64,000 bases of DNA from Chryseobacterium camelliae. GTDB taxonomy: Bacteria; Bacteroidota; Bacteroidia; Flavobacteriales; Weeksellaceae. The stretch is taken from contig NZ_CP115859.1 of the NCBI RefSeq assembly GCF_027920545.1, forward strand, positions 2,040,001-2,104,000. The letters run 5' to 3'. Shown here piece by piece: positions 1-64,000 of the stretch (position 1 is its first letter; each line of letters starts with the position of its first letter). Both the position numbers and the translations under genes were made by a program. The notes under the pieces are model-generated. The model saw only the letters and a list, made by a program, of their open reading frames with translations, ran no database searches and was not told the DNA's origin.

Positions 1-323
1 ATGGTAGCATCAATTCCATCCGGTTCACCGGGATGAATTCCATTGTTCACGAACAAAACCGCCTTATCTTTTCTTAATTGATTAAGATCTTTTTCAGCAA
101 AAGGATTATAAATAACTACATATATAGGTTTTCCGTTGTCATCCTCTCCTTTTTTCAGATATTGAATCGTCCTAAAGTTTTGAGCCAGATTCTCATAATA
201 GGCATTTATCTCAGCATAGGTAACCGTCTGATTTCTGTTTCCTTTTTCAAAAGGGGTCTGGAATTGAGCCTGAGCAACAAACAAAGATGAAGCAAAAAAG
301 AATAAAAGATATTTCAGTTTCAT
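1..323 (-). CDS. M14 family zinc carboxypeptidase, N-terminal part (cut by window edge)
   Basis: Only the first 107 codons lie in the window; the gene runs off the left edge. The protein starts MKLKYLLFFFASSLFVAQAQ, a clear Sec signal peptide, so the product is exported to the periplasm or outer membrane. The motif NNGIHPGEPDG carries the HxxE zinc-binding pair of M14 metallocarboxypeptidases, and the preceding strand (KAVLFVNNG) fits the fold. In Bacteroidetes such proteins are secreted peptidases. The substrate and the rest of the catalytic domain cannot be judged here. The ATG at 321-323 directly precedes the signal peptide and is the evident start. Confidence 0.8.
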   Translation of the reverse strand, partial: MKLKYLLFFFASSLFVAQAQFQTPFEKGNRNQTVTYAEINAYYENLAQNFRTIQYLKKGEDDNGKPIYVVIYNPFAEKDLNQLRKDKAVLFVNNGIHPGEPDGIDAT

Positions 324-464
324 GATGTGATATTTCGGGCTTTAAAATTACTCTGTTTTTGCAGAACTAGGAAATTGAGGAACTTTGGGTTTCTTCTTAG
401 CCCCCTTTCCTTTAAAATTTCATGTATTCCAATTAATTACACTAAAAATCATTACCATTTTCCA

Positions 465-1151
465 TTACGCAAGATTTAACAATTTCTCATACAATAATTT
501 CATTCCCTGAGTTGCCGTTTCTTTCATGACAACAGCTCTTTGTCTGTATCCAAAGTTGGTTTCATTGGGATTGATTACAATAAGAAGGCAGTCATCTTTG
601 ATGTCATGAATCAGCCCTGCAGCCGGATAAACCTGTAATGACGTTCCTATTACTAAGAAAATATCTGCTTCTTTTGCCTTTTGTGAGGCTTCCTTCATCA
701 GTGGAACATCTTCTCCGAACCAAACGATGAAAGGTCGCAATTGCGCTCCGTCTTCCGCTTTATCACCAATATTGATATCGTCTTTTTGTTCATAAATCAG
801 TCCTTTATTGTTACAGGAACACGACTTAAATAATTCTCCGTGCAAATGAAGAATATTCGTAGAACCGGCTCTTTCATGCAAATCATCAATATTCTGCGTG
901 ATGATCTGAACCTCGAAATGTTTTTCCAGTTCTGCCAATAATGTATGTGCTTCATTGGGCTTTACTTCATGAAGCTGTCGACGTCTCTGATTGTAAAATT
1001 CCAACACCAAACCTCTGTCTTTTCGCCATCCTTCCGGACTTGCAACGTCTGTTATACTATGATTTTCCCAAAGACCATCTCCGTCTCTGAATGTTTTTAT
1101 TCCGCTTTCGGCACTGATTCCCGCACCGCTTAATATGGTTAGTTTTTTCAT
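465..1151 (-). CDS. cobB: Class III sirtuin, NAD-dependent protein deacylase (CobB/SIRT5-like)
   Basis: This is a Sir2-family enzyme of 228 aa that removes acyl groups from lysine using NAD+, giving nicotinamide and O-acyl-ADP-ribose. Visible motifs are GAGISAESGI (residues 9-18) for NAD binding, QNIDDLHERAG with catalytic His in HLHGE, and GTSLQVYPAAGL. Tyr53 and Arg56 (FYNQRRRQL) match the Y-x-x-R pair of class III sirtuins that favours succinyl and malonyl lysines. The zinc module looks degenerate: only a C-x-C (KSCSCNNKG) is present and the second cysteine pair of E. coli CobB is missing. It sits with other NAD/ADP-ribose genes (macro domain, Nudix). The cytoplasmic location is inferred from the absence of a signal peptide. 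Confidence 0.92.
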   Translation of the reverse strand: MKKLTILSGAGISAESGIKTFRDGDGLWENHSITDVASPEGWRKDRGLVLEFYNQRRRQLHEVKPNEAHTLLAELEKHFEVQIITQNIDDLHERAGSTNILHLHGELFKSCSCNNKGLIYEQKDDINIGDKAEDGAQLRPFIVWFGEDVPLMKEASQKAKEADIFLVIGTSLQVYPAAGLIHDIKDDCLLIVINPNETNFGYRQRAVVMKETATQGMKLLYEKLLNLA

Positions 1152-1177
1152 TTGTTTAAAATTTTGATTTTATCCAT

Positions 1178-1723
1178 TCATAATATAAAGCAAATAATTA
1201 GTGTTGGTGCTAAAATAATTATGAATAGTATATCTACAATGGTTAGTTTTTTATTGGCTCTATATTTACTTTCAGTCCATTTATTTATAAATTGAATAAA
1301 ATCTTCAGTGTATAATTCTCGATTGTATCCAAGCCAATTTAAATTTGTAATTCTGTCATGAAAAAGATGAATTTTTAAGGCTTCTTTATTTTCTGACAAA
1401 TTGAAAAAATAAAAGCATTCAAAATCAACACCTATAAGTTTCTCATATTCTTTGTCATATTAAAAACAAAAAATCTCATCATTCTTTAATAGTTCTTTTT
1501 TATCTAATTCTTGTCTTAAAAGTTTTTGATATTCTTTTAAGTTATCAATACCTGTTTCAACAGCAAATACATTTGAATTCTTTCCTGCATTTTGAAGATA
1601 AAAAATATAAGCTTTGGGAAATTTCAAATTCAACTCTTGTTGAAGAAAATCAATTTCTTCAACTGTCAATCCCTCATTTTGATTTTCAGGATCATCAACA
1701 AATCTGAAATTATATTTTTCCAT
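1178..1723 (-). pseudogene. SMI1/KNR4-like gene interrupted by an in-frame stop codon
   Basis: Two short reading segments (1463-1723 and 1178-1459) are in the same frame and are separated by a single TAA at 1460-1462. Read through, they give one 181-residue protein: an N-terminal half resembling SMI1/KNR4 (FVDDPENQ, LTVEEIDFLQQELNLKFP, YIFYLQNAGK) and a C-terminal half continuing YDKEYEKLIGVDFECFYFF. The end carries an odd hydrophobic helix (IVDILFIIILAPTLIICFIL). SMI1/KNR4 proteins often serve as immunity proteins to toxins. Either the gene is decaying, or the stop is a sequencing error. The 5' half alone could still make an 87-aa protein. The family assignment rests on the N-terminal half only. 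Confidence 0.6.
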
Positions 1724-1763
1724 TATTATAGAAGTTTTTTATAAATCTTTTCAATCTAGAACT

Positions 1764-2234
1764 CTAATTGAAATCATATACATAGACTTCTAAATTGTTT
1801 TTCAGCAATGTTCTTTCAATAATTGTTTCAATTTCTTCCCATTTTCCTCCTGCCAGCCCACAACCAATTCTCGGCATATGAATACTCGCATTTAATCGTA
1901 AAGATTCATCAGAAAGTTTTTCCAAACACTTTTCAACAGCTTCATAGCGGATTGGAGGAATTCCATTTGAGTTTGAAATCGTTTTATGTTGGCCAATCAT
2001 ATTGCATACCCAAAGATCTTTCTCTACCTGAACCATTTGAATTTCTCCAAGGTTAAAATTTTTATCACTTTTAAACCAATTTCTATATTCATTTTCAGGC
2101 GTTTTCCACCTTTTTGAAATTGCTAAAACAAAACCTTTACCCCAACCTCCAATATCATTGCAAATGTGAGTAATTATTTTATTTCCTTCAACTTGAGGTT
2201 TTGTAGCATCTCCTTTTATTAATTCAATTTTCAT
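1764..2234 (-). CDS. Macro domain protein (ADP-ribose binding / ADP-ribosyl hydrolase)
   Basis: A single macro domain fills the 156 aa. It shows IELIKGDAT (residues 3-11), HICNDIGGWGKGF (23-35) in the ADP-ribose loop, and PRIGCGLAGG (121-130), close to the phosphate loop of TARG1/Poa1p-type hydrolases. Members bind ADP-ribose and many remove it from proteins, nucleic acids or ADP-ribose-1''-phosphate. Its ATG overlaps the TGA of the upstream gene by 4 nt (2231-2234), so the two are translationally coupled. A sirtuin lies just downstream and a Nudix regulator just upstream. The biochemical substrate is not determined by sequence. No signal peptide is present, so it should be cytoplasmic. Confidence 0.85.
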   Translation of the reverse strand: MKIELIKGDATKPQVEGNKIITHICNDIGGWGKGFVLAISKRWKTPENEYRNWFKSDKNFNLGEIQMVQVEKDLWVCNMIGQHKTISNSNGIPPIRYEAVEKCLEKLSDESLRLNASIHMPRIGCGLAGGKWEEIETIIERTLLKNNLEVYVYDFN

Positions 2235-2659
2235 TGCTTAAAGTCTAATATTAAACGTTCAATTTCATTATTCTCAGATTCTATAAAGTTACTTCCAACG
2301 AATACTTTTGTTACTTCAATATTCCCGACAATTGCCTTATTAAATGAATCCAATTCTTCAGAAGAAACCCACAATTCATTATGATTTTTTGCTCCTACAT
2401 TTTGTGAAGGATATTGATTAACCATTTCTTCCAGCACCTCAAACTTCGTTACGAAACCTAGATAATTTCCCGCTTCATCTCTTGTATTCCATTTCTGTGC
2501 AATTTCAGAAGCATATTCTTCGTTTAAAACCGGATAGAAAATCGGCTGCCATTCCAATCTTGGAGGAAATTTTTTGTAATTACTTTCTATAATTAAAATC
2601 ATTTCCTTTTCTCCGACTGGTCTATAAAGTGTCTTTGTTTTTATGTTTTCTTTTTTCAT
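2231..2659 (-). CDS. Possible ADP-ribosyltransferase-like protein paired with the macro protein
   Basis: The protein has 142 aa from the ATG at 2659; an upstream TTG at 2680 would add seven residues but seems unlikely. It starts KTKTLYRPVGEKEMILI and contains FPPRLEWQPIFYPVLNEEYA and NELWVSSEELDSFN. I recall similar small Bacteroidetes proteins carrying the label ADP-ribosylation/crystallin J1, but I cannot verify the fold. An early Arg and a late Glu-rich strand (ELWV) would fit an ART-like domain; this is inference. The 4-nt overlap with the macro-domain gene argues for joint function in adding or removing ADP-ribose, as in DarT-DarG. No membrane segment or signal is seen. Confidence 0.5.
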   Translation of the reverse strand: MKKENIKTKTLYRPVGEKEMILIIESNYKKFPPRLEWQPIFYPVLNEEYASEIAQKWNTRDEAGNYLGFVTKFEVLEEMVNQYPSQNVGAKNHNELWVSSEELDSFNKAIVGNIEVTKVFVGSNFIESENNEIERLILDFKQ

Positions 2660-2768
2660 TATTGTGTTATTTTTACGCAAATTTAAAAGAATATAGCTTT
2701 ATTAAACAAATTTATTTGTGTTAAAATCACACTAATTAATTTAATTTATTGATTTTCAGTAGTTAAAA

Positions 2769-3464
2769 TCATTTTATTTCAAAATAGAACCCTTGTTCTT
2801 CAAGCTCTTTATACTTCTCCTGATTGAAAGTAAATAATTTTCCGGGTCTTCCACTTCCTTCTTTTTTTAGGGTATTCGTATCTTTTAATAATCCGTAGCT
2901 CATAATTTTTTTCCGGAAATTCCTGCGGTCGATCTCCTGCCCGATAATGGTTTTATATAGATTTTCAAGGTCTGAAAATAGAAATTCTTCATTCAAAAGA
3001 TTAAAACCAATGGGTTGATATTGAATTTTTGTACGAAGTCTTTTTAATGCGATATCAATAATTGTCTGGTGATCAAAAGCTAATTCTGGAAGTTGCTTGA
3101 TACTGAACCATTGAGCATCATCCGCATCGGAATCTGCAAAGAGTTCATGATAGGAAGGATTGACAAGCCCTAAATAAGCCACAGAAACCACTCTATTTCT
3201 TGGATCACGACCAACATTGCCAAAAGTATAGAGTTGTTCCAGAAAATCGGGTTTTATTCCGGCTTCTTCATGAAGCTCTCTTTTCACCGCATCATCCAGA
3301 TTTTCATTATCCATAACCAGTCCTCCAGGAAGAGCCCAACCTCCTTTGAAAGGTTCGATATTCCTTTTAATTAAAAGAATTTGCAGGTCTTTTTTATCAA
3401 AATATCCGAAAATAACTGCATCTACGGCAACCTTTATATCCTGTATTTTTTTTGGAGATTCCAT
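2769..3464 (-). CDS. Nudix-domain transcriptional regulator (NrtR/AraR-like)
   Basis: The 231-aa protein has an N-terminal Nudix domain with a complete Nudix box at residues 48-70 (G-x5-E-x7-RELHEEAGI) and a C-terminal winged-helix segment (RRNFRKKIMSYGLLKDTN, then GSGRPGKLFTFN). This architecture is that of the NrtR/AraR group, in which the Nudix part senses ADP-ribose-type or sugar ligands and the wing binds DNA. The intact box means hydrolase activity cannot be excluded. An ADP-ribose-sensing role would suit the neighbouring sirtuin, macro and ART-like genes. In other Bacteroidetes the relatives control sugar genes instead, so the regulon is uncertain. The ATG at 3464 is the obvious start. 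Confidence 0.85.
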   Translation of the reverse strand: MESPKKIQDIKVAVDAVIFGYFDKKDLQILLIKRNIEPFKGGWALPGGLVMDNENLDDAVKRELHEEAGIKPDFLEQLYTFGNVGRDPRNRVVSVAYLGLVNPSYHELFADSDADDAQWFSIKQLPELAFDHQTIIDIALKRLRTKIQYQPIGFNLLNEEFLFSDLENLYKTIIGQEIDRRNFRKKIMSYGLLKDTNTLKKEGSGRPGKLFTFNQEKYKELEEQGFYFEIK

Positions 3465-3588
3465 TGTTTTAATTTGCGTTATGAATACACAAAATTACAC
3501 TTTAGACCTATTAGTATCAAGATAAAAATAATAAAAATTTGCTTTAAAAATTTTAGTAAATTTATAATCAACTTAAAACTAAACGATT

Positions 3589-4209
3589 ATGAAAAATTTA
3601 TTCTTTGCAGCTTGTGCTGCTTTTCTGTTTGTAACTTGTGATAAAGTGAAAATGGATGTAAAAACTGATAAAACCGAAGAGTGGAAACCTGTAGATTCAG
3701 CGACGGCAAACAAAGCCTGGATGGATTATGCTACACCGGGAGAAATGCACAAAATGCTTGCAAAATCTGATGGAGTTTGGACCGGAGCAAATACAACATG
3801 GATGGAAAACGGAGCAAAACCCATCACAAGCACTTCTGAAGCAACTAATAAAATGATATTTGGTGGCCGTTATCAGGTAAGTGAGCACAAAGGAAATTTC
3901 ATGGGAATGCCTTTTGAAGGAATGAGTATCGTAGGATATGACAATGTGAAGAAAAAATTTGTCAGCACCTGGATTGATAATATGGGAACTGGAATAATGT
4001 CCGCGGAAGGAGATTGGAATGCCTCAACAAAATCTATTGAATTTAAAGGAAAAATGACCGATCCGGCAAGACCTGGCAAAGATTGTGATATAAGAGAAGT
4101 CTTTACTTTCGTTGATGATAATACCCAAAAACTGGAAATGTACGGACCTGACGGAAAAACCGGAAAGGAATATAAAACAATGGAAATACAATTTACCCGT
4201 AAGAAATAA
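3589..4209 (+). CDS. DUF1579 family exported protein, probable lipoprotein
   Basis: The 206-aa product begins MKNLFFAACAAFLFVTCDK, a signal peptide ending in a Cys at a plausible though weak lipobox (FVTC), so it is probably lipid-anchored. The body matches the DUF1579 pattern: GVWTGANTTWMENG, MIFGGRYQVSEHKGNFMGMP, GMSIVGYDNVKKKFVSTWID and REVFTFVDDN. DUF1579 proteins are calycin-like beta barrels of unknown function, common in Bacteroidetes. It is transcribed alone, away from the Nudix gene, and ends at a strong terminator shared with convergent lepA. Confidence 0.8.
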   Translation: MKNLFFAACAAFLFVTCDKVKMDVKTDKTEEWKPVDSATANKAWMDYATPGEMHKMLAKSDGVWTGANTTWMENGAKPITSTSEATNKMIFGGRYQVSEHKGNFMGMPFEGMSIVGYDNVKKKFVSTWIDNMGTGIMSAEGDWNASTKSIEFKGKMTDPARPGKDCDIREVFTFVDDNTQKLEMYGPDGKTGKEYKTMEIQFTRKK

Positions 4210-4213
4210 ATAA

Positions 4214-4241
4214 AAAATCCGCAGATTGTTCTGCGGATTTT
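4214..4241. terminator. Bidirectional intrinsic terminator
   Basis: A 12-bp perfect stem (AAAATCCGCAGA at 4214-4225 and its complement at 4230-4241) with a TTGT loop has A and T tracts on both sides. It lies between the convergent DUF1579 and lepA genes and can serve both. Confidence 0.9.
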
Positions 4242-4272
4242 ACTTTTATCTTTTGTTTACTTGGATCTTAAC

Positions 4273-6069
4273 TTAGTCATTAAGCTTTAAAACTGCCATG
4301 AACGCTGATTGCGGTACTTCTACTCTACCAATCTGTTTCATTTTCTTCTTACCTTCTTTCTGCTTTTCAAGAAGTTTTCTCTTTCTGGAAATATCTCCTC
4401 CGTAACATTTTGCGGTAACGTCTTTTCTTAATGCTTTAATGGTTTCTCTGGCAATAACCTTCGTTCCTAAAGCTGCCTGAACTGCAATATCAAACTGCTG
4501 TCTAGGAATCAGTTCACGAAGCTTTTCACACATTCTTTTACCGATATAATACGCATTAGAATCGTGAATCAATGAAGATAATGCATCTACCATGTCTCCG
4601 TTGATCAGAATATCCATTTTCACTAGCTTAGAAGCTCTGAAGCCGATCGGATGATAATCGAAAGAAGCATACCCTTTAGAAATAGATTTCAACCTGTCAT
4701 AGAAGTCGAAAACAACTTCTGCCAAAGGCATATTAAAAATTAATTCGACTCTTTCCGAAGTCAGATAACTTTGGTTAACAATCTCCCCTCTTTTTTCAAT
4801 ACAAAGAGTCATTACAGAACCTACAAAATCTGATTTTGTAATTATAGAAGCTTTAATGAAAGGCTCTTCTACTCTATCCATTGTAGAAGGATCCATCATT
4901 TCAGACGGGTTGTTGATCAAAATCGGAACTTCAGGCTCTCTTTTGGTATATCCAAAATAAGAAACGTTCGGAACCGTTGTGATCACGTTCATATTAAACT
5001 CTCTGTCAAGACGTTCCTGAACAATTTCCATGTGAAGCATTCCTAAGAATCCGCAACGGAAACCAAAACCAAGAGCAGCTGAACTTTCCGGTTCGAAAAC
5101 CAGAGAAGCGTCATTTAATCTTAATTTTTCAAGAGAGAATCTTAATTCTTCAAAATCTTCAGAATCAATCGGATAAATACCTGCGAAAACCATTGGTTTT
5201 ACTTCCTCAAATCCATCGATCGGGGCAGCTGCAGGTTTTTCAAAAGAAGTAATGGTATCTCCCACTTTTACTTCTCTTGCATCTTTAATCCCTGAAACCA
5301 GATATCCTACATCTCCACATCCAATTGTTTTCTTTGGAACCTGCTTCAGCTTTAAAGTCCCTACTTCATCAGCTCCATATTCTTTCCCTGTTGCGAAGAA
5401 TTTAATTTTTTCGTTTTTAGAAATGCTTCCGTTAACGACTTTGAAATAAGCTTCAATTCCTCTAAAAGGATTATAAACAGAGTCAAAAATCAAAGCCTGA
5501 AGCGGAGCATCCGGATCTCCAACCGGAGCCGGAATTCTTTCCACGATCTGCTCCAGCAAATTGTGAACCCCCTCTCCCGTTTTCCCTGAAACTCTCAATA
5601 CATCTTCATATTCGCAACCGATCAGATTCATAATCTCATCTGTTACTTCTTCAGGGTTTGCAGAAGGAAGGTCAATTTTATTTAAAATCGGAATGATTGT
5701 TAAATCATTCTCCAAAGCTAAGTATAAGTTACTGATTGTTTGTGCCTGAATACTTTGTGCAGCATCCACAATTAAAAGCGCTCCTTCACAAGCAGCGATG
5801 GAACGCGAAACTTCATAAGAAAAGTCAACGTGTCCCGGTGTATCAATCAGGTTTAATATAAATTTTTCGCCTTTATATTCATAATCCATCTGGATCGCAT
5901 GAGATTTAATGGTAATCCCACGTTCTTTCTCCAAATCCATATCATCCAGTGTCTGTGACTGTAATTCTCTTTGAGTCACTGTATTGGTGTACTCCAAAAG
6001 ACGATCCGCCAAAGTACTTTTACCATGGTCGATATGAGCGATTATGCAAAAATTTCGTATGTTTTTCAT
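4273..6069 (-). CDS. lepA: Elongation factor 4 (LepA), ribosome-associated GTPase
   Basis: The 598-aa protein is full length for LepA/EF4. G1 is [15 protein letters not shown] near residue 10, followed by the switch [11 protein letters not shown]3 DTPGHVDF and G4 NKIDLP. The C-terminal part has the LepA hallmark [13 protein letters not shown] and the Lys/Arg-rich end ([19 protein letters not shown]) that reaches the peptidyl-transferase centre. EF4 acts on ribosomes, affecting translocation and initiation under ionic stress. The ATG at 6069 opens directly into the conserved [18 protein letters not shown]. It is followed by a terminator and lies 53 nt downstream of the glycine-zipper gene. Confidence 0.98.
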
Positions 6070-6122
6070 TTAAGAACTATGTAATTTGCAAAGATAAGAA
6101 ATCAATACTAAATTCTAATTTT

Positions 6123-7124
6123 TTATTCTCTGAAAACGTATTCTCCCGTTAACTGATCAAGATAAATCTGAGTTTTAACCTTGCTTGCATATCCTGCATT
6201 TTTATTCCCGCTATCTATTGCTGCGCCTATTAATGCTCCTACCATTCCTCCAGACATTGCTCCTATCATTGCTCCGTTCGTGCTTTGCTGAAACAGATCT
6301 GCCGGAATGGCTTCGATATACCATCCTTTTTCATTTTTTAAAACCTCTTTGTAGCCGATCGGGATTGCTTTAAAAATTTTATTGCCTTCCACAATACAGT
6401 AAATTTCTCCTATTCTAATATCATAGGTTCCGTCATTTACATTTTTAATATCTCCATCTTTGTCTCTTCGATAAGTTGCCGGTGTGGGTTGTTGCTGAAC
6501 AAATGATTTGAAGCTCAAATAAACTCCCGGTCTTAAGCTATCACTTTTGTAGATGGAATATGTATTTTTTATTATCGTTTCATAATCTGCAAGGGATGTT
6601 TCACTAAGCGGGACACTTACCGCAACATGGTTATAGGAATCTAAAATTAATTGTGAAAGAATTCTTGAAACTTTACTATTAATGGTTTTTGCAATATTTA
6701 CCCCTTCAATTTTATTTGCAGAAATTACACCTTCTGTTCTGTTGATAAAAAAGTATTTATCGTTTCTTTTAAAAAAAGTGGCAACATTTATTTTCGCTTT
6801 GGCAACATCAGGAGATTTATCATCATTAAAGAAAGACAAATCTTTAATAAGCATTACAATATCATTTTTCCCGGAACTCTTGTTAGATTCAGCAAAAGCT
6901 TCCTCTATTGCCTCTTTAGGCTGTGCTTTTGAAAATGAAAACTGATACGTTTCTCCTTTTGCGGTAATATTTCCGAGCTCTTTAGAACTTCGACTGTCAA
7001 TAACAGCTAATGACTTTGTCATACCACTTTTATCCTTTATCCTCCCAATTTCAATCGTTTCATTTTTTTGAGAAAATACGATAGCTGATACTAAAAGAAA
7101 TGTGATCTCTAATGCTTTTTTCAT
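6123..7124 (-). CDS. Exported protein with C-terminal glycine zipper, function unknown
   Basis: I do not recognise the main body. From the ATG at 7124 the protein begins MKKALEITFLLVSAIVFSQ, a signal peptide; an ATG five codons upstream (7139) is less likely because it would put extra residues before the Lys-rich start. Near the C-terminus a Gly/Ala-rich zipper (GAMIGAMSGGMVGALIGAAI) is preceded by TNG, as found in outer-membrane-associated or pore-like proteins. The middle is a mixed alpha/beta region with no obvious motif. It may be envelope-associated. It precedes lepA by 53 nt in the same direction but need not be in its operon. Confidence 0.7.
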   Translation of the reverse strand: MKKALEITFLLVSAIVFSQKNETIEIGRIKDKSGMTKSLAVIDSRSSKELGNITAKGETYQFSFSKAQPKEAIEEAFAESNKSSGKNDIVMLIKDLSFFNDDKSPDVAKAKINVATFFKRNDKYFFINRTEGVISANKIEGVNIAKTINSKVSRILSQLILDSYNHVAVSVPLSETSLADYETIIKNTYSIYKSDSLRPGVYLSFKSFVQQQPTPATYRRDKDGDIKNVNDGTYDIRIGEIYCIVEGNKIFKAIPIGYKEVLKNEKGWYIEAIPADLFQQSTNGAMIGAMSGGMVGALIGAAIDSGNKNAGYASKVKTQIYLDQLTGEYVFRE

Positions 7125-7162
7125 TATTATAATTTTCACAAAACTAAGAATAAGTTTAAAAT

Positions 7163-7198
7163 TAAACGACCCTCACAAATAAATTGTAAGAGTCGTCC
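7163..7198 (-). terminator. Intrinsic terminator of the ECF sigma operon
   Basis: On the minus-strand RNA, ACGACUCUUACAA pairs with UUGUGAGGGUCGU over 13 bp, using two G-U wobbles, with a UUUAU loop and a U-rich tail. The wobbles become mismatches on the plus strand, so this is directional and ends the operon of genes at 7219-8922. Confidence 0.75.
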
Positions 7199-7218
7199 AA
7201 CATTAAAAAAATAAACTA

Positions 7219-7725
7219 TTATGGGTCTTGTTTAGGTCTTGAATTATTGTTTCTATGAGGTTTCCTTTCATTCATTTTATCTCTCATCATTCCTTCAGAT
7301 TGAAACAGTTTCAACACTTTCTGGCAAGGAATTACCTGCTGCATTTTATCAGCATATTTTTTCCTGTTATCTAACAACTTCTGCCCTACTTCAAAGCTTT
7401 GTTGCAGTTTAGCTTTGGCTTCTTCATCAGATAAAGTTTCAGGATTAAAATTAGAATTAAACTGACTTTTTATCTGTTTCTGACTCTCCAGATATTCATT
7501 ATAAATTTCTGTAAATTCGGTCTTATCACTCGGGTCAATATTCAGGTTATCCATCACCATATTGTTCCTGAACTTGGTAAGCAGTGCTTTTCTTTCTTCA
7601 GGAGAAAGGTTGTTTATGACCTCCTTTCTTTGTTTGGGATCCATTTTTTTCCAATCATAGTCTGTCCTTTGTGCATTTAAACCAAAACTATAAATGATAA
7701 AAAGTGTAAATAATATCTTTTTCAT
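7219..7725 (-). CDS. Periplasmic Spy/CpxP-like protein of the sigma-factor operon
   Basis: The 168-aa protein (ATG at 7725) starts MKKILFTLFIIYSFGLNAQ, a signal peptide, and is then almost entirely helical and charged: LSPEERKALLTKFRNNMVMD, FTEIYNEYLESQKQI, LSDEEAKAKLQQSFEVGQK. Such helical, LTxxQ-like proteins resemble the Spy/CpxP periplasmic chaperone/sensor group. It begins 7 nt after the anti-sigma stop and is third in the operon sigma / anti-sigma / sensor-like. A role in sensing envelope stress for the anti-sigma factor is inference. An extended start upstream would overlap the anti-sigma gene and lengthen the N-terminus before the signal peptide, so I rejected it. Confidence 0.75.
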   Translation of the reverse strand: MKKILFTLFIIYSFGLNAQRTDYDWKKMDPKQRKEVINNLSPEERKALLTKFRNNMVMDNLNIDPSDKTEFTEIYNEYLESQKQIKSQFNSNFNPETLSDEEAKAKLQQSFEVGQKLLDNRKKYADKMQQVIPCQKVLKLFQSEGMMRDKMNERKPHRNNNSRPKQDP

Positions 7726-7732
7726 CCTTACT

Positions 7733-8353
7733 TTAATTATATAAATCCAAATAAACATCCTGAGTTGAATTACTCGCCAATTCAGCTATTTCAGAATTCG
7801 TAAATGACTCCAGATACTCGTTCATTTGTGCTTCATTATGTTTTGAGACAGGCTTTACTGGTGGAACTTTAGTTTTTTCCTCTCCAGTATTCTCAACATA
7901 ATAATCTTTATTATTTTGATTTTCAACTTTTTGATTATGATCTTCAACAAAAGTTAAATCAGATTTTAATGTTTCATAAGCAAGTTCGCTTTCTGTTTTA
8001 GCTTTCTGATTATTCATTGCAAATGTTGCCTGAGAGTTCTCTTTTACTTTTGAATTATCCTTATTTAAAACAAAAGTCACTCCAAAAATCAAGGCTAATG
8101 ATGCCGCTGCTGCATACGCCCAGTTTAATCTGAAGATCGGCGCTTTTTTAGCAGGCAATACATTATTCAATACATTTTCCTGAATATTCTCAAACAGATT
8201 TTCAGGAACTGTGTAAATATTTTTACGTTCTAATTTTTCCAGATCAAAATCATTAAGTCCGTACAAAACCTTCCCCTGAATATTTTCAAATAAATTTTCA
8301 GGGACTTTGTAAATGTTTTTACGTTCTAGTTTTTCCAGATCAAAGTCTTTCAT
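7733..8353 (-). CDS. Membrane-anchored anti-sigma factor with duplicated N-terminal segment
   Basis: The 206-aa protein follows the ECF sigma gene with a 17-nt gap, the usual place for a cognate anti-sigma factor. It has one transmembrane helix at about residues 76-96 (LNWAYAAAASLALIFGVTFV) and a periplasmic C-terminal part rich in Lys, Glu and Asn. Its cytoplasmic N-terminus consists of two nearly identical 32-residue copies (3-34 and 35-66) of the DFDLEKLERKNIY, VPENLFENIQ pattern. The copies are also close at DNA level, so the duplication looks recent. In relatives I would expect one copy. The anti-sigma role is inferred from context and topology. Confidence 0.8.
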   Translation of the reverse strand: MKDFDLEKLERKNIYKVPENLFENIQGKVLYGLNDFDLEKLERKNIYTVPENLFENIQENVLNNVLPAKKAPIFRLNWAYAAAASLALIFGVTFVLNKDNSKVKENSQATFAMNNQKAKTESELAYETLKSDLTFVEDHNQKVENQNNKDYYVENTGEEKTKVPPVKPVSKHNEAQMNEYLESFTNSEIAELASNSTQDVYLDLYN

Positions 8354-8370
8354 CTCAGTTTTTTCAAAAA

Positions 8371-8922
8371 TTATCTCTCGTAATTTTCTTTAATATATTC
8401 TTCTATTTTCTGTTTGGCATAATGATAATTTGTTTTTAATGTTCCTACCGACATATCTACAATCTTAGATATTTCTTCGTAAGGCAAATCATCATAATAC
8501 CGCATCATAAATACCAGTTTCTGCTTTTCGGGCAGGCTTTGTATAGCATTCTGTAACAAGATTTGTATTTCTTCTGCATCTCCTTGCGTATTGTCAGCAA
8601 TAAGATTTTGCATATGGTATTCCGGATCTTCATCAGATTTCTGCATTTTCTTCATCTTATTTACCTGCTGTAATGCTTCGTTGGTAGCAATTCTGTACAG
8701 CCATGTGTACAATTGACTATCATTTTTGAACTGGTGAAAATTCTGATAAGCTTTAATAAAAGTTTCCTGCAAAGTGTCCTGAGCAAGATCTCCATCCACA
8801 ATAATTCTTCTTATGTGCCAATACAATCTACTTTGATAAGCATCCATCAGAGCACGAACTCCTTTTTCCTGAGTTCGTGGATCTTGCATCAACGAAATAA
8901 TTTCCGCGTCCTTAATCTTCAT
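8371..8922 (-). CDS. ECF-type RNA polymerase sigma factor
   Basis: This 183-aa sigma-70 family protein has only regions 2 and 4. Region 2 shows DLAQDTLQETFIKAYQNFHQ and LYTWLYRIATNEA, which bind core polymerase and the -10 element. Region 4 is LPEKQKLVFMMRYYDDLPYEE, ISKIVDMSVGTLKTNYHYAK, the helix-turn-helix for the -35 element. It heads an operon with a membrane anti-sigma factor and a periplasmic helical protein, which suggests control by an envelope signal. The start ATG at 8922 gives a normal N-terminus (MKIKDAEIISLM). Confidence 0.95.
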   Translation of the reverse strand: MKIKDAEIISLMQDPRTQEKGVRALMDAYQSRLYWHIRRIIVDGDLAQDTLQETFIKAYQNFHQFKNDSQLYTWLYRIATNEALQQVNKMKKMQKSDEDPEYHMQNLIADNTQGDAEEIQILLQNAIQSLPEKQKLVFMMRYYDDLPYEEISKIVDMSVGTLKTNYHYAKQKIEEYIKENYER

Positions 8923-9100
8923 AAGATGCTTTCAATGTTTTGGATTACAAAAATATCTAAAAGTTAAATTACTTATTCAATTTTTAGTCCAAATATCAAA
9001 AATAATATCAGATACTTAGGTTTATTACCCTTACAATGACTATGTCCAAAGAAATATATTTCCATAACCTTCTTACTTTTTAAAACTAAACCGAAAACCC

Positions 9101-9108
9101 TATCTTTG
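9101..9108 (+). promoter_or_regulatory. TAnnTTTG promoter box close to the DUF2520 start
   Basis: TATCTTTG matches the -7 element TAnnTTTG of Bacteroidetes housekeeping promoters. It ends only 4 nt before the ATG at 9113, so the transcript would be leaderless or nearly so. I do not see a good TTG -33 element at the expected spacing. Confidence 0.4.
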
Positions 9109-9112
9109 TTTT

Positions 9113-9862
9113 ATGCAAATTGTAATCATCGGTTCCGGAAATGTAGCCTACCATATGGCAAAAGCTTTTGTTTTGAACAATATTCCATTGGCTCAGGTTT
9201 TTGGCAGAAATGAAAAAGATTTAAATAAAATTTCTGAAGAACTAAAGGTTCCTTTTTCAACAGAAAAGTTAGAAAACGCTGATTTATACATTATATGTGT
9301 GAGTGACAATTCTGTGGAAACTATTTCAGAGATTATTACTAAAAAAGATTGTCTGGTTGCTCATACTTCCGGATCGCTTCCTAAAGAAACTCTGAAAGGG
9401 GAGTACAGAAAATCAAGTCTTTATCCCTTACAGACTTTTTCAAAATCCAAAGAACTGGAATATGAAAAAATTCCGTTTTTCATTGAAACTGAAAATGAAG
9501 AAGACAAAAAGGTTTTGTTCGAAATTGCTACTAAAATTTCCAGAAATGTAATGGAAAGTACCTATGAAAAAAGAAAGTATATTCATTTGACAGCCGTTTT
9601 TGCCTGTAACTTTGTGAATCATCTTTTTTCCAGGGCAAAAGAAATTTCAGATTCTCAGGAAATTCCGTTTGATTATTTTCTACCGCTGATTGATGAAACG
9701 GTTCAGAAAATTCATGAAATTGAACCCAAATCCGCACAAACCGGACCTGCCGTAAGGAACGATAAAAGAGTTTTGGAATTACATGAGCAATTATTACAAG
9801 ACGAAAGTCTGGAGATTTATAAAATAATGAATCATTCTATTCAAAAAATGTATAATTTATAG
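9113..9862 (+). CDS. Rossmann-fold and DUF2520 domain protein (putative oxidoreductase)
   Basis: The 249-aa protein starts MQIVIIGSGNVAYHMAKAF, a nucleotide-binding GxGxxA-type loop as in F420-dependent NADP oxidoreductases. The middle has the strand DLYIICVSDN and HTSGSLPKETL, and the C-terminal half is the helical DUF2520 domain (YIHLTAVFACNFVNHLF, SAQTGPAVRND). Proteins of this architecture resemble 6-phosphogluconate-dehydrogenase-like enzymes, but their substrate is unknown. It is upstream of kdsC in the same direction with an 89-nt spacer that contains nested inverted repeats. Confidence 0.85.
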   Translation: MQIVIIGSGNVAYHMAKAFVLNNIPLAQVFGRNEKDLNKISEELKVPFSTEKLENADLYIICVSDNSVETISEIITKKDCLVAHTSGSLPKETLKGEYRKSSLYPLQTFSKSKELEYEKIPFFIETENEEDKKVLFEIATKISRNVMESTYEKRKYIHLTAVFACNFVNHLFSRAKEISDSQEIPFDYFLPLIDETVQKIHEIEPKSAQTGPAVRNDKRVLELHEQLLQDESLEIYKIMNHSIQKMYNL

Positions 9863-9877
9863 GAAAGTTAAGCCGTG

Positions 9878-9928
9878 GAGATGTTAAGTTGATCAATCGA
9901 TTGCTTCAGAACATCTCAACAACTTAAC
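9878..9928. repeat. Nested inverted repeats between DUF2520 gene and kdsC
   Basis: GAGATGTT (9878-9885) is repeated inverted at 9910-9917, and the overlapping GTTAAGTTG (9883-9891) is repeated inverted at 9920-9928. The two pairs overlap so that two alternative hairpins are possible. The surrounding spacer contains further TTAAC copies. No T-tract follows, so it is not a plain terminator. Confidence 0.55.
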
Positions 9929-9951
9929 GATTTAACACCTTAACAACAAAA

Positions 9952-10470
9952 ATGAGTTATAAAGAAAAATTAAAAGATATAAAAGCATTTGTATTCGATG
10001 TAGACGGTGTTTTCACAGACGGCAGTGTTTATCTGATGCCCGGAGGAAATATGTCCAGAGTGATGAATGTTTTGGACGGCTATGCAGTAGTTAAAGCTTT
10101 AAAAAACAATTATTTAATCGGAGTCATTACAGGAGGCAATGATGAAATGGTAAAACACAGAATCAATTACCTTGGTATTGAAGATTATTATCCTAAATCT
10201 CACAATAAAATGGAGGATTTTGAAGATTTTAAGGCAAAATATAATCTAAAAAATGAAGAAATTCTTACGATGGGAGACGATTTGCCGGATATTCATATCA
10301 TGGAAAATTCAGCGGTTGCAACATGCCCGGAGAATGCAGTTCCTGAAGTAAAAGGAATTTCTGATTATATTTCTCCAAAAAAGGGTGGAAGCGGAGCAGT
10401 ACGCGATGTCATAGAACAGGTAATGAAAGTTCAGGGAAAATGGCATGATGACAACACCCAATCTATTTAA
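9952..10470 (+). CDS. kdsC: KdsC-type HAD phosphatase (KDO 8-phosphate phosphatase)
   Basis: The 172-aa protein is the size of KdsC. HAD motif I is FDVDGVFTDG (Asp nucleophile), motif II/III surroundings include GVITGGND, and motif IV is TMGDDLPDIHIM. Lacking a cap domain, it belongs to subclass C0, which dephosphorylates 3-deoxy-D-manno-octulosonate 8-phosphate in lipopolysaccharide core synthesis. A role on N-acylneuraminate phosphates is possible. The next gene, maf, starts 10 nt after its stop, so the two form an operon. Confidence 0.85.
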   Translation: MSYKEKLKDIKAFVFDVDGVFTDGSVYLMPGGNMSRVMNVLDGYAVVKALKNNYLIGVITGGNDEMVKHRINYLGIEDYYPKSHNKMEDFEDFKAKYNLKNEEILTMGDDLPDIHIMENSAVATCPENAVPEVKGISDYISPKKGGSGAVRDVIEQVMKVQGKWHDDNTQSI

Positions 10471-10480
10471 TGAATTGAAA

Positions 10481-11035
10481 ATGAAACTATTATTAGCCTC
10501 ACAATCTCCCAGAAGAAAAGAGCTTCTATCAAGCTTAGGCTTTGATTTTGAAGTCGTAAAAATTGAATGTGAAGAAATTGTTCCGGAACATATACAAGTA
10601 GGAGAGGCTGCGGCATATCTTTCTGAATTAAAAGCAGACTCCTTCCGAAAACTGGAAGAAAATGAAGTACTACTGACTGCAGATACGGTTGTTGCTATCG
10701 ACAATCAATTTCTCGGAAAGCCACAAAATGAAGGTGATGCCATAAAAATGCTGCAGCTGCTTTCAGGCAAAACCCATCAGGTTTATACGGGAATTACCAT
10801 TAAAACCTTAGATAAAACCATTACAGAAACAGATGTTGCCGATGTGGAATTTGAGGAATTAACAATCGATGAAATAAAATATTATATTCAAAACTATAAA
10901 CCTTTCGACAAAGCAGGAAGCTATGGAATCCAGGAATGGCTCGGAATGACAAAAATCAAGAAGATGACCGGCAGCTTTTATACCATAATGGGACTTCCTA
11001 CCCATTTGGTTTACAAAATTTTGAAAGAAATATAA
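10481..11035 (+). CDS. maf: Maf-like nucleoside triphosphate pyrophosphatase
   Basis: From the ATG at 10481 the 184-aa protein begins MKLLLASQSPRRKELLSSLG, the Maf signature. ADTVVAID follows, with the catalytic Asp, then GKPQNEGDA, LSGKTHQVYTG and the end motif DKAGSYGIQEW. Maf proteins hydrolyse (d)TTP, UTP or modified nucleotides to monophosphates and are house-cleaning enzymes. An alternative upstream ATG at 10445 would overlap the kdsC end by 26 nt and add 12 non-conserved residues, so I reject it. Confidence 0.92.
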   Translation: MKLLLASQSPRRKELLSSLGFDFEVVKIECEEIVPEHIQVGEAAAYLSELKADSFRKLEENEVLLTADTVVAIDNQFLGKPQNEGDAIKMLQLLSGKTHQVYTGITIKTLDKTITETDVADVEFEELTIDEIKYYIQNYKPFDKAGSYGIQEWLGMTKIKKMTGSFYTIMGLPTHLVYKILKEI

Positions 11036-11121
11036 CAAGTTTCAATATAAAATTTTATTATTTTTACAGAATCATCAAATCTGCTGATAATAAAAAGCAG
11101 ATTAGCGAGTTATATTGAATA

Positions 11122-13644
11122 ATGAAAAATAAAATTATATTCCTTTTAACAGCCTGTATCGTTATTTCTTGCGGAACAAAAGTAAAGAAGCCTGAACAGC
11201 GATCTAAATTTTTAAAAGGTTTTTCCACATATTACAATACTCTTTTTAATGCTAAAGACGCATTGAACAGTGAGTTTACATCCCGTGATAAAGCATATAA
11301 AGACAATTTTTATGCTCCTTATATTCCTATTCTTACTTATGAAGATCAGCCTCTAGGGAGTGATCTTGGACAATCTTCCGCTTTTGCCGAAAATTCTATG
11401 AAAATGGCAGAAGTCAATAGAGGAGGAAATTTAAATGGTCCTCCTAATCAGCCACCGGGAGCTTCCGGTATTCCGGGGAATCCGCAAGATCCTAATCAGC
11501 CGCCGGCAAAAGGAGCAACTGCACTGGAAATCTCTGAAGCAAAAGCTTTAAAAGCCATCAATAAATATTCGGTGATTAAAAACGGGGAAGAAAAGAATAA
11601 AGTCATTTTTGATGCTTATATGATTCTTGCGCAGTCCAGAATTTATCAAAATAAATCTTTAGAAGCGCTGGATGCCTTAAATTATGTCTTTTCTAATATG
11701 AAAGGCGATAAAAGACTTCCTTTGGCTTATATTTATCAGGGACTGGCTTATTCGCAGATGAAAAATTATCATAAGGCTCATGAAATTTTTGCTAGGCTGA
11801 AGGATGAAAAAATAAGCAAGGAATATGAGAGATTACTGACTATCTATCATTCCGAATCTCTTTTGGATGCAGGTAGAAAAGAAGAGGCGGTAAAAGAACT
11901 GGACCTTGCTTATGAAGTAAATAACAACAGAAAACTAAAAAGCAGAATCGCTTATTTAAGAGGGCAGGTTTTAGAAAATCTTGGACAGAACGAAAAAGCC
12001 AGAGAAAGCTTTTTAGCGGCTTATAAATATGCCAATGACTTTGAATTCGAAGTTAAATCCCAGATTGCAGTAGCAAAGACCTTTAATGGAAAAGGTGATT
12101 ACAGCGGTGCCAAAAAATATCTTGAAGATATCAGTAAAAAAGGGACTTACGGTTCCAGAAAAAATGAATTTTACTATGCTTTGGGGTTAATGGCAAACAA
12201 AGCCGGAAAAACAGATGAAGCTCAACAATTTTTCAGAAAATCTTTAAAAGAAAAAGTTTCCGATTCACAGCTTCGAGGTTTGACGTATTATGAGATAGGA
12301 AAGGGGTATTTAGATAAAAATGATTACATAGGAGCAGGAATTTATTATGATTCTGCTTTAGCTGTAATGACCTATCAACCTTCTAAAATTCTTTTGCAGG
12401 ATCAGTCTTCTTACATCAAGAAAATTTCTAAAAACTATTATCTGATTAAGAAAAACGACAGTATCATTGCTTTGGCTAAAATGAGCCCTGAACAAAAAAC
12501 GGACTTTTTCACAAAATATATAGCGAAGATAAAAGCAAAAGAAGAAAAAGAAGAACTGGAAAGAAGACGTGCCGAAAGAAGCAAAGGCTTTGATACCGGA
12601 GACTATAGTTCCACTTCTATTTTTGCCAATAGCTCTAATTCTTTTGAAGATTTTGGGGTTGCCGCTAAAGGGTTTTATTTTGCTAATACAGGTACGATAA
12701 GCAAAGGAACTTCTGCGTTCAGACAAACTTGGGGAGACAGAGCCCTTTCTGATAACTGGCGTTATTCTAAGAAAATGGCGACTCTTGAAGATATGAAAAA
12801 CGAAGCTTTAGGAACAACTTCCGTTCCTAATCCGAGACGTTTTGAAACGGCGTATTACATTGAACAAATTCCAAGTGATATAAGTCTGCTGAAAAAAGAT
12901 AGAGACACCGCTGCTCTGGGATTAGGAATCATGTATCAGAACTATTTTACCAATACTCCTTTAGCTACAAAAACATTGTACGATTTGGTAGATGTAAAAC
13001 CTGAAGAAAAAGTAATGCTTCAGGCCCTTTACGAGATTTTTGCAATGAACTATGAGAAAAACCCACAGGCTGCAGAAAGAGCAAAACAGCTTCTTTTAAC
13101 TGATTATCCTTATACTTCTTATGCAGAGTTTGTAAGAAATCCTAAAAATAATACTTTCGTAAAATCATCGGAAGAGGTAGAAAATAAATATAAAGAAGCA
13201 TTCGCTCTGTATGAAGCTGAAAAATTTGCAGAAAGTAAAGCTATTTTAGACCAGGCAATCCAGCAATATCCTAAAGATGCATTAATTCCTAAGCTTTACC
13301 TGTTAAATGCTTTTAATGCAGGAAAATCCAATGGAAAAGAGGTAATGATTCTGCAACTGGAACAAATTGCCCTAAACTATACCAAAACTCCTGAAGGGAT
13401 AAAAGCAAAGGAAATGCTTAATTATTTAAAAAGTGAAATTAAATTCCAGCCTACGGATAATAAAGGGAATGCCCTTCCACAAAATACAGGAAACAATATT
13501 CCGCAGCAGCCTAATAATGTTTTACAACAGCAGCAAGTAGGAACGGTAAACGAAAGCGGCAATAAGCCTCCAAAAAAGCCTATTAATAATCCTCCGGGAA
13601 TGCAGATTCCAAATCCAAATGCAGCACCGGCAAAACCTAAATAA
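11122..13644 (+). CDS. porW: Type IX secretion system lipoprotein PorW/SprE
   Basis: The 840-aa protein begins MKNKIIFLLTACIVISCG with a lipobox Cys, then FLKGFSTYYNTLFNAKDALN, the start typical of PorW (Porphyromonas) and SprE (Flavobacterium). A long TPR-rich region follows (for example KNYHKAHEIFARL, GDYSGAKKYLEDI, KTDEAQQFFRKSL, AESKAILDQAI), and the C-terminus is Pro/Asn/Gln rich. PorW links the PorK/N ring to the outer-membrane Sov translocon of the type IX system used for gliding and exoenzyme secretion. It is monocistronic or follows maf by 86 nt, and ends at a strong terminator. Confidence 0.9.
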   Translation: MKNKIIFLLTACIVISCGTKVKKPEQRSKFLKGFSTYYNTLFNAKDALNSEFTSRDKAYKDNFYAPYIPILTYEDQPLGSDLGQSSAFAENSMKMAEVNRGGNLNGPPNQPPGASGIPGNPQDPNQPPAKGATALEISEAKALKAINKYSVIKNGEEKNKVIFDAYMILAQSRIYQNKSLEALDALNYVFSNMKGDKRLPLAYIYQGLAYSQMKNYHKAHEIFARLKDEKISKEYERLLTIYHSESLLDAGRKEEAVKELDLAYEVNNNRKLKSRIAYLRGQVLENLGQNEKARESFLAAYKYANDFEFEVKSQIAVAKTFNGKGDYSGAKKYLEDISKKGTYGSRKNEFYYALGLMANKAGKTDEAQQFFRKSLKEKVSDSQLRGLTYYEIGKGYLDKNDYIGAGIYYDSALAVMTYQPSKILLQDQSSYIKKISKNYYLIKKNDSIIALAKMSPEQKTDFFTKYIAKIKAKEEKEELERRRAERSKGFDTGDYSSTSIFANSSNSFEDFGVAAKGFYFANTGTISKGTSAFRQTWGDRALSDNWRYSKKMATLEDMKNEALGTTSVPNPRRFETAYYIEQIPSDISLLKKDRDTAALGLGIMYQNYFTNTPLATKTLYDLVDVKPEEKVMLQALYEIFAMNYEKNPQAAERAKQLLLTDYPYTSYAEFVRNPKNNTFVKSSEEVENKYKEAFALYEAEKFAESKAILDQAIQQYPKDALIPKLYLLNAFNAGKSNGKEVMILQLEQIALNYTKTPEGIKAKEMLNYLKSEIKFQPTDNKGNALPQNTGNNIPQQPNNVLQQQQVGTVNESGNKPPKKPINNPPGMQIPNPNAAPAKPK

Positions 13645-13647
13645 AAT

Positions 13648-13679
13648 AAAAAGCGAAGAAATTAATCTTCGCTTTTTTT
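13648..13679. terminator. Bidirectional intrinsic terminator after porW
   Basis: AAAAAGCGAAGA (13648-13659) pairs with TCTTCGCTTTTT (13666-13677) around a 6-nt loop, flanked by A and T tracts. It separates porW from convergent tsaB. Confidence 0.88.
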
Positions 13680-13708
13680 ATGGGTAATGTAATCGTTTCT
13701 TTTTTAGT

Positions 13709-14395
13709 TTAATTAAAATCTTCCGACTTCTTTTTCTTTACTCCATGAAAGTCTTTGAGATAAAAAGGCTCGAAATAGGCGATATCTTCAAACTCTTTTT
13801 TATCAAGCTTCTCAAGACTCTTTTTGATTAAATACTGTGCAGAAGGGTAGGTGTCTTCATTAAAATCAGCATGAGGAAGCTGCAAAATTTCCTTTGCTTT
13901 TTTTGCTCCATCGCCTACAAACATCACTTTTTTATCTTTAAATTCCTCAAAAGAATGCTCATCTAAGATTTTGGCTTCCGTCTCGATAATCACCTCTCCC
14001 GTTTTTCCATCATAAACAGCTGTATAAACCTCCATTCGTCTCGCATCGACTAAAGGGATAACAAAGTCATAGTTTTTGTCTAAAAAAGGCTCTATCATAC
14101 TTTCCAGAGAATTCACGGTAACCAGTGGAACTTTTAATCCGTAGCAAAAGCCTTTTGCGGAAGAAGCCCCGATTCTTAATCCGGTATAGGAACCCGGACC
14201 TTTTCCTAAAGAAACCGCTTCGATATCTTTCATGGAAATTCCAGCACCTTCCAAAGCCCATTCTACAAAAGTGTGAAGACTTTCAGACTGTTTATAATTA
14301 TCGGAAACTTCCTCTGTAAGACACAAAAGTTTTTCATTATCTGAAATCGCCACCGAACAGTTTTTTGAAGAAGTCTCCAGATATAAAATTTTCAT
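13709..14395 (-). CDS. tsaB: TsaB, tRNA threonylcarbamoyladenosine synthesis subunit
   Basis: The 228-aa protein has the TsaB pattern: ILYLETSSKNCSVAISDN at the N-terminus, then VSLGKGPGSYTGLRIGAS and AKGFCYGLKVPLVTVNSLES. TsaB is an ASKHA-fold partner of TsaD that activates threonylcarbamoyl transfer to A37 of ANN-decoding tRNAs. The usual C-terminal region (DARRMEVYTAVYD, then PFYLKDF) is intact. It lies convergent to porW. The gene starts in good context at 14395. Confidence 0.95.
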   Translation of the reverse strand: MKILYLETSSKNCSVAISDNEKLLCLTEEVSDNYKQSESLHTFVEWALEGAGISMKDIEAVSLGKGPGSYTGLRIGASSAKGFCYGLKVPLVTVNSLESMIEPFLDKNYDFVIPLVDARRMEVYTAVYDGKTGEVIIETEAKILDEHSFEEFKDKKVMFVGDGAKKAKEILQLPHADFNEDTYPSAQYLIKKSLEKLDKKEFEDIAYFEPFYLKDFHGVKKKKSEDFN

Positions 14396-14473
14396 TTTTT
14401 CAGTATAATAATTTAAATATTCAGCTATTCAAACGGCTCAATATGTATGCAAATTTAACGCATTATTTTGAGA

Positions 14474-15223
14474 CTATTTTCTGTAAATCGTTCTCGGTTC
14501 TGCCTGAGCGGTCGGATAGATTGTCATATCTGAAATACACACATGTTTCGGAGCATTGACACAATAAGCAATAGAATCAGCAATATCTTCAGCCTTTAAA
14601 GGTTCATATCCTGCATATACCGTTGCCGCTCTTTCGCTGTCTCCTTTAAATCTTACCATAGAAAAATCCGTTTCTACAGCTCCCGGCTGAATATTGGTAA
14701 CCTTTATCCCGAATTCCGTTAATTCGATTCTCATTCCTTCAGAAATTACATCTACCGCTTTTTTCGTTGCACAATACACAACTCCGTTTGCGTAGGTTTG
14801 TCTTGCTGCTACAGAGCTTATATTCACAATATGGCCGGAATTTCTTTCTTTCATTCCCGGAATAATCATTTTGGAAACATATAAAAGTCCTTTTACATTT
14901 CCATCAATCATAGCATCCCAGTCATCTGTTTTACCTGCCGAAAGAGGATCTAAACCATGTGCGTTTCCGGCATTATTAACCAGAACATCAATATTTTTCC
15001 ATTCTTCAGGAAGTGAATTGATCGCAGTTTCCACTTCATTTAAATTCCTTACATCAAATATTAAACTAAACATTTCGGTGAATACAGATAATTCTGTTTT
15101 TAATGATTCCAACACCTCAGATCTTCTTCCGCAAATGATAATCCTGTTTCCTTGTTTAGCAAGAAGCTCCGCTGTTGATTTTCCTATTCCGGAAGTAGCT
15201 CCGGTTATTAATATGGTTTTCAT
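14474..15223 (-). CDS. Short-chain dehydrogenase/reductase (YdfG-like)
   Basis: The 249-aa protein begins MKTILITGATSGIGKSTAEL with the TGxxxGIG cofactor loop, then NNAGNAHG, a catalytic Ser (NISSVAARQ) and YCATK as the YxxxK motif. The pattern is that of classical SDRs related to E. coli YdfG, an NADP-dependent serine/3-hydroxy acid dehydrogenase. The true substrate is unknown. The ATG at 15223 is preferred over a TTG at 15235. Upstream lie two identical 12-bp direct repeats, possibly a regulatory site. Confidence 0.88.
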   Translation of the reverse strand: MKTILITGATSGIGKSTAELLAKQGNRIIICGRRSEVLESLKTELSVFTEMFSLIFDVRNLNEVETAINSLPEEWKNIDVLVNNAGNAHGLDPLSAGKTDDWDAMIDGNVKGLLYVSKMIIPGMKERNSGHIVNISSVAARQTYANGVVYCATKKAVDVISEGMRIELTEFGIKVTNIQPGAVETDFSMVRFKGDSERAATVYAGYEPLKAEDIADSIAYCVNAPKHVCISDMTIYPTAQAEPRTIYRK

Positions 15224-15263
15224 AAAAATTTTCAATTTTTAAATAACACCAATGTATCAGATT

Positions 15264-15299
15264 AATTGTTACATTGTTATTTTGGTAAATTGTTACATT
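15264..15299. repeat. 12-bp direct repeats upstream of the SDR gene
   Basis: AATTGTTACATT occurs at 15264-15275 and again at 15288-15299, 24 bp apart, which places both on about the same DNA face. They lie between the yraN stop and the SDR start and could be a two-site operator; this is inference. Confidence 0.4.
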
Positions 15300-15301
15300 T
15301 A

Positions 15302-15673
15302 CTAATTAGCATCCAGTGCTTCAAAAGCATCAATGATATGTTCAATAATTAAATTCTTTTTCTCATCAGGAAGAACCGAAATAATATCAAATCTCACTTC
15401 CTGATTTTTATTAAATTCTTCTAAATAATGATTGGCTGCAGAAACGATCGATTTTATTTTGGTTTTAGTCACCGCTTCCTGAGGCAGCATAAAAGCATCC
15501 GTAGAACGTGCTTTTACTTCTGTAATGATAATTAAATTCTCTTTTTCGGCAATAATATCAATTTCAGCTTTTTGAAACCGGAAATTCCTCACTAAGATTT
15601 TATACCCGTTTTTAATTAAATATTCAACAGCCAGATCTTCTGCTTTTTTCCCGAAATCGTTGTGCGTTGCCAT
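15302..15673 (-). CDS. YraN/UPF0102 family endonuclease-like protein
   Basis: The 123-aa protein matches UPF0102: FGKKAEDLAVEYLIKNGYKI, then LVRNFRFQKAEIDIIAEKEN with the E-x-D catalytic-type pair, and IITEVKARS (ExK). The fold is the Holliday-resolvase-like PD-(D/E)XK nuclease. The cellular role is unsettled; family members lie in many bacteria near rnhB or translation genes. It follows the LD-carboxypeptidase gene by 23 nt in the same leftward operon. Confidence 0.9.
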   Translation of the reverse strand: MATHNDFGKKAEDLAVEYLIKNGYKILVRNFRFQKAEIDIIAEKENLIIITEVKARSTDAFMLPQEAVTKTKIKSIVSAANHYLEEFNKNQEVRFDIISVLPDEKKNLIIEHIIDAFEALDAN

Positions 15674-15696
15674 ATTGAATTTGAGAGTAAGAAAAA

Positions 15697-16626
15697 TTAA
15701 AACTCAATCTTAACCTTATCCTTAACAATCATCTTCACATTTCCGCCGATAATCAAAGGACGATTATCTTTAATATGTCCATTCGGAAAACCAAAAACCG
15801 CAGGAAAATCATACTTTGAAATTCTGTCTGAAATCAATTGATAAGCAAATTCATCGAAGCTTTCTTCATATTGCTTATTATCTTTCTCATCACCCATATT
15901 CGTCATTCCTCCGATAATTAGCCCGGAAATTTTATTGAACACTCCGGCCAATTCCAGGCTCATGATCATTCTGTCGAGCGCATAAAAGTTTTCTCCGATA
16001 TCTTCAATGAATAAAATTTTATCTTTAAAATCAAAAGAATATTGGGTTCCTAAAAGCGCATAAATAAGGGCTAAATTTCCTCCAACCAATTCACCTTCAG
16101 TATTTCCCTTCTTATTAAATTGATGCGATGTAAGACTGTATTTTGGAGTTTTTCCTTTTAGAATATCGAAAATCAGTTCATAGCTTTCTTCAGTCACTCC
16201 AAAACTTGAAGTTTTAATGGTTTGTCCGTGAATGGAAGCAAATCCCTTTTTCAACAAATAACTTTGAATAACCGTATTATCAGAATAACCGATATACCAT
16301 TTCGGATTTTTCGTAAAGTTTTTAAGATTTAAATCCTGAATAAGATGCTGGCAACCATATCCTCCTCTTGAGGCCCAGATTGCTGCTATTTCATGATCAT
16401 TTAAAGCCCAGTTGATATCTTTTGTTCTTTCCTGTTCTGTTCCGGCGTAATTGTATCCGTTGGAAAATTTAGTGTAAAGATGTTCGCCCAAAACAGGTTC
16501 ATATCCTTTGCTTTTAATCATTTCAATTCCTTTTTCCAGCTGAGAAGCTTCTACAGCTCCTGCAGGAGAAATTACAGCTATTTTATCGCCTTTTGAAAGG
16601 GATTTTGGAAAGATCATTTTTGTCAT
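15697..16626 (-). CDS. ldcA: Peptidase S66, muramoyltetrapeptide LD-carboxypeptidase
   Basis: The 309-aa protein contains SKGDKIAVISPAGAV at the N-terminus, the nucleophile region YIGYSDNTVIQSYL, and GELVGGNLALIYALLGT plus the catalytic-His region GFPNGHIKDNRPL. LdcA-type enzymes cut the L-lysine (or DAP)-D-alanine bond of cytoplasmic murein tetrapeptides during wall recycling. No signal peptide is seen, which fits recycling. Its ATG overlaps the stop of the LysE gene by 4 nt (16623-16626). Confidence 0.92.
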   Translation of the reverse strand: MTKMIFPKSLSKGDKIAVISPAGAVEASQLEKGIEMIKSKGYEPVLGEHLYTKFSNGYNYAGTEQERTKDINWALNDHEIAAIWASRGGYGCQHLIQDLNLKNFTKNPKWYIGYSDNTVIQSYLLKKGFASIHGQTIKTSSFGVTEESYELIFDILKGKTPKYSLTSHQFNKKGNTEGELVGGNLALIYALLGTQYSFDFKDKILFIEDIGENFYALDRMIMSLELAGVFNKISGLIIGGMTNMGDEKDNKQYEESFDEFAYQLISDRISKYDFPAVFGFPNGHIKDNRPLIIGGNVKMIVKDKVKIEF

Positions 16627-17309
16627 TTGGGTTTTTGATATTTTACTTCAGTTTTCTCAGCTTCTTCCAATCGTTTATCGAATTGATTAAATTTTTTAAA
16701 GCTTTGTAAAAAGATAAAGAAACTGAAAATAATAAGGATTCCGCCTACAATTCTTCTGATTTTATTTGCCAGATTCTGGGTTAATTTATCATGGAACTGT
16801 TTCGCTAAAAATATTTTGATAAGGTCTATGAAAAGGTAAGTACCGATCACAATCCCGATGTATAAAATAAAATTGCCGGTATCCGGATATTGATTTCTCA
16901 CTGAAATCACCGTTACCAGCCAAAAAAGGATTACTCCTACATTTAAAAGGTTGAAGAAAAAACCATTAATGAAAGTTTTAAAATAATTCTGGTTAATGAT
17001 TCTTTCTTCACCGGGCATATGCATTTTGGTTTTCGTGACCATCATTACAATTCCGTATACAAAGATAAGGATGGATGTAATTCGGTAAAAACCGGGATGT
17101 TTGTCGATCAAAGTTACAATATCTGCACTGGCATAATAAGCTGCTAAAATGCACAATAGGTCTGCAGAGATAACTCCTAAATCTAAAGCTAAAGCATGTT
17201 TAGGGCCTCTGGAAAAGCTGGTTTCTATTAAAAGGAAAAAAATGGGTCCTATAAAAACCAGACTCAACATGAATCCTAAGACAATAGCAGATAATATAAG
17301 TTCAAACAT
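16623..17309 (-). CDS. LysE family membrane transporter
   Basis: The 228-aa protein has about six membrane helices, beginning LILSAIVLGFMLSLVFIGPI and FFLLIETSFSRGPKHALALD, which is the LysE/RhtB pattern, and ends in a charged tail. LysE proteins export amino acids or similar small solutes. The substrate cannot be assigned. It is coupled to the ldcA-like gene by a 4-nt overlap, which might suggest export or handling of wall-derived amino acids, but this is inference. Confidence 0.87.
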   Translation of the reverse strand: MFELILSAIVLGFMLSLVFIGPIFFLLIETSFSRGPKHALALDLGVISADLLCILAAYYASADIVTLIDKHPGFYRITSILIFVYGIVMMVTKTKMHMPGEERIINQNYFKTFINGFFFNLLNVGVILFWLVTVISVRNQYPDTGNFILYIGIVIGTYLFIDLIKIFLAKQFHDKLTQNLANKIRRIVGGILIIFSFFIFLQSFKKFNQFDKRLEEAEKTEVKYQKPK

Positions 17310-17378
17310 TCAGTATTTTTTTAAAACAGAAAATTAATTTCCGTTTCATTTTATACAAATTTAAACTTTATGATTTAA

Positions 17379-19532
17379 TTAATCAACTATCTTAAAGTCC
17401 AACTGCTTTTGAATCAGGTTTGCTTTTACCACTTTGATCTGAACCTGATCTCCCAACTGATATTTTTTACCGTGTTTCATTCCATATACAGCATGCGTTT
17501 TGGCATCAAACATATAGGAATCATCCACTAAATCTCTCAATTTAATAAGGCCTTCCGCGCCGTTTTCAGGAATTTCTACCCAAAAACCAAATTCTGCAAC
17601 TCCGGAAATCACACCATTGAAAGTTTCTCCCAAATGTTTTTCCATAAATTTCACCTGCATAAACTTGATGGAATCTCTTTCCGCATCAGCTGCCAATCTT
17701 TCCATGGAACTGCAATGTTTAGCTTTTTCTTCAAGATCTGCTTTGTTTGGAGATTTACCGCCATCTAAATAATGCTGCAACAATCTATGGGCAATCAAAT
17801 CCGGATAACGACGGATAGGAGAGGTGAAGTGGCTGTAGTAATCAAAACCAAGACCGTAGTGACCAATAGGTTCCGTAGAATACACCGCTTTGCTCATGCT
17901 TCGCATTGCCAATGTTTCGATCATATTTTCTTCGCCTTTACCTTTTACATCGTGCAATAATCTGTTTAAAGATTCAGCAACCTTTTTGGTGTTGGCAAGA
18001 TCCATTTTATATCCGAAAGTGGAGACAAAATCTCTCAAAGACTCTAGCTTTGCAGGATCCGGGTCATCGTGAATCCTATAAATAAAAGTATTTTGAGTAA
18101 TATCGCCTTTTTTATTTATTGAAACAAATTCCGAAACCTTTTTATTGGCCAGCAACATAAATTCTTCGATCAAATGGTTGGAATCCTTGCTTATTTTAAA
18201 ATACACTCCGATCGGTTCGTTGTTTTCATCCAGATTAAATCGAACTTCACTTCTGTCGAATGTGATCGCTCCGTTTTTGATTCTTTGCTGACGCATAATT
18301 TTCGCCAGTCTGTCTAAAACAAGGATCTCCTCCTTAAAATCTCCGTCTTTTCCTTCAATTCTTTCCTGGGCTTCTTCGTAGGTAAATCTTCTGTCGGAAT
18401 GAATAACCGTTCTTCCAAACCATTGCTTTTTGATTTCAGCATGATCATTCAATTCAAAAACAGCAGAGAATGTAAATTTATCTTCATGTGGGCGAAGAGA
18501 GCACACATCATTACTCAAAACTTCCGGAAGCATCGGTACAACACGATCTACCAAGTACACCGAAGTGGCTCTCTGATAAGCTTCATCATCCAAAATAGTT
18601 CCCGGAACAACATAATGAGACACATCTGCAATATGAACTCCGATTTCCCAATTTCCGTTTTCTAATTTTCTGATGGACAAGGCATCATCAAAATCTTTTG
18701 CATCTTTTGGATCTATGGTAAAAGTCGTAATTCCACGCATATCCCAACGTTTTGCAACTTCTTCATCGTTGATGCTTCTGTCGATCTTATCCGCATCTCT
18801 TTCTACTTCTTCAGGGAATTCATAAGGTAAGCCGTATTCCGCAAGAATAGAGTGGATTTCAGTTTCGTGCTCACCCGGAGCTCCTAAAACCTGAATAATT
18901 TCACCTTCAGGATTTTTATCTCCCGGTTTCCATTCTGTCATTTTTACAATCACCTTATCGCCGTCTTCAGCACCTCCGAACTTTCCTTTTGGAATAAAAA
19001 TATCCGTATTGATTGTTTTTTTATCACAAACAACAAATCCAAAATCTTTATGAGTAACCACCTGTAAAGTTCCCACAAATTCGGTTCTGGTTCTTTCCAA
19101 CACTTCCAACACAGAGCCTTCCAGTTTTTTTCCTTTGTACGTATAGGTTACAATTAAAACTTTATCTCCCTGTAACGCATCTTTCACATTTTTCGAGTGA
19201 ATGAAGATGTCATCATTCAATCCTTCAACATTTACATAGGCATTTCCGGATTGATTGAAATCGATAATTCCAGTTAATGTTCCTTTTATATTAAGGTTGA
19301 TGATATATTTTCCTTTTTCAGTTTCTTTAATTCTTTCTGAAGCCTGAAGTTTATGTAAAGCCTGAATCACAAGCTCTCTCTGTCTTGGATTTTTATAATC
19401 TATTCCATCTGCAATCTGCTTATAATTATAGATTTTCGTGGAATTTTCATTCATAAAACGCAGGATCAATCTTCCGATTTCCATAAGTTTATGATCATTT
19501 TTCTGACTTATATATTTTCTTTTTTTTGCCAT
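17379..19532 (-). CDS. rnr: Ribonuclease R
   Basis: The 717-aa protein has the RNase R order: an N-terminal winged helix (LMEIGRLILRFMNENSTKIY), two cold-shock domains, and the RNB catalytic domain with TIDPKDAKDFDDALSI holding the metal-binding Asp residues. A C-terminal S1 domain follows (GVISGVAEFGFWVEIPENGA). It degrades structured RNA 3' to 5' and takes part in rRNA and mRNA quality control. It lacks a long Lys-rich tail, ending KQLDFKIVD. The start ATG at 19532 gives MAKKRKYISQKND. Confidence 0.97.
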   Translation of the reverse strand: MAKKRKYISQKNDHKLMEIGRLILRFMNENSTKIYNYKQIADGIDYKNPRQRELVIQALHKLQASERIKETEKGKYIINLNIKGTLTGIIDFNQSGNAYVNVEGLNDDIFIHSKNVKDALQGDKVLIVTYTYKGKKLEGSVLEVLERTRTEFVGTLQVVTHKDFGFVVCDKKTINTDIFIPKGKFGGAEDGDKVIVKMTEWKPGDKNPEGEIIQVLGAPGEHETEIHSILAEYGLPYEFPEEVERDADKIDRSINDEEVAKRWDMRGITTFTIDPKDAKDFDDALSIRKLENGNWEIGVHIADVSHYVVPGTILDDEAYQRATSVYLVDRVVPMLPEVLSNDVCSLRPHEDKFTFSAVFELNDHAEIKKQWFGRTVIHSDRRFTYEEAQERIEGKDGDFKEEILVLDRLAKIMRQQRIKNGAITFDRSEVRFNLDENNEPIGVYFKISKDSNHLIEEFMLLANKKVSEFVSINKKGDITQNTFIYRIHDDPDPAKLESLRDFVSTFGYKMDLANTKKVAESLNRLLHDVKGKGEENMIETLAMRSMSKAVYSTEPIGHYGLGFDYYSHFTSPIRRYPDLIAHRLLQHYLDGGKSPNKADLEEKAKHCSSMERLAADAERDSIKFMQVKFMEKHLGETFNGVISGVAEFGFWVEIPENGAEGLIKLRDLVDDSYMFDAKTHAVYGMKHGKKYQLGDQVQIKVVKANLIQKQLDFKIVD

Positions 19533-19579
19533 ATTAATATAGTATTGTTTGAATTAAAAATATTATTAGATTTTGGTTT

Positions 19580-20704
19580 TTAATAAAATAAATTGGTGTA
19601 TTTCCTAAAAATGTACAACCTATCTCTTTTTGAGCCCGTCATTTCCTTTATTATTTCTAATTTTTCTAATTCTTCTAAAAGTTTATATACAGAAGGAAGT
19701 GATAATCCGGTTACTTCTTTGGCTTTCTGTGCATCAAATATTGGATGCTGATACAAATGTGTAATTAATGCATTTGCTTTATTTGCTCTATTTCCTAAGG
19801 CTTGAACTTTGTTATCAACTTCTTTTTGTAGCTTCAAGATACTGTCAAATGTTGTAATCCCTTTTTTAGCAGTTTCAATAATTCCTACCAAAAAAAATTT
19901 AAACCATTGTATAATATCATTTTTTTCCCTTACTCTCATTAGATTATCATAATATAACGTTCTGTTTCTTTCAAAAAAAGCAGATAGATATAGTATTGGT
20001 TTTTTTAAAATCCCTTTTTCCACAAGATAAAGAGTAATCATCAATCTTCCTACTCTTCCGTTTCCATCTAAAAAGGGATGGATAGTTTCAAACTGATAAT
20101 GAATTAAAGCTATCTTTAGCAGTTCAGGAAAAAAATAATCTTCGTTATGCACAAATTTTTCCAGATCATTCATATAATCATTAATCGTAGAATATACTGG
20201 TGGAATAAAGGTTGCATCACTCAAACTTGCTCCTCCAATCCAATTTTGACTGGTTCTGAACTCTCCAGGAAGTTTATGCTTTCCTCTGACTCCTTGTAAT
20301 AATATTTTATGAGTTTCTTTGATCATTCTCGAAGAGAAAGGTAATTTTTCTAGATTCGAAATTGCAGAATTCAAGGCTGTTATATAATTCTGGACTTCTT
20401 CCCAATCATCTCTTTTTTCTTCTGATAAATCCTCTTTTTCCAATAAAGCTTCTTCAATATTTGTCTTTGTTCCTTCAATTTTACTTGATTCCGTTGCTTC
20501 TTTAAGAACGTGCATACTTATAAAAAGATCAATATTCGGGATATATTCCGAATACATATCTAATCTGCCTATTTGTCTATCTGCCTGACTAAGAAGATTT
20601 AAAAGATCCATATCTTCCAAAGTCCATTTTTTATTAATAAACTCCGGTTGAAAACTTTTATATGAATTTTGTTTAATGTAAATCCCTGCCTTGAAATCCT
20701 TCAT
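19580..20704 (-). CDS. Fic family protein (class II, self-inhibited) with C-terminal winged helix
   Basis: The 374-aa protein has the Fic motif HPFLDGNGRVGR at residues 209-220, with His209 as catalytic base for AMP transfer from ATP. An N-terminal inhibitory motif S73-x3-E77-G78 (ESSKIEGT) marks class II Fic proteins. The C-terminus (ITHLYQHPIFDAQKAKEVTG, LSLPSVYKLLEELEKLEIIK) is a winged helix-turn-helix. Target proteins are unknown. The promoter region contains two nearly identical palindromic boxes, so autoregulation by the winged helix is plausible. The ATG at 20704 is preferred over an in-frame TTG at 20722. Confidence 0.92.
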   Translation of the reverse strand: MKDFKAGIYIKQNSYKSFQPEFINKKWTLEDMDLLNLLSQADRQIGRLDMYSEYIPNIDLFISMHVLKEATESSKIEGTKTNIEEALLEKEDLSEEKRDDWEEVQNYITALNSAISNLEKLPFSSRMIKETHKILLQGVRGKHKLPGEFRTSQNWIGGASLSDATFIPPVYSTINDYMNDLEKFVHNEDYFFPELLKIALIHYQFETIHPFLDGNGRVGRLMITLYLVEKGILKKPILYLSAFFERNRTLYYDNLMRVREKNDIIQWFKFFLVGIIETAKKGITTFDSILKLQKEVDNKVQALGNRANKANALITHLYQHPIFDAQKAKEVTGLSLPSVYKLLEELEKLEIIKEMTGSKRDRLYIFRKYTNLFY

Positions 20705-20736
20705 GAGAAAAAATTTAACCAAAGATAATTATTATT

Positions 20737-20820
20737 TAAGTTTTTACCATTTTTTTTAATTAGTGAAATTCACTAATTAAGTTTTTACCATTTTTTTTAA
20801 TTAGTATTATAGCTAATTAA
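20737..20820. promoter_or_regulatory. Duplicated palindromic box in the fic promoter
   Basis: A 28-bp sequence occurs identically at 20737-20764 and 20778-20805 (period 41 bp). Each copy runs into a palindrome. The first, at 20756-20780, has 12-bp perfect arms TTAATTAGTGAA and its complement around one base. The second, at 20797-20820, has 8-bp arms TTAATTAG and CTAATTAA around 8 bp. The array ends 33 bp upstream of the fic ATG. It looks like a two-site operator. Confidence 0.65.
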
Positions 20821-21014
20821 CTTTATTATGATAATATTATCGATTTTATCCTCCCTTACAATGGAAGATTGGCTTTGTATAAAATTACTACAAATATTGG
20901 AGAAGAGGGGAGAAAACCTTCTATTAAATTTTTAAAATATAAAAGGATTCTATGGGAAATAATAGACTGGTAAATTCTATTGGACAATGCAAAGGTATAA
21001 AATAAAAAATAAAT
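20821..21014. other. Gene-free spacer between fic and rpiB
   Basis: About 190 bp of AT-rich DNA without a convincing reading frame. It would contain the rest of the fic promoter. I see no RNA gene here. The rpiB terminator follows at 21015. Confidence 0.5.
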
Positions 21015-21042
21015 AAGGCTTGTAATATGATTTACAAGCCTT
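21015..21042 (-). terminator. Intrinsic terminator of rpiB
   Basis: AAGGCTTGTAA (21015-21025) pairs with TTACAAGCCTT (21032-21042) around a 6-nt loop; on the minus strand it is followed by a T-rich tail. It begins 8 nt past the rpiB stop. Confidence 0.85.
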
Positions 21043-21050
21043 TATTGTTT

Positions 21051-21485
21051 TTAGCAAACTGCGATTTTATCAACTCTGTTCTGGTGTCTTCCACCTTCAA
21101 AATTTGTAGAAAGAAATTTGTTTGCAATTTCTATCGCTACTTCTTTTGCAATGAATCTTGCCGGGATTGAAATCATATTGGCATCATTATGCTGTCTTGC
21201 CAATTCAGCAATTTCAGGCATCCAGCAAAGCGCGCAACGGATTTTCTGGTGTTTATTGGCAGTAATCTGAACTCCGTTTCCGCTTCCGCAGATTAAAATT
21301 CCAAGTTCATTTTCTCCGTTTTCTACTGAAGTCGCTGCAGGATGTACAAAATCCGGATAATCAACACTGTCTGTAGAAAAAGTTCCGAAATCCTGAACTT
21401 CAAAGTTTTCTTCTAAATGTTTGATCAGGATCTGTTTGTATTCAAAACCCGCATGATCTCCTGCAATAGCAATTTTTCTTTTCAT
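21051..21485 (-). CDS. rpiB: Ribose 5-phosphate isomerase B
   Basis: The 144-aa protein begins MKRKIAIAGDHAGFEYKQIL and has the phosphate loop ICGSGNGVQITANK and CCWMPEIAELARQHNDANMI, all typical of RpiB/LacAB. It interconverts ribulose 5-phosphate and ribose 5-phosphate in the pentose phosphate pathway. Length is normal. It stands alone, with its own terminator. Its upstream side is the 1.2-kb gene-free region that holds the putative replication origin. Confidence 0.95.
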   Translation of the reverse strand: MKRKIAIAGDHAGFEYKQILIKHLEENFEVQDFGTFSTDSVDYPDFVHPAATSVENGENELGILICGSGNGVQITANKHQKIRCALCWMPEIAELARQHNDANMISIPARFIAKEVAIEIANKFLSTNFEGGRHQNRVDKIAVC

Positions 21486-22059
21486 TTTTACTTTTATTTT
21501 TATCTACTGTAATTAATTCTTTTTGGCAAAGTTACGTTAAATCCGAATTTAATCAACTTTGTTTCATTAGGTTTTATATTAAATTCCAAGTAAGAAATCC
21601 TGAGCTTTCATTCCTGAGCCATACTGTCAGCATTTATTACTTATACTTCAGCTGTTGAGGGTGAATCTGATCTATAGTTTAGGATTATGTTATTATCCCT
21701 ATTATTTTTAATCATTGTTTGTAAAATAACCTCAAATTTCCCTATCACCTATATCTTTAGTTTTATTGTCTTTTAATTCTCTTTTCCAAATACTCCTGAA
21801 TCAATTACTAAAAACAAATCAGTATTTCATTAGTTAAGTAACTGAGATTAATTTTCACAGTTTTGATTAGTATATTTCTCCATACAAAAACCCGTATTGT
21901 ATGAAGATTATCTGGAGAAAAGGATTGTTTTATAATTCCACTGTTGCAATAGATTCTTACCTCTTTTATATTGAAGTGATCACTATATAATTTTCCTGCC
22001 CAAAGCACCTGAAAACAACAATAATAAAGCCATTAGGTTGATTTTCAACCTATTTATTT
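21486..22059. other. Gene-free region left of the putative origin
   Basis: About 570 bp of AT-rich DNA. The only reading frame of note (21808-22008, minus, 66 codons) has no recognisable family and a Cys/Ile/Lys composition expected of random AT-rich DNA, so I do not call it a gene. No tRNA-like fold or repeat stands out. Confidence 0.5.
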
Positions 22060-22440
22060 TTTAGAATTTGAAAATTTTCACTTATTAACGAATTGTTAGT
22101 TAAATTCTGATTAACTGTTAAAAGCATTGTGAATAAGTGTGGATAACTTCGCTAAAAATAATGTTTTTTTAATTCGTGAAAATTTGTAATGGAATTTCTT
22201 CCAAAAAAATTGATTCCCAATTTTTAAAAACTTTTTTTCAACTAATCATGAGATTTTCCATAAATCGGTTATTAATAAAGACAATTGGGGAAAAGTTATC
22301 AATATTTGTTAGTAACGAAGTGAAAAATCACATTTCCAGGAAATTATAATGTAAATAAAATGTGAATTGAATAAAAATTCCATGTTATGAAATTTTCATC
22401 AAAAAGTTATCCCCTAAACTCACATCACTCAACAACAATA
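22060..22440. other. oriC: Putative chromosomal replication origin (oriC)
   Basis: This AT-rich non-coding stretch holds a perfect DnaA box TGTGGATAA at 22138-22146. Directly beside it, 1 nt away in the same orientation, is TGTGAATAA (22128-22136), one mismatch from consensus. Two weaker boxes on the other strand are TTATCAATA (22296-22304) and TTATCCCCT (22407-22415). All but the TGTGAATAA box share an AAGTTATC-type core. Tracts such as TTATTAACG and long A/T runs could unwind. Two parS sites lie 3-5 kb to the right, flanking mnmG (gidA), a gene often found at origins. Nearby genes fit a change of strand bias. Skew analysis has not been done. Confidence 0.55.
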
Positions 22441-22524
22441 GCGTATTCTTTTTTTTAAAAGAAAAAAAATGTTGATTAATGAGTGTTGGGTTTGCGGGAA
22501 ATTTTTTTGAAAACTTTTATCAGG

Positions 22525-22560
22525 TTGCGGCTTTTCAAAAATTTTAAAATCTTACATTTG
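22525..22560 (+). promoter_or_regulatory. Probable pgk promoter
   Basis: TACATTTG at 22553-22560 matches the Bacteroidetes -7 consensus TAnnTTTG. A TTG at 22525-22527 lies 25 nt upstream, slightly longer than the usual 17-23. The transcript would have a leader of about 100 nt, including an unusually GC-rich stretch at 22609-22650 with a CCCG-GAGG-CGGG hairpin. Confidence 0.5.
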
Positions 22561-22667
22561 TGAAAAGAAAAATTCAATGGTATTTGTGAAATTGGCTCTA
22601 CAAAATTTCCCGGAGGCGGGGAGTCTTGGAATGCAGGCTTCATGGGTATAGAAAATAAAAAGTATAT

Positions 22668-23858
22668 ATGAAAACAATCAATGACTTCAATTTTAATGGT
22701 AAAAAAGCTCTTGTAAGGGTAGATTTTAATGTTCCTCAGGATGATCAGCTGAAAGTAACAGATAATACAAGAATTGTTGCTGTAAAACCTACAGTTGATA
22801 AAATTCTTAAAGACGGAGGATCTGTAATTTTAATGGCTCACCTTGGAAGACCAAAAGGAGAAGTAAAAGATGAGTTTTCGTTGAGACATATTATAGAGGA
22901 AGTTTCTAATGTATTAGGTCAGGAAGTTAAGTTTGTAGACGAATGTGTAGGAGAAAAGGCTGAAAAAGCTGCTTCTGAGCTCAATTCGGGAGAGATCCTG
23001 TTATTAGAAAACCTTCGTTTTCATAATGAAGAAGAAAAAGGAGACGAGGTGTTTGCTGAGCAACTTTCAAAATTAGCCGATGCTTATGTAAATGATGCTT
23101 TCGGAACTGCACATAGAGCGCATGCTTCGACAGCTGTAATTGCTAAATTTTTTCCTTCAACTAAATTTTTCGGTTTATTGATAGCTAAAGAGCTTCAGGC
23201 GATCGATAAAGTTTTGAAAAGTGGGGAACGTCCTGTAACTGCGATACTTGGAGGATCTAAAGTTTCTACTAAAATTACTATTATAGAGAATGTTTTACCT
23301 GCAGTTGATAACTTAATTATCGGTGGCGGAATGGCATTTACATTTATCAAAGCTCTTGGGGGTAAGATCGGAAGCTCTTTAGTGGAAGAGGATAAATTAC
23401 CATTAGCTCTTGAAATTTTAGGAAAAGCTAAAGAGCATAATGTAAAAGTATACCTTCCTTCTGATGCGATCATCGCTGATAGTTTCAGTAACGATGCGGA
23501 AAGAAAAGAAGTAGATATCTATGCTATTCCTGAAGGATGGATGGGATTGGATGCAGGTGCAAGATCAAGAGATCAGTTTAATGATGTGTTGTTAAATTCA
23601 AGAACCATTCTTTGGAATGGCCCTATCGGAGTTTTTGAAATGTCAAACTTTGCCGGTGGAACTGTTGCTCTAGGAGATAGTATTGCTGAAGCAACGAGAC
23701 AAGGTGCTTTCTCTTTAGTGGGAGGAGGAGACAGTGTAGCTTTCGTAAAACAATTCGGTTACGGTGACAAAGTAAGTTATGTTTCTACCGGAGGAGGGGC
23801 AATGCTTGAAAGTCTGGAAGGTCTTGAACTTCCCGGTGTTGCTGCAATTAATAACTAA
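22668..23858 (+). CDS. pgk: Phosphoglycerate kinase
   Basis: The 396-aa protein is full length. It shows [22 protein letters not shown] for 3-phosphoglycerate binding, [23 protein letters not shown] and the nucleotide loop [15 protein letters not shown]. It makes ATP from 1,3-bisphosphoglycerate in glycolysis. The gene is the only rightward one between 13.7 and 33 kb and has its own promoter and terminator. Codons look highly adapted, in keeping with strong expression. Confidence 0.98.
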
Positions 23859-23874
23859 GGCTAAAAAATACATT

Positions 23875-23906
23875 GAAAGTCTGCTATACAATAGCAGACT
23901 TTTATT
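23875..23906 (+). terminator. Intrinsic terminator of pgk
   Basis: AAAGTCTGCTA (23876-23886) pairs with TAGCAGACTTT (23892-23902) around TACAA and is followed by a T-rich run. Confidence 0.9.
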
Positions 23907-24023
23907 TTTCTATTCTAAATTTCCCAAATTTCTTTGGTATGTCTTTACTTTTGGCTGTTTGCTTTGCCTAAAATAAAATTTTCTTGAAAATTTTTGGGCT
24001 TTCTCTGTCTGTTGTACTGTATT

Positions 24024-24186
24024 ATTAATTAAAAATAAATCTATGCGATTCTCAGAGGCTTAGTTTATCCTTTTGGCTATAACCTAATTCCTGAATCAGT
24101 TTGATCTTTTCAAATTATACTATTTCATTTCTTCTGTATCGTATAGAAATTAATTAAAAAAAATCTATGAGATTCTCAGGCTCTTA
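24024..24186. repeat. Two imperfect direct repeats in the pgk-methyltransferase spacer
   Basis: A block of about 38 bp with ATTAATTAAAAA, then ATCTATG, then GATTCTCAG and CTTA, occurs at 24024-24062 and 24149-24186, about 125 bp apart. The rest of the 560-bp spacer (23907-24332) shows no gene. It may be a relic of a duplicated or mobile non-coding element. Confidence 0.45.
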
Positions 24187-24332
24187 ATTTTAGAAATAAA
24201 ATATTTTCTTTTTCTACTCATTAGATTACTTATTAACATATTACCCATATTTTTAAAGATTAATATTTAGTTTTTATATTTTAGAAAAATATTAATTTGA
24301 AAATAGAGTAGGGGGATTGGTTTAACAAAATA

Positions 24333-24360
24333 AAAAACTCAGAAATTTTTCTGAGTTTTT
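24333..24360. terminator. Bidirectional intrinsic terminator
   Basis: AAAAACTCAG (24333-24342) pairs with CTGAGTTTTT (24351-24360) with an A/T loop that can extend the stem. It lies 60 nt beyond the stop of the leftward methyltransferase gene. Confidence 0.75.
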
Positions 24361-24419
24361 AGTTTTTGTACTGAAAATGTGAAAAACTGACCCTTAGAAA
24401 TAGGTCAAAAATCGATTTT

Positions 24420-25241
24420 CTATTTTTTTTCGATAATATAGATCAAACTTGAAAATTCGTTAGAAAAAAGGGCTTTTACGTTGGAAATCGTTCCGTAGAT
24501 CATTGCTTTTAGCCAAAATAGAGATGATTTCTTGTATTTTTCGCTTAACATCGAAATATAATAGGAGTCAAGAACCAGTGGTTTTATTTTTCTCATTTTC
24601 CAACCTGGTTTCTTTGCAATCAGATTTTCCATTCCGCTTTTTGAGAAATGGTAGATGTGTCTTGGTACATCATAAGCCGCCCAATATTCTTTATAATGTT
24701 TTGCATCGTAAGAAGTAGGGTTGGGAACTGCGATAATTAACAGTCCTTTTTCTTTTAATTTATTATTGAAAATATTAAGCATTTCATCCTGATTTTCCAC
24801 GTGCTCGAAGACATGCCAAAGAGTAATTGCATCTAAACTTTGATCTTCAATAGTATTAATATTATCTAAAATGGCAGCTTTTGAAATCTTATTTTTTGCT
24901 GCTTTTCTGGCATCTGAATCCGGTTCAAACCCAAAAGTTTCAAAATCATTTTCTATGAATTTTACAAATTCTCCGGCACCACATCCATAATCCAATACCC
25001 TTGAACCTTTATTAATTCTGTCCAGCAATATTGTTTTTTTGTACTGTAAATTGAATGACTGTAAAAATTTGTAAAGCTTTTCTTTTAAACTTCCTGAATC
25101 CTGATGATGGGAAATATAATCTTCACTTTCATAATATTTGGAAATATTGGATGGAATAGGGGAGGTTTTGAATACTCCTTTTGTTTCTGTTTCTTTGATT
25201 TCAAATATTTCCTGTGAAAGAAAATGATCTTTTATTTTCAT
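24420..25241 (-). CDS. Class I SAM-dependent methyltransferase
   Basis: The 273-aa protein has the SAM-binding loop RVLDYGCGAGEFVKFIE, then FGFEPDSDARKAAK, ITLWHVFEHVENQDEMLN and LIIAVPNPTSYDAKHYKEYW, a Methyltransf_23/UbiG-like pattern often seen in surface-polysaccharide or lipid methylation. The substrate is unknown. Transcribed leftward from a region just beyond a parS site, it is probably a separate unit from mnmG. Confidence 0.87.
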   Translation of the reverse strand: MKIKDHFLSQEIFEIKETETKGVFKTSPIPSNISKYYESEDYISHHQDSGSLKEKLYKFLQSFNLQYKKTILLDRINKGSRVLDYGCGAGEFVKFIENDFETFGFEPDSDARKAAKNKISKAAILDNINTIEDQSLDAITLWHVFEHVENQDEMLNIFNNKLKEKGLLIIAVPNPTSYDAKHYKEYWAAYDVPRHIYHFSKSGMENLIAKKPGWKMRKIKPLVLDSYYISMLSEKYKKSSLFWLKAMIYGTISNVKALFSNEFSSLIYIIEKK

Positions 25242-25333
25242 TGAATTTGTTTCTTTTAACTCATAAAAATTAAGATATTTAGAGTTTTAGAATAAGCTCA
25301 TAAATACCTTAATTTTCGTTTTTATTTTATCTA

Positions 25334-25349
25334 TGTTTCACGTGAAACA
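25334..25349. other. parS: parS centromere site (downstream of mnmG)
   Basis: TGTTTCACGTGAAACA is a perfect 16-bp palindrome identical to the broadly conserved chromosomal parS consensus bound by ParB. It lies 9 nt beyond the mnmG stop codon, between mnmG and the methyltransferase gene. Confidence 0.9.
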
Positions 25350-25357
25350 TTTTGTAT

Positions 25358-27220
25358 TTAACGTCCTAAATAGACCAGTAAAACGTTTATATCAGCAGGT
25401 GAAACACCACTGATTCTTCCTGCCTGAGCAATTGTTTTTGGTTTTACATTTGACATCTTTTGTTTGGCTTCTGCAGACAGACTTGATATTTTTGTATAAT
25501 CAAAATCTTCAGGAATTTTGATGTTTTCTAAACGATTGAGTTTGGCTACATTTTCTTTTTCCTTTTCTATATAACCTCTATACTTGATATTTACTTCAGC
25601 CTGCTCTCTTACTTCATCATCATAGGTAGAAGAAACCTCATTAATAAAGTCGATTCCATCCAGCTTTTCTAATGTCATATTAGGTCTTGTAAGGATCTGA
25701 GCTGCTCTGTAAGCCTGATCAACAGGGCTACTTTCAATAGTTTCAAGAATAGGATTGATTACTCCCGGTTTTAAAGAAGTTTCCCGAAGGAAGTTCTCAA
25801 GTTCTTCACTTTTAGCTACTTTTTCGTTTACTCTTTGTAGCCTGTCTTCTTTTGCCAAACCTAGATCAAAAGCTTTTTGAGTAAGTCTGATATCTGCATT
25901 ATCCTGTCTTAAAAGAAGTCTGTATTCAGCTCTGGAAGTGAACATTCTGTAAGGCTCTTCCGTACCTTTTGTGATCAAATCATCAATTAATACTCCAATA
26001 TAAGCTTCGTCTCTATTAAGAATAAATTCATCCTTTTCTTTTACTTTATTATGTGCATTGATCCCTGCAATGAGACCTTGTCCGGCTGCTTCTTCATAAC
26101 CGGTTGTACCGTTAATTTGCCCTGCAAAGTATAAATTATCGATCAGTTTTGTCTCTAAAGTATGCTTTAATTGGGTAGGAGGGAAGTAGTCATATTCAAT
26201 AGCATAACCCGGACGGAATACCTTTACGTTCTCAAATCCAGGAATATGTTTCATTGCTTTGATCTGAACATCTTCAGGAAGGGAAGAGCTGAATCCGTTT
26301 ACATAGATTTCTATCGTTTTCCAGCCTTCCGGTTCTACGAATAGCTGATGTCTGTTTCTCTCCGCAAAACGGTTGATTTTATCTTCAATACTCGGACAAT
26401 ATCTAGGTCCTAAACTTTGAATCGTCCCATTGAACATGGGACTTCTATCGAATCCTTCACGTAAAATATCGTGTACAATTTCGTTTGTATAAACGATATG
26501 ACAACTTAATTGTTTGGTTAACTTGGGCGTGTCTAAATAGCTGAATTTTTGAGGATTTTCGTCTCCTTTTTGTTCTTCCATTTTAGAATAATCCAAGCTT
26601 CTACCATCTACTCTCGGTGGAGTACCTGTTTTCATTCTTCCGGCTTCAAAACCTAGTGAAACGAGTTGTTCGGTGATACCAAAAGCTCTTGGTTCACCCA
26701 TTCTTCCGCCTCCTAATTGCTTATCTCCAACATGAATTAAACCATTTAGGAAAGTACCGTTTGTAAGAACTACAGAACGTCCTTTTATCTCAATTCCTAA
26801 TGAAGTAACAACTCCTACTACCTTGTTATTCTCTATGATAAGCTGTTTTACCATATCCTGAAAGAAGTCAAGATTTGGAGTGTTTTCTAATGCTAACCGC
26901 CATTCTTCTGCAAAAAGCATTCTATCGTTCTGTGTTCTTGGAGACCACATTGCAGGACCTTTGGAAAGGTTTAGCATCTTGAACTGTATAGCTGATTTGT
27001 CCGCTACAATCCCGGAATAACCTCCCATTGCGTCGATTTCCCTTACAATCTGTCCTTTTGCAATTCCGCCCATTGCAGGGTTACAGCTCATCTGTCCGAT
27101 AGTCTGCATATTCATCGTAATAAGCAGAGTTTTCGAACCCAGATTGGCTGCTGCAGCTGCTGCTTCACATCCTGCGTGACCGGCACCAACTACGATTACA
27201 TCATATATTTCTGAAATCAT
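25358..27220 (-). CDS. mnmG: MnmG (GidA), tRNA uridine 5-carboxymethylaminomethyl modification enzyme
   Basis: The 620-aa protein is full length. It has the FAD-binding start YDVIVVGAGHAGCEAAAAAA, then CNPAMGGIAKGQIVREIDAM, GLIHVGDKQLGGGRMGEP, GQINGTTGYEEAAGQGLIAG and a helical C-terminal MnmE-binding domain. With MnmE it installs cmnm5 on the wobble uridine of certain tRNAs. gidA is a classical origin-proximal gene. Here both flanks carry a perfect parS palindrome, and the putative oriC is 3 kb away. Confidence 0.98.
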   Translation of the reverse strand: MISEIYDVIVVGAGHAGCEAAAAAANLGSKTLLITMNMQTIGQMSCNPAMGGIAKGQIVREIDAMGGYSGIVADKSAIQFKMLNLSKGPAMWSPRTQNDRMLFAEEWRLALENTPNLDFFQDMVKQLIIENNKVVGVVTSLGIEIKGRSVVLTNGTFLNGLIHVGDKQLGGGRMGEPRAFGITEQLVSLGFEAGRMKTGTPPRVDGRSLDYSKMEEQKGDENPQKFSYLDTPKLTKQLSCHIVYTNEIVHDILREGFDRSPMFNGTIQSLGPRYCPSIEDKINRFAERNRHQLFVEPEGWKTIEIYVNGFSSSLPEDVQIKAMKHIPGFENVKVFRPGYAIEYDYFPPTQLKHTLETKLIDNLYFAGQINGTTGYEEAAGQGLIAGINAHNKVKEKDEFILNRDEAYIGVLIDDLITKGTEEPYRMFTSRAEYRLLLRQDNADIRLTQKAFDLGLAKEDRLQRVNEKVAKSEELENFLRETSLKPGVINPILETIESSPVDQAYRAAQILTRPNMTLEKLDGIDFINEVSSTYDDEVREQAEVNIKYRGYIEKEKENVAKLNRLENIKIPEDFDYTKISSLSAEAKQKMSNVKPKTIAQAGRISGVSPADINVLLVYLGR

Positions 27221-27267
27221 CTTTTTATTGCTTGTTTTAAGCCTTAAATTTTAATCTTTTCTATAAA

Positions 27268-27283
27268 TGTTTCACGTGAAACA
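27268..27283. other. parS: parS centromere site (upstream of mnmG)
   Basis: A second exact copy of the palindrome TGTTTCACGTGAAACA lies in the 118-bp spacer between ybeY and mnmG, 48 nt upstream of the mnmG start. ParB binding there could affect mnmG transcription. Confidence 0.9.
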
Positions 27284-27338
27284 TTGTTTTGAAATACGCA
27301 CTAAAATAGCTTGTATTGCGGTTTATTTAGCTTCTTAT

Positions 27339-27746
27339 TTAATTGTATTTAGCTAAATAATGATCTTCTTTTTCTCGCATTCCTTTTTCTTCTTCTTCTG
27401 TTTTATCTTTGTATCCACAAAGATGAAGAATACCGTGAGCCAAAACTCTTCTCAGTTCTTCTTCATAATCTTTGGCTAGGGTAGAAGCGTTATCTGAAAT
27501 TCGCTGCAAAGATACAAAAATCTCTCCGCTTATTGTTTTTCCTTTCACATAGTCGAAAGTGATGATGTCTGTATAGTAGTCATGCTGTAAATAATCCTGA
27601 TTTACTTTCAATAAATATTCGTCGTCGCAGAAAATATAATTGATTTCACCAAGTTTTTTTCCTTCTGAAAGAATAATGTCCTTCAGCCAAGCTGTATAGT
27701 CTGTATTTACAGATTCCGGTAAGTTTTCGTAAAAGAATTGTATCAT
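27339..27746 (-). CDS. ybeY: YbeY, rRNA maturation endoribonuclease
   Basis: The 135-aa protein is a normal YbeY. The strand GEISFVSL-type core (SGEIFVSLQRI) is followed by the metal motif AHGILHLCGYKDKT near residues 105-118. Two His ligands are present, but the canonical third His (GYDH) is replaced by GYKD; I recall this variant from other Bacteroidetes. YbeY takes part in 16S rRNA 3' maturation and ribosome quality control. It starts 4 nt after the patatin gene stop, so it belongs to the murF-alr / patatin / ybeY operon. Confidence 0.93.
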   Translation of the reverse strand: MIQFFYENLPESVNTDYTAWLKDIILSEGKKLGEINYIFCDDEYLLKVNQDYLQHDYYTDIITFDYVKGKTISGEIFVSLQRISDNASTLAKDYEEELRRVLAHGILHLCGYKDKTEEEEKGMREKEDHYLAKYN

Positions 27747-27750
27747 TGTT

Positions 27751-29910
27751 TTAAAACCAGTGTCCTAAAATAACACTGAATATGCCTTTTTGATTATTTT
27801 TAAGTGAATGACTAAAATTAAGTTTTATTTGTCCAAAAGGAGATTTATAGCCTGCCGTAATTCCCAGCGAACTATAATTTAACTTTACTGCATCTTCAAA
27901 ACTAATATCGTCTGATAGGTTTGCAAAAGAGAAATTTCCGCTGAGGAAATAGTTTTTATTAAACTTAAATTGAACATCGTTGGAAATTAAAATTACATTA
28001 TTGGTATTCAGCTGAGCAAAATTAAATCCTGCAAAGCTTTTAAAATTAACAACATTTTGTTCGAAAATTCCTCCTAATCTGTATTGATAGAATGGAGGAA
28101 GGGTTTCGCCGATTGTAATTCCACCATATAGATTAAGACGATAGCTAAAGTATTTTGTCAACGGGATATTAATTCTGATATCTGCTTTTACCTGAACCTG
28201 TCTTTTTTCTACCTCAGATTTTAGCAGATCTAAAACTTTTCCTTCAGCGTTGATGTAAATACCTCGGGTAGGAAAGTCCTTATCGTTTTGAGTATCGCTC
28301 TTCAAAAAGATATAAGGGTTCAGGAAACGATTAATTCTTTTATTTAAACCATTGGATTCTGCTTCAAAATAATCATTGCTTAATCCTCCGCCAATAGCAA
28401 ATTTATCCTTCCAGATGGATTGGATGTAAATTTCATTTCTGAGCCATTCCCATTTATCTATATCGTAGTTATTAATATCTCTTAGAGTGAAGCTCATTCC
28501 TGATGAATAGATTCCTAACCCAGGGATATAGCCGTTATCGATAAAATAGTTGAGATAGTATCTCGGCTGGTCACCTACAACAACATCTAAGGATAGATTG
28601 GTATTTTTAAATAAAAGACGCTTTGCAGAATAATTTAAGAGTAATCCTGTTTTGAAAATTTCGTCATAATGTAATCCGAATTTCAAAAAGTGACGGGTTT
28701 CATCTTCCGTTACATATAATTTGAGGTAATTGGCGTCGTTTTCAGGAACAATATCATAATTTATAAACCGATAATTATTCGTGGCAATTAATTTGTCAAT
28801 TTTTTTATTGATACTTCCGTAAGTTTGAAGAGAGGGGAGACGCAGTCCCATTTTCCCTAGGACATAGTTTTTACCGTAAATTTTCCCTCCGATTATCGAA
28901 ATATTGTCTATCTTATAGACATTGGAATAAATAGGGTTTATTTGTTGTCTGAGACGGTCAAACGGCCGCTTGGGTAACTGATCCAGAATATCAACGTATT
29001 TTATACCTTCAACAAACCCACTATCCAGAATTTTTTTCTTGTCATCATAGCTTGTTGCAGTCATACCTTTTAGGTTGGGCTTGATGTTGATGTCGGTGTA
29101 TTTATACTGTCTTCTGGTATCTTTTTTAATTCCGAAATCGATCACCTGATTTAAAATCGCTATAATATTGTTTAAATCCTCTCTTTTTGAAAGATCCTGG
29201 TTGAGATCCACCCCAATCACGATATCGATTCCTTTGTCCTTTAATGGCTTCGAAGGGTAATTAACGGACATTGCTCCGTCAATATAAATACTGTCACCAA
29301 TTTTTACAGGATCCATTAATGAAGGAAACGCTGAGCTTGCCATGATAGACTGTACCAGATCTCCTTTTTCAAAAATCTCCATATTCCCGCTTTCCAAATT
29401 GGTGGCAACGCACATAAAAGGAATGGGAAGCTTTGAGAAATCATCAATGTTTGAAACGTTCTTAAAAAGCTCTTTAAGCAAGTAAACATTTTTCTGTCCA
29501 GTGCTTATGGAGGATGGGAGGGTAATTTTTCCGTTTTTTAAAGGGATTGATAAAAGATATTTGTCAACGGATTTATTGTAGAACGTAGTTTCCTGGCGTT
29601 TTGCTTTAGGATCCATGATCAATGAATAGAAATCCGTATCCATTACAATCTTTTCGATTTCTTTTCCGGAATATCCTGAAGCGTACAATCCTCCTACGAT
29701 CGCTCCCATACTGGTTCCGGCAATATAATCTACTTTTACTCCTAAGGAATCTAATACTTTAAGTACTCCTACATGAGAAAATCCTTTAGCACCGCCACCG
29801 GCAAGAGAAAGTCCTATTCTGGGATTCTTCGGAATTACCAAATCTTTCTTTACCTGAGACTGAATTAATAGCAGCTGAAATGCAAATAAAATGATCAGGA
29901 GTTTTCTCAT
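27751..29910 (-). CDS. Patatin-like phospholipase with BamA-type outer-membrane barrel
   Basis: The 719-aa protein begins MRKLLIILFAFQLLLIQSQ (signal peptide). Next is a patatin domain: GLSLAGGGAKGFSHVGVLKV for the oxyanion hole, GTSMGAIVGG with the nucleophile Ser, and IDGAMSVNYPSK with the catalytic Asp. A POTRA-like linker and a C-terminal barrel of the bacterial surface antigen type follow, ending in LNFSHSLKNNQKGIFSVILG and terminal HWF. The arrangement is that of type Vd autotransporters such as PlpD and FplA. It probably hydrolyses lipids at the outer membrane. It lies 4 nt after murF-alr in one operon. Confidence 0.9.
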   Translation of the reverse strand: MRKLLIILFAFQLLLIQSQVKKDLVIPKNPRIGLSLAGGGAKGFSHVGVLKVLDSLGVKVDYIAGTSMGAIVGGLYASGYSGKEIEKIVMDTDFYSLIMDPKAKRQETTFYNKSVDKYLLSIPLKNGKITLPSSISTGQKNVYLLKELFKNVSNIDDFSKLPIPFMCVATNLESGNMEIFEKGDLVQSIMASSAFPSLMDPVKIGDSIYIDGAMSVNYPSKPLKDKGIDIVIGVDLNQDLSKREDLNNIIAILNQVIDFGIKKDTRRQYKYTDINIKPNLKGMTATSYDDKKKILDSGFVEGIKYVDILDQLPKRPFDRLRQQINPIYSNVYKIDNISIIGGKIYGKNYVLGKMGLRLPSLQTYGSINKKIDKLIATNNYRFINYDIVPENDANYLKLYVTEDETRHFLKFGLHYDEIFKTGLLLNYSAKRLLFKNTNLSLDVVVGDQPRYYLNYFIDNGYIPGLGIYSSGMSFTLRDINNYDIDKWEWLRNEIYIQSIWKDKFAIGGGLSNDYFEAESNGLNKRINRFLNPYIFLKSDTQNDKDFPTRGIYINAEGKVLDLLKSEVEKRQVQVKADIRINIPLTKYFSYRLNLYGGITIGETLPPFYQYRLGGIFEQNVVNFKSFAGFNFAQLNTNNVILISNDVQFKFNKNYFLSGNFSFANLSDDISFEDAVKLNYSSLGITAGYKSPFGQIKLNFSHSLKNNQKGIFSVILGHWF

Positions 29911-29914
29911 AGGC

Positions 29915-32362
29915 TTAATCTTTTATATAAATCCGTTTCACCCGGGGTGAAATTGAGGTTAATACTTCATAGGTTATCGTTTTGCAGTAGTCTGCGAATT
30001 CTTTAAGACTCGGATAAGCATTAAATACCGTCACCGTATCGCCTTCCTTTACATTGGGAATATGATCTATATTGATCATCATCATATCCATGCAAATGCT
30101 TCCTACAATGGGGGCTAACGTTTTGTTTATGCCGACATTTCCTACCTGATTTCCAATTAGTCTTGGTATTCCGTCTGCATATCCTACAGGAATGGTGGCG
30201 ATTTTTGTTTTATGATCCGTTTTAAATCTTCTGCTATAACCTATTGATTCACCGATTTCTACTACGGATATTTGAGAAATAACTGTTTTAAAGCTTACAA
30301 CAGATCGTAACTGTTTTTGTATTTCACTATTTGGTGATTCACCTAACATTCCGATTCCAATTCTTACCATGTCGTATTGGTGATCGGTATAACTTGTTAT
30401 TCCTGATGAATTTAAAATATGTCGGATAGGAGTATAGCCTATTTTATCAATTAAATACCTTGAATTTTTTTCAAATGTTTTCAGCTGATTGAAAGTAAAT
30501 TCTTTCTCTTCCGGTATATCAGAAGATGAAAGGTGGCTGAAAATACTTTGAACCTTAAGATTTTTATGATCTAAAGTCTGGCTTAACTGATCTAGCTCAT
30601 AATCTTTAAAACCAAGACGATGCATTCCTGTTTCCAACTTGATGTGGATAGGATATTTTTTATCATAGCCGGACTTTTGAACCGCTTCATAAAACAATTC
30701 TAAAACCCTGAAGCTATAGATTTCAGGCTCCAAATTATATTCGATTACTGTCTCATAGCTGTGCTGTTCGGGGTTCATAACAACAATTGGAACGGTAATT
30801 CCTTTTTTACGAAGCTCTACGCCTTCATCTACGAAAGCAACACCCAGATAGTCGATATGATGGTGTTGTAAGAATTCTGAAATTTCATAACTTCCTAAAC
30901 CATAAGAATTTGCCTTTACCATCGCCATCATTTTAGTGGTTGGTTTCAGCAGGGATTTGTGATAATTGATGTTATGCAAAATAGCATTCAGATTGATTTC
31001 TAAAACCGTATCATGCTTTCTCAGTTCAAGAACATCTTTAAGCTTTTCGATTTCAAACTTTCTGGCTCCTTTCAGAAGAATGATTTGATTTTCAATTTCT
31101 GTAAGATGTTTACTTTCAATTAATTCTTTAGTATTGATGAAAGTATAAGTTTTAGCTTTAAATAATTCACTGAAATATGATATTTCATGACCAATTAAGA
31201 AAACGGAATCGAATTTTTGCTCATTTACCAAATCGGAAACTTCTTGGTACAATTCTTTTGAATTTGAGTTTACACCAACAATATCCGTTAGCACTAAAGA
31301 TTTCTTCGGTTTATTGTACTCCTTTAAAAATTGAAGGGCGGTTTTCAAAGAATCCAGATCGAGGTTGAAAGAATCATTAATTATGATGTTGCTTTTAATT
31401 CCTTCTATGGCTTCAAGCCTCATTTCAACAGCCTTCAGAGCGTTGATTTTTTCGACGATCTTTTGATTTTCGACTCCTATCTCCTTTAAAACCGTTACAA
31501 GCGCCAAAGCATTGGTTAATGTCGCTTCGTCCCTTTGATGAACGGGAAAAGAAATTTCTTCACCAAAATACTGCACAACAACGTTGTCTTCTTTTGAAAT
31601 ATTGTTTTTAAAGGAAACTTGGTTACTTTCTTTAAAACCGTAAGAAATTAATTTTTTACTTAAATATAAATCCTTTATTTTTTTGTCAACCAGTGAATTA
31701 TCACCGTTGTAAATAATGATTTCGGAATGTCTGAAAAGTTTAATTTTTTCATCAATCAATTCTTCCTCAGATTTGAAATTGGCAAGGTGGGCGGTTCCAA
31801 TATGGGTCAACAAACCGATCTTTGGATGGAAAATCTTTTCGAGCTTATCCATTTCATCAGGTTTGGAAATTCCGACTTCAAAAATTCCCAGTTCATGAGA
31901 AGTATTGATTTGAAGCAAAGAAAGGGGAAGTCCGATCTGGGAATTGAAACTTTTCGGGCTTTTAACCGTAGGAAATTCATTCCAAAGACATTGATACAGC
32001 CATTCTTTTAAAATGGTTTTTCCGTTGCTTCCCGTAATTCCGATAGATTGTAAATGGGTATTTTCAAAATGAAATTGGGCTAATTTTTGAAGAAAGTCAA
32101 CAGAATTTTCAACAATAATCCAGGTTATCCCTTCAAACTGAAGATACTGATGTTCGGAGATAATAATGGTAATGCCTTTGTCAATGGCAGATTCAATGAA
32201 TTTTTCTCCCGAATTTTTAGGGGTGTTGATAGCAATAAATGCAGTGTTCCTGACAGAATAAATAATTCTGCTGTCAAAAGCTATATTTTTGATAATTAAT
32301 TCTCTGTCTCCAATAACTTTAGCATTGGTGATCTCTGCAATTTGATTTACTGTATAGTTCAT
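29915..32362 (-). CDS. Bifunctional MurF ligase / alanine racemase fusion
   Basis: The 815-aa protein fuses two cell-wall enzymes. The N-terminal half is a MurF-type ligase (SIGITGSNGKTILKEWLYQC, P-loop) that adds D-Ala-D-Ala to UDP-MurNAc-tripeptide. The C-terminal half, from about residue 450, is an alanine racemase with PLP-lysine motif MAMVKANSYGLGS and catalytic-Tyr region IGYSRRFKTD, which supplies D-alanine. This fusion is characteristic of Bacteroidetes. I start at the ATG at 32362 (MNYTVNQIAEIT); an ATG 48 nt upstream (32410) adds residues encoded by an intergenic CACAAAG-type repeat. Confidence 0.95.
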   Translation of the reverse strand: MNYTVNQIAEITNAKVIGDRELIIKNIAFDSRIIYSVRNTAFIAINTPKNSGEKFIESAIDKGITIIISEHQYLQFEGITWIIVENSVDFLQKLAQFHFENTHLQSIGITGSNGKTILKEWLYQCLWNEFPTVKSPKSFNSQIGLPLSLLQINTSHELGIFEVGISKPDEMDKLEKIFHPKIGLLTHIGTAHLANFKSEEELIDEKIKLFRHSEIIIYNGDNSLVDKKIKDLYLSKKLISYGFKESNQVSFKNNISKEDNVVVQYFGEEISFPVHQRDEATLTNALALVTVLKEIGVENQKIVEKINALKAVEMRLEAIEGIKSNIIINDSFNLDLDSLKTALQFLKEYNKPKKSLVLTDIVGVNSNSKELYQEVSDLVNEQKFDSVFLIGHEISYFSELFKAKTYTFINTKELIESKHLTEIENQIILLKGARKFEIEKLKDVLELRKHDTVLEINLNAILHNINYHKSLLKPTTKMMAMVKANSYGLGSYEISEFLQHHHIDYLGVAFVDEGVELRKKGITVPIVVMNPEQHSYETVIEYNLEPEIYSFRVLELFYEAVQKSGYDKKYPIHIKLETGMHRLGFKDYELDQLSQTLDHKNLKVQSIFSHLSSSDIPEEKEFTFNQLKTFEKNSRYLIDKIGYTPIRHILNSSGITSYTDHQYDMVRIGIGMLGESPNSEIQKQLRSVVSFKTVISQISVVEIGESIGYSRRFKTDHKTKIATIPVGYADGIPRLIGNQVGNVGINKTLAPIVGSICMDMMMINIDHIPNVKEGDTVTVFNAYPSLKEFADYCKTITYEVLTSISPRVKRIYIKD

Positions 32363-32491
32363 TGGTGCCCTGTCTGCTGCTATTTTGTGTTTAGTATTTT
32401 TTGTCATCACAAAGACACAAAGAATTTTATTAATGCATCATTGTGTTTTAACAAAACAAATTTTATTTCAGATTTCTATTTTAAATCTAAT
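32363..32491. repeat. CACAAAG-type degenerate repeat in the tdk to murF-alr spacer
   Basis: The 129-bp spacer contains CACAAAGACACAAAG around 32408-32422 and a nearby inverted-like CATTGTGTTTTAAC. Similar sequences occur in other spacers of this window (around 42128 and 60750-60910), suggesting a dispersed degenerate family. Confidence 0.4.
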
Positions 32492-33085
32492 TTACTTATT
32501 TTTCTTTTTCAAAAGCACTTCATCAATAAAAACACGGCGGCTTACTGCTTCGTAGCTTTCTGTTTCACCTAATTCAACCAAATTATCGCCCTGAGAAATT
32601 CTCATGGAATAATTCGCCAGATTACCTGTTCTCTTGCAAATAGCATGCACTTTTGTAACATATTCTGCCGTTGCCATCAGATTGGGCATTGGCCCGAACG
32701 GACGTCCTAAAAAATCCATATCCAACCCTGCTATTACGACTCTTATTCCGCTATTCGCAAGCTGATTGGCCACATCTACGATACCCTGATCAAAAAACTG
32801 GGCTTCATCAATTCCGATCACATCACAATTGGATGCCAATAAAAGAATTTCATTAGGATTTTCTACCGGTGTGCTTCGGATTTTATTCTGATTGTGAGAA
32901 ATTACATCTTCTTCGGAATAGCGTGTATCCAGTTTTGGTTTAAAAATTTCCACATTTTGCCCCGCCATTTCTGCTCTTCTCAGCCTTCGGATCAACTCTT
33001 CGGTTTTTCCGGAAAACATTGAGCCACAAATAACTTCCATCCAACCGCTTTGTTTGGAGTGATTAATTGTATTTTCTAAAAACAT
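32492..33085 (-). CDS. tdk: Thymidine kinase
   Basis: The 197-aa type II thymidine kinase has the P-loop EVICGSMFSGKTEELIRRL, the GIDEAQFFD magnesium/catalytic region and the FLGRPFGPMPNLMA substrate region. It phosphorylates thymidine in the salvage pathway. The lasso zinc site looks reduced: AICKRTGN holds one Cys where the family usually has CxxC. The gene opens the leftward block and is divergent from the acidic repeat protein gene. A TACTTTTG box lies in its upstream region on the minus strand. Confidence 0.95.
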   Translation of the reverse strand: MFLENTINHSKQSGWMEVICGSMFSGKTEELIRRLRRAEMAGQNVEIFKPKLDTRYSEEDVISHNQNKIRSTPVENPNEILLLASNCDVIGIDEAQFFDQGIVDVANQLANSGIRVVIAGLDMDFLGRPFGPMPNLMATAEYVTKVHAICKRTGNLANYSMRISQGDNLVELGETESYEAVSRRVFIDEVLLKKKNK

Positions 33086-33145
33086 TTGTTAAATTAGCCG
33101 TATATTTTTCAGATCAAAAGTAAGCAATTTTAATAAGATTCTTAT

Positions 33146-34606
33146 ATGCAGAACATCCAAGATTTAAAGGAAAAAATTTTTTTTGAATCCAAGAATATCA
33201 TTGATATTTTGGAGAAAATAAATAATGTAGATGAATTACTTTCCAAGCAGGATCTTGTGGATGAACTTGCTAACAGAATTTCTTTTTTGAGGCTGCTCGA
33301 AAAGAATATTGAGTATTTTATTCCCGAAAATACCTCTCCAGTTTCAGAAAATCATGAGCTTAACAGCAATGAAACCATTGAAGAAGAAGCAATTTTCAAT
33401 AACGAACTGAATGAAATTGATGAAAAGGAAGAAAACTTCACAGAAAATGTTGAAGAAGAAGAGGCTGTTTTTAATAATCAGCTCAACGAAATTACCGAAA
33501 ATGATTATCACGAAAATATCGTAAGCTTTATAGGTGAAAATCTTGAGTCTAAATCTTCTGATAATGAGTCTTCTAATTCATCGAACGATCATAAAACATC
33601 AGAGGAAATTGTTTTTAATGAGCAGCTGCAGGAAATAGAAGAAAGTACTCTTTCCGAATATCATGAGAGTACATTGGATTTCGTAGATGAAGAACGAATT
33701 CTTGCAGATGCGGTACCGGATAATACTGAAGATATTTCTGAAGAAATGTTTGACCAGAGAGTTACCGAGGAAGAAGCTATTTTTAATAATCAATTGAATG
33801 AAATTGATGAATTTGACAATAAGCTTGAGGAGGATTTTAATGAGGAAGAAAATAAAGTGACCCACGAATCTTTTGAAGTTAAAGAGACGATTCCGAGTAT
33901 TTTTGATACGGAAATCTTTGAAGAAGAAGGTATTTTGATCGAAGAGGATGAAGATCAGTATTTGGTGGGAAATGCAGCTATGGAGCAGGGCGAAATGGCA
34001 ACAGATACTTCCAATGTAGAAAATATCTTGGATGAAATAAAGCATGAGGATTCAAATTCGGAAGAACAGGAAGAACTGGTCTTTGAAGAAGAGAGAAGAA
34101 GAGGGAAAATCGTGGATTTTGAAACTCCGGTTTCTGTAACAGAAAAAGAAAAACCAGCTTCTGACGAAAGTTTTGAAAATCTGGAAAAATATCATCAGGA
34201 TAAGAAAATCAGACTGGCCAATATCAGAGGATTAAAGGCCGTTCAGACACTTTTTGATGATGATCACCTGGAAACAGAAAATATTCAGGAAAAATCTAAA
34301 GAAATACAGAAAGAAGATACGGGAAGTCTGTTGAAAACGAATATTCCAACAGATTATATGGAGAAAGAAAAAGAAAAATCGAAGCCCGAATTTAAGCTGG
34401 ATTTAAATGACAGGATTGCATTTTCGAAAATGCTGTTCGGAGGAAGTCAGTCTGAGCTTAATGAGGTAATCGCAGATCTGAACAGCTTTAAAAACTTGGA
34501 GCAGGCAAAGGAATACCTGAGTGATCTGTATTACGATAAAAAATGGAGTAATGTCGATGAATATGCTCAGAGACTATGGATATTGGTAGAAAATAAATTT
34601 TTATAA
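33146..34606 (+). CDS. Acidic protein with four EEEAIFNNQLNEI-type repeats, function unknown
   Basis: I do not recognise a named family. The 486-aa protein has no signal peptide. An N-terminal helical part (1-60) is followed by a very acidic, probably disordered middle containing four copies of a short motif (79-92, 104-117, 152-165, 208-221) of the form EE-[AI]-[IV]-F-N-x-[QE]-L-x-E-I. The last 70 residues (LDLNDRIAFSKMLFGG, then LSDLYYDKKWSNVDEYAQRL) look like a conserved folded domain. The repeats suggest linear binding sites for a partner. It is 2 nt upstream of rsmI and probably cotranscribed. Confidence 0.75.
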   Translation: MQNIQDLKEKIFFESKNIIDILEKINNVDELLSKQDLVDELANRISFLRLLEKNIEYFIPENTSPVSENHELNSNETIEEEAIFNNELNEIDEKEENFTENVEEEEAVFNNQLNEITENDYHENIVSFIGENLESKSSDNESSNSSNDHKTSEEIVFNEQLQEIEESTLSEYHESTLDFVDEERILADAVPDNTEDISEEMFDQRVTEEEAIFNNQLNEIDEFDNKLEEDFNEEENKVTHESFEVKETIPSIFDTEIFEEEGILIEEDEDQYLVGNAAMEQGEMATDTSNVENILDEIKHEDSNSEEQEELVFEEERRRGKIVDFETPVSVTEKEKPASDESFENLEKYHQDKKIRLANIRGLKAVQTLFDDDHLETENIQEKSKEIQKEDTGSLLKTNIPTDYMEKEKEKSKPEFKLDLNDRIAFSKMLFGGSQSELNEVIADLNSFKNLEQAKEYLSDLYYDKKWSNVDEYAQRLWILVENKFL

Positions 34607-34608
34607 TT

Positions 34609-35283
34609 TTGAGCGGGATTCTTTATTTTGTTCCGACACCGGTCGGAAATTTAGAAGATATGACTTTCAGGGCAGTAAATGTACTGAAGGATGTTGATTA
34701 TATTTTATGTGAAGACACCAGAACTTCCGGAATTTTATTAAAACATTTCGAAATTTCTAAGCCTTTAAAATCTTATCATTTGCATAATGAGCATCAGGCA
34801 ACTGAAAAAGTGATTACAGACCTTAAAAACGGACAGAATATCGCTCTTATTACGGATGCAGGAACTCCCGGAATTTCAGATCCGGGATATTTGTTGGCAA
34901 AAGCAGGGTCGGATCATGATATTGAAATGATTTGTCTTCCCGGAGCAACGGCTTTTGTACCCGCTTTGGTGGTTTCGGGACTTCCGAATAATGAATTTTT
35001 ATTCGCAGGTTTTTTACCTCAAAAGAAAGGAAGGCAGACCAAGCTTAAACAGCTTGCAGAAGAAAAAAAGACCATCGTTTTATACGAAAGCCCGCATAAG
35101 ATCAATACGACTTTGGAACAGATTAAAGAGTTTTTTGGTGAAGAAACCAAAGTAAGCTTAAGTCGTGAAATTTCGAAAAAATTCGAAGAAACTAAAAGAG
35201 GAACAATCAATGAGTTAATTGAATTCTCCAAATCCAAAACTTTAAAAGGAGAGATTGTACTTATTGTAAATAATGCTATTTAA
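34609..35283 (+). CDS. rsmI: RsmI, 16S rRNA (cytidine-1402-2'-O)-methyltransferase
   Basis: The 224-aa protein shows the RsmI/tetrapyrrole-methylase pattern: LYFVPTPVGNLEDMTFRAV, CEDTRTSGILL, LITDAGTPGISDPG, LPGATAFVPAL and FLPQKKGRQ. It 2'-O-methylates C1402 in the decoding centre. The start appears to be TTG at 34609 (giving SGILYFVPTPVGNL); the first in-frame ATG would remove the conserved TPVGNL motif. It begins 2 nt after the previous stop, so translation is probably coupled. Confidence 0.95.
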   Translation: MSGILYFVPTPVGNLEDMTFRAVNVLKDVDYILCEDTRTSGILLKHFEISKPLKSYHLHNEHQATEKVITDLKNGQNIALITDAGTPGISDPGYLLAKAGSDHDIEMICLPGATAFVPALVVSGLPNNEFLFAGFLPQKKGRQTKLKQLAEEKKTIVLYESPHKINTTLEQIKEFFGEETKVSLSREISKKFEETKRGTINELIEFSKSKTLKGEIVLIVNNAI

Positions 35284-35289
35284 TTTTAA

Positions 35290-36789
35290 TTGAAAACACT
35301 AGTTTTTGTATTGCTATCATCTGTTTGTACAGCACAGCAAACGGATCAATACACTCAGATACTTTTATCCAAAAAAATTGGCAAAGAAGTAAAATTTTAC
35401 TCAAACGGATATGGCGTTGTCGTCAACGCAGAATCAGCGGAATATGGGATTGTAGACTCTACAGGAGTGATTACTTATACTGCCCCGGCTAAAAACGAAA
35501 TAACACATCTTTATAAAGACCGGTTTATTGTAAAAATAAAAGACGGGGACCCAAAAGGTAAAATGGGATTAATTGATGAAAAAGGAAACCAGCTGATGCC
35601 TTTCGATAGTCAAAAATTAAGTCCGTCATGGAGCATTAACCAAAGACTTATTTCATCCAAAAACGGAAAAGAGGGAATATATAGTTATGATGGTAAAGAG
35701 ATTATTCCTTATTCCGATAAAATAAAATTTGCCGGAGAAAACAGATTTTTTGTAAAAAAAGATAACGGCTGGCTGATTTATGATGCTGATGGGAAATTAA
35801 AAAGCGACAGAGAGTTTAAAGAAAACCTTCATTTTTATAAAAACAAGGTTTACTTTCCAACCGGAGAGAAACAGGGCGAAATAATCGATAATAATGGTGT
35901 AACTCTTAATACTATATCCAGCAATAACGTAGACAACATCGGAGGATATCCTTTTTTAATAACAAAAAATCCTGCTAGTAATAAATACGGAATAATAGAT
36001 GCCCAGGAAAATCGTCTCGCTGACGAAATTTATGATGAAGTGTTTTTAGGAACACGATATATTTATTTTATTAAAAATGAAAAAATAAACATCTTTTCCA
36101 AAGAAGCAAAAAAGGTGTATTCTACGGACTTCGATTATGTAAAATCTTTATTTAACGATCTATTCAGTACGCAAAAAAGTCTTAGAAACCCGAAAATGGC
36201 GGTGATACGTATTAATGGGGAAATTGTAGTTCCGAAAGAGTATGATAACATAGAAGGGGTAAAAATTGAAGGAAATGATTTTATATATCTGGTAAAAGGA
36301 AATGAGCAGAGGCTTTTAGACAAAGATTTAAAAGATGTTTTAGAACCCGGATATCAGATTGAAAAGATTTTTCCAAATAGCCTGATATTGAAGAAAGAAG
36401 GAGTATTTTATAAATTCTCGGCAACAAGAAAGAAATACGAAAAACTTAAAAACGTCGCTTCCATAAAAGAGAACGGAATATTTTATTATCCGCAGAATAT
36501 GTTTCCGGCAGTGGTTTGTAAAAGCAAAGACAATTTATACGGAATTATAGATGAAAACGGAAAAGAGATTGTTCCATTCATCTACGATGATATTAATTCT
36601 TTTCTTCCCGATAATGAAATCATTGTACAGAAAGATAAAAAATACGGAGTTACAAACTACCAGAATGAACCTTTGAAAGGAGTAGAATATGATAAGTTTT
36701 CAGTGGATAAGGACGGAATAAAACTTACCAAAGATAAAGGGACGGAATATCTGTATTTTACTGATTCCCGAAGTGATAATAAATTATAA
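35290..36789 (+). CDS. Exported WG-repeat protein
   Basis: The 499-aa protein starts at a TTG (35290) that opens a signal peptide, KTLVFVLLSSVCTAQQ. The body carries many degenerate WG repeats, each with a core like [32 protein letters not shown] or GIIDAQENRLADEIYDE. WG repeats form beta-propeller-like or solenoid folds of unclear role, common in envelope proteins of Bacteroidetes. It follows rsmI by 6 nt. No other domain is visible. Surface or periplasmic location is inferred. Confidence 0.82.
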   Translation: MKTLVFVLLSSVCTAQQTDQYTQILLSKKIGKEVKFYSNGYGVVVNAESAEYGIVDSTGVITYTAPAKNEITHLYKDRFIVKIKDGDPKGKMGLIDEKGNQLMPFDSQKLSPSWSINQRLISSKNGKEGIYSYDGKEIIPYSDKIKFAGENRFFVKKDNGWLIYDADGKLKSDREFKENLHFYKNKVYFPTGEKQGEIIDNNGVTLNTISSNNVDNIGGYPFLITKNPASNKYGIIDAQENRLADEIYDEVFLGTRYIYFIKNEKINIFSKEAKKVYSTDFDYVKSLFNDLFSTQKSLRNPKMAVIRINGEIVVPKEYDNIEGVKIEGNDFIYLVKGNEQRLLDKDLKDVLEPGYQIEKIFPNSLILKKEGVFYKFSATRKKYEKLKNVASIKENGIFYYPQNMFPAVVCKSKDNLYGIIDENGKEIVPFIYDDINSFLPDNEIIVQKDKKYGVTNYQNEPLKGVEYDKFSVDKDGIKLTKDKGTEYLYFTDSRSDNKL

Positions 36790-36866
36790 TAAGCATATTT
36801 ATCATAAAAAAGACTTAAAATTTCTATAATTTGATGAGATAAAATGTATAGAATAACAAATTATAA

Positions 36867-36874
36867 TATCTTTG
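36867..36874 (+). promoter_or_regulatory. Probable fabG promoter -7 box
   Basis: TATCTTTG matches TAnnTTTG and lies about 100 nt upstream of the fabG ATG. I see no TTG at the right distance upstream, so the -33 element is weak or absent. Confidence 0.45.
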
Positions 36875-36972
36875 CGGTCATTTAAATTTTATCTCTGTAA
36901 AATAATTACCCATTAGTCTGCATTCAAAAACAAAGACTAATCAGTTATAAAAAGAAATAATTGTCAGAAAAT

Positions 36973-37716
36973 ATGAAACTATTAGAAGGAAAAGTAGCGC
37001 TAATTACAGGAGCTACACGAGGAATCGGAAGAGGAATCGCTGAAATGTTTGCCCAGCAGGGAGCAAAAGTTGCATTCACGTATGCCGGTTCTGTAGACAA
37101 AGCTAAAGAATTAGAAGAAACTTTAAGTTCTGTAACTCAAATTAAAGGATATCAGTCGGATGCATCAGATTTTGATGCTGCTCAGACATTAGTAGATGAA
37201 GTAATGGCTGAGTTCGGACAAATTGATATTCTGATCAACAATGCAGGTATCACAAGAGACAACCTATTATTAAGAATGTCTAAAGACGATTGGGATATCA
37301 TTATGAAAGTAAACTTAGATTCTGTTTTCAACCTTACAAAAGCTGTAATCAAGCCGATGATGAAGGCAAAATCAGGATCTATCATTAATATGACTTCTGT
37401 TGTAGGAATCAGCGGAAATGCAGGACAGGCAAACTATGCGGCTTCTAAAGCGGGAGTGATAGGATTTACAAAATCAGTTGCTTTAGAATTAGGTTCAAGA
37501 AATATCCGTTGCAATGCGATTGCTCCAGGATTTATCGCTACGGAAATGACAGCAGCTTTAGATGAAAAAGCAACTCAGAAATGGAATGAGGCTATTCCTA
37601 TGAAAAAGTTAGGAAAACCTGAAGATATTGCAAATGCTTGCGTTTTTCTGGGAAGTGAATTGTCTTCTTATATTACAGGACAGACATTAAATGTTGACGG
37701 CGGACTGTTGACATAA
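36973..37716 (+). CDS. fabG: 3-oxoacyl-[acyl-carrier-protein] reductase
   Basis: The 247-aa protein begins MKLLEGKVALITGATRGIGR with TGxxxGIG, then NNAGITRDNLLLRM, Ser in NMTSVVGISGNAGQ, YAASKAG and the C-terminal LNVDGGLLT, all FabG hallmarks. It reduces beta-ketoacyl-ACP with NADPH in fatty-acid elongation. An in-frame TTG at 36961 would add four residues; the ATG is preferred. The gene stands alone with its own promoter and terminator. Confidence 0.95.
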   Translation: MKLLEGKVALITGATRGIGRGIAEMFAQQGAKVAFTYAGSVDKAKELEETLSSVTQIKGYQSDASDFDAAQTLVDEVMAEFGQIDILINNAGITRDNLLLRMSKDDWDIIMKVNLDSVFNLTKAVIKPMMKAKSGSIINMTSVVGISGNAGQANYAASKAGVIGFTKSVALELGSRNIRCNAIAPGFIATEMTAALDEKATQKWNEAIPMKKLGKPEDIANACVFLGSELSSYITGQTLNVDGGLLT

Positions 37717-37758
37717 AAGAAAAATAACATAAAAGACAAGTTTTATGCCCTTTTTTAC

Positions 37759-37789
37759 AAAAAAATACCTCATTTGAGGTATTTTTTTT
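37759..37789 (+). terminator. Intrinsic terminator of fabG
   Basis: AAAAATACCTCA (37761-37772) pairs with TGAGGTATTTTT (37775-37786) and is followed by T residues. A smaller hairpin, CATAAAA/TTTTATG, lies just upstream. Confidence 0.88.
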
Positions 37790-38279
37790 GTGCTTATTAT
37801 AACGTTAACTTTGCTGTAAACTAAAAACTGAAAAACCAAAGGCATGAGAATTTTTTTCTTTTATTATTACACGTTTCATGAGAGGACCTGGTAAATAACT
37901 CTACTTTTTAAAATAGGAGTTAATATTGAAGAGCTAACATCCATGAATTGACTATAAGTCAGAATTTTTAATGGTTTAATATTTTGTTTAAATAAATGAT
38001 ATTCCATTAGATTTTGATGAAAAATTATATAATTACTAAAGTGTTTGGTGTGAGTAATAGTATCCCTTTCAATGTGGATACTATTTTTATTCATGGAGGT
38101 TTGATGATAATCTTGTTGGCATAACTCTGAAAAAAGCTTGTAAAAAAGATAAAAACTATTGCAAATAAAAACAATTATCAAATAACCAATGTTTTGTTGT
38201 TTTCAAAGAATAAAACATTGGTTAGCTAATATAGAATTACTTTAATTACAATAGTTTATTTAAACTTGACGAATTTAAA
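37790..38279. other. Gene-free spacer with two hairpins
   Basis: About 490 bp between fabG and guaC. AATAGTATCC (38056-38065) pairs with GGATACTATT (38076-38085) and is followed by T residues, like a rightward terminator with no gene before it. AACCAATGTTTT (38184-38195) is inverted at 38212-38223 and could end guaC. A reading frame of 101 codons on the minus strand (37876-38181) has no recognisable features and I do not call it. Confidence 0.5.
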
Positions 38280-39317
38280 TCAATTAAAAACCTGATTTTC
38301 CTGTTCCTGAACCCGGATGAAAGTTGTTCTTTTAGATAATTCTTTTAAAGTTGATGCTCCAACATAGGTACAGGTAGAGCGGACTCCTCCCAAAATATCC
38401 TTTACGGTTTCTGCAACAGGACCTTTATAAGCTACTTTTACCGTTTTTCCTTCTGAAGCACGATATTCTGCAACTCCGCCTGAATGCTTGTCCATGGCTG
38501 TTTTAGAGCTCATTCCGTAAAATAATCTGTATTTTTTACCGTTTTCTTCTACAATTTCACCGCCGCTTTCATCGTGACCGGCAAACATTCCGCCAAGCAT
38601 GACAAAATCTGCTCCGCCACCAAAGGCTTTGGCAACATCTCCCGGAACCTTACAGCCGCCATCTGCAATGATATGACCTTTCAAACCATGCGCTGCATCT
38701 GCACATTCTATAATGGCTGAAAGCTGAGGATAGCCGACTCCTGTTTTGACACGGGTAGTACACACAGAACCGGGTCCGATTCCTACTTTTATAATATCTG
38801 CTCCTGCCAATAAAAGCTCTTCAACCATTTCTCCGGTTACCACGTTTCCTGCCATAATGATCTTGTCGGGAAAATTGGCTCTTGCTTTCTTCACAAATTG
38901 AACGAAATGCTCGGAATAACCATTCGCTACATCTATGCAGAGAAACTCGATTTTAGGGTGCTTTTCGAGGATGTTTTTTATTTTTTCTTCGTCAGCTTTC
39001 CCGGTTCCTGTACTGAGCGCGATATATTGATAAATTTCTTCAGACTGCTTATCCAAGAACTGAGTCCATTCTTCAGGAGTATAATGTTTGTGAACGGCAG
39101 TAATGATTTTATCTTTTGCCAGTTCAACTGCCATTTCAAAAGTGCCCACCGTATCCATATTGGCAGCAATGACAGGAGTTCCTTTCCATTTCTTTTGGGT
39201 ATGTCTGAAGGTAAATTCTCTTTCTAAATTAACCTCTGACCGGGATTTTAAGGTAGAACGTTTCGGGCGGAACATTACGTCTTTAAAACCCAGTTTTATA
39301 TCATATTCTATTCTCAT
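38280..39317 (-). CDS. guaC: GMP reductase
   Basis: The 345-aa protein belongs to the IMPDH/GMPR TIM-barrel family. [19 protein letters not shown] at the N-terminus and [20 protein letters not shown] with the catalytic Cys favour GMP reductase over IMPDH, as do its length and the lack of CBS domains. It converts GMP to IMP with NADPH. The ATG at 39317 begins [13 protein letters not shown]. It is monocistronic. Confidence 0.93.
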
Positions 39318-39718
39318 AATTTGGAAAATTATTTTACTTAAATTTAGGAAAAAGATTGATTTGAATTTTGATTTAGAAAGATTTTATAAATAATTTATGA
39401 GTTAATTTTCTTTTGTCTTGAAACAAAAATTCATGACTTGGAAACTTCCGCTAAAAATTAATTCTGTTCTCTAAAAATTCTAAAACTCGCGCGAATTCAG
39501 TATTTGTTCTTCGATTTAAATGTTGTCTCACGTTCAAACAGTAGAATTTTTTTAACGTTCACATAATTAATTTTCTTAACACTCCATTTTCCTAAGTCAT
39601 TTTCGCATCAAGATTTACAGAATTATCTGTGAAGATTTGTGAAAATCTGTTGGAAATAAAGAAGAATCAACAATAGAAAAGGAGTAAAGTTTTAATTAAA
39701 AACAATATTTTTGGATTC
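39318..39718. other. Gene-free spacer between guaC and the Lgt-like gene
   Basis: Divergent 400-bp spacer containing both promoters. It holds a short degenerate sequence of the ACAGATTT/ATCTGTGAAG type at about 39616-39652, similar to one at 42128-42150. TATTTTTG at 39706-39713 resembles a -7 box but lies only 5 nt from the next ATG. No gene is seen. Confidence 0.45.
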
Positions 39719-40465
39719 ATGGATTTCCCTGTTACATTTCACATTTTCGGTAAAACAATTCTTGCACATCCTGTGTTTGAAACACTGGGCATTTTTATCG
39801 GAATGCGGTTTTACTTCTATTTAAAGAGAAAATCTAAAGAAAAGGTATCATTCAATACTTCTGCTGCGGTGCTTATTGGGGCAACAGCAGGAGCTTTATT
39901 CGGTTCAAAACTGATAGGAAACCTTGAAAACCCGTATAAACTTTTCGAACATTTTGATTTTAAAACATTCTGGACCAACAATACGATCGTAGGAGGGCTT
40001 GCTTTTGGCCTAATCGGAGTTGAGTTGGCTAAAAAAGTTGTCGGACACAAAGAAAGTACGGGAGATTTAATTGTTTTTCCTTTGATGTTGGCTATGATTA
40101 TCGGAAGAATTGGTTGTTTTCTGACAGGAGTTCATGAAGAAACTTACGGGTTACCCACAGATTTTATTTTCGGAATGCATCTTGGTGATTCTTATCTGAG
40201 ACATCCTGTTGCGTTGTATGAAATTGCTTTTTTAGTTGTTCTCTGGATCGTTTTAAAAATAATTCAGAGGAAAGGAAAATATCCTTCAGGTTTTGTCTTT
40301 CAATTGTTTATGCTGAGTTATTTCACATTCAGGTTACTGCTGGATTTTATTAAACCAAGGTTAGAACTTATCGGGAATTTAGGAACCATTCAACTGGTGT
40401 GTATTGGTGTGATTATTTATTATATTTTTAAAATCAGAAAAACAAAAACCGTAATTTCACATTAA
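39719..40465 (+). CDS. Prolipoprotein diacylglyceryl transferase-like (Lgt paralogue)
   Basis: The 248-aa membrane protein has about seven helices and Lgt-family motifs: GRIGCFLTG at 129-137, RHPVALYE at 161-168 and FR in the last third (SYFTFRLLLDF). Real Lgt transfers diacylglyceryl from phosphatidylglycerol to lipoprotein Cys. Here residues corresponding to E. coli His103 (in HGG) and Asn146 (GRxGNFxNG) are absent; the loop reads VGGLAFGLIG and GRIGC. It is thus a diverged paralogue, probably with a different acceptor. It begins a three-gene operon with a small membrane protein and a Tes-like radical SAM enzyme. Confidence 0.8.
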   Translation: MDFPVTFHIFGKTILAHPVFETLGIFIGMRFYFYLKRKSKEKVSFNTSAAVLIGATAGALFGSKLIGNLENPYKLFEHFDFKTFWTNNTIVGGLAFGLIGVELAKKVVGHKESTGDLIVFPLMLAMIIGRIGCFLTGVHEETYGLPTDFIFGMHLGDSYLRHPVALYEIAFLVVLWIVLKIIQRKGKYPSGFVFQLFMLSYFTFRLLLDFIKPRLELIGNLGTIQLVCIGVIIYYIFKIRKTKTVISH

Positions 40466-40475
40466 AATTCACAAT

Positions 40476-40712
40476 ATGAAAACTTTAACACTATTGGAAG
40501 TAGGAGGTTTGGCAGGAGTAGTCATCATGATTATCGGGATCATAGTTCTTGTGGCACTTTCAATTTCATTTATGATTACAACTTTTGTAAAACTGATTTA
40601 TGAATCAAAAGAGGGCAGAAAGTTTTCAAAAAAACAATTTTGGCAAACAATGCTGATTTGTTTGCTTCTGTGTGGCTTGGTGAGTGGAGCAATTTGTGGT
40701 GGTGGACTTTAA
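40476..40712 (+). CDS. Small two-helix membrane protein of the Lgt-like/radical SAM cassette
   Basis: The 78-aa protein has two predicted transmembrane helices (about residues 9-37 and 58-73) joined by a basic cytoplasmic loop (YESKEGRKFSKKQFW), and ends CGGGL. I do not recognise the family. It lies 10 nt after the Lgt-like gene and 9 nt before the radical SAM gene, so the three are one operon. It may anchor the cytoplasmic radical SAM protein at the membrane; this is inference. Confidence 0.75.
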   Translation: MKTLTLLEVGGLAGVVIMIIGIIVLVALSISFMITTFVKLIYESKEGRKFSKKQFWQTMLICLLLCGLVSGAICGGGL

Positions 40713-40721
40713 TTCAATATT

Positions 40722-42125
40722 ATGCCGGTAAGAAACTATACCTATTACGATTATACAATCAGCCTTTGCCCGGAATGCCTGAAAAGGGTAGGAGCAAAGA
40801 TTATAATTGAAGATGAGGCGGTTTTCATGACAAAAAGATGTCCTGATCATGGGTTTTTTAAGACTAAAATTGCTTCGGATGTTCATTACTATAAAAACAT
40901 CAGAAACTATAATAAAGCCTCTGAAATGCCTTTGCATTTCGGAACAGATGTAGAATACGGATGTCCTTATGACTGTGGCTTGTGTGTAGATCACGAACAG
41001 CACAGCTGTCTTTCTATTGTGGAAGTGACGGATCGATGTAATCTCACCTGTCCGACCTGTTATGCAATGTCTTCTCCTCATTATGGAAGCCACAGAAGCC
41101 TTGAAGAGATTGAAGCAATGTTTGATATCATCGTGAAAAATGAAGGCGAACCGGATGTAGTACAGATCAGTGGAGGCGAACCGACCATTCATCCTGAGTT
41201 TTTCAAAATAATGGATATTGCCAAGTCGAAACCGATCAAACATTTGATGCTCAATACCAATGGTGTCCGAATTGCGAATGATCCCGGTTTTGCAGAAAAA
41301 CTGGCAACATATGCTCCTGAATTTGAAATTTATCTTCAGTTTGATTCATTTAAACCTGAAGTATTGCAGGATTTTAGAGGAAAGGATTTGACGGATGTGA
41401 GGATGAAAGCCTTAGAAAAATTAAATGCTTTAAATCTTTCAACCACACTCGTTATTGTTCTTCAAAAAGATAAAAATATCGATGAGATCGGAAAAATCAT
41501 TGAATTTGCTTTACAACAAAAATGCGTCCGTGGAATTACTTTTCAGCCTGTTGAAATTGCAGGAAGAAACAGGGAAGATTCTGCTCACGAAAAAATTACA
41601 CTGACAGAGGTTAGACAAGAAATTCTCAATCAGTTTCCATTGCTGAATTCAGATGATATTATTCCGGTTCCTTGTAATCCGGATGCTTTGGCGATGGGGT
41701 ATATTTTAAAGCTGGAAGGTGAAACCATTCCTTTAACGAGATATATTAATCCGGCTGATTTGCTGAATAATGAAACCCGTAATACAATTGTCTACGAACA
41801 GGATACCGGATTGCAGATGCAGCTTTTGGATATTTTCAGTACCGGAATTTCCGTAGATAAAGTGCAGCCTAAAGTAAACCAGTTATTGTGCTGTCTTCCT
41901 GAAGTTTCCGCACCGAATCTGGATTATGATAATCTGTTCAGAATCATTATTATGAATTTTATGGATGCTCATGATTTTGATGTTCGTGCAGTGAAGAAAT
42001 CATGCGTTCACATTGTCAATAAAGATTTAAAATTAATTCCTTTTGAAACCATGAATCTTTTTTATCGTGATGATAAAATCAAGTATTTGGAGGAATTGAG
42101 AAAAGAGGATAAGGTTTTGTTTTAA
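40722..42125 (+). CDS. Radical SAM protein of the MJ0619/tetraether-synthase (Tes) type
   Basis: The 467-aa protein has the radical SAM motif CNLTCPTC (Cys106, 110, 113) and a second CX3CX2C at Cys81, 85, 88, plus Cys96. An N-terminal zinc-like set Cys16, Cys19, Cys40 with His43 (CPECLKR, CPDHG) precedes them. ISGGEPTIHPEF and LMLNTNGVRI are standard barrel motifs. Two CX3CX2C motifs and the CPxH start are hallmarks of Methanocaldococcus MJ0619, now known as tetraether synthase, which couples lipid tails. A lipid substrate fits the Lgt-like neighbour, but the reaction here is unknown. It ends the operon, followed by a terminator. Confidence 0.85.
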   Translation: MPVRNYTYYDYTISLCPECLKRVGAKIIIEDEAVFMTKRCPDHGFFKTKIASDVHYYKNIRNYNKASEMPLHFGTDVEYGCPYDCGLCVDHEQHSCLSIVEVTDRCNLTCPTCYAMSSPHYGSHRSLEEIEAMFDIIVKNEGEPDVVQISGGEPTIHPEFFKIMDIAKSKPIKHLMLNTNGVRIANDPGFAEKLATYAPEFEIYLQFDSFKPEVLQDFRGKDLTDVRMKALEKLNALNLSTTLVIVLQKDKNIDEIGKIIEFALQQKCVRGITFQPVEIAGRNREDSAHEKITLTEVRQEILNQFPLLNSDDIIPVPCNPDALAMGYILKLEGETIPLTRYINPADLLNNETRNTIVYEQDTGLQMQLLDIFSTGISVDKVQPKVNQLLCCLPEVSAPNLDYDNLFRIIIMNFMDAHDFDVRAVKKSCVHIVNKDLKLIPFETMNLFYRDDKIKYLEELRKEDKVLF

Positions 42126-42182
42126 TTTTCCCACAGATTTCACAGATCTTTCTTTGTGCTCTTAAGGTCATAAAAAGTAAAA

Positions 42183-42212
42183 AATAGGGCGTAAACAATG
42201 TTACGCCTTTAT
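42183..42212. terminator. Terminator between radical SAM gene and surE
   Basis: GGCGTAA (42188-42194) pairs with TTACGCC (42201-42207) around ACAATG, with T residues after and A residues before. It can serve both convergent genes. Confidence 0.75.
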
Positions 42213-42215
42213 ATT

Positions 42216-42986
42216 TTAATCAAAACTCATTACTTCGCTCAACGTATTCATGTACTCGTAAGCCGTTAAATCAAACTTTACAGGAACAATCGAAATATAT
42301 CCGTTGGCTAAAGCCGTTTCATCAGCATCCGGAGATTCATCCATATTGTTGAAATATCCTGTTAACCAGTAATATTTTTTTCCGTGTGGATTTATTCTTT
42401 CATCAAAGCTTTCTTCCCATTTTGCATGAGCCTGCTTGCAGACTTTTATCCCTTTAATTTCGTCTTTTAAAAGTTTCGGGATGTTTACATTTAAAACAAT
42501 TCCTTTTGGCATTGGACTTTCCAGTGTTTTTCTGACGATATTCTGAATGTATTCTTTTGCCTGTGTAAAGTCAGCTTCCCAACTGAAATCCAGTAAAGAG
42601 AATCCTATGGCAGGAAGGTTTTCTACACCCGCTTCAACTGCTGCAGACATCGTTCCTGAATAGATGACATTAATTGAAGAATTGGCACCGTGATTAATTC
42701 CCGAAACTACAATATCCGGCCTTCTCGGTAAGATTTTATCAAGAGCCATTTTTACGCAGTCTACAGGAGTTCCGCTGCACGAAAAATCCTTTTGAGGACC
42801 ATCCAAATGTACTTCTTCGTAGCTTAGAGTAGAATTGATGGTAATGGCATGACCTTTACCGCTTTGGGGAGAATTGGGAGCTACAACAACGACTTCTCCG
42901 ATTTCGTTCATAAAGCTTACAAGATTTCTGATACCGGGAGCTGTAATTCCATCATCATTAGTAACCAGAATAAGTGGTCTTTCCAT
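42216..42986 (-). CDS. surE: 5'/3'-nucleotidase SurE
   Basis: The 256-aa protein begins MERPLILVTNDDGITAPGIR with the SurE metal site NDD, then VVAPNSPQSGKGHAIT, CSGTPVDCVKMALDKI and VVSGINHGANSS. SurE hydrolyses nucleoside 5'- and 3'-monophosphates and is a survival factor in stationary phase. The ATG at 42986 is preferred over an in-frame TTG at 43007. It is monocistronic. Confidence 0.95.
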   Translation of the reverse strand: MERPLILVTNDDGITAPGIRNLVSFMNEIGEVVVVAPNSPQSGKGHAITINSTLSYEEVHLDGPQKDFSCSGTPVDCVKMALDKILPRRPDIVVSGINHGANSSINVIYSGTMSAAVEAGVENLPAIGFSLLDFSWEADFTQAKEYIQNIVRKTLESPMPKGIVLNVNIPKLLKDEIKGIKVCKQAHAKWEESFDERINPHGKKYYWLTGYFNNMDESPDADETALANGYISIVPVKFDLTAYEYMNTLSEVMSFD

Positions 42987-43091
42987 AAAAAAATTAAATT
43001 TTAACAAATATACGGTCTAATATACGTAATTCATGATAATTTTAAACGAGATCTTTATAGGATTAATTTTAAATTAATCTTTTTTGAATGA

Positions 43092-43122
43092 TTTGAAAGG
43101 AGAAAAATATTTTATAGGTTTG
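43092..43122 (+). promoter_or_regulatory. Promoter of the first TonB-dependent receptor
   Basis: TTTG at 43092-43095 and TAGGTTTG at 43115-43122, 19 nt apart, give a very good Bacteroidetes promoter (TTG-N17-23-TAnnTTTG). The leader to the ATG at 43281 is about 150 nt and contains an 8-bp hairpin (TGATTGTT/AACAATCA) and a GAGTA/TACTC hairpin near the start codon. Confidence 0.65.
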
Positions 43123-43280
43123 AACGTTTAGTGTTGCAGTAATACATGGTGAATTTGTGTTAAGAACGTTTTCTGATGAAAAAGTATTCCCTGATTGTTG
43201 AATTATTAATGTAACAATCATCAAAATTTAAAAACTAATCAAAAAACGAGTACAAATATATACTCATTAAAAATAAACTA

Positions 43281-45620
43281 ATGCAAATATCCTTTTTAAA
43301 GGCGGCTACTTCTGCAGCGGCAATTTGTTTTTGTACGGTTGCTTTTGCTCAGCAGCAGTATTCTGTAAGCGGAACGATAAAAGATAAGAAAAACGGAGAA
43401 CTGCTTATTGGGGTGACCGTAAAAGTAGCGGAAGATCCCGGTATTGCTGTTGTTGCCAACGAATATGGTTTTTATTCTCTTTCCCTTCCTAAAGGTAGTT
43501 ATCATTTAATTATTTCGAATCCCGGTTTTAAAGATTTTCAGCAAAGTATTTCTGTGGAAGATAATATGAAACAGAATATTGAACTGATTTCAGGAGATGA
43601 AGAAAGAATAAAAACGATTGATGAAGTCGTTATTTCCGGAATTAAAAAAGATAAAAATCTGTCTTCCGCTCAGATGGGAACCGAAACCTTAAGTATTAAA
43701 AATATTGAAAAGCTTCCGGTTTTATTCGGGGAAAAAGATGTGATGAAAACAATACAGCTTTTACCGGGGATTAAAAGTAATGGAGAGGGAAGCAGCGGAT
43801 TCAGCGTGAGAGGCGGTGCTACCGATCAGAACCTTATTTTGCTGGATGAAGCAGCAGTATATAACGCTTCCCATTTATTGGGGTTTTTCAGCACCTTCAA
43901 CAGCGATGCACTGAAAGATGTAAGTATTATTAAAGGAAACAGCCCGGCGCAGTATGGAGGAAGACTGTCATCCGTTTTGGATGTCAAAATGAAAGACGGA
44001 AATAATAAAGAGTATAATGTAAATGGAGGAATTGGACTGATTAGTAGCAGACTAAGCGTTGAAGGACCTATTCAGAAAGAAAAATCCTCGTTTATTGTTT
44101 CCGGACGAAGAACGTATGCCGATGTATTTTTAAAAGCAACAGATGACTTCAAAGACAGCAAGCTATATTTTTATGACTTGAATTTAAAAGCCAATTATCA
44201 GATCAATGAAAATAACAGATTGTATTTGTCGGGGTATTTTGGAAGAGATGTTCTTGGTTTGGGCGATACTTTTTCTACAGACTGGGGGAATACAACGGCT
44301 ACTTTGCGATGGAACAGCATTATCAGCAGTAAATTATTCTCCAATACTTCATTGATTTACAGCAACTACAATTATAATGTAAGCCTAAGCAGCAACAATA
44401 ATACATTTGGGTTGAATTCTCAAATTGAAGACTGGAATCTGAAACAAGATTTTTCATGGTTTGCAGGAAATAAACATTCCGTGAAATTTGGTTTACAGTC
44501 TGTTTATCATACCATTACTCCAAGCAGTGCCTCTGGAACAAGTGTGAGCAGCTTCCCGAGAAATCCGAGATATACCTGGGAAAATGCTTTTTACCTTAAT
44601 GATGATTTTAAAGCAACAGAAAAACTAACCATCAATTATGGAGCCAGGCTTTCAATATTCAGTGTTTTAGGTGGCGATACTTTTAATACTTATCAAAATG
44701 GAGTTCTTACCGATTCGGAATTTTTAGAAAAAGGAAAATTTGGAAAAACATACGTGAATCTTGAACCGAGAATTACTGCCAATTACAGAATTAATGAGGT
44801 CAGCAGCGTGAAAGGAGGATACTCCAGAAATACCCAAAACCTGCATTTATTAAGCAATAGCGGAAGCGGAAATCCTACCGATCAATGGATTGGAAGCAGC
44901 TATACCGTAAAACCGGAAATTGCAGATCAGGTCAGCGTAGGCTACAGCCGAAATTTCAACAATAATAATTACGAAGTGAATGCTGAAGTGTATTACAAAT
45001 CAATGCAAAATCAAATTGATTATAAAAACGGAGCCCAAATTTCTTTTGATACGGCGGCAGATGTAGAAAGTGAACTTTTATTCGGAAAAGGAAGAGCTTA
45101 CGGATTAGAATTGATTGCCAAAAAGAAAAACGGAAAATTAACCGGTTGGATTTCCTATACTTTGTCTAAAACAGAAAGAAAAATTGACGGAATTAATAAC
45201 AACCAATGGTACAACGCAAGAATGGATAAAACCCACGATCTTTCAGTCGTGGCAACGTATCAGCTGAATCCGAAATGGTCTTTCTCCGGATTATTCCTTT
45301 ACAGTACAGGAAATGCGGTTACTTTCCCGACCGGGAAATATGAACTCAACGGTCAAACCATCTTCCAATACAGCAGCAGAAATGCAGACCGAATGCCTGC
45401 TTATCACAGGCTGGATCTAAGTGCGACGTATGAACCAAACATAGACTCAAACAAACGCTTCAAAGGATCGTGGTCATTCGGAATTTATAATGTGTATGGT
45501 CGTGAAAATGCTTATACCATTAATTTTGAAGACAATCCCGATAAACCGGGAACGACTCGCACTATGCAGACTTCATTGTTCCGTTGGGTACCCAACATCA
45601 CCTATAATTTCAAATTTTAA
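43281..45620 (+). CDS. TonB-dependent receptor with N-terminal carboxypeptidase-regulatory domain
   Basis: The 779-aa outer-membrane protein has a signal peptide (AATSAAAICFCTVAFAQQ), a CarboxypepD_reg-like domain (YSVSGTIKDKKNGELLIGVT), a plug domain (IKSNGEGSSGFSVRGGATDQ, LILLDEAAVYNASHLLGFFS) and a long beta barrel ending in WVPNITYNFKF. The plug is of the SusC-like/FecA-like type, and a TonB box is not obvious. The ligand is unknown. Its partner gene, a DUF4249 lipoprotein, follows 3 nt later, a pair often seen in flavobacteria. Confidence 0.93.
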   Translation: MQISFLKAATSAAAICFCTVAFAQQQYSVSGTIKDKKNGELLIGVTVKVAEDPGIAVVANEYGFYSLSLPKGSYHLIISNPGFKDFQQSISVEDNMKQNIELISGDEERIKTIDEVVISGIKKDKNLSSAQMGTETLSIKNIEKLPVLFGEKDVMKTIQLLPGIKSNGEGSSGFSVRGGATDQNLILLDEAAVYNASHLLGFFSTFNSDALKDVSIIKGNSPAQYGGRLSSVLDVKMKDGNNKEYNVNGGIGLISSRLSVEGPIQKEKSSFIVSGRRTYADVFLKATDDFKDSKLYFYDLNLKANYQINENNRLYLSGYFGRDVLGLGDTFSTDWGNTTATLRWNSIISSKLFSNTSLIYSNYNYNVSLSSNNNTFGLNSQIEDWNLKQDFSWFAGNKHSVKFGLQSVYHTITPSSASGTSVSSFPRNPRYTWENAFYLNDDFKATEKLTINYGARLSIFSVLGGDTFNTYQNGVLTDSEFLEKGKFGKTYVNLEPRITANYRINEVSSVKGGYSRNTQNLHLLSNSGSGNPTDQWIGSSYTVKPEIADQVSVGYSRNFNNNNYEVNAEVYYKSMQNQIDYKNGAQISFDTAADVESELLFGKGRAYGLELIAKKKNGKLTGWISYTLSKTERKIDGINNNQWYNARMDKTHDLSVVATYQLNPKWSFSGLFLYSTGNAVTFPTGKYELNGQTIFQYSSRNADRMPAYHRLDLSATYEPNIDSNKRFKGSWSFGIYNVYGRENAYTINFEDNPDKPGTTRTMQTSLFRWVPNITYNFKF

Positions 45621-45623
45621 TCT

Positions 45624-46430
45624 ATGAAAAATATATTTTCAATCATATTATCCCTCTTTTTAGTAACCTCTTGTGAAAAAGAAATCGACCTTGATTTGAA
45701 GGATCAAAACGGGCAAATCGTGATCGAAGGAAATGTAACCGATCAGGCAGGTCCGTATTTCGTGAAAATTACAAAATCTGTGGCCTTCACGGAAGCTAAT
45801 CAATATCCGGCCGTGGAAAACGCACAGGTTGTTTTAAGCGACAATATCGGGCAAACCGAAACGTTGCAATATGCAGGAAACGGAACCTATAAAACCTCTG
45901 CTTTTGTGGGGCAATCCGGAAGAACATATACTTTAAAAATAGATGCAGAAGGAAAACAATATACGGCACAAAGTACAATGCCGGAAGCCGTTCCATTCGA
46001 TGGTTTGGACCAGGATTCTTTTATGGTGGGAGGGGAAACAAGTTACACGCTGCTACCAGTTTTCACTGATCCATCACCTCTAGGAAATCGCTACCTTTTC
46101 GTTTATACGGTGAACAATAATCCTAAGAAATTCTTTTCGGAATTTTCTGATAATGTCAACAACGGAATGCCGAATCAAAGACCTCTCATTCTTCCCAACG
46201 ATGAAGGTGATGCGGATGATATAAAAGTGGTTGCAGGGGATATCATTCATGTTGAAATGCAGTGCATCGATGATAAGGTATATACTTTCTATTCTGCTCT
46301 TCTTCAGCTTTCAGGTGGCGGACCCGGTGGAGGAATTACACCGGCTAATCCTCCAAGTAATATCACAAACGGTGCGCTAGGTTATTTTTCAGCGCATACC
46401 GTGAGAATGAAAAGTATTGTAATTCAATAA
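45624..46430 (+). CDS. DUF4249 lipoprotein, partner of the TonB receptor
   Basis: The 268-aa protein starts MKNIFSIILSLFLVTSCEKE with a lipobox (VTSC) and ends its acidic start with IDLDLKDQNGQIVIEGNV, typical of DUF4249. Beta-rich IgG-like segments follow (ENAQVVLSDNIGQTETLQY). DUF4249 proteins accompany TonB-dependent receptors and are thought to be surface-exposed substrate-binding or accessory lipoproteins. It lies 3 nt behind the receptor gene, in one operon. A Gly-rich segment (LSGGGPGGGITPANPPSN) is near the C-terminus. Confidence 0.88.
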   Translation: MKNIFSIILSLFLVTSCEKEIDLDLKDQNGQIVIEGNVTDQAGPYFVKITKSVAFTEANQYPAVENAQVVLSDNIGQTETLQYAGNGTYKTSAFVGQSGRTYTLKIDAEGKQYTAQSTMPEAVPFDGLDQDSFMVGGETSYTLLPVFTDPSPLGNRYLFVYTVNNNPKKFFSEFSDNVNNGMPNQRPLILPNDEGDADDIKVVAGDIIHVEMQCIDDKVYTFYSALLQLSGGGPGGGITPANPPSNITNGALGYFSAHTVRMKSIVIQ

Positions 46431-46638
46431 AATAATGAATATTTACTTTTTTACTTCAATTGATTTTATTGAAAAATAGAGAGTGAAGGGATTAAGGAGA
46501 TAACTATTTTAACAAAAAAACTTAAAAGTATTCGATATTTGTAAATAAGGTGCTAAATTTGATAGTTTGTAACAGAAATTTATTTGTTACTACTAATCGG
46601 TATACTATTTATAAAAAATTAATAAAAACAGACAGTTT

Positions 46639-48768
46639 ATGTGGAAAAATTTTAAGCTGAATAAATTTTTACTCCTAATTCCATTAACAAGTCTAATGTT
46701 TTGCTTCAATTCGCCTAAAAATGATGATGAGAAAATGCAGACGATAATGGTGAGCGTAAAAAACACTCTTTCTTATTTACATTATAGCCCAAAACCTATT
46801 AATGATGCTTATTCCAAAGATGTTTACAAGCATTATTTTGAGACCATTGATCCGGCAAAAAGATATTTCCTGCAGTCGGATATGGACGAATTCAGTAAGC
46901 ATGAAACAAAATTGGATGATTATCTGAATCTGGGAGATTTAACGTTCTATAAACTTACAATTGACAGATTATACCAAAGAGTGGATGAGATTGATAAGAT
47001 TACTCAGGATATTTTCAGCAAACCTATTAATTTGGAAGAAGACGAAACGCTTACTTTAGAACCAAAACTAAAGAAAGTACCTTCTAATAAGCAGGAACAG
47101 TATAATGAATGGAAAAAGTTCATCAAATACAATATCCTTCAGGAAGTTGAATCAATGAACAGCAAAGAAGAAGCTCAAAAAGAGAAGAAAGATTCTGTTC
47201 AGAAATACAATTTAAAAGATACCATCAATTACAAGCCGCTTTCTCCCGATCAGAAGATTAAAAAGGCGACGGATGAGGTAAAAGATCTGGTAAAAGAAAC
47301 ATTTACGAGATTTAAAAAGAGAAAAAAGATGGATTGGTTCTCTGTATATATGAATGCCTATACAGAAGTTTTCGATCCGCATACCAACTATTATTCTCCG
47401 AAGGATAAAGAAGATTTTGATACAAATTTCACCGGAAAGGTAATCGGTATCGGAGCAATTATTCAGGAGAAAAAAGGGAACCTGTATTTGGGTGCTCTTA
47501 CCATCGGTGCTCCTGCCTGGAAGTCTAAGCAGCTTTCGGAAGGAGATAAAATTCTGAAAGTGAGATCTAAACCGAAAGAAGATGCAGTAAATGTAGTAGG
47601 AATGCTTTCTGATGAAGCAGTAAGATTAATCAGAGGAGAAAAAGGAACTCCGGTTACTTTAACGGTTCAGAAAAAAGACGGAACCATAAAAGACGTAACG
47701 ATGATTCGTGAAGAAGTGGCTATAGAAGATACTTTTGCAAGAAGTATTGTAGTAAACGCTCCGAACGGCAAAAAGTATGGCTTCATTAACTTACCAAGTT
47801 TCAATGCCGATTTTGAAAATGATAAAGGAAGAAATGCCTCTGACGATATTAAAAATGAAATTATCAAGCTTAAACAGCAAAATATTGAAGGAATTGTTTT
47901 AGACTTAAGAAACAACGGAGGAGGTTCTTTAACGGAAGTAGGAGATATTATGGGGCTGTTTATGAATGCAGGTCCGTATGTTCAGGTAAAAGACGGAAAC
48001 GGAAAGATTCAGACTTTAAAAAATAAAAATGAAACTCCGATCTGGACGGGGTCATTGGTCATCATGCAAAACGAGCTTTCTGCTTCAGCTTCAGAAATTC
48101 TGGCAGGAGTAATGCAGGATAACGGAAGAGCCGTAGTAATCGGTTCTCCACAATCATTTGGAAAAGGAACCGTTCAGACTTTTGTAGACTTAAACAGATT
48201 CTTAAATACAGAAGACGATTTCGGATCTTTAAAACTAACTATTCAGAAGTTTTACAGAATTACCGGAGAATCTACACAGAGAAAAGGAATTGTTTCTGAC
48301 ATTCAGATGAAAGATTTCTTTACCTATGCGGAAATAGGGGAGAGATATGATGAACATGCATTAGCTTGGGATAAAATTCCTGCTACAAAATTCGAAAAAC
48401 TGAATTATTTCAATATTCAGGCATTGGAAAAAGCAAGTGCGGCAAGAATGGCAAAAAACTCAAACTATCAATTACTGATCGAATCTGCACAATGGAGAGA
48501 GCAGTTGGATAAAGAAGAAAATATTACATTGAATATCAGTAAATTTAATGAACTGATGAAGCAGAGAAAATCTCAGATCGAGAAATTTAAAGTGCTTACG
48601 AAATTCGACAACGGGCTTAAATTTACAATGTTCCCTTCAGAAATTGAAAGAGAGAAAAAAGATGAAGCCTTCAAGAAGAAATCTGAAATTTGGGTGAAAA
48701 ACCTTAGAAAAGATACCTACCTTCAGGAAGCGATGAACATTCTCGCAGACATGAATGTAAAACAATAA
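46639..48768 (+). CDS. prc: Carboxy-terminal processing protease (Prc/Tsp, S41)
   Basis: The 709-aa protein has a Tsp-type N-terminal region (LHYSPKPINDAYSKDVY, then ETIDPAKRYFLQSDMDEF), a PDZ domain (GIGAIIQEKKGNLYLGALT) and the S41 catalytic part with Ser in NELSASASEILAG and Lys in SFGKGTVQ. The C-terminal DUF3340 region follows. Prc degrades periplasmic proteins from their C-termini, including SsrA-tagged ones. The N-terminal hydrophobic stretch (FLLLIPLTSLMFCF) exports it, perhaps as a lipoprotein. Confidence 0.95.
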   Translation: MWKNFKLNKFLLLIPLTSLMFCFNSPKNDDEKMQTIMVSVKNTLSYLHYSPKPINDAYSKDVYKHYFETIDPAKRYFLQSDMDEFSKHETKLDDYLNLGDLTFYKLTIDRLYQRVDEIDKITQDIFSKPINLEEDETLTLEPKLKKVPSNKQEQYNEWKKFIKYNILQEVESMNSKEEAQKEKKDSVQKYNLKDTINYKPLSPDQKIKKATDEVKDLVKETFTRFKKRKKMDWFSVYMNAYTEVFDPHTNYYSPKDKEDFDTNFTGKVIGIGAIIQEKKGNLYLGALTIGAPAWKSKQLSEGDKILKVRSKPKEDAVNVVGMLSDEAVRLIRGEKGTPVTLTVQKKDGTIKDVTMIREEVAIEDTFARSIVVNAPNGKKYGFINLPSFNADFENDKGRNASDDIKNEIIKLKQQNIEGIVLDLRNNGGGSLTEVGDIMGLFMNAGPYVQVKDGNGKIQTLKNKNETPIWTGSLVIMQNELSASASEILAGVMQDNGRAVVIGSPQSFGKGTVQTFVDLNRFLNTEDDFGSLKLTIQKFYRITGESTQRKGIVSDIQMKDFFTYAEIGERYDEHALAWDKIPATKFEKLNYFNIQALEKASAARMAKNSNYQLLIESAQWREQLDKEENITLNISKFNELMKQRKSQIEKFKVLTKFDNGLKFTMFPSEIEREKKDEAFKKKSEIWVKNLRKDTYLQEAMNILADMNVKQ

Positions 48769-48770
48769 AA

Positions 48771-48806
48771 AAATAACCGCTAAGAAATTAGCGGTTATTT
48801 TTTTTA
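48771..48806 (+). terminator. Intrinsic terminator of prc
   Basis: AAATAACCGCTAA (48771-48783) pairs perfectly with TTAGCGGTTATTT (48788-48800) around GAAA, followed by T residues. It also faces the convergent SOD gene. Confidence 0.92.
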
Positions 48807-48818
48807 TCATTGAATATG

Positions 48819-49322
48819 TTATTTAATCTCTACACATCCCACTCTTCCTCCTGCATTTCCAGTAGGCTGAGTATGGAAGTCATCGGCTGCAGCGTGTATA
48901 ATAAGCCCTTTACCGATAATGTTTTTAGACTCATCAGTACATCCTAAACACCATTTATCCGTTTTGAAAGTAAGCGTAGCCACACCGTCCTGATTAGCCG
49001 TTAAATTTCCGATATCTCCCATATGGAAATGCTCAGCTCCCCATTTACCGTGATCGTTCTTTGATGGGTTCCAATGTCCTCCTGTAGAAGTTCCGTCAGC
49101 TGCAGAACAGTCTCCTTTTTCATGAATATGTACAGCATGTATTCCCGGAGTAAGGTTTTTTACATCCAGTTTCATTGTCACTTCCTCTTTTTTCTGGGTA
49201 AACTTTGCAGTCCCAACCGTCTGTGTTCCGCTTTTAGGGTTTATCGTGTACGTTTTTGTAGTACAGCACGACGCTGCCAAAAATGCACTCCCTATCAATA
49301 ATGACATTGTTTGTATTTTCAT
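48819..49322 (-). CDS. sodC: Cu,Zn superoxide dismutase lipoprotein
   Basis: The 167-aa protein begins MKIQTMSLLIGSAFLAASC, a lipoprotein signal. The SOD domain keeps the metal ligands: HAVHIHEKGDC, GGHWNPSKNDHG, EHFHMGDIGNL and IIHAAADDFHTQPTGNAGGR with the active-site Arg. Cys residues in GDC and VGC can form the conserved disulfide. It removes superoxide in the periplasm or on the surface. An extra WCLGC pair is unusual and might bind metal or form a second disulfide. Confidence 0.93.
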   Translation of the reverse strand: MKIQTMSLLIGSAFLAASCCTTKTYTINPKSGTQTVGTAKFTQKKEEVTMKLDVKNLTPGIHAVHIHEKGDCSAADGTSTGGHWNPSKNDHGKWGAEHFHMGDIGNLTANQDGVATLTFKTDKWCLGCTDESKNIIGKGLIIHAAADDFHTQPTGNAGGRVGCVEIK

Positions 49323-49476
49323 TGTAAATGATTTTGTGATAAAATTAAAAAAGATTTATCAAAGGAGCTTATGATTACGGTTCTTTTTACCGTTCGGAAA
49401 CGAAATTTAACAACTCGGTAAGAAAAAAACAGAAGCAAAGGATTTTGACATTATTTTTGAAACGAAAATAAAAAAC

Positions 49477-51720
49477 ATGAAAACTCAAGTAAAAAAATTA
49501 ATCATTCTGGCGGCGTTCTTTTCCTTTATACTTCATTTTTCTCAGGTGAAAATCTCAGGAAAAGTAAGCTTTAAAAACAAAGGAATTAATGAAGTGAATG
49601 TTACCTTAAAAGATACTTATGACGGAGCAACAACCGATGCAGAAGGTAATTTTTCTTTTGAAACTTCGGAAAAAGGCAATCATATTTTGAGTTTTACCCA
49701 TCCTAAATATATTGAAGTCAACAAAAACATTACACTCGGAGATCAGAATCTGGTGATGAATGCGGAATTGAAAGAGCAGATCAACGAAATAGATGCTGTT
49801 GTTGTTTCTGCAGGATCCATCGAAGCGAGTGATAAAAAAAGAGCAACAGCACTTTTAACGACTATTGATATTTACACGACTGCAGGAGCAGACGGACAGA
49901 TTTCTTCGGCTTTAAATTATCTTCCCGGAGTTCAGAAAGTCGGAGAAACAGAAGGGCTGTTCATTCGTGGAGGAACAGGAACAGAATCAAAAATTTTTAT
50001 GGACGGAAGCTTAATCAATAATTATTTTTCCAATTCAGTTCCGGGAATTGCAGGAAGAGATCGATTTAATACCTCTTTGTTTAAAGGAAACGTATTTTCA
50101 AGCGGAGGATATTCTGCTTTATACGGACAAACTCTTTCTGGAGCGCTACTCCTGGAAAGTGTGGATCTTCCGGATCAGAGCTCTTACGATTTCGGAATTT
50201 CACCGATCTTCCTAAGCGCAGGTTTTCAAAAACTGGATGATTCGAAAACCTATTCATATGGAGCAAGTGCAAGTTATTCGTTATTAAGTCTGATGCAGAA
50301 GGTCTTTGATTTTAATACCGATTTTATAGATGCTCCGCAAGGTTTTAACGGAGATGCCAATTTCAGAATTAAAACAAAACCCGGAGGTTTTTTCAAATAT
50401 TACGGAATGTACAGTACCGATAAAATGGGGGTGAAAACGGAAAGTCTTGAACCGGATTATGATTTTGCTCTGGTTCGCCTGAAAGGAAAAAATACCTATC
50501 ATAATTTATCCTTTAAACAGAAATTTGGGAAATATCTATTAAATGTCGGAACATCGTATTCTTTTAACCGATCAGATCTTAATTTCTCTACGGAAACGAA
50601 TACTACGGAATCTGAAAAAACTCAGCTTTTAAACGATGGAAATTATATCAACCTTAAAGTGGTTTTAGAAAGAAAAATCAATAAAATCAGCGCATTGAGA
50701 GGAGGTTTTGAATTAAATAACACGAGTGAACAATTAAACTTTCAGGATATTCAAAAAAATTATAAAGATCTGATCTCTGCGGCTTTTGTAGAAACAGATT
50801 TAGGATTTAGTAACCAGCTTTCTGCAAAAATAGGAGTGAGAGGAGAGTATTCTTCTTTCCTGGGTAAATCCAATATTGCACCCCGTTTTGCATTGGCTTA
50901 CCGCTTAGCAAAAGACTGGACGACGTCTCTTGCGTATGGATTATTTTATCAGAATCCGGAAAGCAAATACATCAATTCCCCTTCGAATCTCGATTTCCAG
51001 CAATCCCAACATTATATTTTCCAGCTTCAGAGAACATCAGAAGGAAGAAGCTTACGATTGGAAGCTTTTTATAAAAAATATGATGAACTGATTAAAGTAC
51101 AGGATATTGCTGACGGAAACGGAATGTCTCAACCGGTACAAACGGCTGTAAACAACGATGGCTATGGTTTTGCAAAGGGACTTGAGCTTTTCTGGAGAGA
51201 TAAGAAAACGTTCAAAAATATTGACTATTGGTTAAGCTATTCCTATCTGGATTCAAAACGAGATTTTATGAATTATCCGATGAGTTTAAAACCCAATTTT
51301 GCATCGGAACATACAATTTCCTTGGTCGCAAAAAGATTCTTTCCCGAACTGAAATTCGGAACCAATCTTTCTTACAGCTACTCAAAAGGAAGACCGTATT
51401 ATGATATTGCTACAAAAACAGTCAATGGAGAAGAGGTTAATTTCATCCGAAATGAAGGAAGACTGAAAGATTATAGTGCTTTAAATTTTAGTTTTAATTA
51501 CCTTCCGAATCTGGGTAAAAAGGATGCGAAATCTTTCGTGGTATTAGTATTAAGTATTTCTAATGTTTTAGGAACGAAAAATATCTACGGATATAACTTT
51601 TCCCAAAACGGAAATCAGAGTTCGGCAGTCGTTCCCCCTGTAAATACATTTGTTTTTGTGGGGGCATTTATAAGTTTTGGAGTAGACAGAACACAGGATG
51701 CCATTAATAATAATCTTTAA
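49477..51720 (+). CDS. TonB-dependent receptor
   Basis: The 747-aa outer-membrane protein has a signal peptide (LIILAAFFSFILHFSQ), a carboxypeptidase-regulatory-like domain (KISGKVSFKNKGINEVNVTL), a plug (SALNYLPGVQKVGETEGLFI, RGGTGTESKIFMDGSLINN) and a beta barrel ending in FVFVGAFISFGVDRTQ. Its ligand is unknown. The ATG at 49477 gives the signal peptide directly. A TPR-type secreted protein follows 49 nt later and may be cotranscribed. Confidence 0.92.
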   Translation: MKTQVKKLIILAAFFSFILHFSQVKISGKVSFKNKGINEVNVTLKDTYDGATTDAEGNFSFETSEKGNHILSFTHPKYIEVNKNITLGDQNLVMNAELKEQINEIDAVVVSAGSIEASDKKRATALLTTIDIYTTAGADGQISSALNYLPGVQKVGETEGLFIRGGTGTESKIFMDGSLINNYFSNSVPGIAGRDRFNTSLFKGNVFSSGGYSALYGQTLSGALLLESVDLPDQSSYDFGISPIFLSAGFQKLDDSKTYSYGASASYSLLSLMQKVFDFNTDFIDAPQGFNGDANFRIKTKPGGFFKYYGMYSTDKMGVKTESLEPDYDFALVRLKGKNTYHNLSFKQKFGKYLLNVGTSYSFNRSDLNFSTETNTTESEKTQLLNDGNYINLKVVLERKINKISALRGGFELNNTSEQLNFQDIQKNYKDLISAAFVETDLGFSNQLSAKIGVRGEYSSFLGKSNIAPRFALAYRLAKDWTTSLAYGLFYQNPESKYINSPSNLDFQQSQHYIFQLQRTSEGRSLRLEAFYKKYDELIKVQDIADGNGMSQPVQTAVNNDGYGFAKGLELFWRDKKTFKNIDYWLSYSYLDSKRDFMNYPMSLKPNFASEHTISLVAKRFFPELKFGTNLSYSYSKGRPYYDIATKTVNGEEVNFIRNEGRLKDYSALNFSFNYLPNLGKKDAKSFVVLVLSISNVLGTKNIYGYNFSQNGNQSSAVVPPVNTFVFVGAFISFGVDRTQDAINNNL

Positions 51721-51769
51721 AAAAGAATTACATTTAAATATAAAAACAATCTTTTAAAATTCAGAAACT

Positions 51770-52420
51770 ATGAAAAAATACATGTTAAGTGCTGCTTTAA
51801 GCTGTGTTAGTATAATCACTTTTGCTCAGGCAGGTTATGAAAAAATTATGACTGAGAAAATTGCTAAAATCGAGACCTGCAAAACGGTTGACGATTTTCA
51901 AACATTGGCAAATGATTTCCAGAGAATTGGAGATAAGGAAAAAGGGAAGTGGCTTCCGAATTACTATGCTGCATTTTCTTACATTCAAAAAGGGAGAGTG
52001 CTGATGAGAGACGGAAAAATGGAGAGTTTGGACGAGGCAGCAGATCAGGCACAAAAATTTGTTGATGCGGCAGGAAGTACAGAAAAAGATAATTCTGAAA
52101 TTCATTTGCTGCAAAAAATGATTTTCTCTCTTAAAATGATGGTGAATCCTCAGCAAAGATATATGACGTACGGAATGCAGGCAGCCGAAGAACTTAAAAA
52201 TGCTGAGAAATTTGATGCAGCCAATCCAAGAGTAGCGTTAATAAAAGCAGAAGATGTCTATTTTACTCCGGAACAATATGGTGGAAGCAAAACAAAAGGA
52301 CTTGAACTTTTTAAACAGGCTTTAGAAAAATTCAATGCCTATAAACCAAAAACGGTGCTAGATCCTAATTGGGGAAAATCTGAAGCAGAATATTTTCTAA
52401 ACATGGGAGATAAAAAATAA
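51770..52420 (+). CDS. Exported helical-repeat protein, function unknown
   Basis: The 216-aa protein starts MKKYMLSAALSCVSIITFAQ, a signal peptide. The rest is helical with TPR-like pairs, such as NYYAAFSYIQKGRVLMRDGK, AAEELKNAEKFDAANPRVAL and GLELFKQALEKFNAYKP. I do not recognise the family. Its position behind a TonB-dependent receptor suggests a periplasmic accessory role, but nothing in the sequence shows it. A terminator follows. Confidence 0.78.
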   Translation: MKKYMLSAALSCVSIITFAQAGYEKIMTEKIAKIETCKTVDDFQTLANDFQRIGDKEKGKWLPNYYAAFSYIQKGRVLMRDGKMESLDEAADQAQKFVDAAGSTEKDNSEIHLLQKMIFSLKMMVNPQQRYMTYGMQAAEELKNAEKFDAANPRVALIKAEDVYFTPEQYGGSKTKGLELFKQALEKFNAYKPKTVLDPNWGKSEAEYFLNMGDKK

Positions 52421-52426
52421 TACTTT

Positions 52427-52455
52427 GGTCTTCCTTTTCTGGAAGACCGTTTTTT
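52427..52455 (+). terminator. Intrinsic terminator
   Basis: GGTCTTCC (52427-52434) pairs with GGAAGACC (52441-52448) around a 6-nt loop and is followed by seven T residues. Confidence 0.9.
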
Positions 52456-52531
52456 AAGGTTTTATTTTTTGGACCGAATTTCTGCAGCTTACAATTACCT
52501 AAAACTGATTTGAATCAGGAAAACTCTTCCT

Positions 52532-53857
52532 ATGAGACGTAAAAATTTTATAACATTATTTTGGATATCCTTGGCAACGTCAATGTTCTTCTTCTTCGTA
52601 TTTACCGATGAGAAAAATATTGAAAATTTTGTGCTTACTATTCTTATTTCGTTTATCTATTCCTTTGTTTTAGGGGTAGGAAACTGGGGAATTAACGATT
52701 TTCTTAATAAAAAATTTCCATGGTCTGAAGCCACGACAAAAAGAGCGATTATAAGTATTATTTCAATTTTGATTGCGAATATCATTCTGGTGTATTTCTG
52801 TAATTATTTAAACTTTGTAGTCATTCAGAGATCGGCAACTACAGAAGAATATTTTTCGGGAAAATATAATTTCATCAACTGGTTTACCATTAATGTTGCT
52901 CTTTTAATCTCGGCTTTTCTCCATGCGAGAAGCTTCATGGAAGAGCTGAAAAAAACGTCTAAAAAAGAAGTTGTAGAACAAAAACTGATTGCTAAATCTG
53001 CCAATGCCCAGTTTGAAAGTCTTAAAAATCAGTTAGATCCCCACTTTTTATTTAATTCTCTGAATGTTTTAAGCTCCTTAATTGATGAAAATCCGAAACA
53101 GGCGCAGAAATTTACCGCTTCAATGTCAAAAATTTACAGATATGTTTTGGAGCAGAAAGACAAAGAATTGGTAACGGTAGAAGATGAGATTGAGTTTGCG
53201 AAAACCTATTGCGAATTGTTGAAAACAAGATTTGAGAATAGCGTGGATTTTGAATTTGATGTCAGAAATGAAGATTTGAAACGCTTTGTGGTTCCGCTTT
53301 CCTTACAACTGCTTTTGGAAAACTGTATCAAACACAATTTCGCGACATCTTTAAAACCATTAATTATCAAAGTCTTTTCAGAAAACGATACGCTTTGTAT
53401 TAAAAACAATCTGCAGATAAGAGAGCAGATTAAAGAAAGCGCAGGAATAGGGCTGGCCAATATTGTTCAGCGGTATTCTCTGCTTACAAAGCGGAATGTT
53501 TTCATCGAAAAATCTGAGGATTATTTTAAAGTAAAACTTCCGATGTTATTGGATAAACCAAATACAATCAGGATAAAAAATGATTCTGAAAATAGGGCAT
53601 ACGAAAAAGCACAAAAGAGGGTCAAAGAAATTAAAAGCTTTTATGCAAACTTATTTTCCTATGCTATCGTAATTACATTTTTAGTGATTCTTAACCTGAT
53701 TACTTCTCCAAAGCATTTATGGTTTTACTGGCCGATGTTAGGTTGGGGAATAGGCGTTGCCGCACACGGAATCAGTGTATTCTCCATCGGAAGAACCTGG
53801 GAAGAGAAAAAAATACGGGAAATATTAGAAAAAGAAGATCAACACAAAAACCGATAA
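52532..53857 (+). CDS. LytS/YehU-type sensor histidine kinase fused to a C-terminal 2TM domain
   Basis: The 441-aa protein has four N-terminal membrane helices, then the His_kinase domain with LKNQLDPHFLFNSLNVLSSL (phospho-acceptor His171) and an ATPase part containing LQLLLENCIKHNF and SAGIGLANIVQRY. Unusually, residues 356-441 form a second membrane module of the 2TM family (YEKAQKRVKEIKSFYANLF, LWFYWPMLGWGIG, GRTWEEKKIREIL). The following genes encode free-standing 2TM proteins and a LytTR response regulator, which is presumably its partner. The signal is unknown. Confidence 0.9.
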   Translation: MRRKNFITLFWISLATSMFFFFVFTDEKNIENFVLTILISFIYSFVLGVGNWGINDFLNKKFPWSEATTKRAIISIISILIANIILVYFCNYLNFVVIQRSATTEEYFSGKYNFINWFTINVALLISAFLHARSFMEELKKTSKKEVVEQKLIAKSANAQFESLKNQLDPHFLFNSLNVLSSLIDENPKQAQKFTASMSKIYRYVLEQKDKELVTVEDEIEFAKTYCELLKTRFENSVDFEFDVRNEDLKRFVVPLSLQLLLENCIKHNFATSLKPLIIKVFSENDTLCIKNNLQIREQIKESAGIGLANIVQRYSLLTKRNVFIEKSEDYFKVKLPMLLDKPNTIRIKNDSENRAYEKAQKRVKEIKSFYANLFSYAIVITFLVILNLITSPKHLWFYWPMLGWGIGVAAHGISVFSIGRTWEEKKIREILEKEDQHKNR

Positions 53858-53859
53858 AG

Positions 53860-54159
53860 ATGATCAATATAGATGAAAACGACATCCGCTATAAAGAAGC
53901 GGAAAAAAGGGTGAAAAAAATCAAAGGATTTTATATTCACCTGATGGTTTATATTTTTACGAATATTCTTGTCATTGCCCTTCAATTTTTCGACACTGAT
54001 AATAAAGAACAATGGAGCTGGAAAATACTTCAGTTACCTTTATTCTGGGGGATTTGTCTTGTCGCTCACGGATTAAGCGTTTTTTTACCACCGCTTGTCC
54101 TTGGAAAACGTTGGGAAGAAAGAAAAATTAAAGAACTCATGGATAAAGAAAAAAAGTAA
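53860..54159 (+). CDS. 2TM domain protein
   Basis: The 99-aa protein (ATG 2 nt after the kinase stop) has the 2TM pattern: charged helix IRYKEAEKRVKKIKGFYIHL, two membrane helices and the end LGKRWEERKIKELMDKEKK. It is homologous to the C-terminal tail of the preceding histidine kinase. The small domain is common in Bacteroidetes next to LytTR regulators, function unknown. It may interact with the kinase tail in the membrane, which is inference. Confidence 0.85.
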   Translation: MINIDENDIRYKEAEKRVKKIKGFYIHLMVYIFTNILVIALQFFDTDNKEQWSWKILQLPLFWGICLVAHGLSVFLPPLVLGKRWEERKIKELMDKEKK

Positions 54160-54160
54160 C

Positions 54161-54727
54161 ATGAAAGAGCTTACGATTGTATTTTACATTTCGATGGGAA
54201 TTTGGTTTTTAAGCGAAATTTTGTACAAAAAAATACTTACATCCGGTCAAAATGCTCGTAAAAAAGACAAATCAACATTAAATATTTTATGGATTGTTAT
54301 TGTTCCGTCCATATTTTTTGCTGTTATTGTTTCGAATATGTTCCAATTTCCGATCAGTAAAGAAAAGTGGATATTTTTTCTCGGAGAGGGCTTCATTATT
54401 ATCGGAATTCTTTTCAGATGGATTATAATTCGTTCTTTAGGTAAATATTTTACGGTAGATGTGAGCATTAGGGAAGATCATAAAATTAAAAAAGAAGGGT
54501 TTTATAAATATGTAAGACATCCTTCATATGCTTTTGCATTGCTCACTTTTGTAGGACTAGGCTTATTCCTGAATGACTGGATTTCATTCGCTATCGCTTT
54601 TATTCCTCCGTTTCTGGCATTCAATTACAGAATTAAAGTAGAAGAACAAGCTCTGATCGAGCAGTTTGGAGATGAATATATTCAATACAGAAAAGAAACA
54701 AAAAGACTGATTCCCTTTATTTATTGA
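54161..54727 (+). CDS. ICMT-like isoprenylcysteine/phospholipid methyltransferase family protein
   Basis: The 188-aa membrane protein begins at the ATG 1 nt after the 2TM stop (MKELTIVFYISMGIWFLSE). The C-terminal half has the ICMT/PEMT signature YKYVRHPSYAFALLTFVGLG and EEQALIEQFGDEYIQYRKET, ending in RLIPFIY. Such proteins methylate lipids or hydrophobic cysteines using SAM, but bacterial members are mostly uncharacterised. It is in the operon of the sensor kinase. A start earlier than 54161 would overlap the 2TM gene. Confidence 0.85.
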   Translation: MKELTIVFYISMGIWFLSEILYKKILTSGQNARKKDKSTLNILWIVIVPSIFFAVIVSNMFQFPISKEKWIFFLGEGFIIIGILFRWIIIRSLGKYFTVDVSIREDHKIKKEGFYKYVRHPSYAFALLTFVGLGLFLNDWISFAIAFIPPFLAFNYRIKVEEQALIEQFGDEYIQYRKETKRLIPFIY

Positions 54728-54755
54728 GACAAAATAACTGGTAACACATAAAATT

Positions 54756-54788
54756 AAAATCCCGGTTCTCCATTGAGCCGGGATTTTT
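54756..54788 (+). terminator. Intrinsic terminator after the ICMT-like gene
   Basis: AAAATCCCGG with a short extension pairs with CCGGGATTTT; the loop is about 10 nt and T residues follow. It separates the kinase operon from the next 2TM genes. Confidence 0.88.
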
Positions 54789-54828
54789 ACAATTCGGGAA
54801 TCATTTTCTACGGTTCGGTAATATAAAA

Positions 54829-54860
54829 TTGATTTGAGGTGGTTTGCAGGCCTACATTTG
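54829..54860 (+). promoter_or_regulatory. Promoter of the second 2TM gene unit
   Basis: TACATTTG at 54853-54860 matches the -7 consensus, and a TTG at 54829-54831 lies 21 nt upstream. The ATG of the next gene is about 43 nt downstream. This makes a separate transcription unit after the preceding terminator. Confidence 0.6.
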
Positions 54861-54903
54861 TATCAACAAAAACAAACAATTCAATCTCTTAAAAATTATA
54901 ATT

Positions 54904-55200
54904 ATGGAAAATTTATCTTACCAAAAAGAAGTGTTAGCTTACGAAAAAGCATCAAAAAGAGTAAAAGATCTTAAAGGTTTCTACGGTAATCTTACTTCTT
55001 ACTGCCTTGTGATTCCTTTCTTATTTATTTTAAACTTGATTACTTCTCCGGAACATCTATGGTTTTACTGGCCAATGTTAGGTTGGGGAATCGGACTTCT
55101 GGCACATGCGGTAAATACTTTTGGAATCGGAAAAGACTGGGAAGAAAGAAAAATTAAGCAATTGATGGATGAAGAAAAAAGCAGAACAAAAACACTTTAA
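54904..55200 (+). CDS. 2TM domain protein, close to the kinase tail
   Basis: The 98-aa protein has a charged helix (YEKASKRVKDLKGFYGNLTS), two membrane helices containing NLITSPEHLWFYWPMLGWGI, and the end KDWEERKIKQLMDEEK. The middle is nearly identical to the C-terminal tail of the histidine kinase at 52532-53857. The two thus arose by duplication and fusion. I start at the ATG at 54904, which follows the promoter at 54829-54860 at a normal distance. Confidence 0.87.
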   Translation: MENLSYQKEVLAYEKASKRVKDLKGFYGNLTSYCLVIPFLFILNLITSPEHLWFYWPMLGWGIGLLAHAVNTFGIGKDWEERKIKQLMDEEKSRTKTL

Positions 55201-55233
55201 TTAAAAAATAATAACCACTTAAAAATTAATACG

Positions 55234-55509
55234 ATGAACTACAATCAGGCACAACAAAGAGTAAACGATCTGAAAAAATTCTATAAAAACCTTTTATGGT
55301 TCGGGATCGTGGCAGTAATCATCTTTTTTAATGATGTTTTTGAAAGCGGAAGGTTGGACTTCTCTTTATTCAGAGGATCTACTATTTTGATAATCTGGGC
55401 GATCTTTTTAACGATAAAAGCGGTAAAATTATTTCTTTTCAATGCTGATTGGGAAAAAGGGGTGATTGAAAAAGAAATGAGGAAATCAAAAGAACCGATT
55501 AAGTTTTAA
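55234..55509 (+). CDS. 2TM domain protein, more divergent
   Basis: The 91-aa protein starts MNYNQAQQRVNDLKKFYKNL, like the other 2TM proteins, and has two membrane helices (FGIVAVIIFFNDVF and STILIIWAIFLTIKAVKLF) with a final charged helix NADWEKGVIEKEMRKSKEP. It lies 33 nt after the previous gene and before the LytTR regulator, in the same direction. It is a third member of the family in this cluster. Confidence 0.82.
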   Translation: MNYNQAQQRVNDLKKFYKNLLWFGIVAVIIFFNDVFESGRLDFSLFRGSTILIIWAIFLTIKAVKLFLFNADWEKGVIEKEMRKSKEPIKF

Positions 55510-55567
55510 AGGCTAATAATTTTTAATTAATTTTATTTCGAAATTGTAAACTAAAATCGGGAACTCA

Positions 55568-56311
55568 ATGATCAAAACAGTCATTATCGAAGACGAAAAA
55601 CCGGCTTCAAGAAAATTGGAAAGAATGCTCAGTGAATTTCCTGACATTGAAGTGGTTGAAAAAATAGAATCCGTAGAAGAAGGAGTACTGTGGTTTTCTG
55701 AAAATGAGCATCCTCAGTTGATATTTTCGGATATAGTTTTAGGAGATGGTCTGTCGTTCGATATTTTTGAAAAGGTCCCAACCAAAGGTTTTATTATTTA
55801 TACGACAGCTTTTGATCAGTATACTTTAAAAGCGTTTAAATTAAACAGTATTGATTATCTTTTGAAGCCTATTTTGGATGAAGATTTGGCTGGAGCTATT
55901 GAAAAATACAAATCATTTATTCCTTCAGATAGCTCTGTCAATTCACAAGAAATTAAGCAGTTAATAAAAAAAGAAAAGACAATGCTTTCCAGGGTTTTAG
56001 TAAAAATAGGATATAATCTTAAAATTGTGCAAACCCATGAAATAAGCTGTTTTTTCAGTGAAAATAAGATTGTTTATCTGCAGACTCAGGAGAGAGCTTT
56101 TCCGTCGGATTTTACACTGGATGAGCTGGAAGATATTCTTGATGACAAAAAATTCTTTCGAACGAATCGGCAGTTTATCATCAATTCCGATTACATTAAA
56201 AACATCCACACTTCACCCAGTTACAAAGTAGAACTGGAATTTCAGCCACAGGAAGAAATTACGGTAAGCCGCGATCGTGTAAAAGATTTTAAAGACTGGT
56301 TGGTAAGCTAG
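55568..56311 (+). CDS. LytTR-family response regulator
   Basis: The 247-aa protein has an N-terminal receiver domain (MIKTVIIEDEKPASRKLERM, phospho-acceptor Asp55 in LIFSDIVLGDG, then YTTAFDQYTLKAFKLNSIDY). It has a C-terminal LytTR DNA-binding domain (ISCFFSENKIVYLQTQERAF, RTNRQFIINSDYIKN). It is the probable partner of the LytS-type kinase four genes upstream. Targets are not indicated. The start ATG at 55568 fits the receiver fold. Confidence 0.93.
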   Translation: MIKTVIIEDEKPASRKLERMLSEFPDIEVVEKIESVEEGVLWFSENEHPQLIFSDIVLGDGLSFDIFEKVPTKGFIIYTTAFDQYTLKAFKLNSIDYLLKPILDEDLAGAIEKYKSFIPSDSSVNSQEIKQLIKKEKTMLSRVLVKIGYNLKIVQTHEISCFFSENKIVYLQTQERAFPSDFTLDELEDILDDKKFFRTNRQFIINSDYIKNIHTSPSYKVELEFQPQEEITVSRDRVKDFKDWLVS

Positions 56312-56379
56312 TTTACGAAGAATTAAAACAGATAAAAAGCTTCTTCAATCTAATAATCTATCAACTAATAATCGGTCAA

Positions 56380-57276
56380 TTACCTGTAATCTATACGGTT
56401 AGATTCGATGTCTTCAAGTTGTTTTACAATAGATTTCGGAATCTCATCACTGTCAATCGGAAAGCTTATGGAATCAGGAATAAAACTTTTTCTATCCGCT
56501 TTCTGGAAGATTTCAAACAGAGCAATAGGCTCTTGATTAAAACTGATACATGTACTTATAAAATGCAACTCATGGAGCTTATATTCTGGATTCTTCAGCT
56601 TTTCATGGATGTCTTTTATCCTTGAAATAAAATGTCTTTGCCGGATAAATGTATTGCTGTTCATAATGATGAAAACGTAATCCGAATAAGCAGTTACTTT
56701 CCCGAAATATTTGTGTCGGTCACCACCGCTTCTCTCAATAAAATATTCGCCGGAAGTTTCAGATTTATAGATTTCCGTTGCCGAACGCCAGATTCGGTCT
56801 TCTTTAGCTTGTAAAGGATTTTCAGGGAGATTCCTGTTATAAGAATACCAACAGCCGACAAGCCTGTCAAGCAGTTCCGTGTTCTGCTTCACATTACCCA
56901 CATCAATTCTGAGATCATTGAAATTAAATGATTCTGTGTTCGAATTGATGAATTCAATATAATTTGAATACCCTAAAACTTTGACAATCAAGCTTAATTT
57001 TGCCAGATTGGGTTTGCTTACAACAGCATTTTCATTCTGATAATATTTTTTTAATTTATTGATAATCAAATGTTCATATAAATAATTGGAACCTAATAAG
57101 TCGGGTTCTTTTTTTATGTCTCTTTCAATAGTATTGTTGATAATGAGGTCATTGAGTTCGGCAACAATATAGGACCATTCGGTTTTTGAAACATCTTCCC
57201 AGTGATTTTTCTTTAAGAAATGATGGCTTAAGAAATTCATTAATTTCTCCAGATGCAGAATATCTTCTTTTTTCAT
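56380..57276 (-). CDS. Hypothetical protein, 298 aa
   Basis: I do not recognise this protein. It has no signal peptide or membrane helix. The N-terminal 120 residues look helical (MKKEDILHLEKLMNFLSHHF, LLGSNYLYEHLIINKLKKYY). The central part has a motif VGCWYSYNRNLPENPLQ resembling a ligand- or signalling-type beta domain that begins with GCWYSYNR. It is monocistronic and convergent to the LytTR regulator. Confidence 0.65.
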   Translation of the reverse strand: MKKEDILHLEKLMNFLSHHFLKKNHWEDVSKTEWSYIVAELNDLIINNTIERDIKKEPDLLGSNYLYEHLIINKLKKYYQNENAVVSKPNLAKLSLIVKVLGYSNYIEFINSNTESFNFNDLRIDVGNVKQNTELLDRLVGCWYSYNRNLPENPLQAKEDRIWRSATEIYKSETSGEYFIERSGGDRHKYFGKVTAYSDYVFIIMNSNTFIRQRHFISRIKDIHEKLKNPEYKLHELHFISTCISFNQEPIALFEIFQKADRKSFIPDSISFPIDSDEIPKSIVKQLEDIESNRIDYR

Positions 57277-57376
57277 AATACCAATTTAAGATTATTTTAA
57301 AACCAAAAAAGATTTTTACAAGACTTTTATATTTTGAAATCGAAAGATATTTGAGCAGATACTAAAAGTTAAAACA

Positions 57377-58117
57377 ATGGAAACAAAAATCTTATTACAG
57401 AATGATCCACTTTGGAACAGACTTCAGGGATTTTCACTAGACAATCCGAATGTAGATTTTCCTTTTTCAAAAAAACTGGCAAAAGAAGAAAACTGGACGA
57501 TAGGTTTTACAAAAAAAGCAATTGAAGAATATAAAAAGTTCGTTTATTTATGCTGTATTCTACCAAATGGTGCTTCTCCGAGCGAAATTGTGGATAAAGT
57601 CTGGCATATGCATCTCATCTATACCCAAAGCTACTGGGAAGAATTTTGTCCGACGATATTACAGCGAAATCTACATCATTATCCCTCAAAAGGAGGTTTG
57701 AGTGAAAAGGAGAAGCACGAAAACTGGTTCCGTCATACTTTGAAAAAATACGAAGAAATTTTTCATGAAAAAGCTCCGCAAGAAATTTGGATAGACAAAA
57801 AAGAGAGTTCCAAACGAAGAAAACCTTGGCTGAATAATTTCAAAATTCTTTCTGTTCTTTCAATACTTTTTATAGTAGGTTCCTGTTCAGACAGAATAGG
57901 TAATTTGCTCTCAGTCCTATTTATATTAATTCCCGGTGGTTTTCTGTTGGTTTCTTTCCTGTCATGGGTTTCTAATAAAAATAACAATTCGAAAAACCCG
58001 GACAAAAACAACGGGGGAGATTGTGGATCGGGAGGAAGTTGCAGCAGTTCGTCGAGTTGCGGCAGTTCTTGTGGAAGCGGCTGTGGTGGCGGTTGTGGAG
58101 GATGTGGCGGAAGTTAA
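57377..58117 (+). CDS. GRDP-like membrane protein with Gly/Cys/Ser-rich tail
   Basis: The 246-aa protein has an N-terminal domain with VDKVWHMHLIYTQSYWEEFC and HHYPSKGG, the pattern of glycine-rich-domain (GRDP/PF07173-like) proteins. Two membrane helices follow (SVLSILFIVGSCSDR and LLSVLFILIPGGFLLVSFL). The last 35 residues are almost only Gly, Ser and Cys (GSCSSSSSC, CGSGCGGGCGGCGGS), with ten Cys. Similar tails occur in bacterial TIGR04222-type membrane proteins. The role of the tail may be metal binding or cross-linking; unknown. The next gene starts 12 nt later. Confidence 0.8.
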   Translation: METKILLQNDPLWNRLQGFSLDNPNVDFPFSKKLAKEENWTIGFTKKAIEEYKKFVYLCCILPNGASPSEIVDKVWHMHLIYTQSYWEEFCPTILQRNLHHYPSKGGLSEKEKHENWFRHTLKKYEEIFHEKAPQEIWIDKKESSKRRKPWLNNFKILSVLSILFIVGSCSDRIGNLLSVLFILIPGGFLLVSFLSWVSNKNNNSKNPDKNNGGDCGSGGSCSSSSSCGSSCGSGCGGGCGGCGGS

Positions 58118-58129
58118 AAAGAAGAAACA

Positions 58130-58480
58130 ATGAAAACATACTTTATTCACAGCGTATCGATTCTGATAAGTTTTATATGGCTTATCCTAATCAACCATAC
58201 TGTTAATCCGATTTCTTTGAAAGGGCCTCATTTTCTCAAATTCTATTTGATTCTGATCTTTGGATTTTATGCTTCAATTCTTGCTTTAAAATTATCTAAA
58301 GAAACTATTTCAACAACAACGTTTTACTTTATGATTTCCATTTTCTGTTTGGGAGTTATCAAATTAACCAAAGGAATTCTGTTAGGAAAATCAGTGGGGT
58401 TTTTAATTCTGATATTGATGATGGAATGTATTGTAGGAATGGTGTTTATGAACCATTATTTCAAGAGTAAAATTAATTGA
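58130..58480 (+). CDS. Small four-helix membrane protein
   Basis: The 116-aa protein is almost entirely hydrophobic with four predicted helices (ISFIWLILINHTV, FYLILIFGFYASILAL, FYFMISIFCLGVI, VGFLILILMMECIVG). I do not recognise the family. It starts 12 nt after the Gly/Cys-tail gene and probably functions with it. Confidence 0.7.
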   Translation: MKTYFIHSVSILISFIWLILINHTVNPISLKGPHFLKFYLILIFGFYASILALKLSKETISTTTFYFMISIFCLGVIKLTKGILLGKSVGFLILILMMECIVGMVFMNHYFKSKIN

Positions 58481-58528
58481 ATAAAAAAATCCGAAACCAT
58501 TTGCTTCGAATTCATATATAAATAAAAA

Positions 58529-58755
58529 TTAAATATTTTTCTGTTTTTCCTCCTCTGTTTTAAGACCATATTTTCTTATCGTAGCAGCGGTAATTGCTAC
58601 CAGTACAGCGCATAGAAAAAGATCAGATTTTTCAGGGTGCCAGATTTCTTGATAAATATTGTAGCCTAAAAGTACTGAAACAAAAAAAGTAAAATACTGT
58701 TAGCAGCTACATCCTGATTTTTTGAGAATGGAGTTTTTATAATATTATTTTTTAT
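58529..58755 (-). pseudogene. Frameshifted small membrane-protein gene remnant
   Basis: On the minus strand one frame reads KNNIIKTPFSKNQDVAANSI and then LLFLFQYF before a stop. The next frame, entered at an A7 run (58682-58688), continues FFVSVLLGYNIYQEIWHPEK, DLFLCAVLVAITAATIRKYG and LKTEEEKQKNI. Joined by a one-base shift at the A run, they give a plausible protein of about 75 aa with two membrane helices. The expected ATG is an ATA at about 58755, so start and frame are both damaged. Homopolymer sequencing error is possible for the shift but not for the missing start. Confidence 0.55.
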
Positions 58756-58816
58756 TGTTTATTTACTCAGTAAGTATGAAAACCCGAAATACGTTACAGA
58801 AAATTTTTAAATTTCT

Positions 58817-58850
58817 AAAAAAGCCCGGAAATTTTATTTCCAGGCTTTTA
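58817..58850 (-). terminator. Intrinsic terminator of mnmA
   Basis: AAAAAGCCcGGAAAT (58817-58831) pairs with ATTTCCaGGCTTTT with one mismatch, followed on the minus strand by T residues. It is just downstream of the mnmA stop. Confidence 0.75.
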
Positions 58851-58882
58851 AAATAGGTGAGTTTAGCTTTTGAAAAAGTGTT

Positions 58883-60070
58883 TTATGAGATCACTCCGCT
58901 TCCTAAAAGTTCTTCCCCAATATACCAGGATGCAAACTGTCCTTCAGCAATTGCTGACTGTGGTTCTTCAAACTGAATATAAAAAGCATCTTCAAACTGG
59001 TACAGAGTAGCTTTCTGTAGAGGTTGTCTATATCTGAATCTGGCCATGATCTCCATCGATTCTCCATTTTTTAATCTTAGATCCTCACGAACCCAATGCA
59101 ATTCGGAATTATCAATTTTTAAGGCTTTTTTTAATAATCCGGGAAAATGATGGCCTTCTCCTACGAAAAGAATATTGTTTTCCATGTCTCTGGAGATGAT
59201 AAAGCAGCTTTCTTTATGTCCGCCGATTCCTAATCCCTTACTTTGTCCGATCGTGAAAAATTGGGCACCTTGGTGCTTTCCGATTGCTTTTCCGTCTGAT
59301 TTTTTATAATTGATTTTTTGACTTAAAAATTCAAGTTCTTCCTGTTTTGAAGAAAATTCAGGAGTTTTTTTTGCAAAAAGCGGAGAATCCTTGAAAATTT
59401 CCACGATTTCACCTTCCTTCGGAACCAATTGCTGTTGCAAAAACTGAGGGAGACTCACTTTTCCGATAAAACATAATCCCTGAGAATCTTTTTTATCTGC
59501 CGTTACCAATCCGATTTCCTTTGCGATTTCCCTTACTTGAGGCTTTGTCAGCTCTCCAATGGGAAACAATGCTTTAGAAAGCTGATCCTGGCTTAACTGA
59601 CATAAGAAGTAGGATTGATCTTTATTGTTATCTTTTCCGGCTAAAAGATGGAAAATTTCCTTACCGTTTTCATCGATGGTTGAATCTACTCTTGCATAAT
59701 GTCCTGTTGCCACTTTATCTGCGCCCAAAGACATCGCCGTTTTCATAAAAACATCGAATTTTACTTCTCTGTTACACAAAACATCAGGGTTTGGAGTTCT
59801 TCCCTTCTGATATTCATCGAACATGTAATCAACGATTCTTTCCTTGTAAAGCTCACTCATATCGATCACCTGAAACGGAATTCCAAGCTTTTGAGCAACC
59901 ATTAATGCATCATTACTGTCTTCGATCCACGGACATTCATCTTCCAGTGTTACCGAAGCATCATTCCAGTTTCTCATAAACAAAGCCACGACTTCATGAC
60001 CTTGCTGTTGCAGCAAATATGCCGTTACACTGGAATCTACACCTCCTGAGAGGCCTACTACTACTTTCAT
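58883..60070 (-). CDS. mnmA: MnmA, tRNA-uridine 2-sulfurtransferase
   Basis: The 395-aa protein begins [20 protein letters not shown] with the PP-loop, then [19 protein letters not shown], the first catalytic Cys in [12 protein letters not shown] and the second in [12 protein letters not shown]. It makes 2-thiouridine at the wobble position of tRNA-Lys, Glu and Gln, the same uridine MnmG modifies. Length fits the Bacteroidetes form. It is monocistronic with its own terminator. Confidence 0.96.
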
Positions 60071-60185
60071 GTTATTTCAATTTTACGAAACTCTTAACGG
60101 GAGTTCTTAGTTTGATGCGGCAAAAATACAACTAAAAAAATTCGTAAAAAAACCATAATTTTAAACATTGACAAAAACAATTAAT

Positions 60186-60713
60186 ATGAAAAAGCTTATT
60201 ATTCCTTTATTTCTGATGATTTCAGGCTCAATATTTTCACAGGTTGCAATTGGTGCTTCACCGGAAAATACTAATCGTTGGACTTTCGGTGGGGGAATCG
60301 GATTTGGTTTCGGAAGCAATAGTTATTTTAATCTTTCAGCAGCACCAAGAGTCGGATACAGGCTCACCGATGATCTTGAAGGCGGGGTTTTGGGGAGTAT
60401 TTCGTGGCAGAAATCAAATGCTTACAGTTCAACGATGCTTGGAGTCGGTCCTTTTCTGAATTATTATATTGCAAGAACATTTTTTATAAGTGCTAATTAT
60501 CAGCATTATTTCATCAATTATAAAGATAAGATTTACGATTTTAAAGCCAATGAAAATGAGGATGCATTGTATCTTGGAGGAGGATATATGCAGAGAATAG
60601 GTACCAATTCTTATATGCAGATCGGGGCGATGTATAATGTGTTTTGGAAAGAAAATGAAAGTGTTTTTTCAAGCGGATTTGTCCCGAGTGTTGGTTTTGT
60701 AGTGGGGCTTTAG
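60186..60713 (+). CDS. Outer-membrane beta-barrel protein
   Basis: The 175-aa protein starts at the ATG at 60186 (MKKLIIPLFLMISGSIFSQ), a signal peptide. The remainder alternates hydrophobic and aromatic residues in strands (RWTFGGGIGFGFGSNSYFNL, VGYRLTDDLEGGVLG, FFISANYQHYFINYKDK) and ends VGFVVGL, as in small OmpW/OmpA-type barrels. The function is unknown. An ATG-like start 18 nt earlier would add MTKTIN before the signal peptide. Confidence 0.82.
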   Translation: MKKLIIPLFLMISGSIFSQVAIGASPENTNRWTFGGGIGFGFGSNSYFNLSAAPRVGYRLTDDLEGGVLGSISWQKSNAYSSTMLGVGPFLNYYIARTFFISANYQHYFINYKDKIYDFKANENEDALYLGGGYMQRIGTNSYMQIGAMYNVFWKENESVFSSGFVPSVGFVVGL

Positions 60714-60748
60714 AGCTCTATATTCAAAAATTTATGATGAGAATTTAA

Positions 60749-60910
60749 TTTAAACGCAAAGATTTAATTATTTACTTTTTTGATTTTTAGGAGCAAAGGC
60801 AAATAAATTTGCTTCACAAAGCTTGAAAACAAAGCTTCATCAAATCAACTTGTTGATTCAATCTTTGCTTCTTAAATAATATATAGATTTCAATAAACCT
60901 TTGCGTTAAA
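60749..60910. repeat. Palindromic intergenic repeat with CGCAAAG ends
   Basis: The spacer between the barrel gene and clpC carries ACGCAAAG (60754-60761) with flanking TTTAA at the left end and CTTTGCGT (60899-60906) with TTAAA at the right end as an inverted pair. Internal copies of GCAAAG (GAGCAAAGGC, GAAGCAAAG on the other strand) and the short palindrome ATCAACTTGTTGAT make it look like a degenerate MITE or REP unit of about 160 bp. Confidence 0.5.
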
Positions 60911-60936
60911 AAAGTAAAAGATTATACATTTAAAAT

Positions 60937-60969
60937 AAAAAAGCATCGGGAATTTTCCCGATGCTTTTT
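60937..60969. terminator. Bidirectional intrinsic terminator before clpC end
   Basis: AAAAAAGCATCGGGAA pairs perfectly with TTCCCGATGCTTTTT around a TT loop. It serves clpC, whose stop is 22 nt away, and the rightward barrel gene. Confidence 0.9.
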
Positions 60970-60990
60970 CGTTATGATTAAATTATTTAT

Positions 60991-63525
60991 TTACGATTGT
61001 GAAGACTTCTCAGCCGATTTTTTTGGTTTTGATGTTTTTCCGATCAATCCGTCTTTGGCTTCATTAAGATCAAGAACTATCGTTTCTCCTTCGTTCAATT
61101 GTTTATTAACCAGCATTTCTGCCAATAAATCTTCAATATATTTCTGGATCGCTCGTTTCAATGGTCTTGCACCGAAGTCTTTATCCCATCCTTTTTCAGA
61201 AATAAAGTCTTTTGCTTCATCAGTTAATTCAACTTTATAACCTAGTTTTTCTAATCTTCCATACAATTTGCTCAATTCAATATCAATAATTTTCTTGATA
61301 TCGGTTTGTTCAAGAGAGTTGAAGATTACAATATCATCAATTCTATTTAAGAATTCAGGAGCAAATGCTTTTTTAAGGGCATTTTCGATCGTGCTTCTGG
61401 CTCTTGTATCAGAACTTGTTTTTTTAGCAGAAGTTCCGAATCCTACACCGTCTCCGAAATCTTTAAGATCTCTTGTTCCGATGTTTGAAGTAAGGATAAT
61501 GATGGTATTTCTAAAATCAATTTTTCTGCCTAAACTGTCGGTAACGTGACCTTCGTCTAAGATTTGTAACAAGATATTGAATACATCCGGGTGAGCTTTT
61601 TCAATCTCATCCAAAAGAACCACAGCATAAGGTTTTCTTCTTACAGCTTCAGTTAATTGTCCGCCTTCTTCATATCCAACGTATCCCGGAGGAGCACCCA
61701 CCAATCTTGAAACTGCGAATTTTTCCATGTATTCGCTCATATCGATTCTGATTAAAGATTCATCAGATTCGAAAAGCTCTCTTGCCATTACCTTAGCCAG
61801 CTCTGTTTTACCGACTCCGGTTGTTCCTAAGAAAATGAATGTACCGATCGGGCGGTTCGGATCTTTAAGACCGGCTCTGTTTCTCTGAATTGCTTTCACA
61901 ACTTTTTTCACAGCGTCTTCCTGACCGATTACTTTTCCGTTCAGTTTTTCATCCATATGAGCTAATTTATCAAGCTCGTTTTTACCGACTTTCGTTACCG
62001 GAACACCACTCATCATTGAAACCACTTCCGCTACATTTTCTTCGGTTACGGTTTCTTTCTTTTCCTTAACGTCTTTGTCCCATTTGTCCTGAGCAGCATT
62101 CAACTCCATCTGAAGTCTTTCTTCTTCATCCTTCAATTTTCTTGCTTCAAGATAATCCTGAGCTTTTACCGCTTTTTGCTTTAATTCCTTGATATCTTCG
62201 ATTTTCTTCTCAAAATCAATGATCTCAGTAGGAACTTTCATGTTTTTAATATAAACACGGGATCCGGCTTCGTCCATCGCATCGATTGCTTTGTCCGGTA
62301 AGAAACGGTCTGTAATGTATCTTGATGTCAAATTGACACACGCTAAAATCGCTTCCGGAGTATAAATTACATTGTGATGCTCTTCATACTTATCTTTAAT
62401 CTGATTCAAGATCTGAACGGTTTCATCAATAGAAGTCGGTTCCACCATCACTTTCTGGAATCTTCTTTCTAAAGCGCCATCTTTTTCGATATACTGACGG
62501 TATTCATCCAAAGTGGTTGCTCCGATGCATTGAATTTCACCTCTGGCCAAAGCTGGTTTAAACATATTGGATGCATCCAGACTTCCTGTTGAGCTTCCTG
62601 CACCTACAATAGTGTGAAGCTCATCAATAAATAAGATGACATCTCTGTTCTTTTCCAGCTCGGTCATAATGGCCTTCATTCTTTCTTCAAACTGACCACG
62701 GTATTTGGTTCCGGCAACCAAGCTTGCCAAATCAAGCGTAATCACACGTTTTCCGTAAAGAACTCTCGATACTTTTTTCTGTTGAATTCTTAAAGCCAAA
62801 CCTTCTGCAATCGCAGATTTACCCACTCCCGGTTCCCCGATAAGAAGCGGATTGTTTTTCTTTCTGCGCGATAAGATCTGAGAAACTCTTTCAATTTCTT
62901 TTTCTCGACCGATTACAGGATCCAATTTTCCGTCTCTAGCCAAAGAAGTTAAGTCTCTGCCAAAGTTATCCAACGTAGGCGTTTTGCTTTTTGCAGAACC
63001 TAAATTTCCTGTAGGCTTTCTCATTTGCTCAAATTCCTCTCTTTCGTCATCATCGTCATAAGCACTCATTTGCGGTGCCTGTCCTGAGTTTTTAAGCATC
63101 GTTTGGTACTCTCTTGAAACGCCTTCATAGTCGACATCGTAAGCGCCTAAAATATTTGAAGTAGGGTCTTCATATTTATAAAGAATGCCTAAAAGCAAAT
63201 GAACGGTATTAATCTCATTGCTTTTGTATTGTCTGCATTCTAACTCCGCACGTTTAATAGCATGATCCGCCATTTTGGTGAAAGAAATATTGGTAACCTC
63301 TTCAGAAATAGGATTAAGACTTGCTGTATTTAGAGTTTCAATTTTTCTTCTGATTTGTGTTAAATCCGCATTAAGGTTTTGAAGGATTTCTTTTGCAGAG
63401 TTTTCTGTTTTTATAATACCTAAAAGTAGATGTTCTGTATTAAGAAATTCACTTTTGAGCCTTTTCGCTTCGCTCTTGCTTTGTTTGAACACCTGGCTCA
63501 AACCTTGTGAAAACTTATAATCCAT
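60991..63525 (-). CDS. clpC: ClpC-type AAA+ unfoldase of the Clp protease
   Basis: The 844-aa protein begins MDYKFSQGLSQVFKQSKSEA, then the Clp N-domain, AAA-1 (LIGEPGVGKSAIAEG, DELHTIVGAG), a UVR-like motif in the middle region (DYLEARKLKDEEERLQMEL) and AAA-2 (FLGTTGVGKTELAKV, LLDEIEKAHPDVFNI). The lack of the long ClpB coiled coil and the UVR motif make it ClpC. It feeds proteins to ClpP. The ATG at 63525 is preferred; one at 63537 adds MRYI. It is convergent to the outer-membrane barrel gene and separated from it by the palindromic repeat. Confidence 0.95.
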   Translation of the reverse strand: MDYKFSQGLSQVFKQSKSEAKRLKSEFLNTEHLLLGIIKTENSAKEILQNLNADLTQIRRKIETLNTASLNPISEEVTNISFTKMADHAIKRAELECRQYKSNEINTVHLLLGILYKYEDPTSNILGAYDVDYEGVSREYQTMLKNSGQAPQMSAYDDDDEREEFEQMRKPTGNLGSAKSKTPTLDNFGRDLTSLARDGKLDPVIGREKEIERVSQILSRRKKNNPLLIGEPGVGKSAIAEGLALRIQQKKVSRVLYGKRVITLDLASLVAGTKYRGQFEERMKAIMTELEKNRDVILFIDELHTIVGAGSSTGSLDASNMFKPALARGEIQCIGATTLDEYRQYIEKDGALERRFQKVMVEPTSIDETVQILNQIKDKYEEHHNVIYTPEAILACVNLTSRYITDRFLPDKAIDAMDEAGSRVYIKNMKVPTEIIDFEKKIEDIKELKQKAVKAQDYLEARKLKDEEERLQMELNAAQDKWDKDVKEKKETVTEENVAEVVSMMSGVPVTKVGKNELDKLAHMDEKLNGKVIGQEDAVKKVVKAIQRNRAGLKDPNRPIGTFIFLGTTGVGKTELAKVMARELFESDESLIRIDMSEYMEKFAVSRLVGAPPGYVGYEEGGQLTEAVRRKPYAVVLLDEIEKAHPDVFNILLQILDEGHVTDSLGRKIDFRNTIIILTSNIGTRDLKDFGDGVGFGTSAKKTSSDTRARSTIENALKKAFAPEFLNRIDDIVIFNSLEQTDIKKIIDIELSKLYGRLEKLGYKVELTDEAKDFISEKGWDKDFGARPLKRAIQKYIEDLLAEMLVNKQLNEGETIVLDLNEAKDGLIGKTSKPKKSAEKSSQS

Positions 63526-63676
63526 AATATATCTCATTAGAATAAAGGCAGCATTGCCATTTATTCATTATCTAAATTACAAATATTTTACCAAAAATCA
63601 ATAAATGACTTTATGGCAGAAAAAATTTTATTATCTTACTGAAAATGATTAAGTTTATCTTCTCAAAATTTTTCTC

Positions 63677-63901
63677 ATGATCCCCGAAATTGCTACTTAT
63701 ATCGGATATTCCGCTTCACTTTTTATTGTGCTGAGTTTCATATTGAAAGATATAAGAAAAATCAGGATTGTGAATATGATCGGCTGTATCTGTTTTGTCA
63801 TTTACGGGATCTTCAGCGGAATGCTTTGGCCGGTAATTATTCCCAACGGACTTATTTGTTTTATACAAATTTACCATCTTTTGACGGATAAAAGAAAGTG
63901 A
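63677..63901 (+). CDS. Small three-helix membrane protein (YgjV/SWEET-like)
   Basis: The 74-aa protein has three hydrophobic helices (YIGYSASLFIVLSFIL, RIVNMIGCICFVIYGIF, WPVIIPNGLICFIQIYHLL) with the spacing and the GxxxF/IPN pattern of YgjV-like and SemiSWEET-like proteins. Family assignment is by pattern only. The TGA stop overlaps the ATG of the following glycosyltransferase by one base (63901). Confidence 0.7.
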   Translation: MIPEIATYIGYSASLFIVLSFILKDIRKIRIVNMIGCICFVIYGIFSGMLWPVIIPNGLICFIQIYHLLTDKRK

Positions 63902-64000
63902 TGGGCAGAAAGAAAATTATTACTTCTGCATTTAGTAATTTATATACCGATCAGCGTATAGAAAAGGTTTGCAGAACGTTATATGAAAACGGATATGATA
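63901..64000 (+). CDS. Glycosyltransferase, N-terminal part (cut by window edge)
   Basis: Only the first 33 codons are present: MGRKKIITSAFSNLYTDQR, then IEKVCRTLYENGYD. The TDQR-IEKV-C-TL-NGYD pattern is the usual start of GT4-family glycosyltransferases of surface-polysaccharide clusters in Bacteroidetes. The ATG overlaps the preceding stop by one base. Nothing can be said of the catalytic domain. Confidence 0.65.
   Translation, partial: MGRKKIITSAFSNLYTDQRIEKVCRTLYENGYD

Follow-up and report, generated by a model that had tools for sequence, protein, structure and literature searches.

In ParABS systems, ParB nucleates at the parS site, slides outward as a CTP clamp and is moved by ParA. 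We take gidA (mnmG) to be a neighbour of parAB in Bacillus subtilis and in many Proteobacteria. According to a passage of PMC7022226, parAB and parS lie close to oriC in most species, and the "origin genes" listed in an excerpt of PMC2099444 include parA, parB, gidA and gidB. In part of the text of PMC10197239, clusters of parS were the guide to the ori of 12 gut bacteria, including Bacteroides caecimuris and Muribaculum intestinale; the same part describes an ori that does not systematically track dnaA among these 12 genomes, and reports that no known condensin was found in two gut Bacteroidetes. Noc is a homologous DNA-binding protein with a related palindromic site, NBS, and its residues Q158, K164, K169 and R186 occupy the positions that switch specificity from parS to NBS, as stated in an extract of PMC7383237.

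The locus described here, from Chryseobacterium camelliae, resembles the Soj-Spo0J-type ParABS of B. subtilis and Caulobacter in its 16-bp consensus, in the motifs of its ParB and ParA and in its location near a putative origin. Unlike in the usual systems, parAB lies ~ 985 kb from the sites. Set against the 12 gut bacteria, as far as the excerpted part of PMC10197239 describes them, the address at mnmG and the distance to parAB are additions. The element itself is of a known kind; it is the layout that is notable. Judging from sequence features, we consider the two palindromes presented below to form the parS centromere of the chromosome, with a probability of roughly 95%, and for brevity we refer to them as parS sites 1 and 2.

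Two identical palindromes flank mnmG

The chromosome is a single contig of 3,437,155 bp. The window, i.e., the whole 64,000-nt stretch of DNA that was analysed, corresponds to its positions 2040001–2104000, and coordinates below are those of the window unless the genome or a locus is named. The first-pass annotation had described a 16-bp palindrome occurring exactly twice, once on each side of mnmG and both times in non-coding DNA. Our scan of the window with TGTTTCACGTGAAACA (16 bp) returned the same two exact copies, at 25334–25349 and 27268–27283, and the positions of ORFs and domains likewise placed both in intergenic, non-coding DNA on either side of the gene. The features of the region are as follows.

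22128–22146, minus strand: tandem DnaA boxes TTATCCACA-N-TTATTCACA (boxes at 22128–22136 and 22138–22146), part of the putative oriC
24420–25241, minus strand: SAM methyltransferase-like gene, adjoining parS site 1; a mere neighbour, outside the system
25262–25320, minus strand: probable intrinsic terminator of mnmG, an A/U-rich hairpin ending in a T-run, distinct from parS site 1
25334–25349, no strand assigned: putative parS site 1, 8 bp past the mnmG stop codon, between the methyltransferase ORF and mnmG
25358–27220, minus strand: mnmG (gidA), tRNA uridine-modifying enzyme (PF01134, E 1.4e-165; TIGR00136), bracketed by both parS sites
27268–27283, no strand assigned: putative parS site 2, in the gap that separates mnmG from ybeY, 47 bp 5′ of the mnmG start codon
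27339–27746, minus strand: ybeY, adjoining parS site 2

The best segment of the MnmG protein was 98% identical to MnmG of C. tagetis, C. taiwanense, C. gambrini and Chryseobacterium sp. ZHDP1.

Apart from the two exact copies, the window contained no match to TGTTTCACGTGAAACA at ≤ 3 mismatches. In 100 shuffles of the window, the mean number of such matches was 0.34, and two or more were found in 5 of the 100. Chromosome-wide, 26 places matched at ≤ 3 mismatches, namely the 2 exact copies and 24 with exactly 3; none of the 3,437,155 bp gave a place with 1 or 2 mismatches, and the reversed control pattern matched at 15 places under the same limit of ≤ 3. The whole-genome search thus revealed no scattered copies, as the first-pass annotation had predicted, and both sites are confined to 1.9 kb.

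Putative replication origin

The tandem DnaA boxes are contained in the rpiB–pgk intergenic region (21486–22667). The sites lie 3.2 and 5.1 kb from them, in keeping with the 3–5 kb given earlier. DnaA-box matches at ≤ 1 mismatch numbered 22 in the whole window vs 18.4 expected, which is no excess, so the weight rests on the adjacent pair and on its counterparts in relatives. These were examined in a set of 21 Chryseobacterium loci, comprising the window and 20 isolates; one MAG named Chryseobacterium (L191) was excluded. When the surroundings of the mnmG stop were scanned (about −8 to +6 kb), 59 of the 63 strict boxes proved to lie 2–5 kb downstream of that stop. The tandem pair was kept in 12 of the 21 loci, and the position of the first boxes relative to mnmG shifted by up to about 2 kb. 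The exact 19-bp tandem string was absent from all 170 other loci; degenerate scans did find boxes.

GC skew was sampled in 20 stretches of 8–16 kb plus the window. Positive values ran from 2.21 to 3.33 Mb, with one of just +0.008, and continued past the record start up to 0.34 Mb; the samples at 0.51 and 0.68 Mb were approximately zero, and those between 0.85 and 1.70 Mb were negative. The sample at 1.87 Mb (+0.034) was an exception, with the sign opposite to that expected. The skew thus switches sign in the vicinity of the window, and the samples for the most part agree with an origin there. Within the window, the cumulative skew had two lows, at ~ 20–22 kb and, lowest, at 31–33 kb, so the skew alone narrows the origin just to that stretch. 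The dnaA gene, at 97–1446 of the record, is separated from the putative origin by about 1.37 Mb, and the start of the record is therefore no marker of oriC. The parS sites at mnmG may be of use for placing origin and centromere from sequence in other genomes whose record starts at dnaA, away from the origin.

Two further features were seen during this survey. Near the putative origin, the window encodes a Fic/DOC family protein with a Fic_N domain (19580–20722, minus strand). Elsewhere in the genome, eight equal-scoring matches (at 892514, 1304905, 3117607, 3403488, 2785825, 2987063, 3398363 and 1734387), each in a 253-codon open frame, had weak DnaA/AAA similarity; our guess is that they may represent an insertion sequence's ATPase gene.

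Conservation of the sites at mnmG

In the 21 Chryseobacterium loci, all 16 parS columns were invariant at both places, and 16/107 and 7/87 of the other columns were invariant in the same alignments. The invariant stretch extended to 18 bp at site 1 (ATGTTTCACGTGAAACAT) and to 20 bp at site 2 (AATGTTTCACGTGAAACATT). The spacing between parS and mnmG was also narrow, with 43–50 bp on one side of the gene and 9–13 bp on the other. The excluded MAG had one mismatch in the downstream site. Four of 12 same-genus genomes had a single exact site only; in one genome (G043), the other site carried one mismatch.

Among named relatives, taken as the best 80 of 594 confirmed loci, 79 carried a site (≤ 2 mismatches) no more than 250 bp from mnmG, on both sides of the gene in 63. 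In the family sample, an exact site was present in 70 of 120 genomes, with one or two sites in each, and the reversed control gave 0. At ≤ 1 mismatch, a site was found in 122 of the 148 genomes of the phylum sample and the reversed control in 8/148. Per-genome site counts of both scans are complete.

A wider comparison covered 100 loci, made up of 20 family genomes, 14 of them chosen for having no exact site and the other 6 carrying one or more, and of a single genome from each of 80 phylum genera. The genera were hand-picked after the site counts had been seen, g104 was dropped as it offered no full mnmG, and our own genome was outside the set. A site with ≤ 2 mismatches lay within 250 bp of mnmG in 87 of these loci, representing 28 of 33 families, and in 37 loci mnmG had sites on both sides; the count of loci with a nearby site rose to 89 once the motif NGTTYCACGTGRAACN was also allowed. 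Sites were concentrated at mnmG, with 6.26 per kb in the nearest 100 bp vs 0.017 per kb at 3–6 kb. Common variants were altered at position 5, at position 12 or at both. Both positions were changed in 16 of 153 sites vs ~ 10 expected under independence, a mild excess that fits dyad symmetry, with neither relatedness nor the 2-mismatch limit corrected for. The centre of the palindrome (positions 7–10) was conserved in 150–151 of the 153 sites, no less than the arms.

Eleven loci had no site at 250 bp or less from mnmG. Three of them had one at 0.36–0.6 kb, and two had weak 3-mismatch sites at ~ 20 bp. In six of the 100 loci (G025, G155, G182, G209, G131 and G226), neither a site with ≤ 2 mismatches nor the degenerate motif was detected in the ~ 6-kb flanks of mnmG. 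G131, G226 and G182 have sites at ≤ 1 mismatch elsewhere in the genome; the same limit gave no site anywhere in the genomes of G155 and G209, and an exact search of G025 returned no site genome-wide.

Some relatives carry more sites. Four genomes of one family (f11: G122, G127, G168 and G176) have 6–7 parS-like sites each at ≤ 1 mismatch, and six loci, mostly named Flavobacterium (L228, L231, L234, L236, L239 and L243), have 5–6 sites at ≤ 2 mismatches within ~ 1.2 kb of mnmG. One of these, L236, is titled MAG: Limnohabitans sp. isolate MAG20, and its MnmG is 68% identical to the query, with Flavobacterium-like parS arrays; the betaproteobacterial label or the binning is probably wrong.

ParA, ParB and recognition residues

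A profile search of the genome gave a single ParB match, at 3.05 Mb, as the first-pass interpretation demanded; neither parA nor parB was recognized among the ten proteins scanned at 19580–34606. Directly upstream of parB lies a ParA-like ORF with KGGVGKTT (locus L035, 7348–8142). We take the order of ORFs at the 3.05-Mb locus to be a TonB-like gene, parA, parB, a DUF5683-like gene, dapB and lepB, where names other than parA and parB come from our reading of the translations. Presumably, the GERRFRA and ENIQRED segments of ParB and KGGVGKTT of ParA have the same meaning as these motifs have in ParABS proteins. ParB scored 172.7 bits against TIGR00180, above the cut-off of 58.45. The ParA-like protein passed no cut-off among the 25 models listed, and its best model was ParA_partition, with 114.1 bits (cut-off 180).

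The best NCBIfam model for ParB was that of Noc, a longer model, and the likeness to Noc (244.7 bits) agrees with the homology of the two proteins and with their related palindromic sites, as outlined in an excerpt of PMC7383237. Unlike Noc, which has Q/K/K/R, this ParB reads R/S/R/G at the positions of Noc Q158, K164, K169 and R186, counted along the Noc alignment and numbered as in the same excerpt. The residues would thereby assign the protein to the parS-specific RXXG class. A target of the Noc/NBS type was rejected on account of these residues and because the Noc cut-off of 315 was missed.

ParB was found in 115 of 120 family genomes and in all 148 genomes of the phylum sample. The five family genomes with no match were G038, G079 (genus g10), G013, G093 and G102. 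With a listed completeness of 99%, G038 may genuinely have lost ParB.

Just upstream of parA (L035:7229–7258; about 3,049,228–3,049,257 in the genome), two sequences resembling DnaA boxes form an inverted pair, TTATCCACA ... TGTGGATAA. DnaA may possibly control parAB through this pair.

PF02463 had 24 matches genome-wide. The three matches that were inspected corresponded to RecF (over its cut-off), a RecN-like protein (394.6, slightly short of its cut-off of 407.85) and an SbcC-like piece; two of the other 21 were in frames that exceeded the cut-off only when summed. With no Smc recognized among these 3 of 24, Smc is likely absent.

Proposed mechanism and alternative explanations

Computation established that the sites exist, that they are unique in the genome and conserved at mnmG, that ParA and ParB are encoded, that the recognition residues are of the parS type, and that the skew change and the DnaA boxes are close by. 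There are two exact copies of a 16-bp palindrome matching TGTTTCACGTGAAACA, clustered near the putative origin, with no other site at ≤ 2 mismatches; a cognate ParB has parS-type residues, and a ParA-like ORF is next to its gene. The origin-proximal chromosomal parS proposed in the first-pass annotation is thus supported from several sides, namely by skew, DnaA boxes, site conservation and ParB residues, insofar as sequence can support it. By analogy with other bacteria, the source for every step of binding, loading, spreading and movement given here, the single chromosomal ParB, encoded together with ParA far from the sites, most likely recognizes both of them as a dimer. It would load at parS as a CTP-dependent clamp, spread over mnmG and the neighbouring genes, and form a partition complex that ParA would move. 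As the sites are 3–5 kb from the putative origin, new copies of the origin would be the first to separate.

The short distances between the palindromes and the start and stop codons of mnmG in many genomes, in transcribed or promoter DNA, would also suit cis-regulatory elements of this gene, such as a repressor operator or a part of a terminator or of the 5′ leader, conserved through mnmG and not through segregation. We regard this as very unlikely. The palindrome is identical at both ends of the gene, its sequence TGTTTCACGTGAAACA is the published parS consensus as quoted in an extract of PMC10197239, and some genomes have sites at 0.3–2 kb from mnmG or in arrays. Moreover, the reading as a terminator is weakened by the separate hairpin with a T-run at 25262–25320, past the downstream site, which is itself the likely terminator: its RNA fold had −16.6 kcal/mol and z = −6.5, an equally stable fold occurred in 0 of 200 shuffles, and the region falls inside the downstream alignment of the 21 Chryseobacterium loci. 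No T-run follows the palindrome itself on the mnmG strand, and the would-be loop, i.e., the centre of the palindrome, is conserved at least like the arms. An operator or terminator was consequently rejected as the main explanation, on the basis of the conserved centre, the invariant columns and the separate hairpin. A palindrome that arose by chance is a practically negligible option. About 9 × 10⁻⁴ exact copies are expected per genome (first-order Markov model with the composition of the window), and the palindrome is unique to this place in the genome and conserved across genera and families, on which grounds chance was rejected.

It is also conceivable, if rather unlikely, that the sites are parS and that loaded ParB clamps additionally regulate the bracketed mnmG, which would keep the sites in place. 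The pairing with mnmG is tighter than proximity to the origin needs, given that the DnaA boxes shift by ~ 2 kb and parS stays put; in addition, P. aeruginosa ParB at a parS inserted in a test plasmid lowered expression of the adjacent genes, according to a passage of PMC7022226. However, gidA/mnmG is among the old origin-region genes in the excerpted part of PMC2099444, so that simple inheritance of the address could account for the pairing. We are likewise doubtful about the broader proposition that ParB clamps at both borders cover mnmG and couple occupancy of the centromere to mnmG expression, in a Bacteroidota centromere locked to mnmG, with remote parAB and no canonical Smc loading.

Distance between parS and parAB

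The usual closeness of parAB to parS and oriC was not found in our genome, and the same held for its relatives. The distance between mnmG and parB was at least 301 kb in 53 of 53 genomes measured, and 0.3–2.2 Mb overall; these genomes are related, and their distances are therefore no independent observations. It ranged from 532 to 2217 kb (median 985) in 29 single-contig family genomes, including our own, and from 301 to 2244 kb (median 767) in 24 further phylum genomes, of which 21 are single-contig and 3 are multi-contig assemblies in which mnmG and parB share a contig. The distances refer to the best-scoring ParB match, and in 22 of the 53 the length entered was a rounded value. In at least nine other multi-contig genomes, outside the 53, mnmG and parB were at least 477 kb apart on their contig, as read by eye.

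Taken together, these data describe a conserved "orphan centromere" layout, with a site at mnmG in most sampled relatives and the reader proteins encoded far off. In evolutionary terms, our best guess is that parS kept its old address beside gidA/mnmG while parAB moved. In the titles and abstract openings of the literature covered, which did not extend to the key survey of Livny et al. 2007, we recognized no account of parS at mnmG in Bacteroidota or of the parAB distance seen across the phylum sample; an earlier description may exist. The layout offers a natural test of whether ParABS can work with its operon away from its centromere, and of what holds parS at mnmG through most of the phylum sample. 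We must also note that one genome outside the 53 (G051) has a weaker second ParB match, of 68.8 bits, at 33 kb from mnmG.
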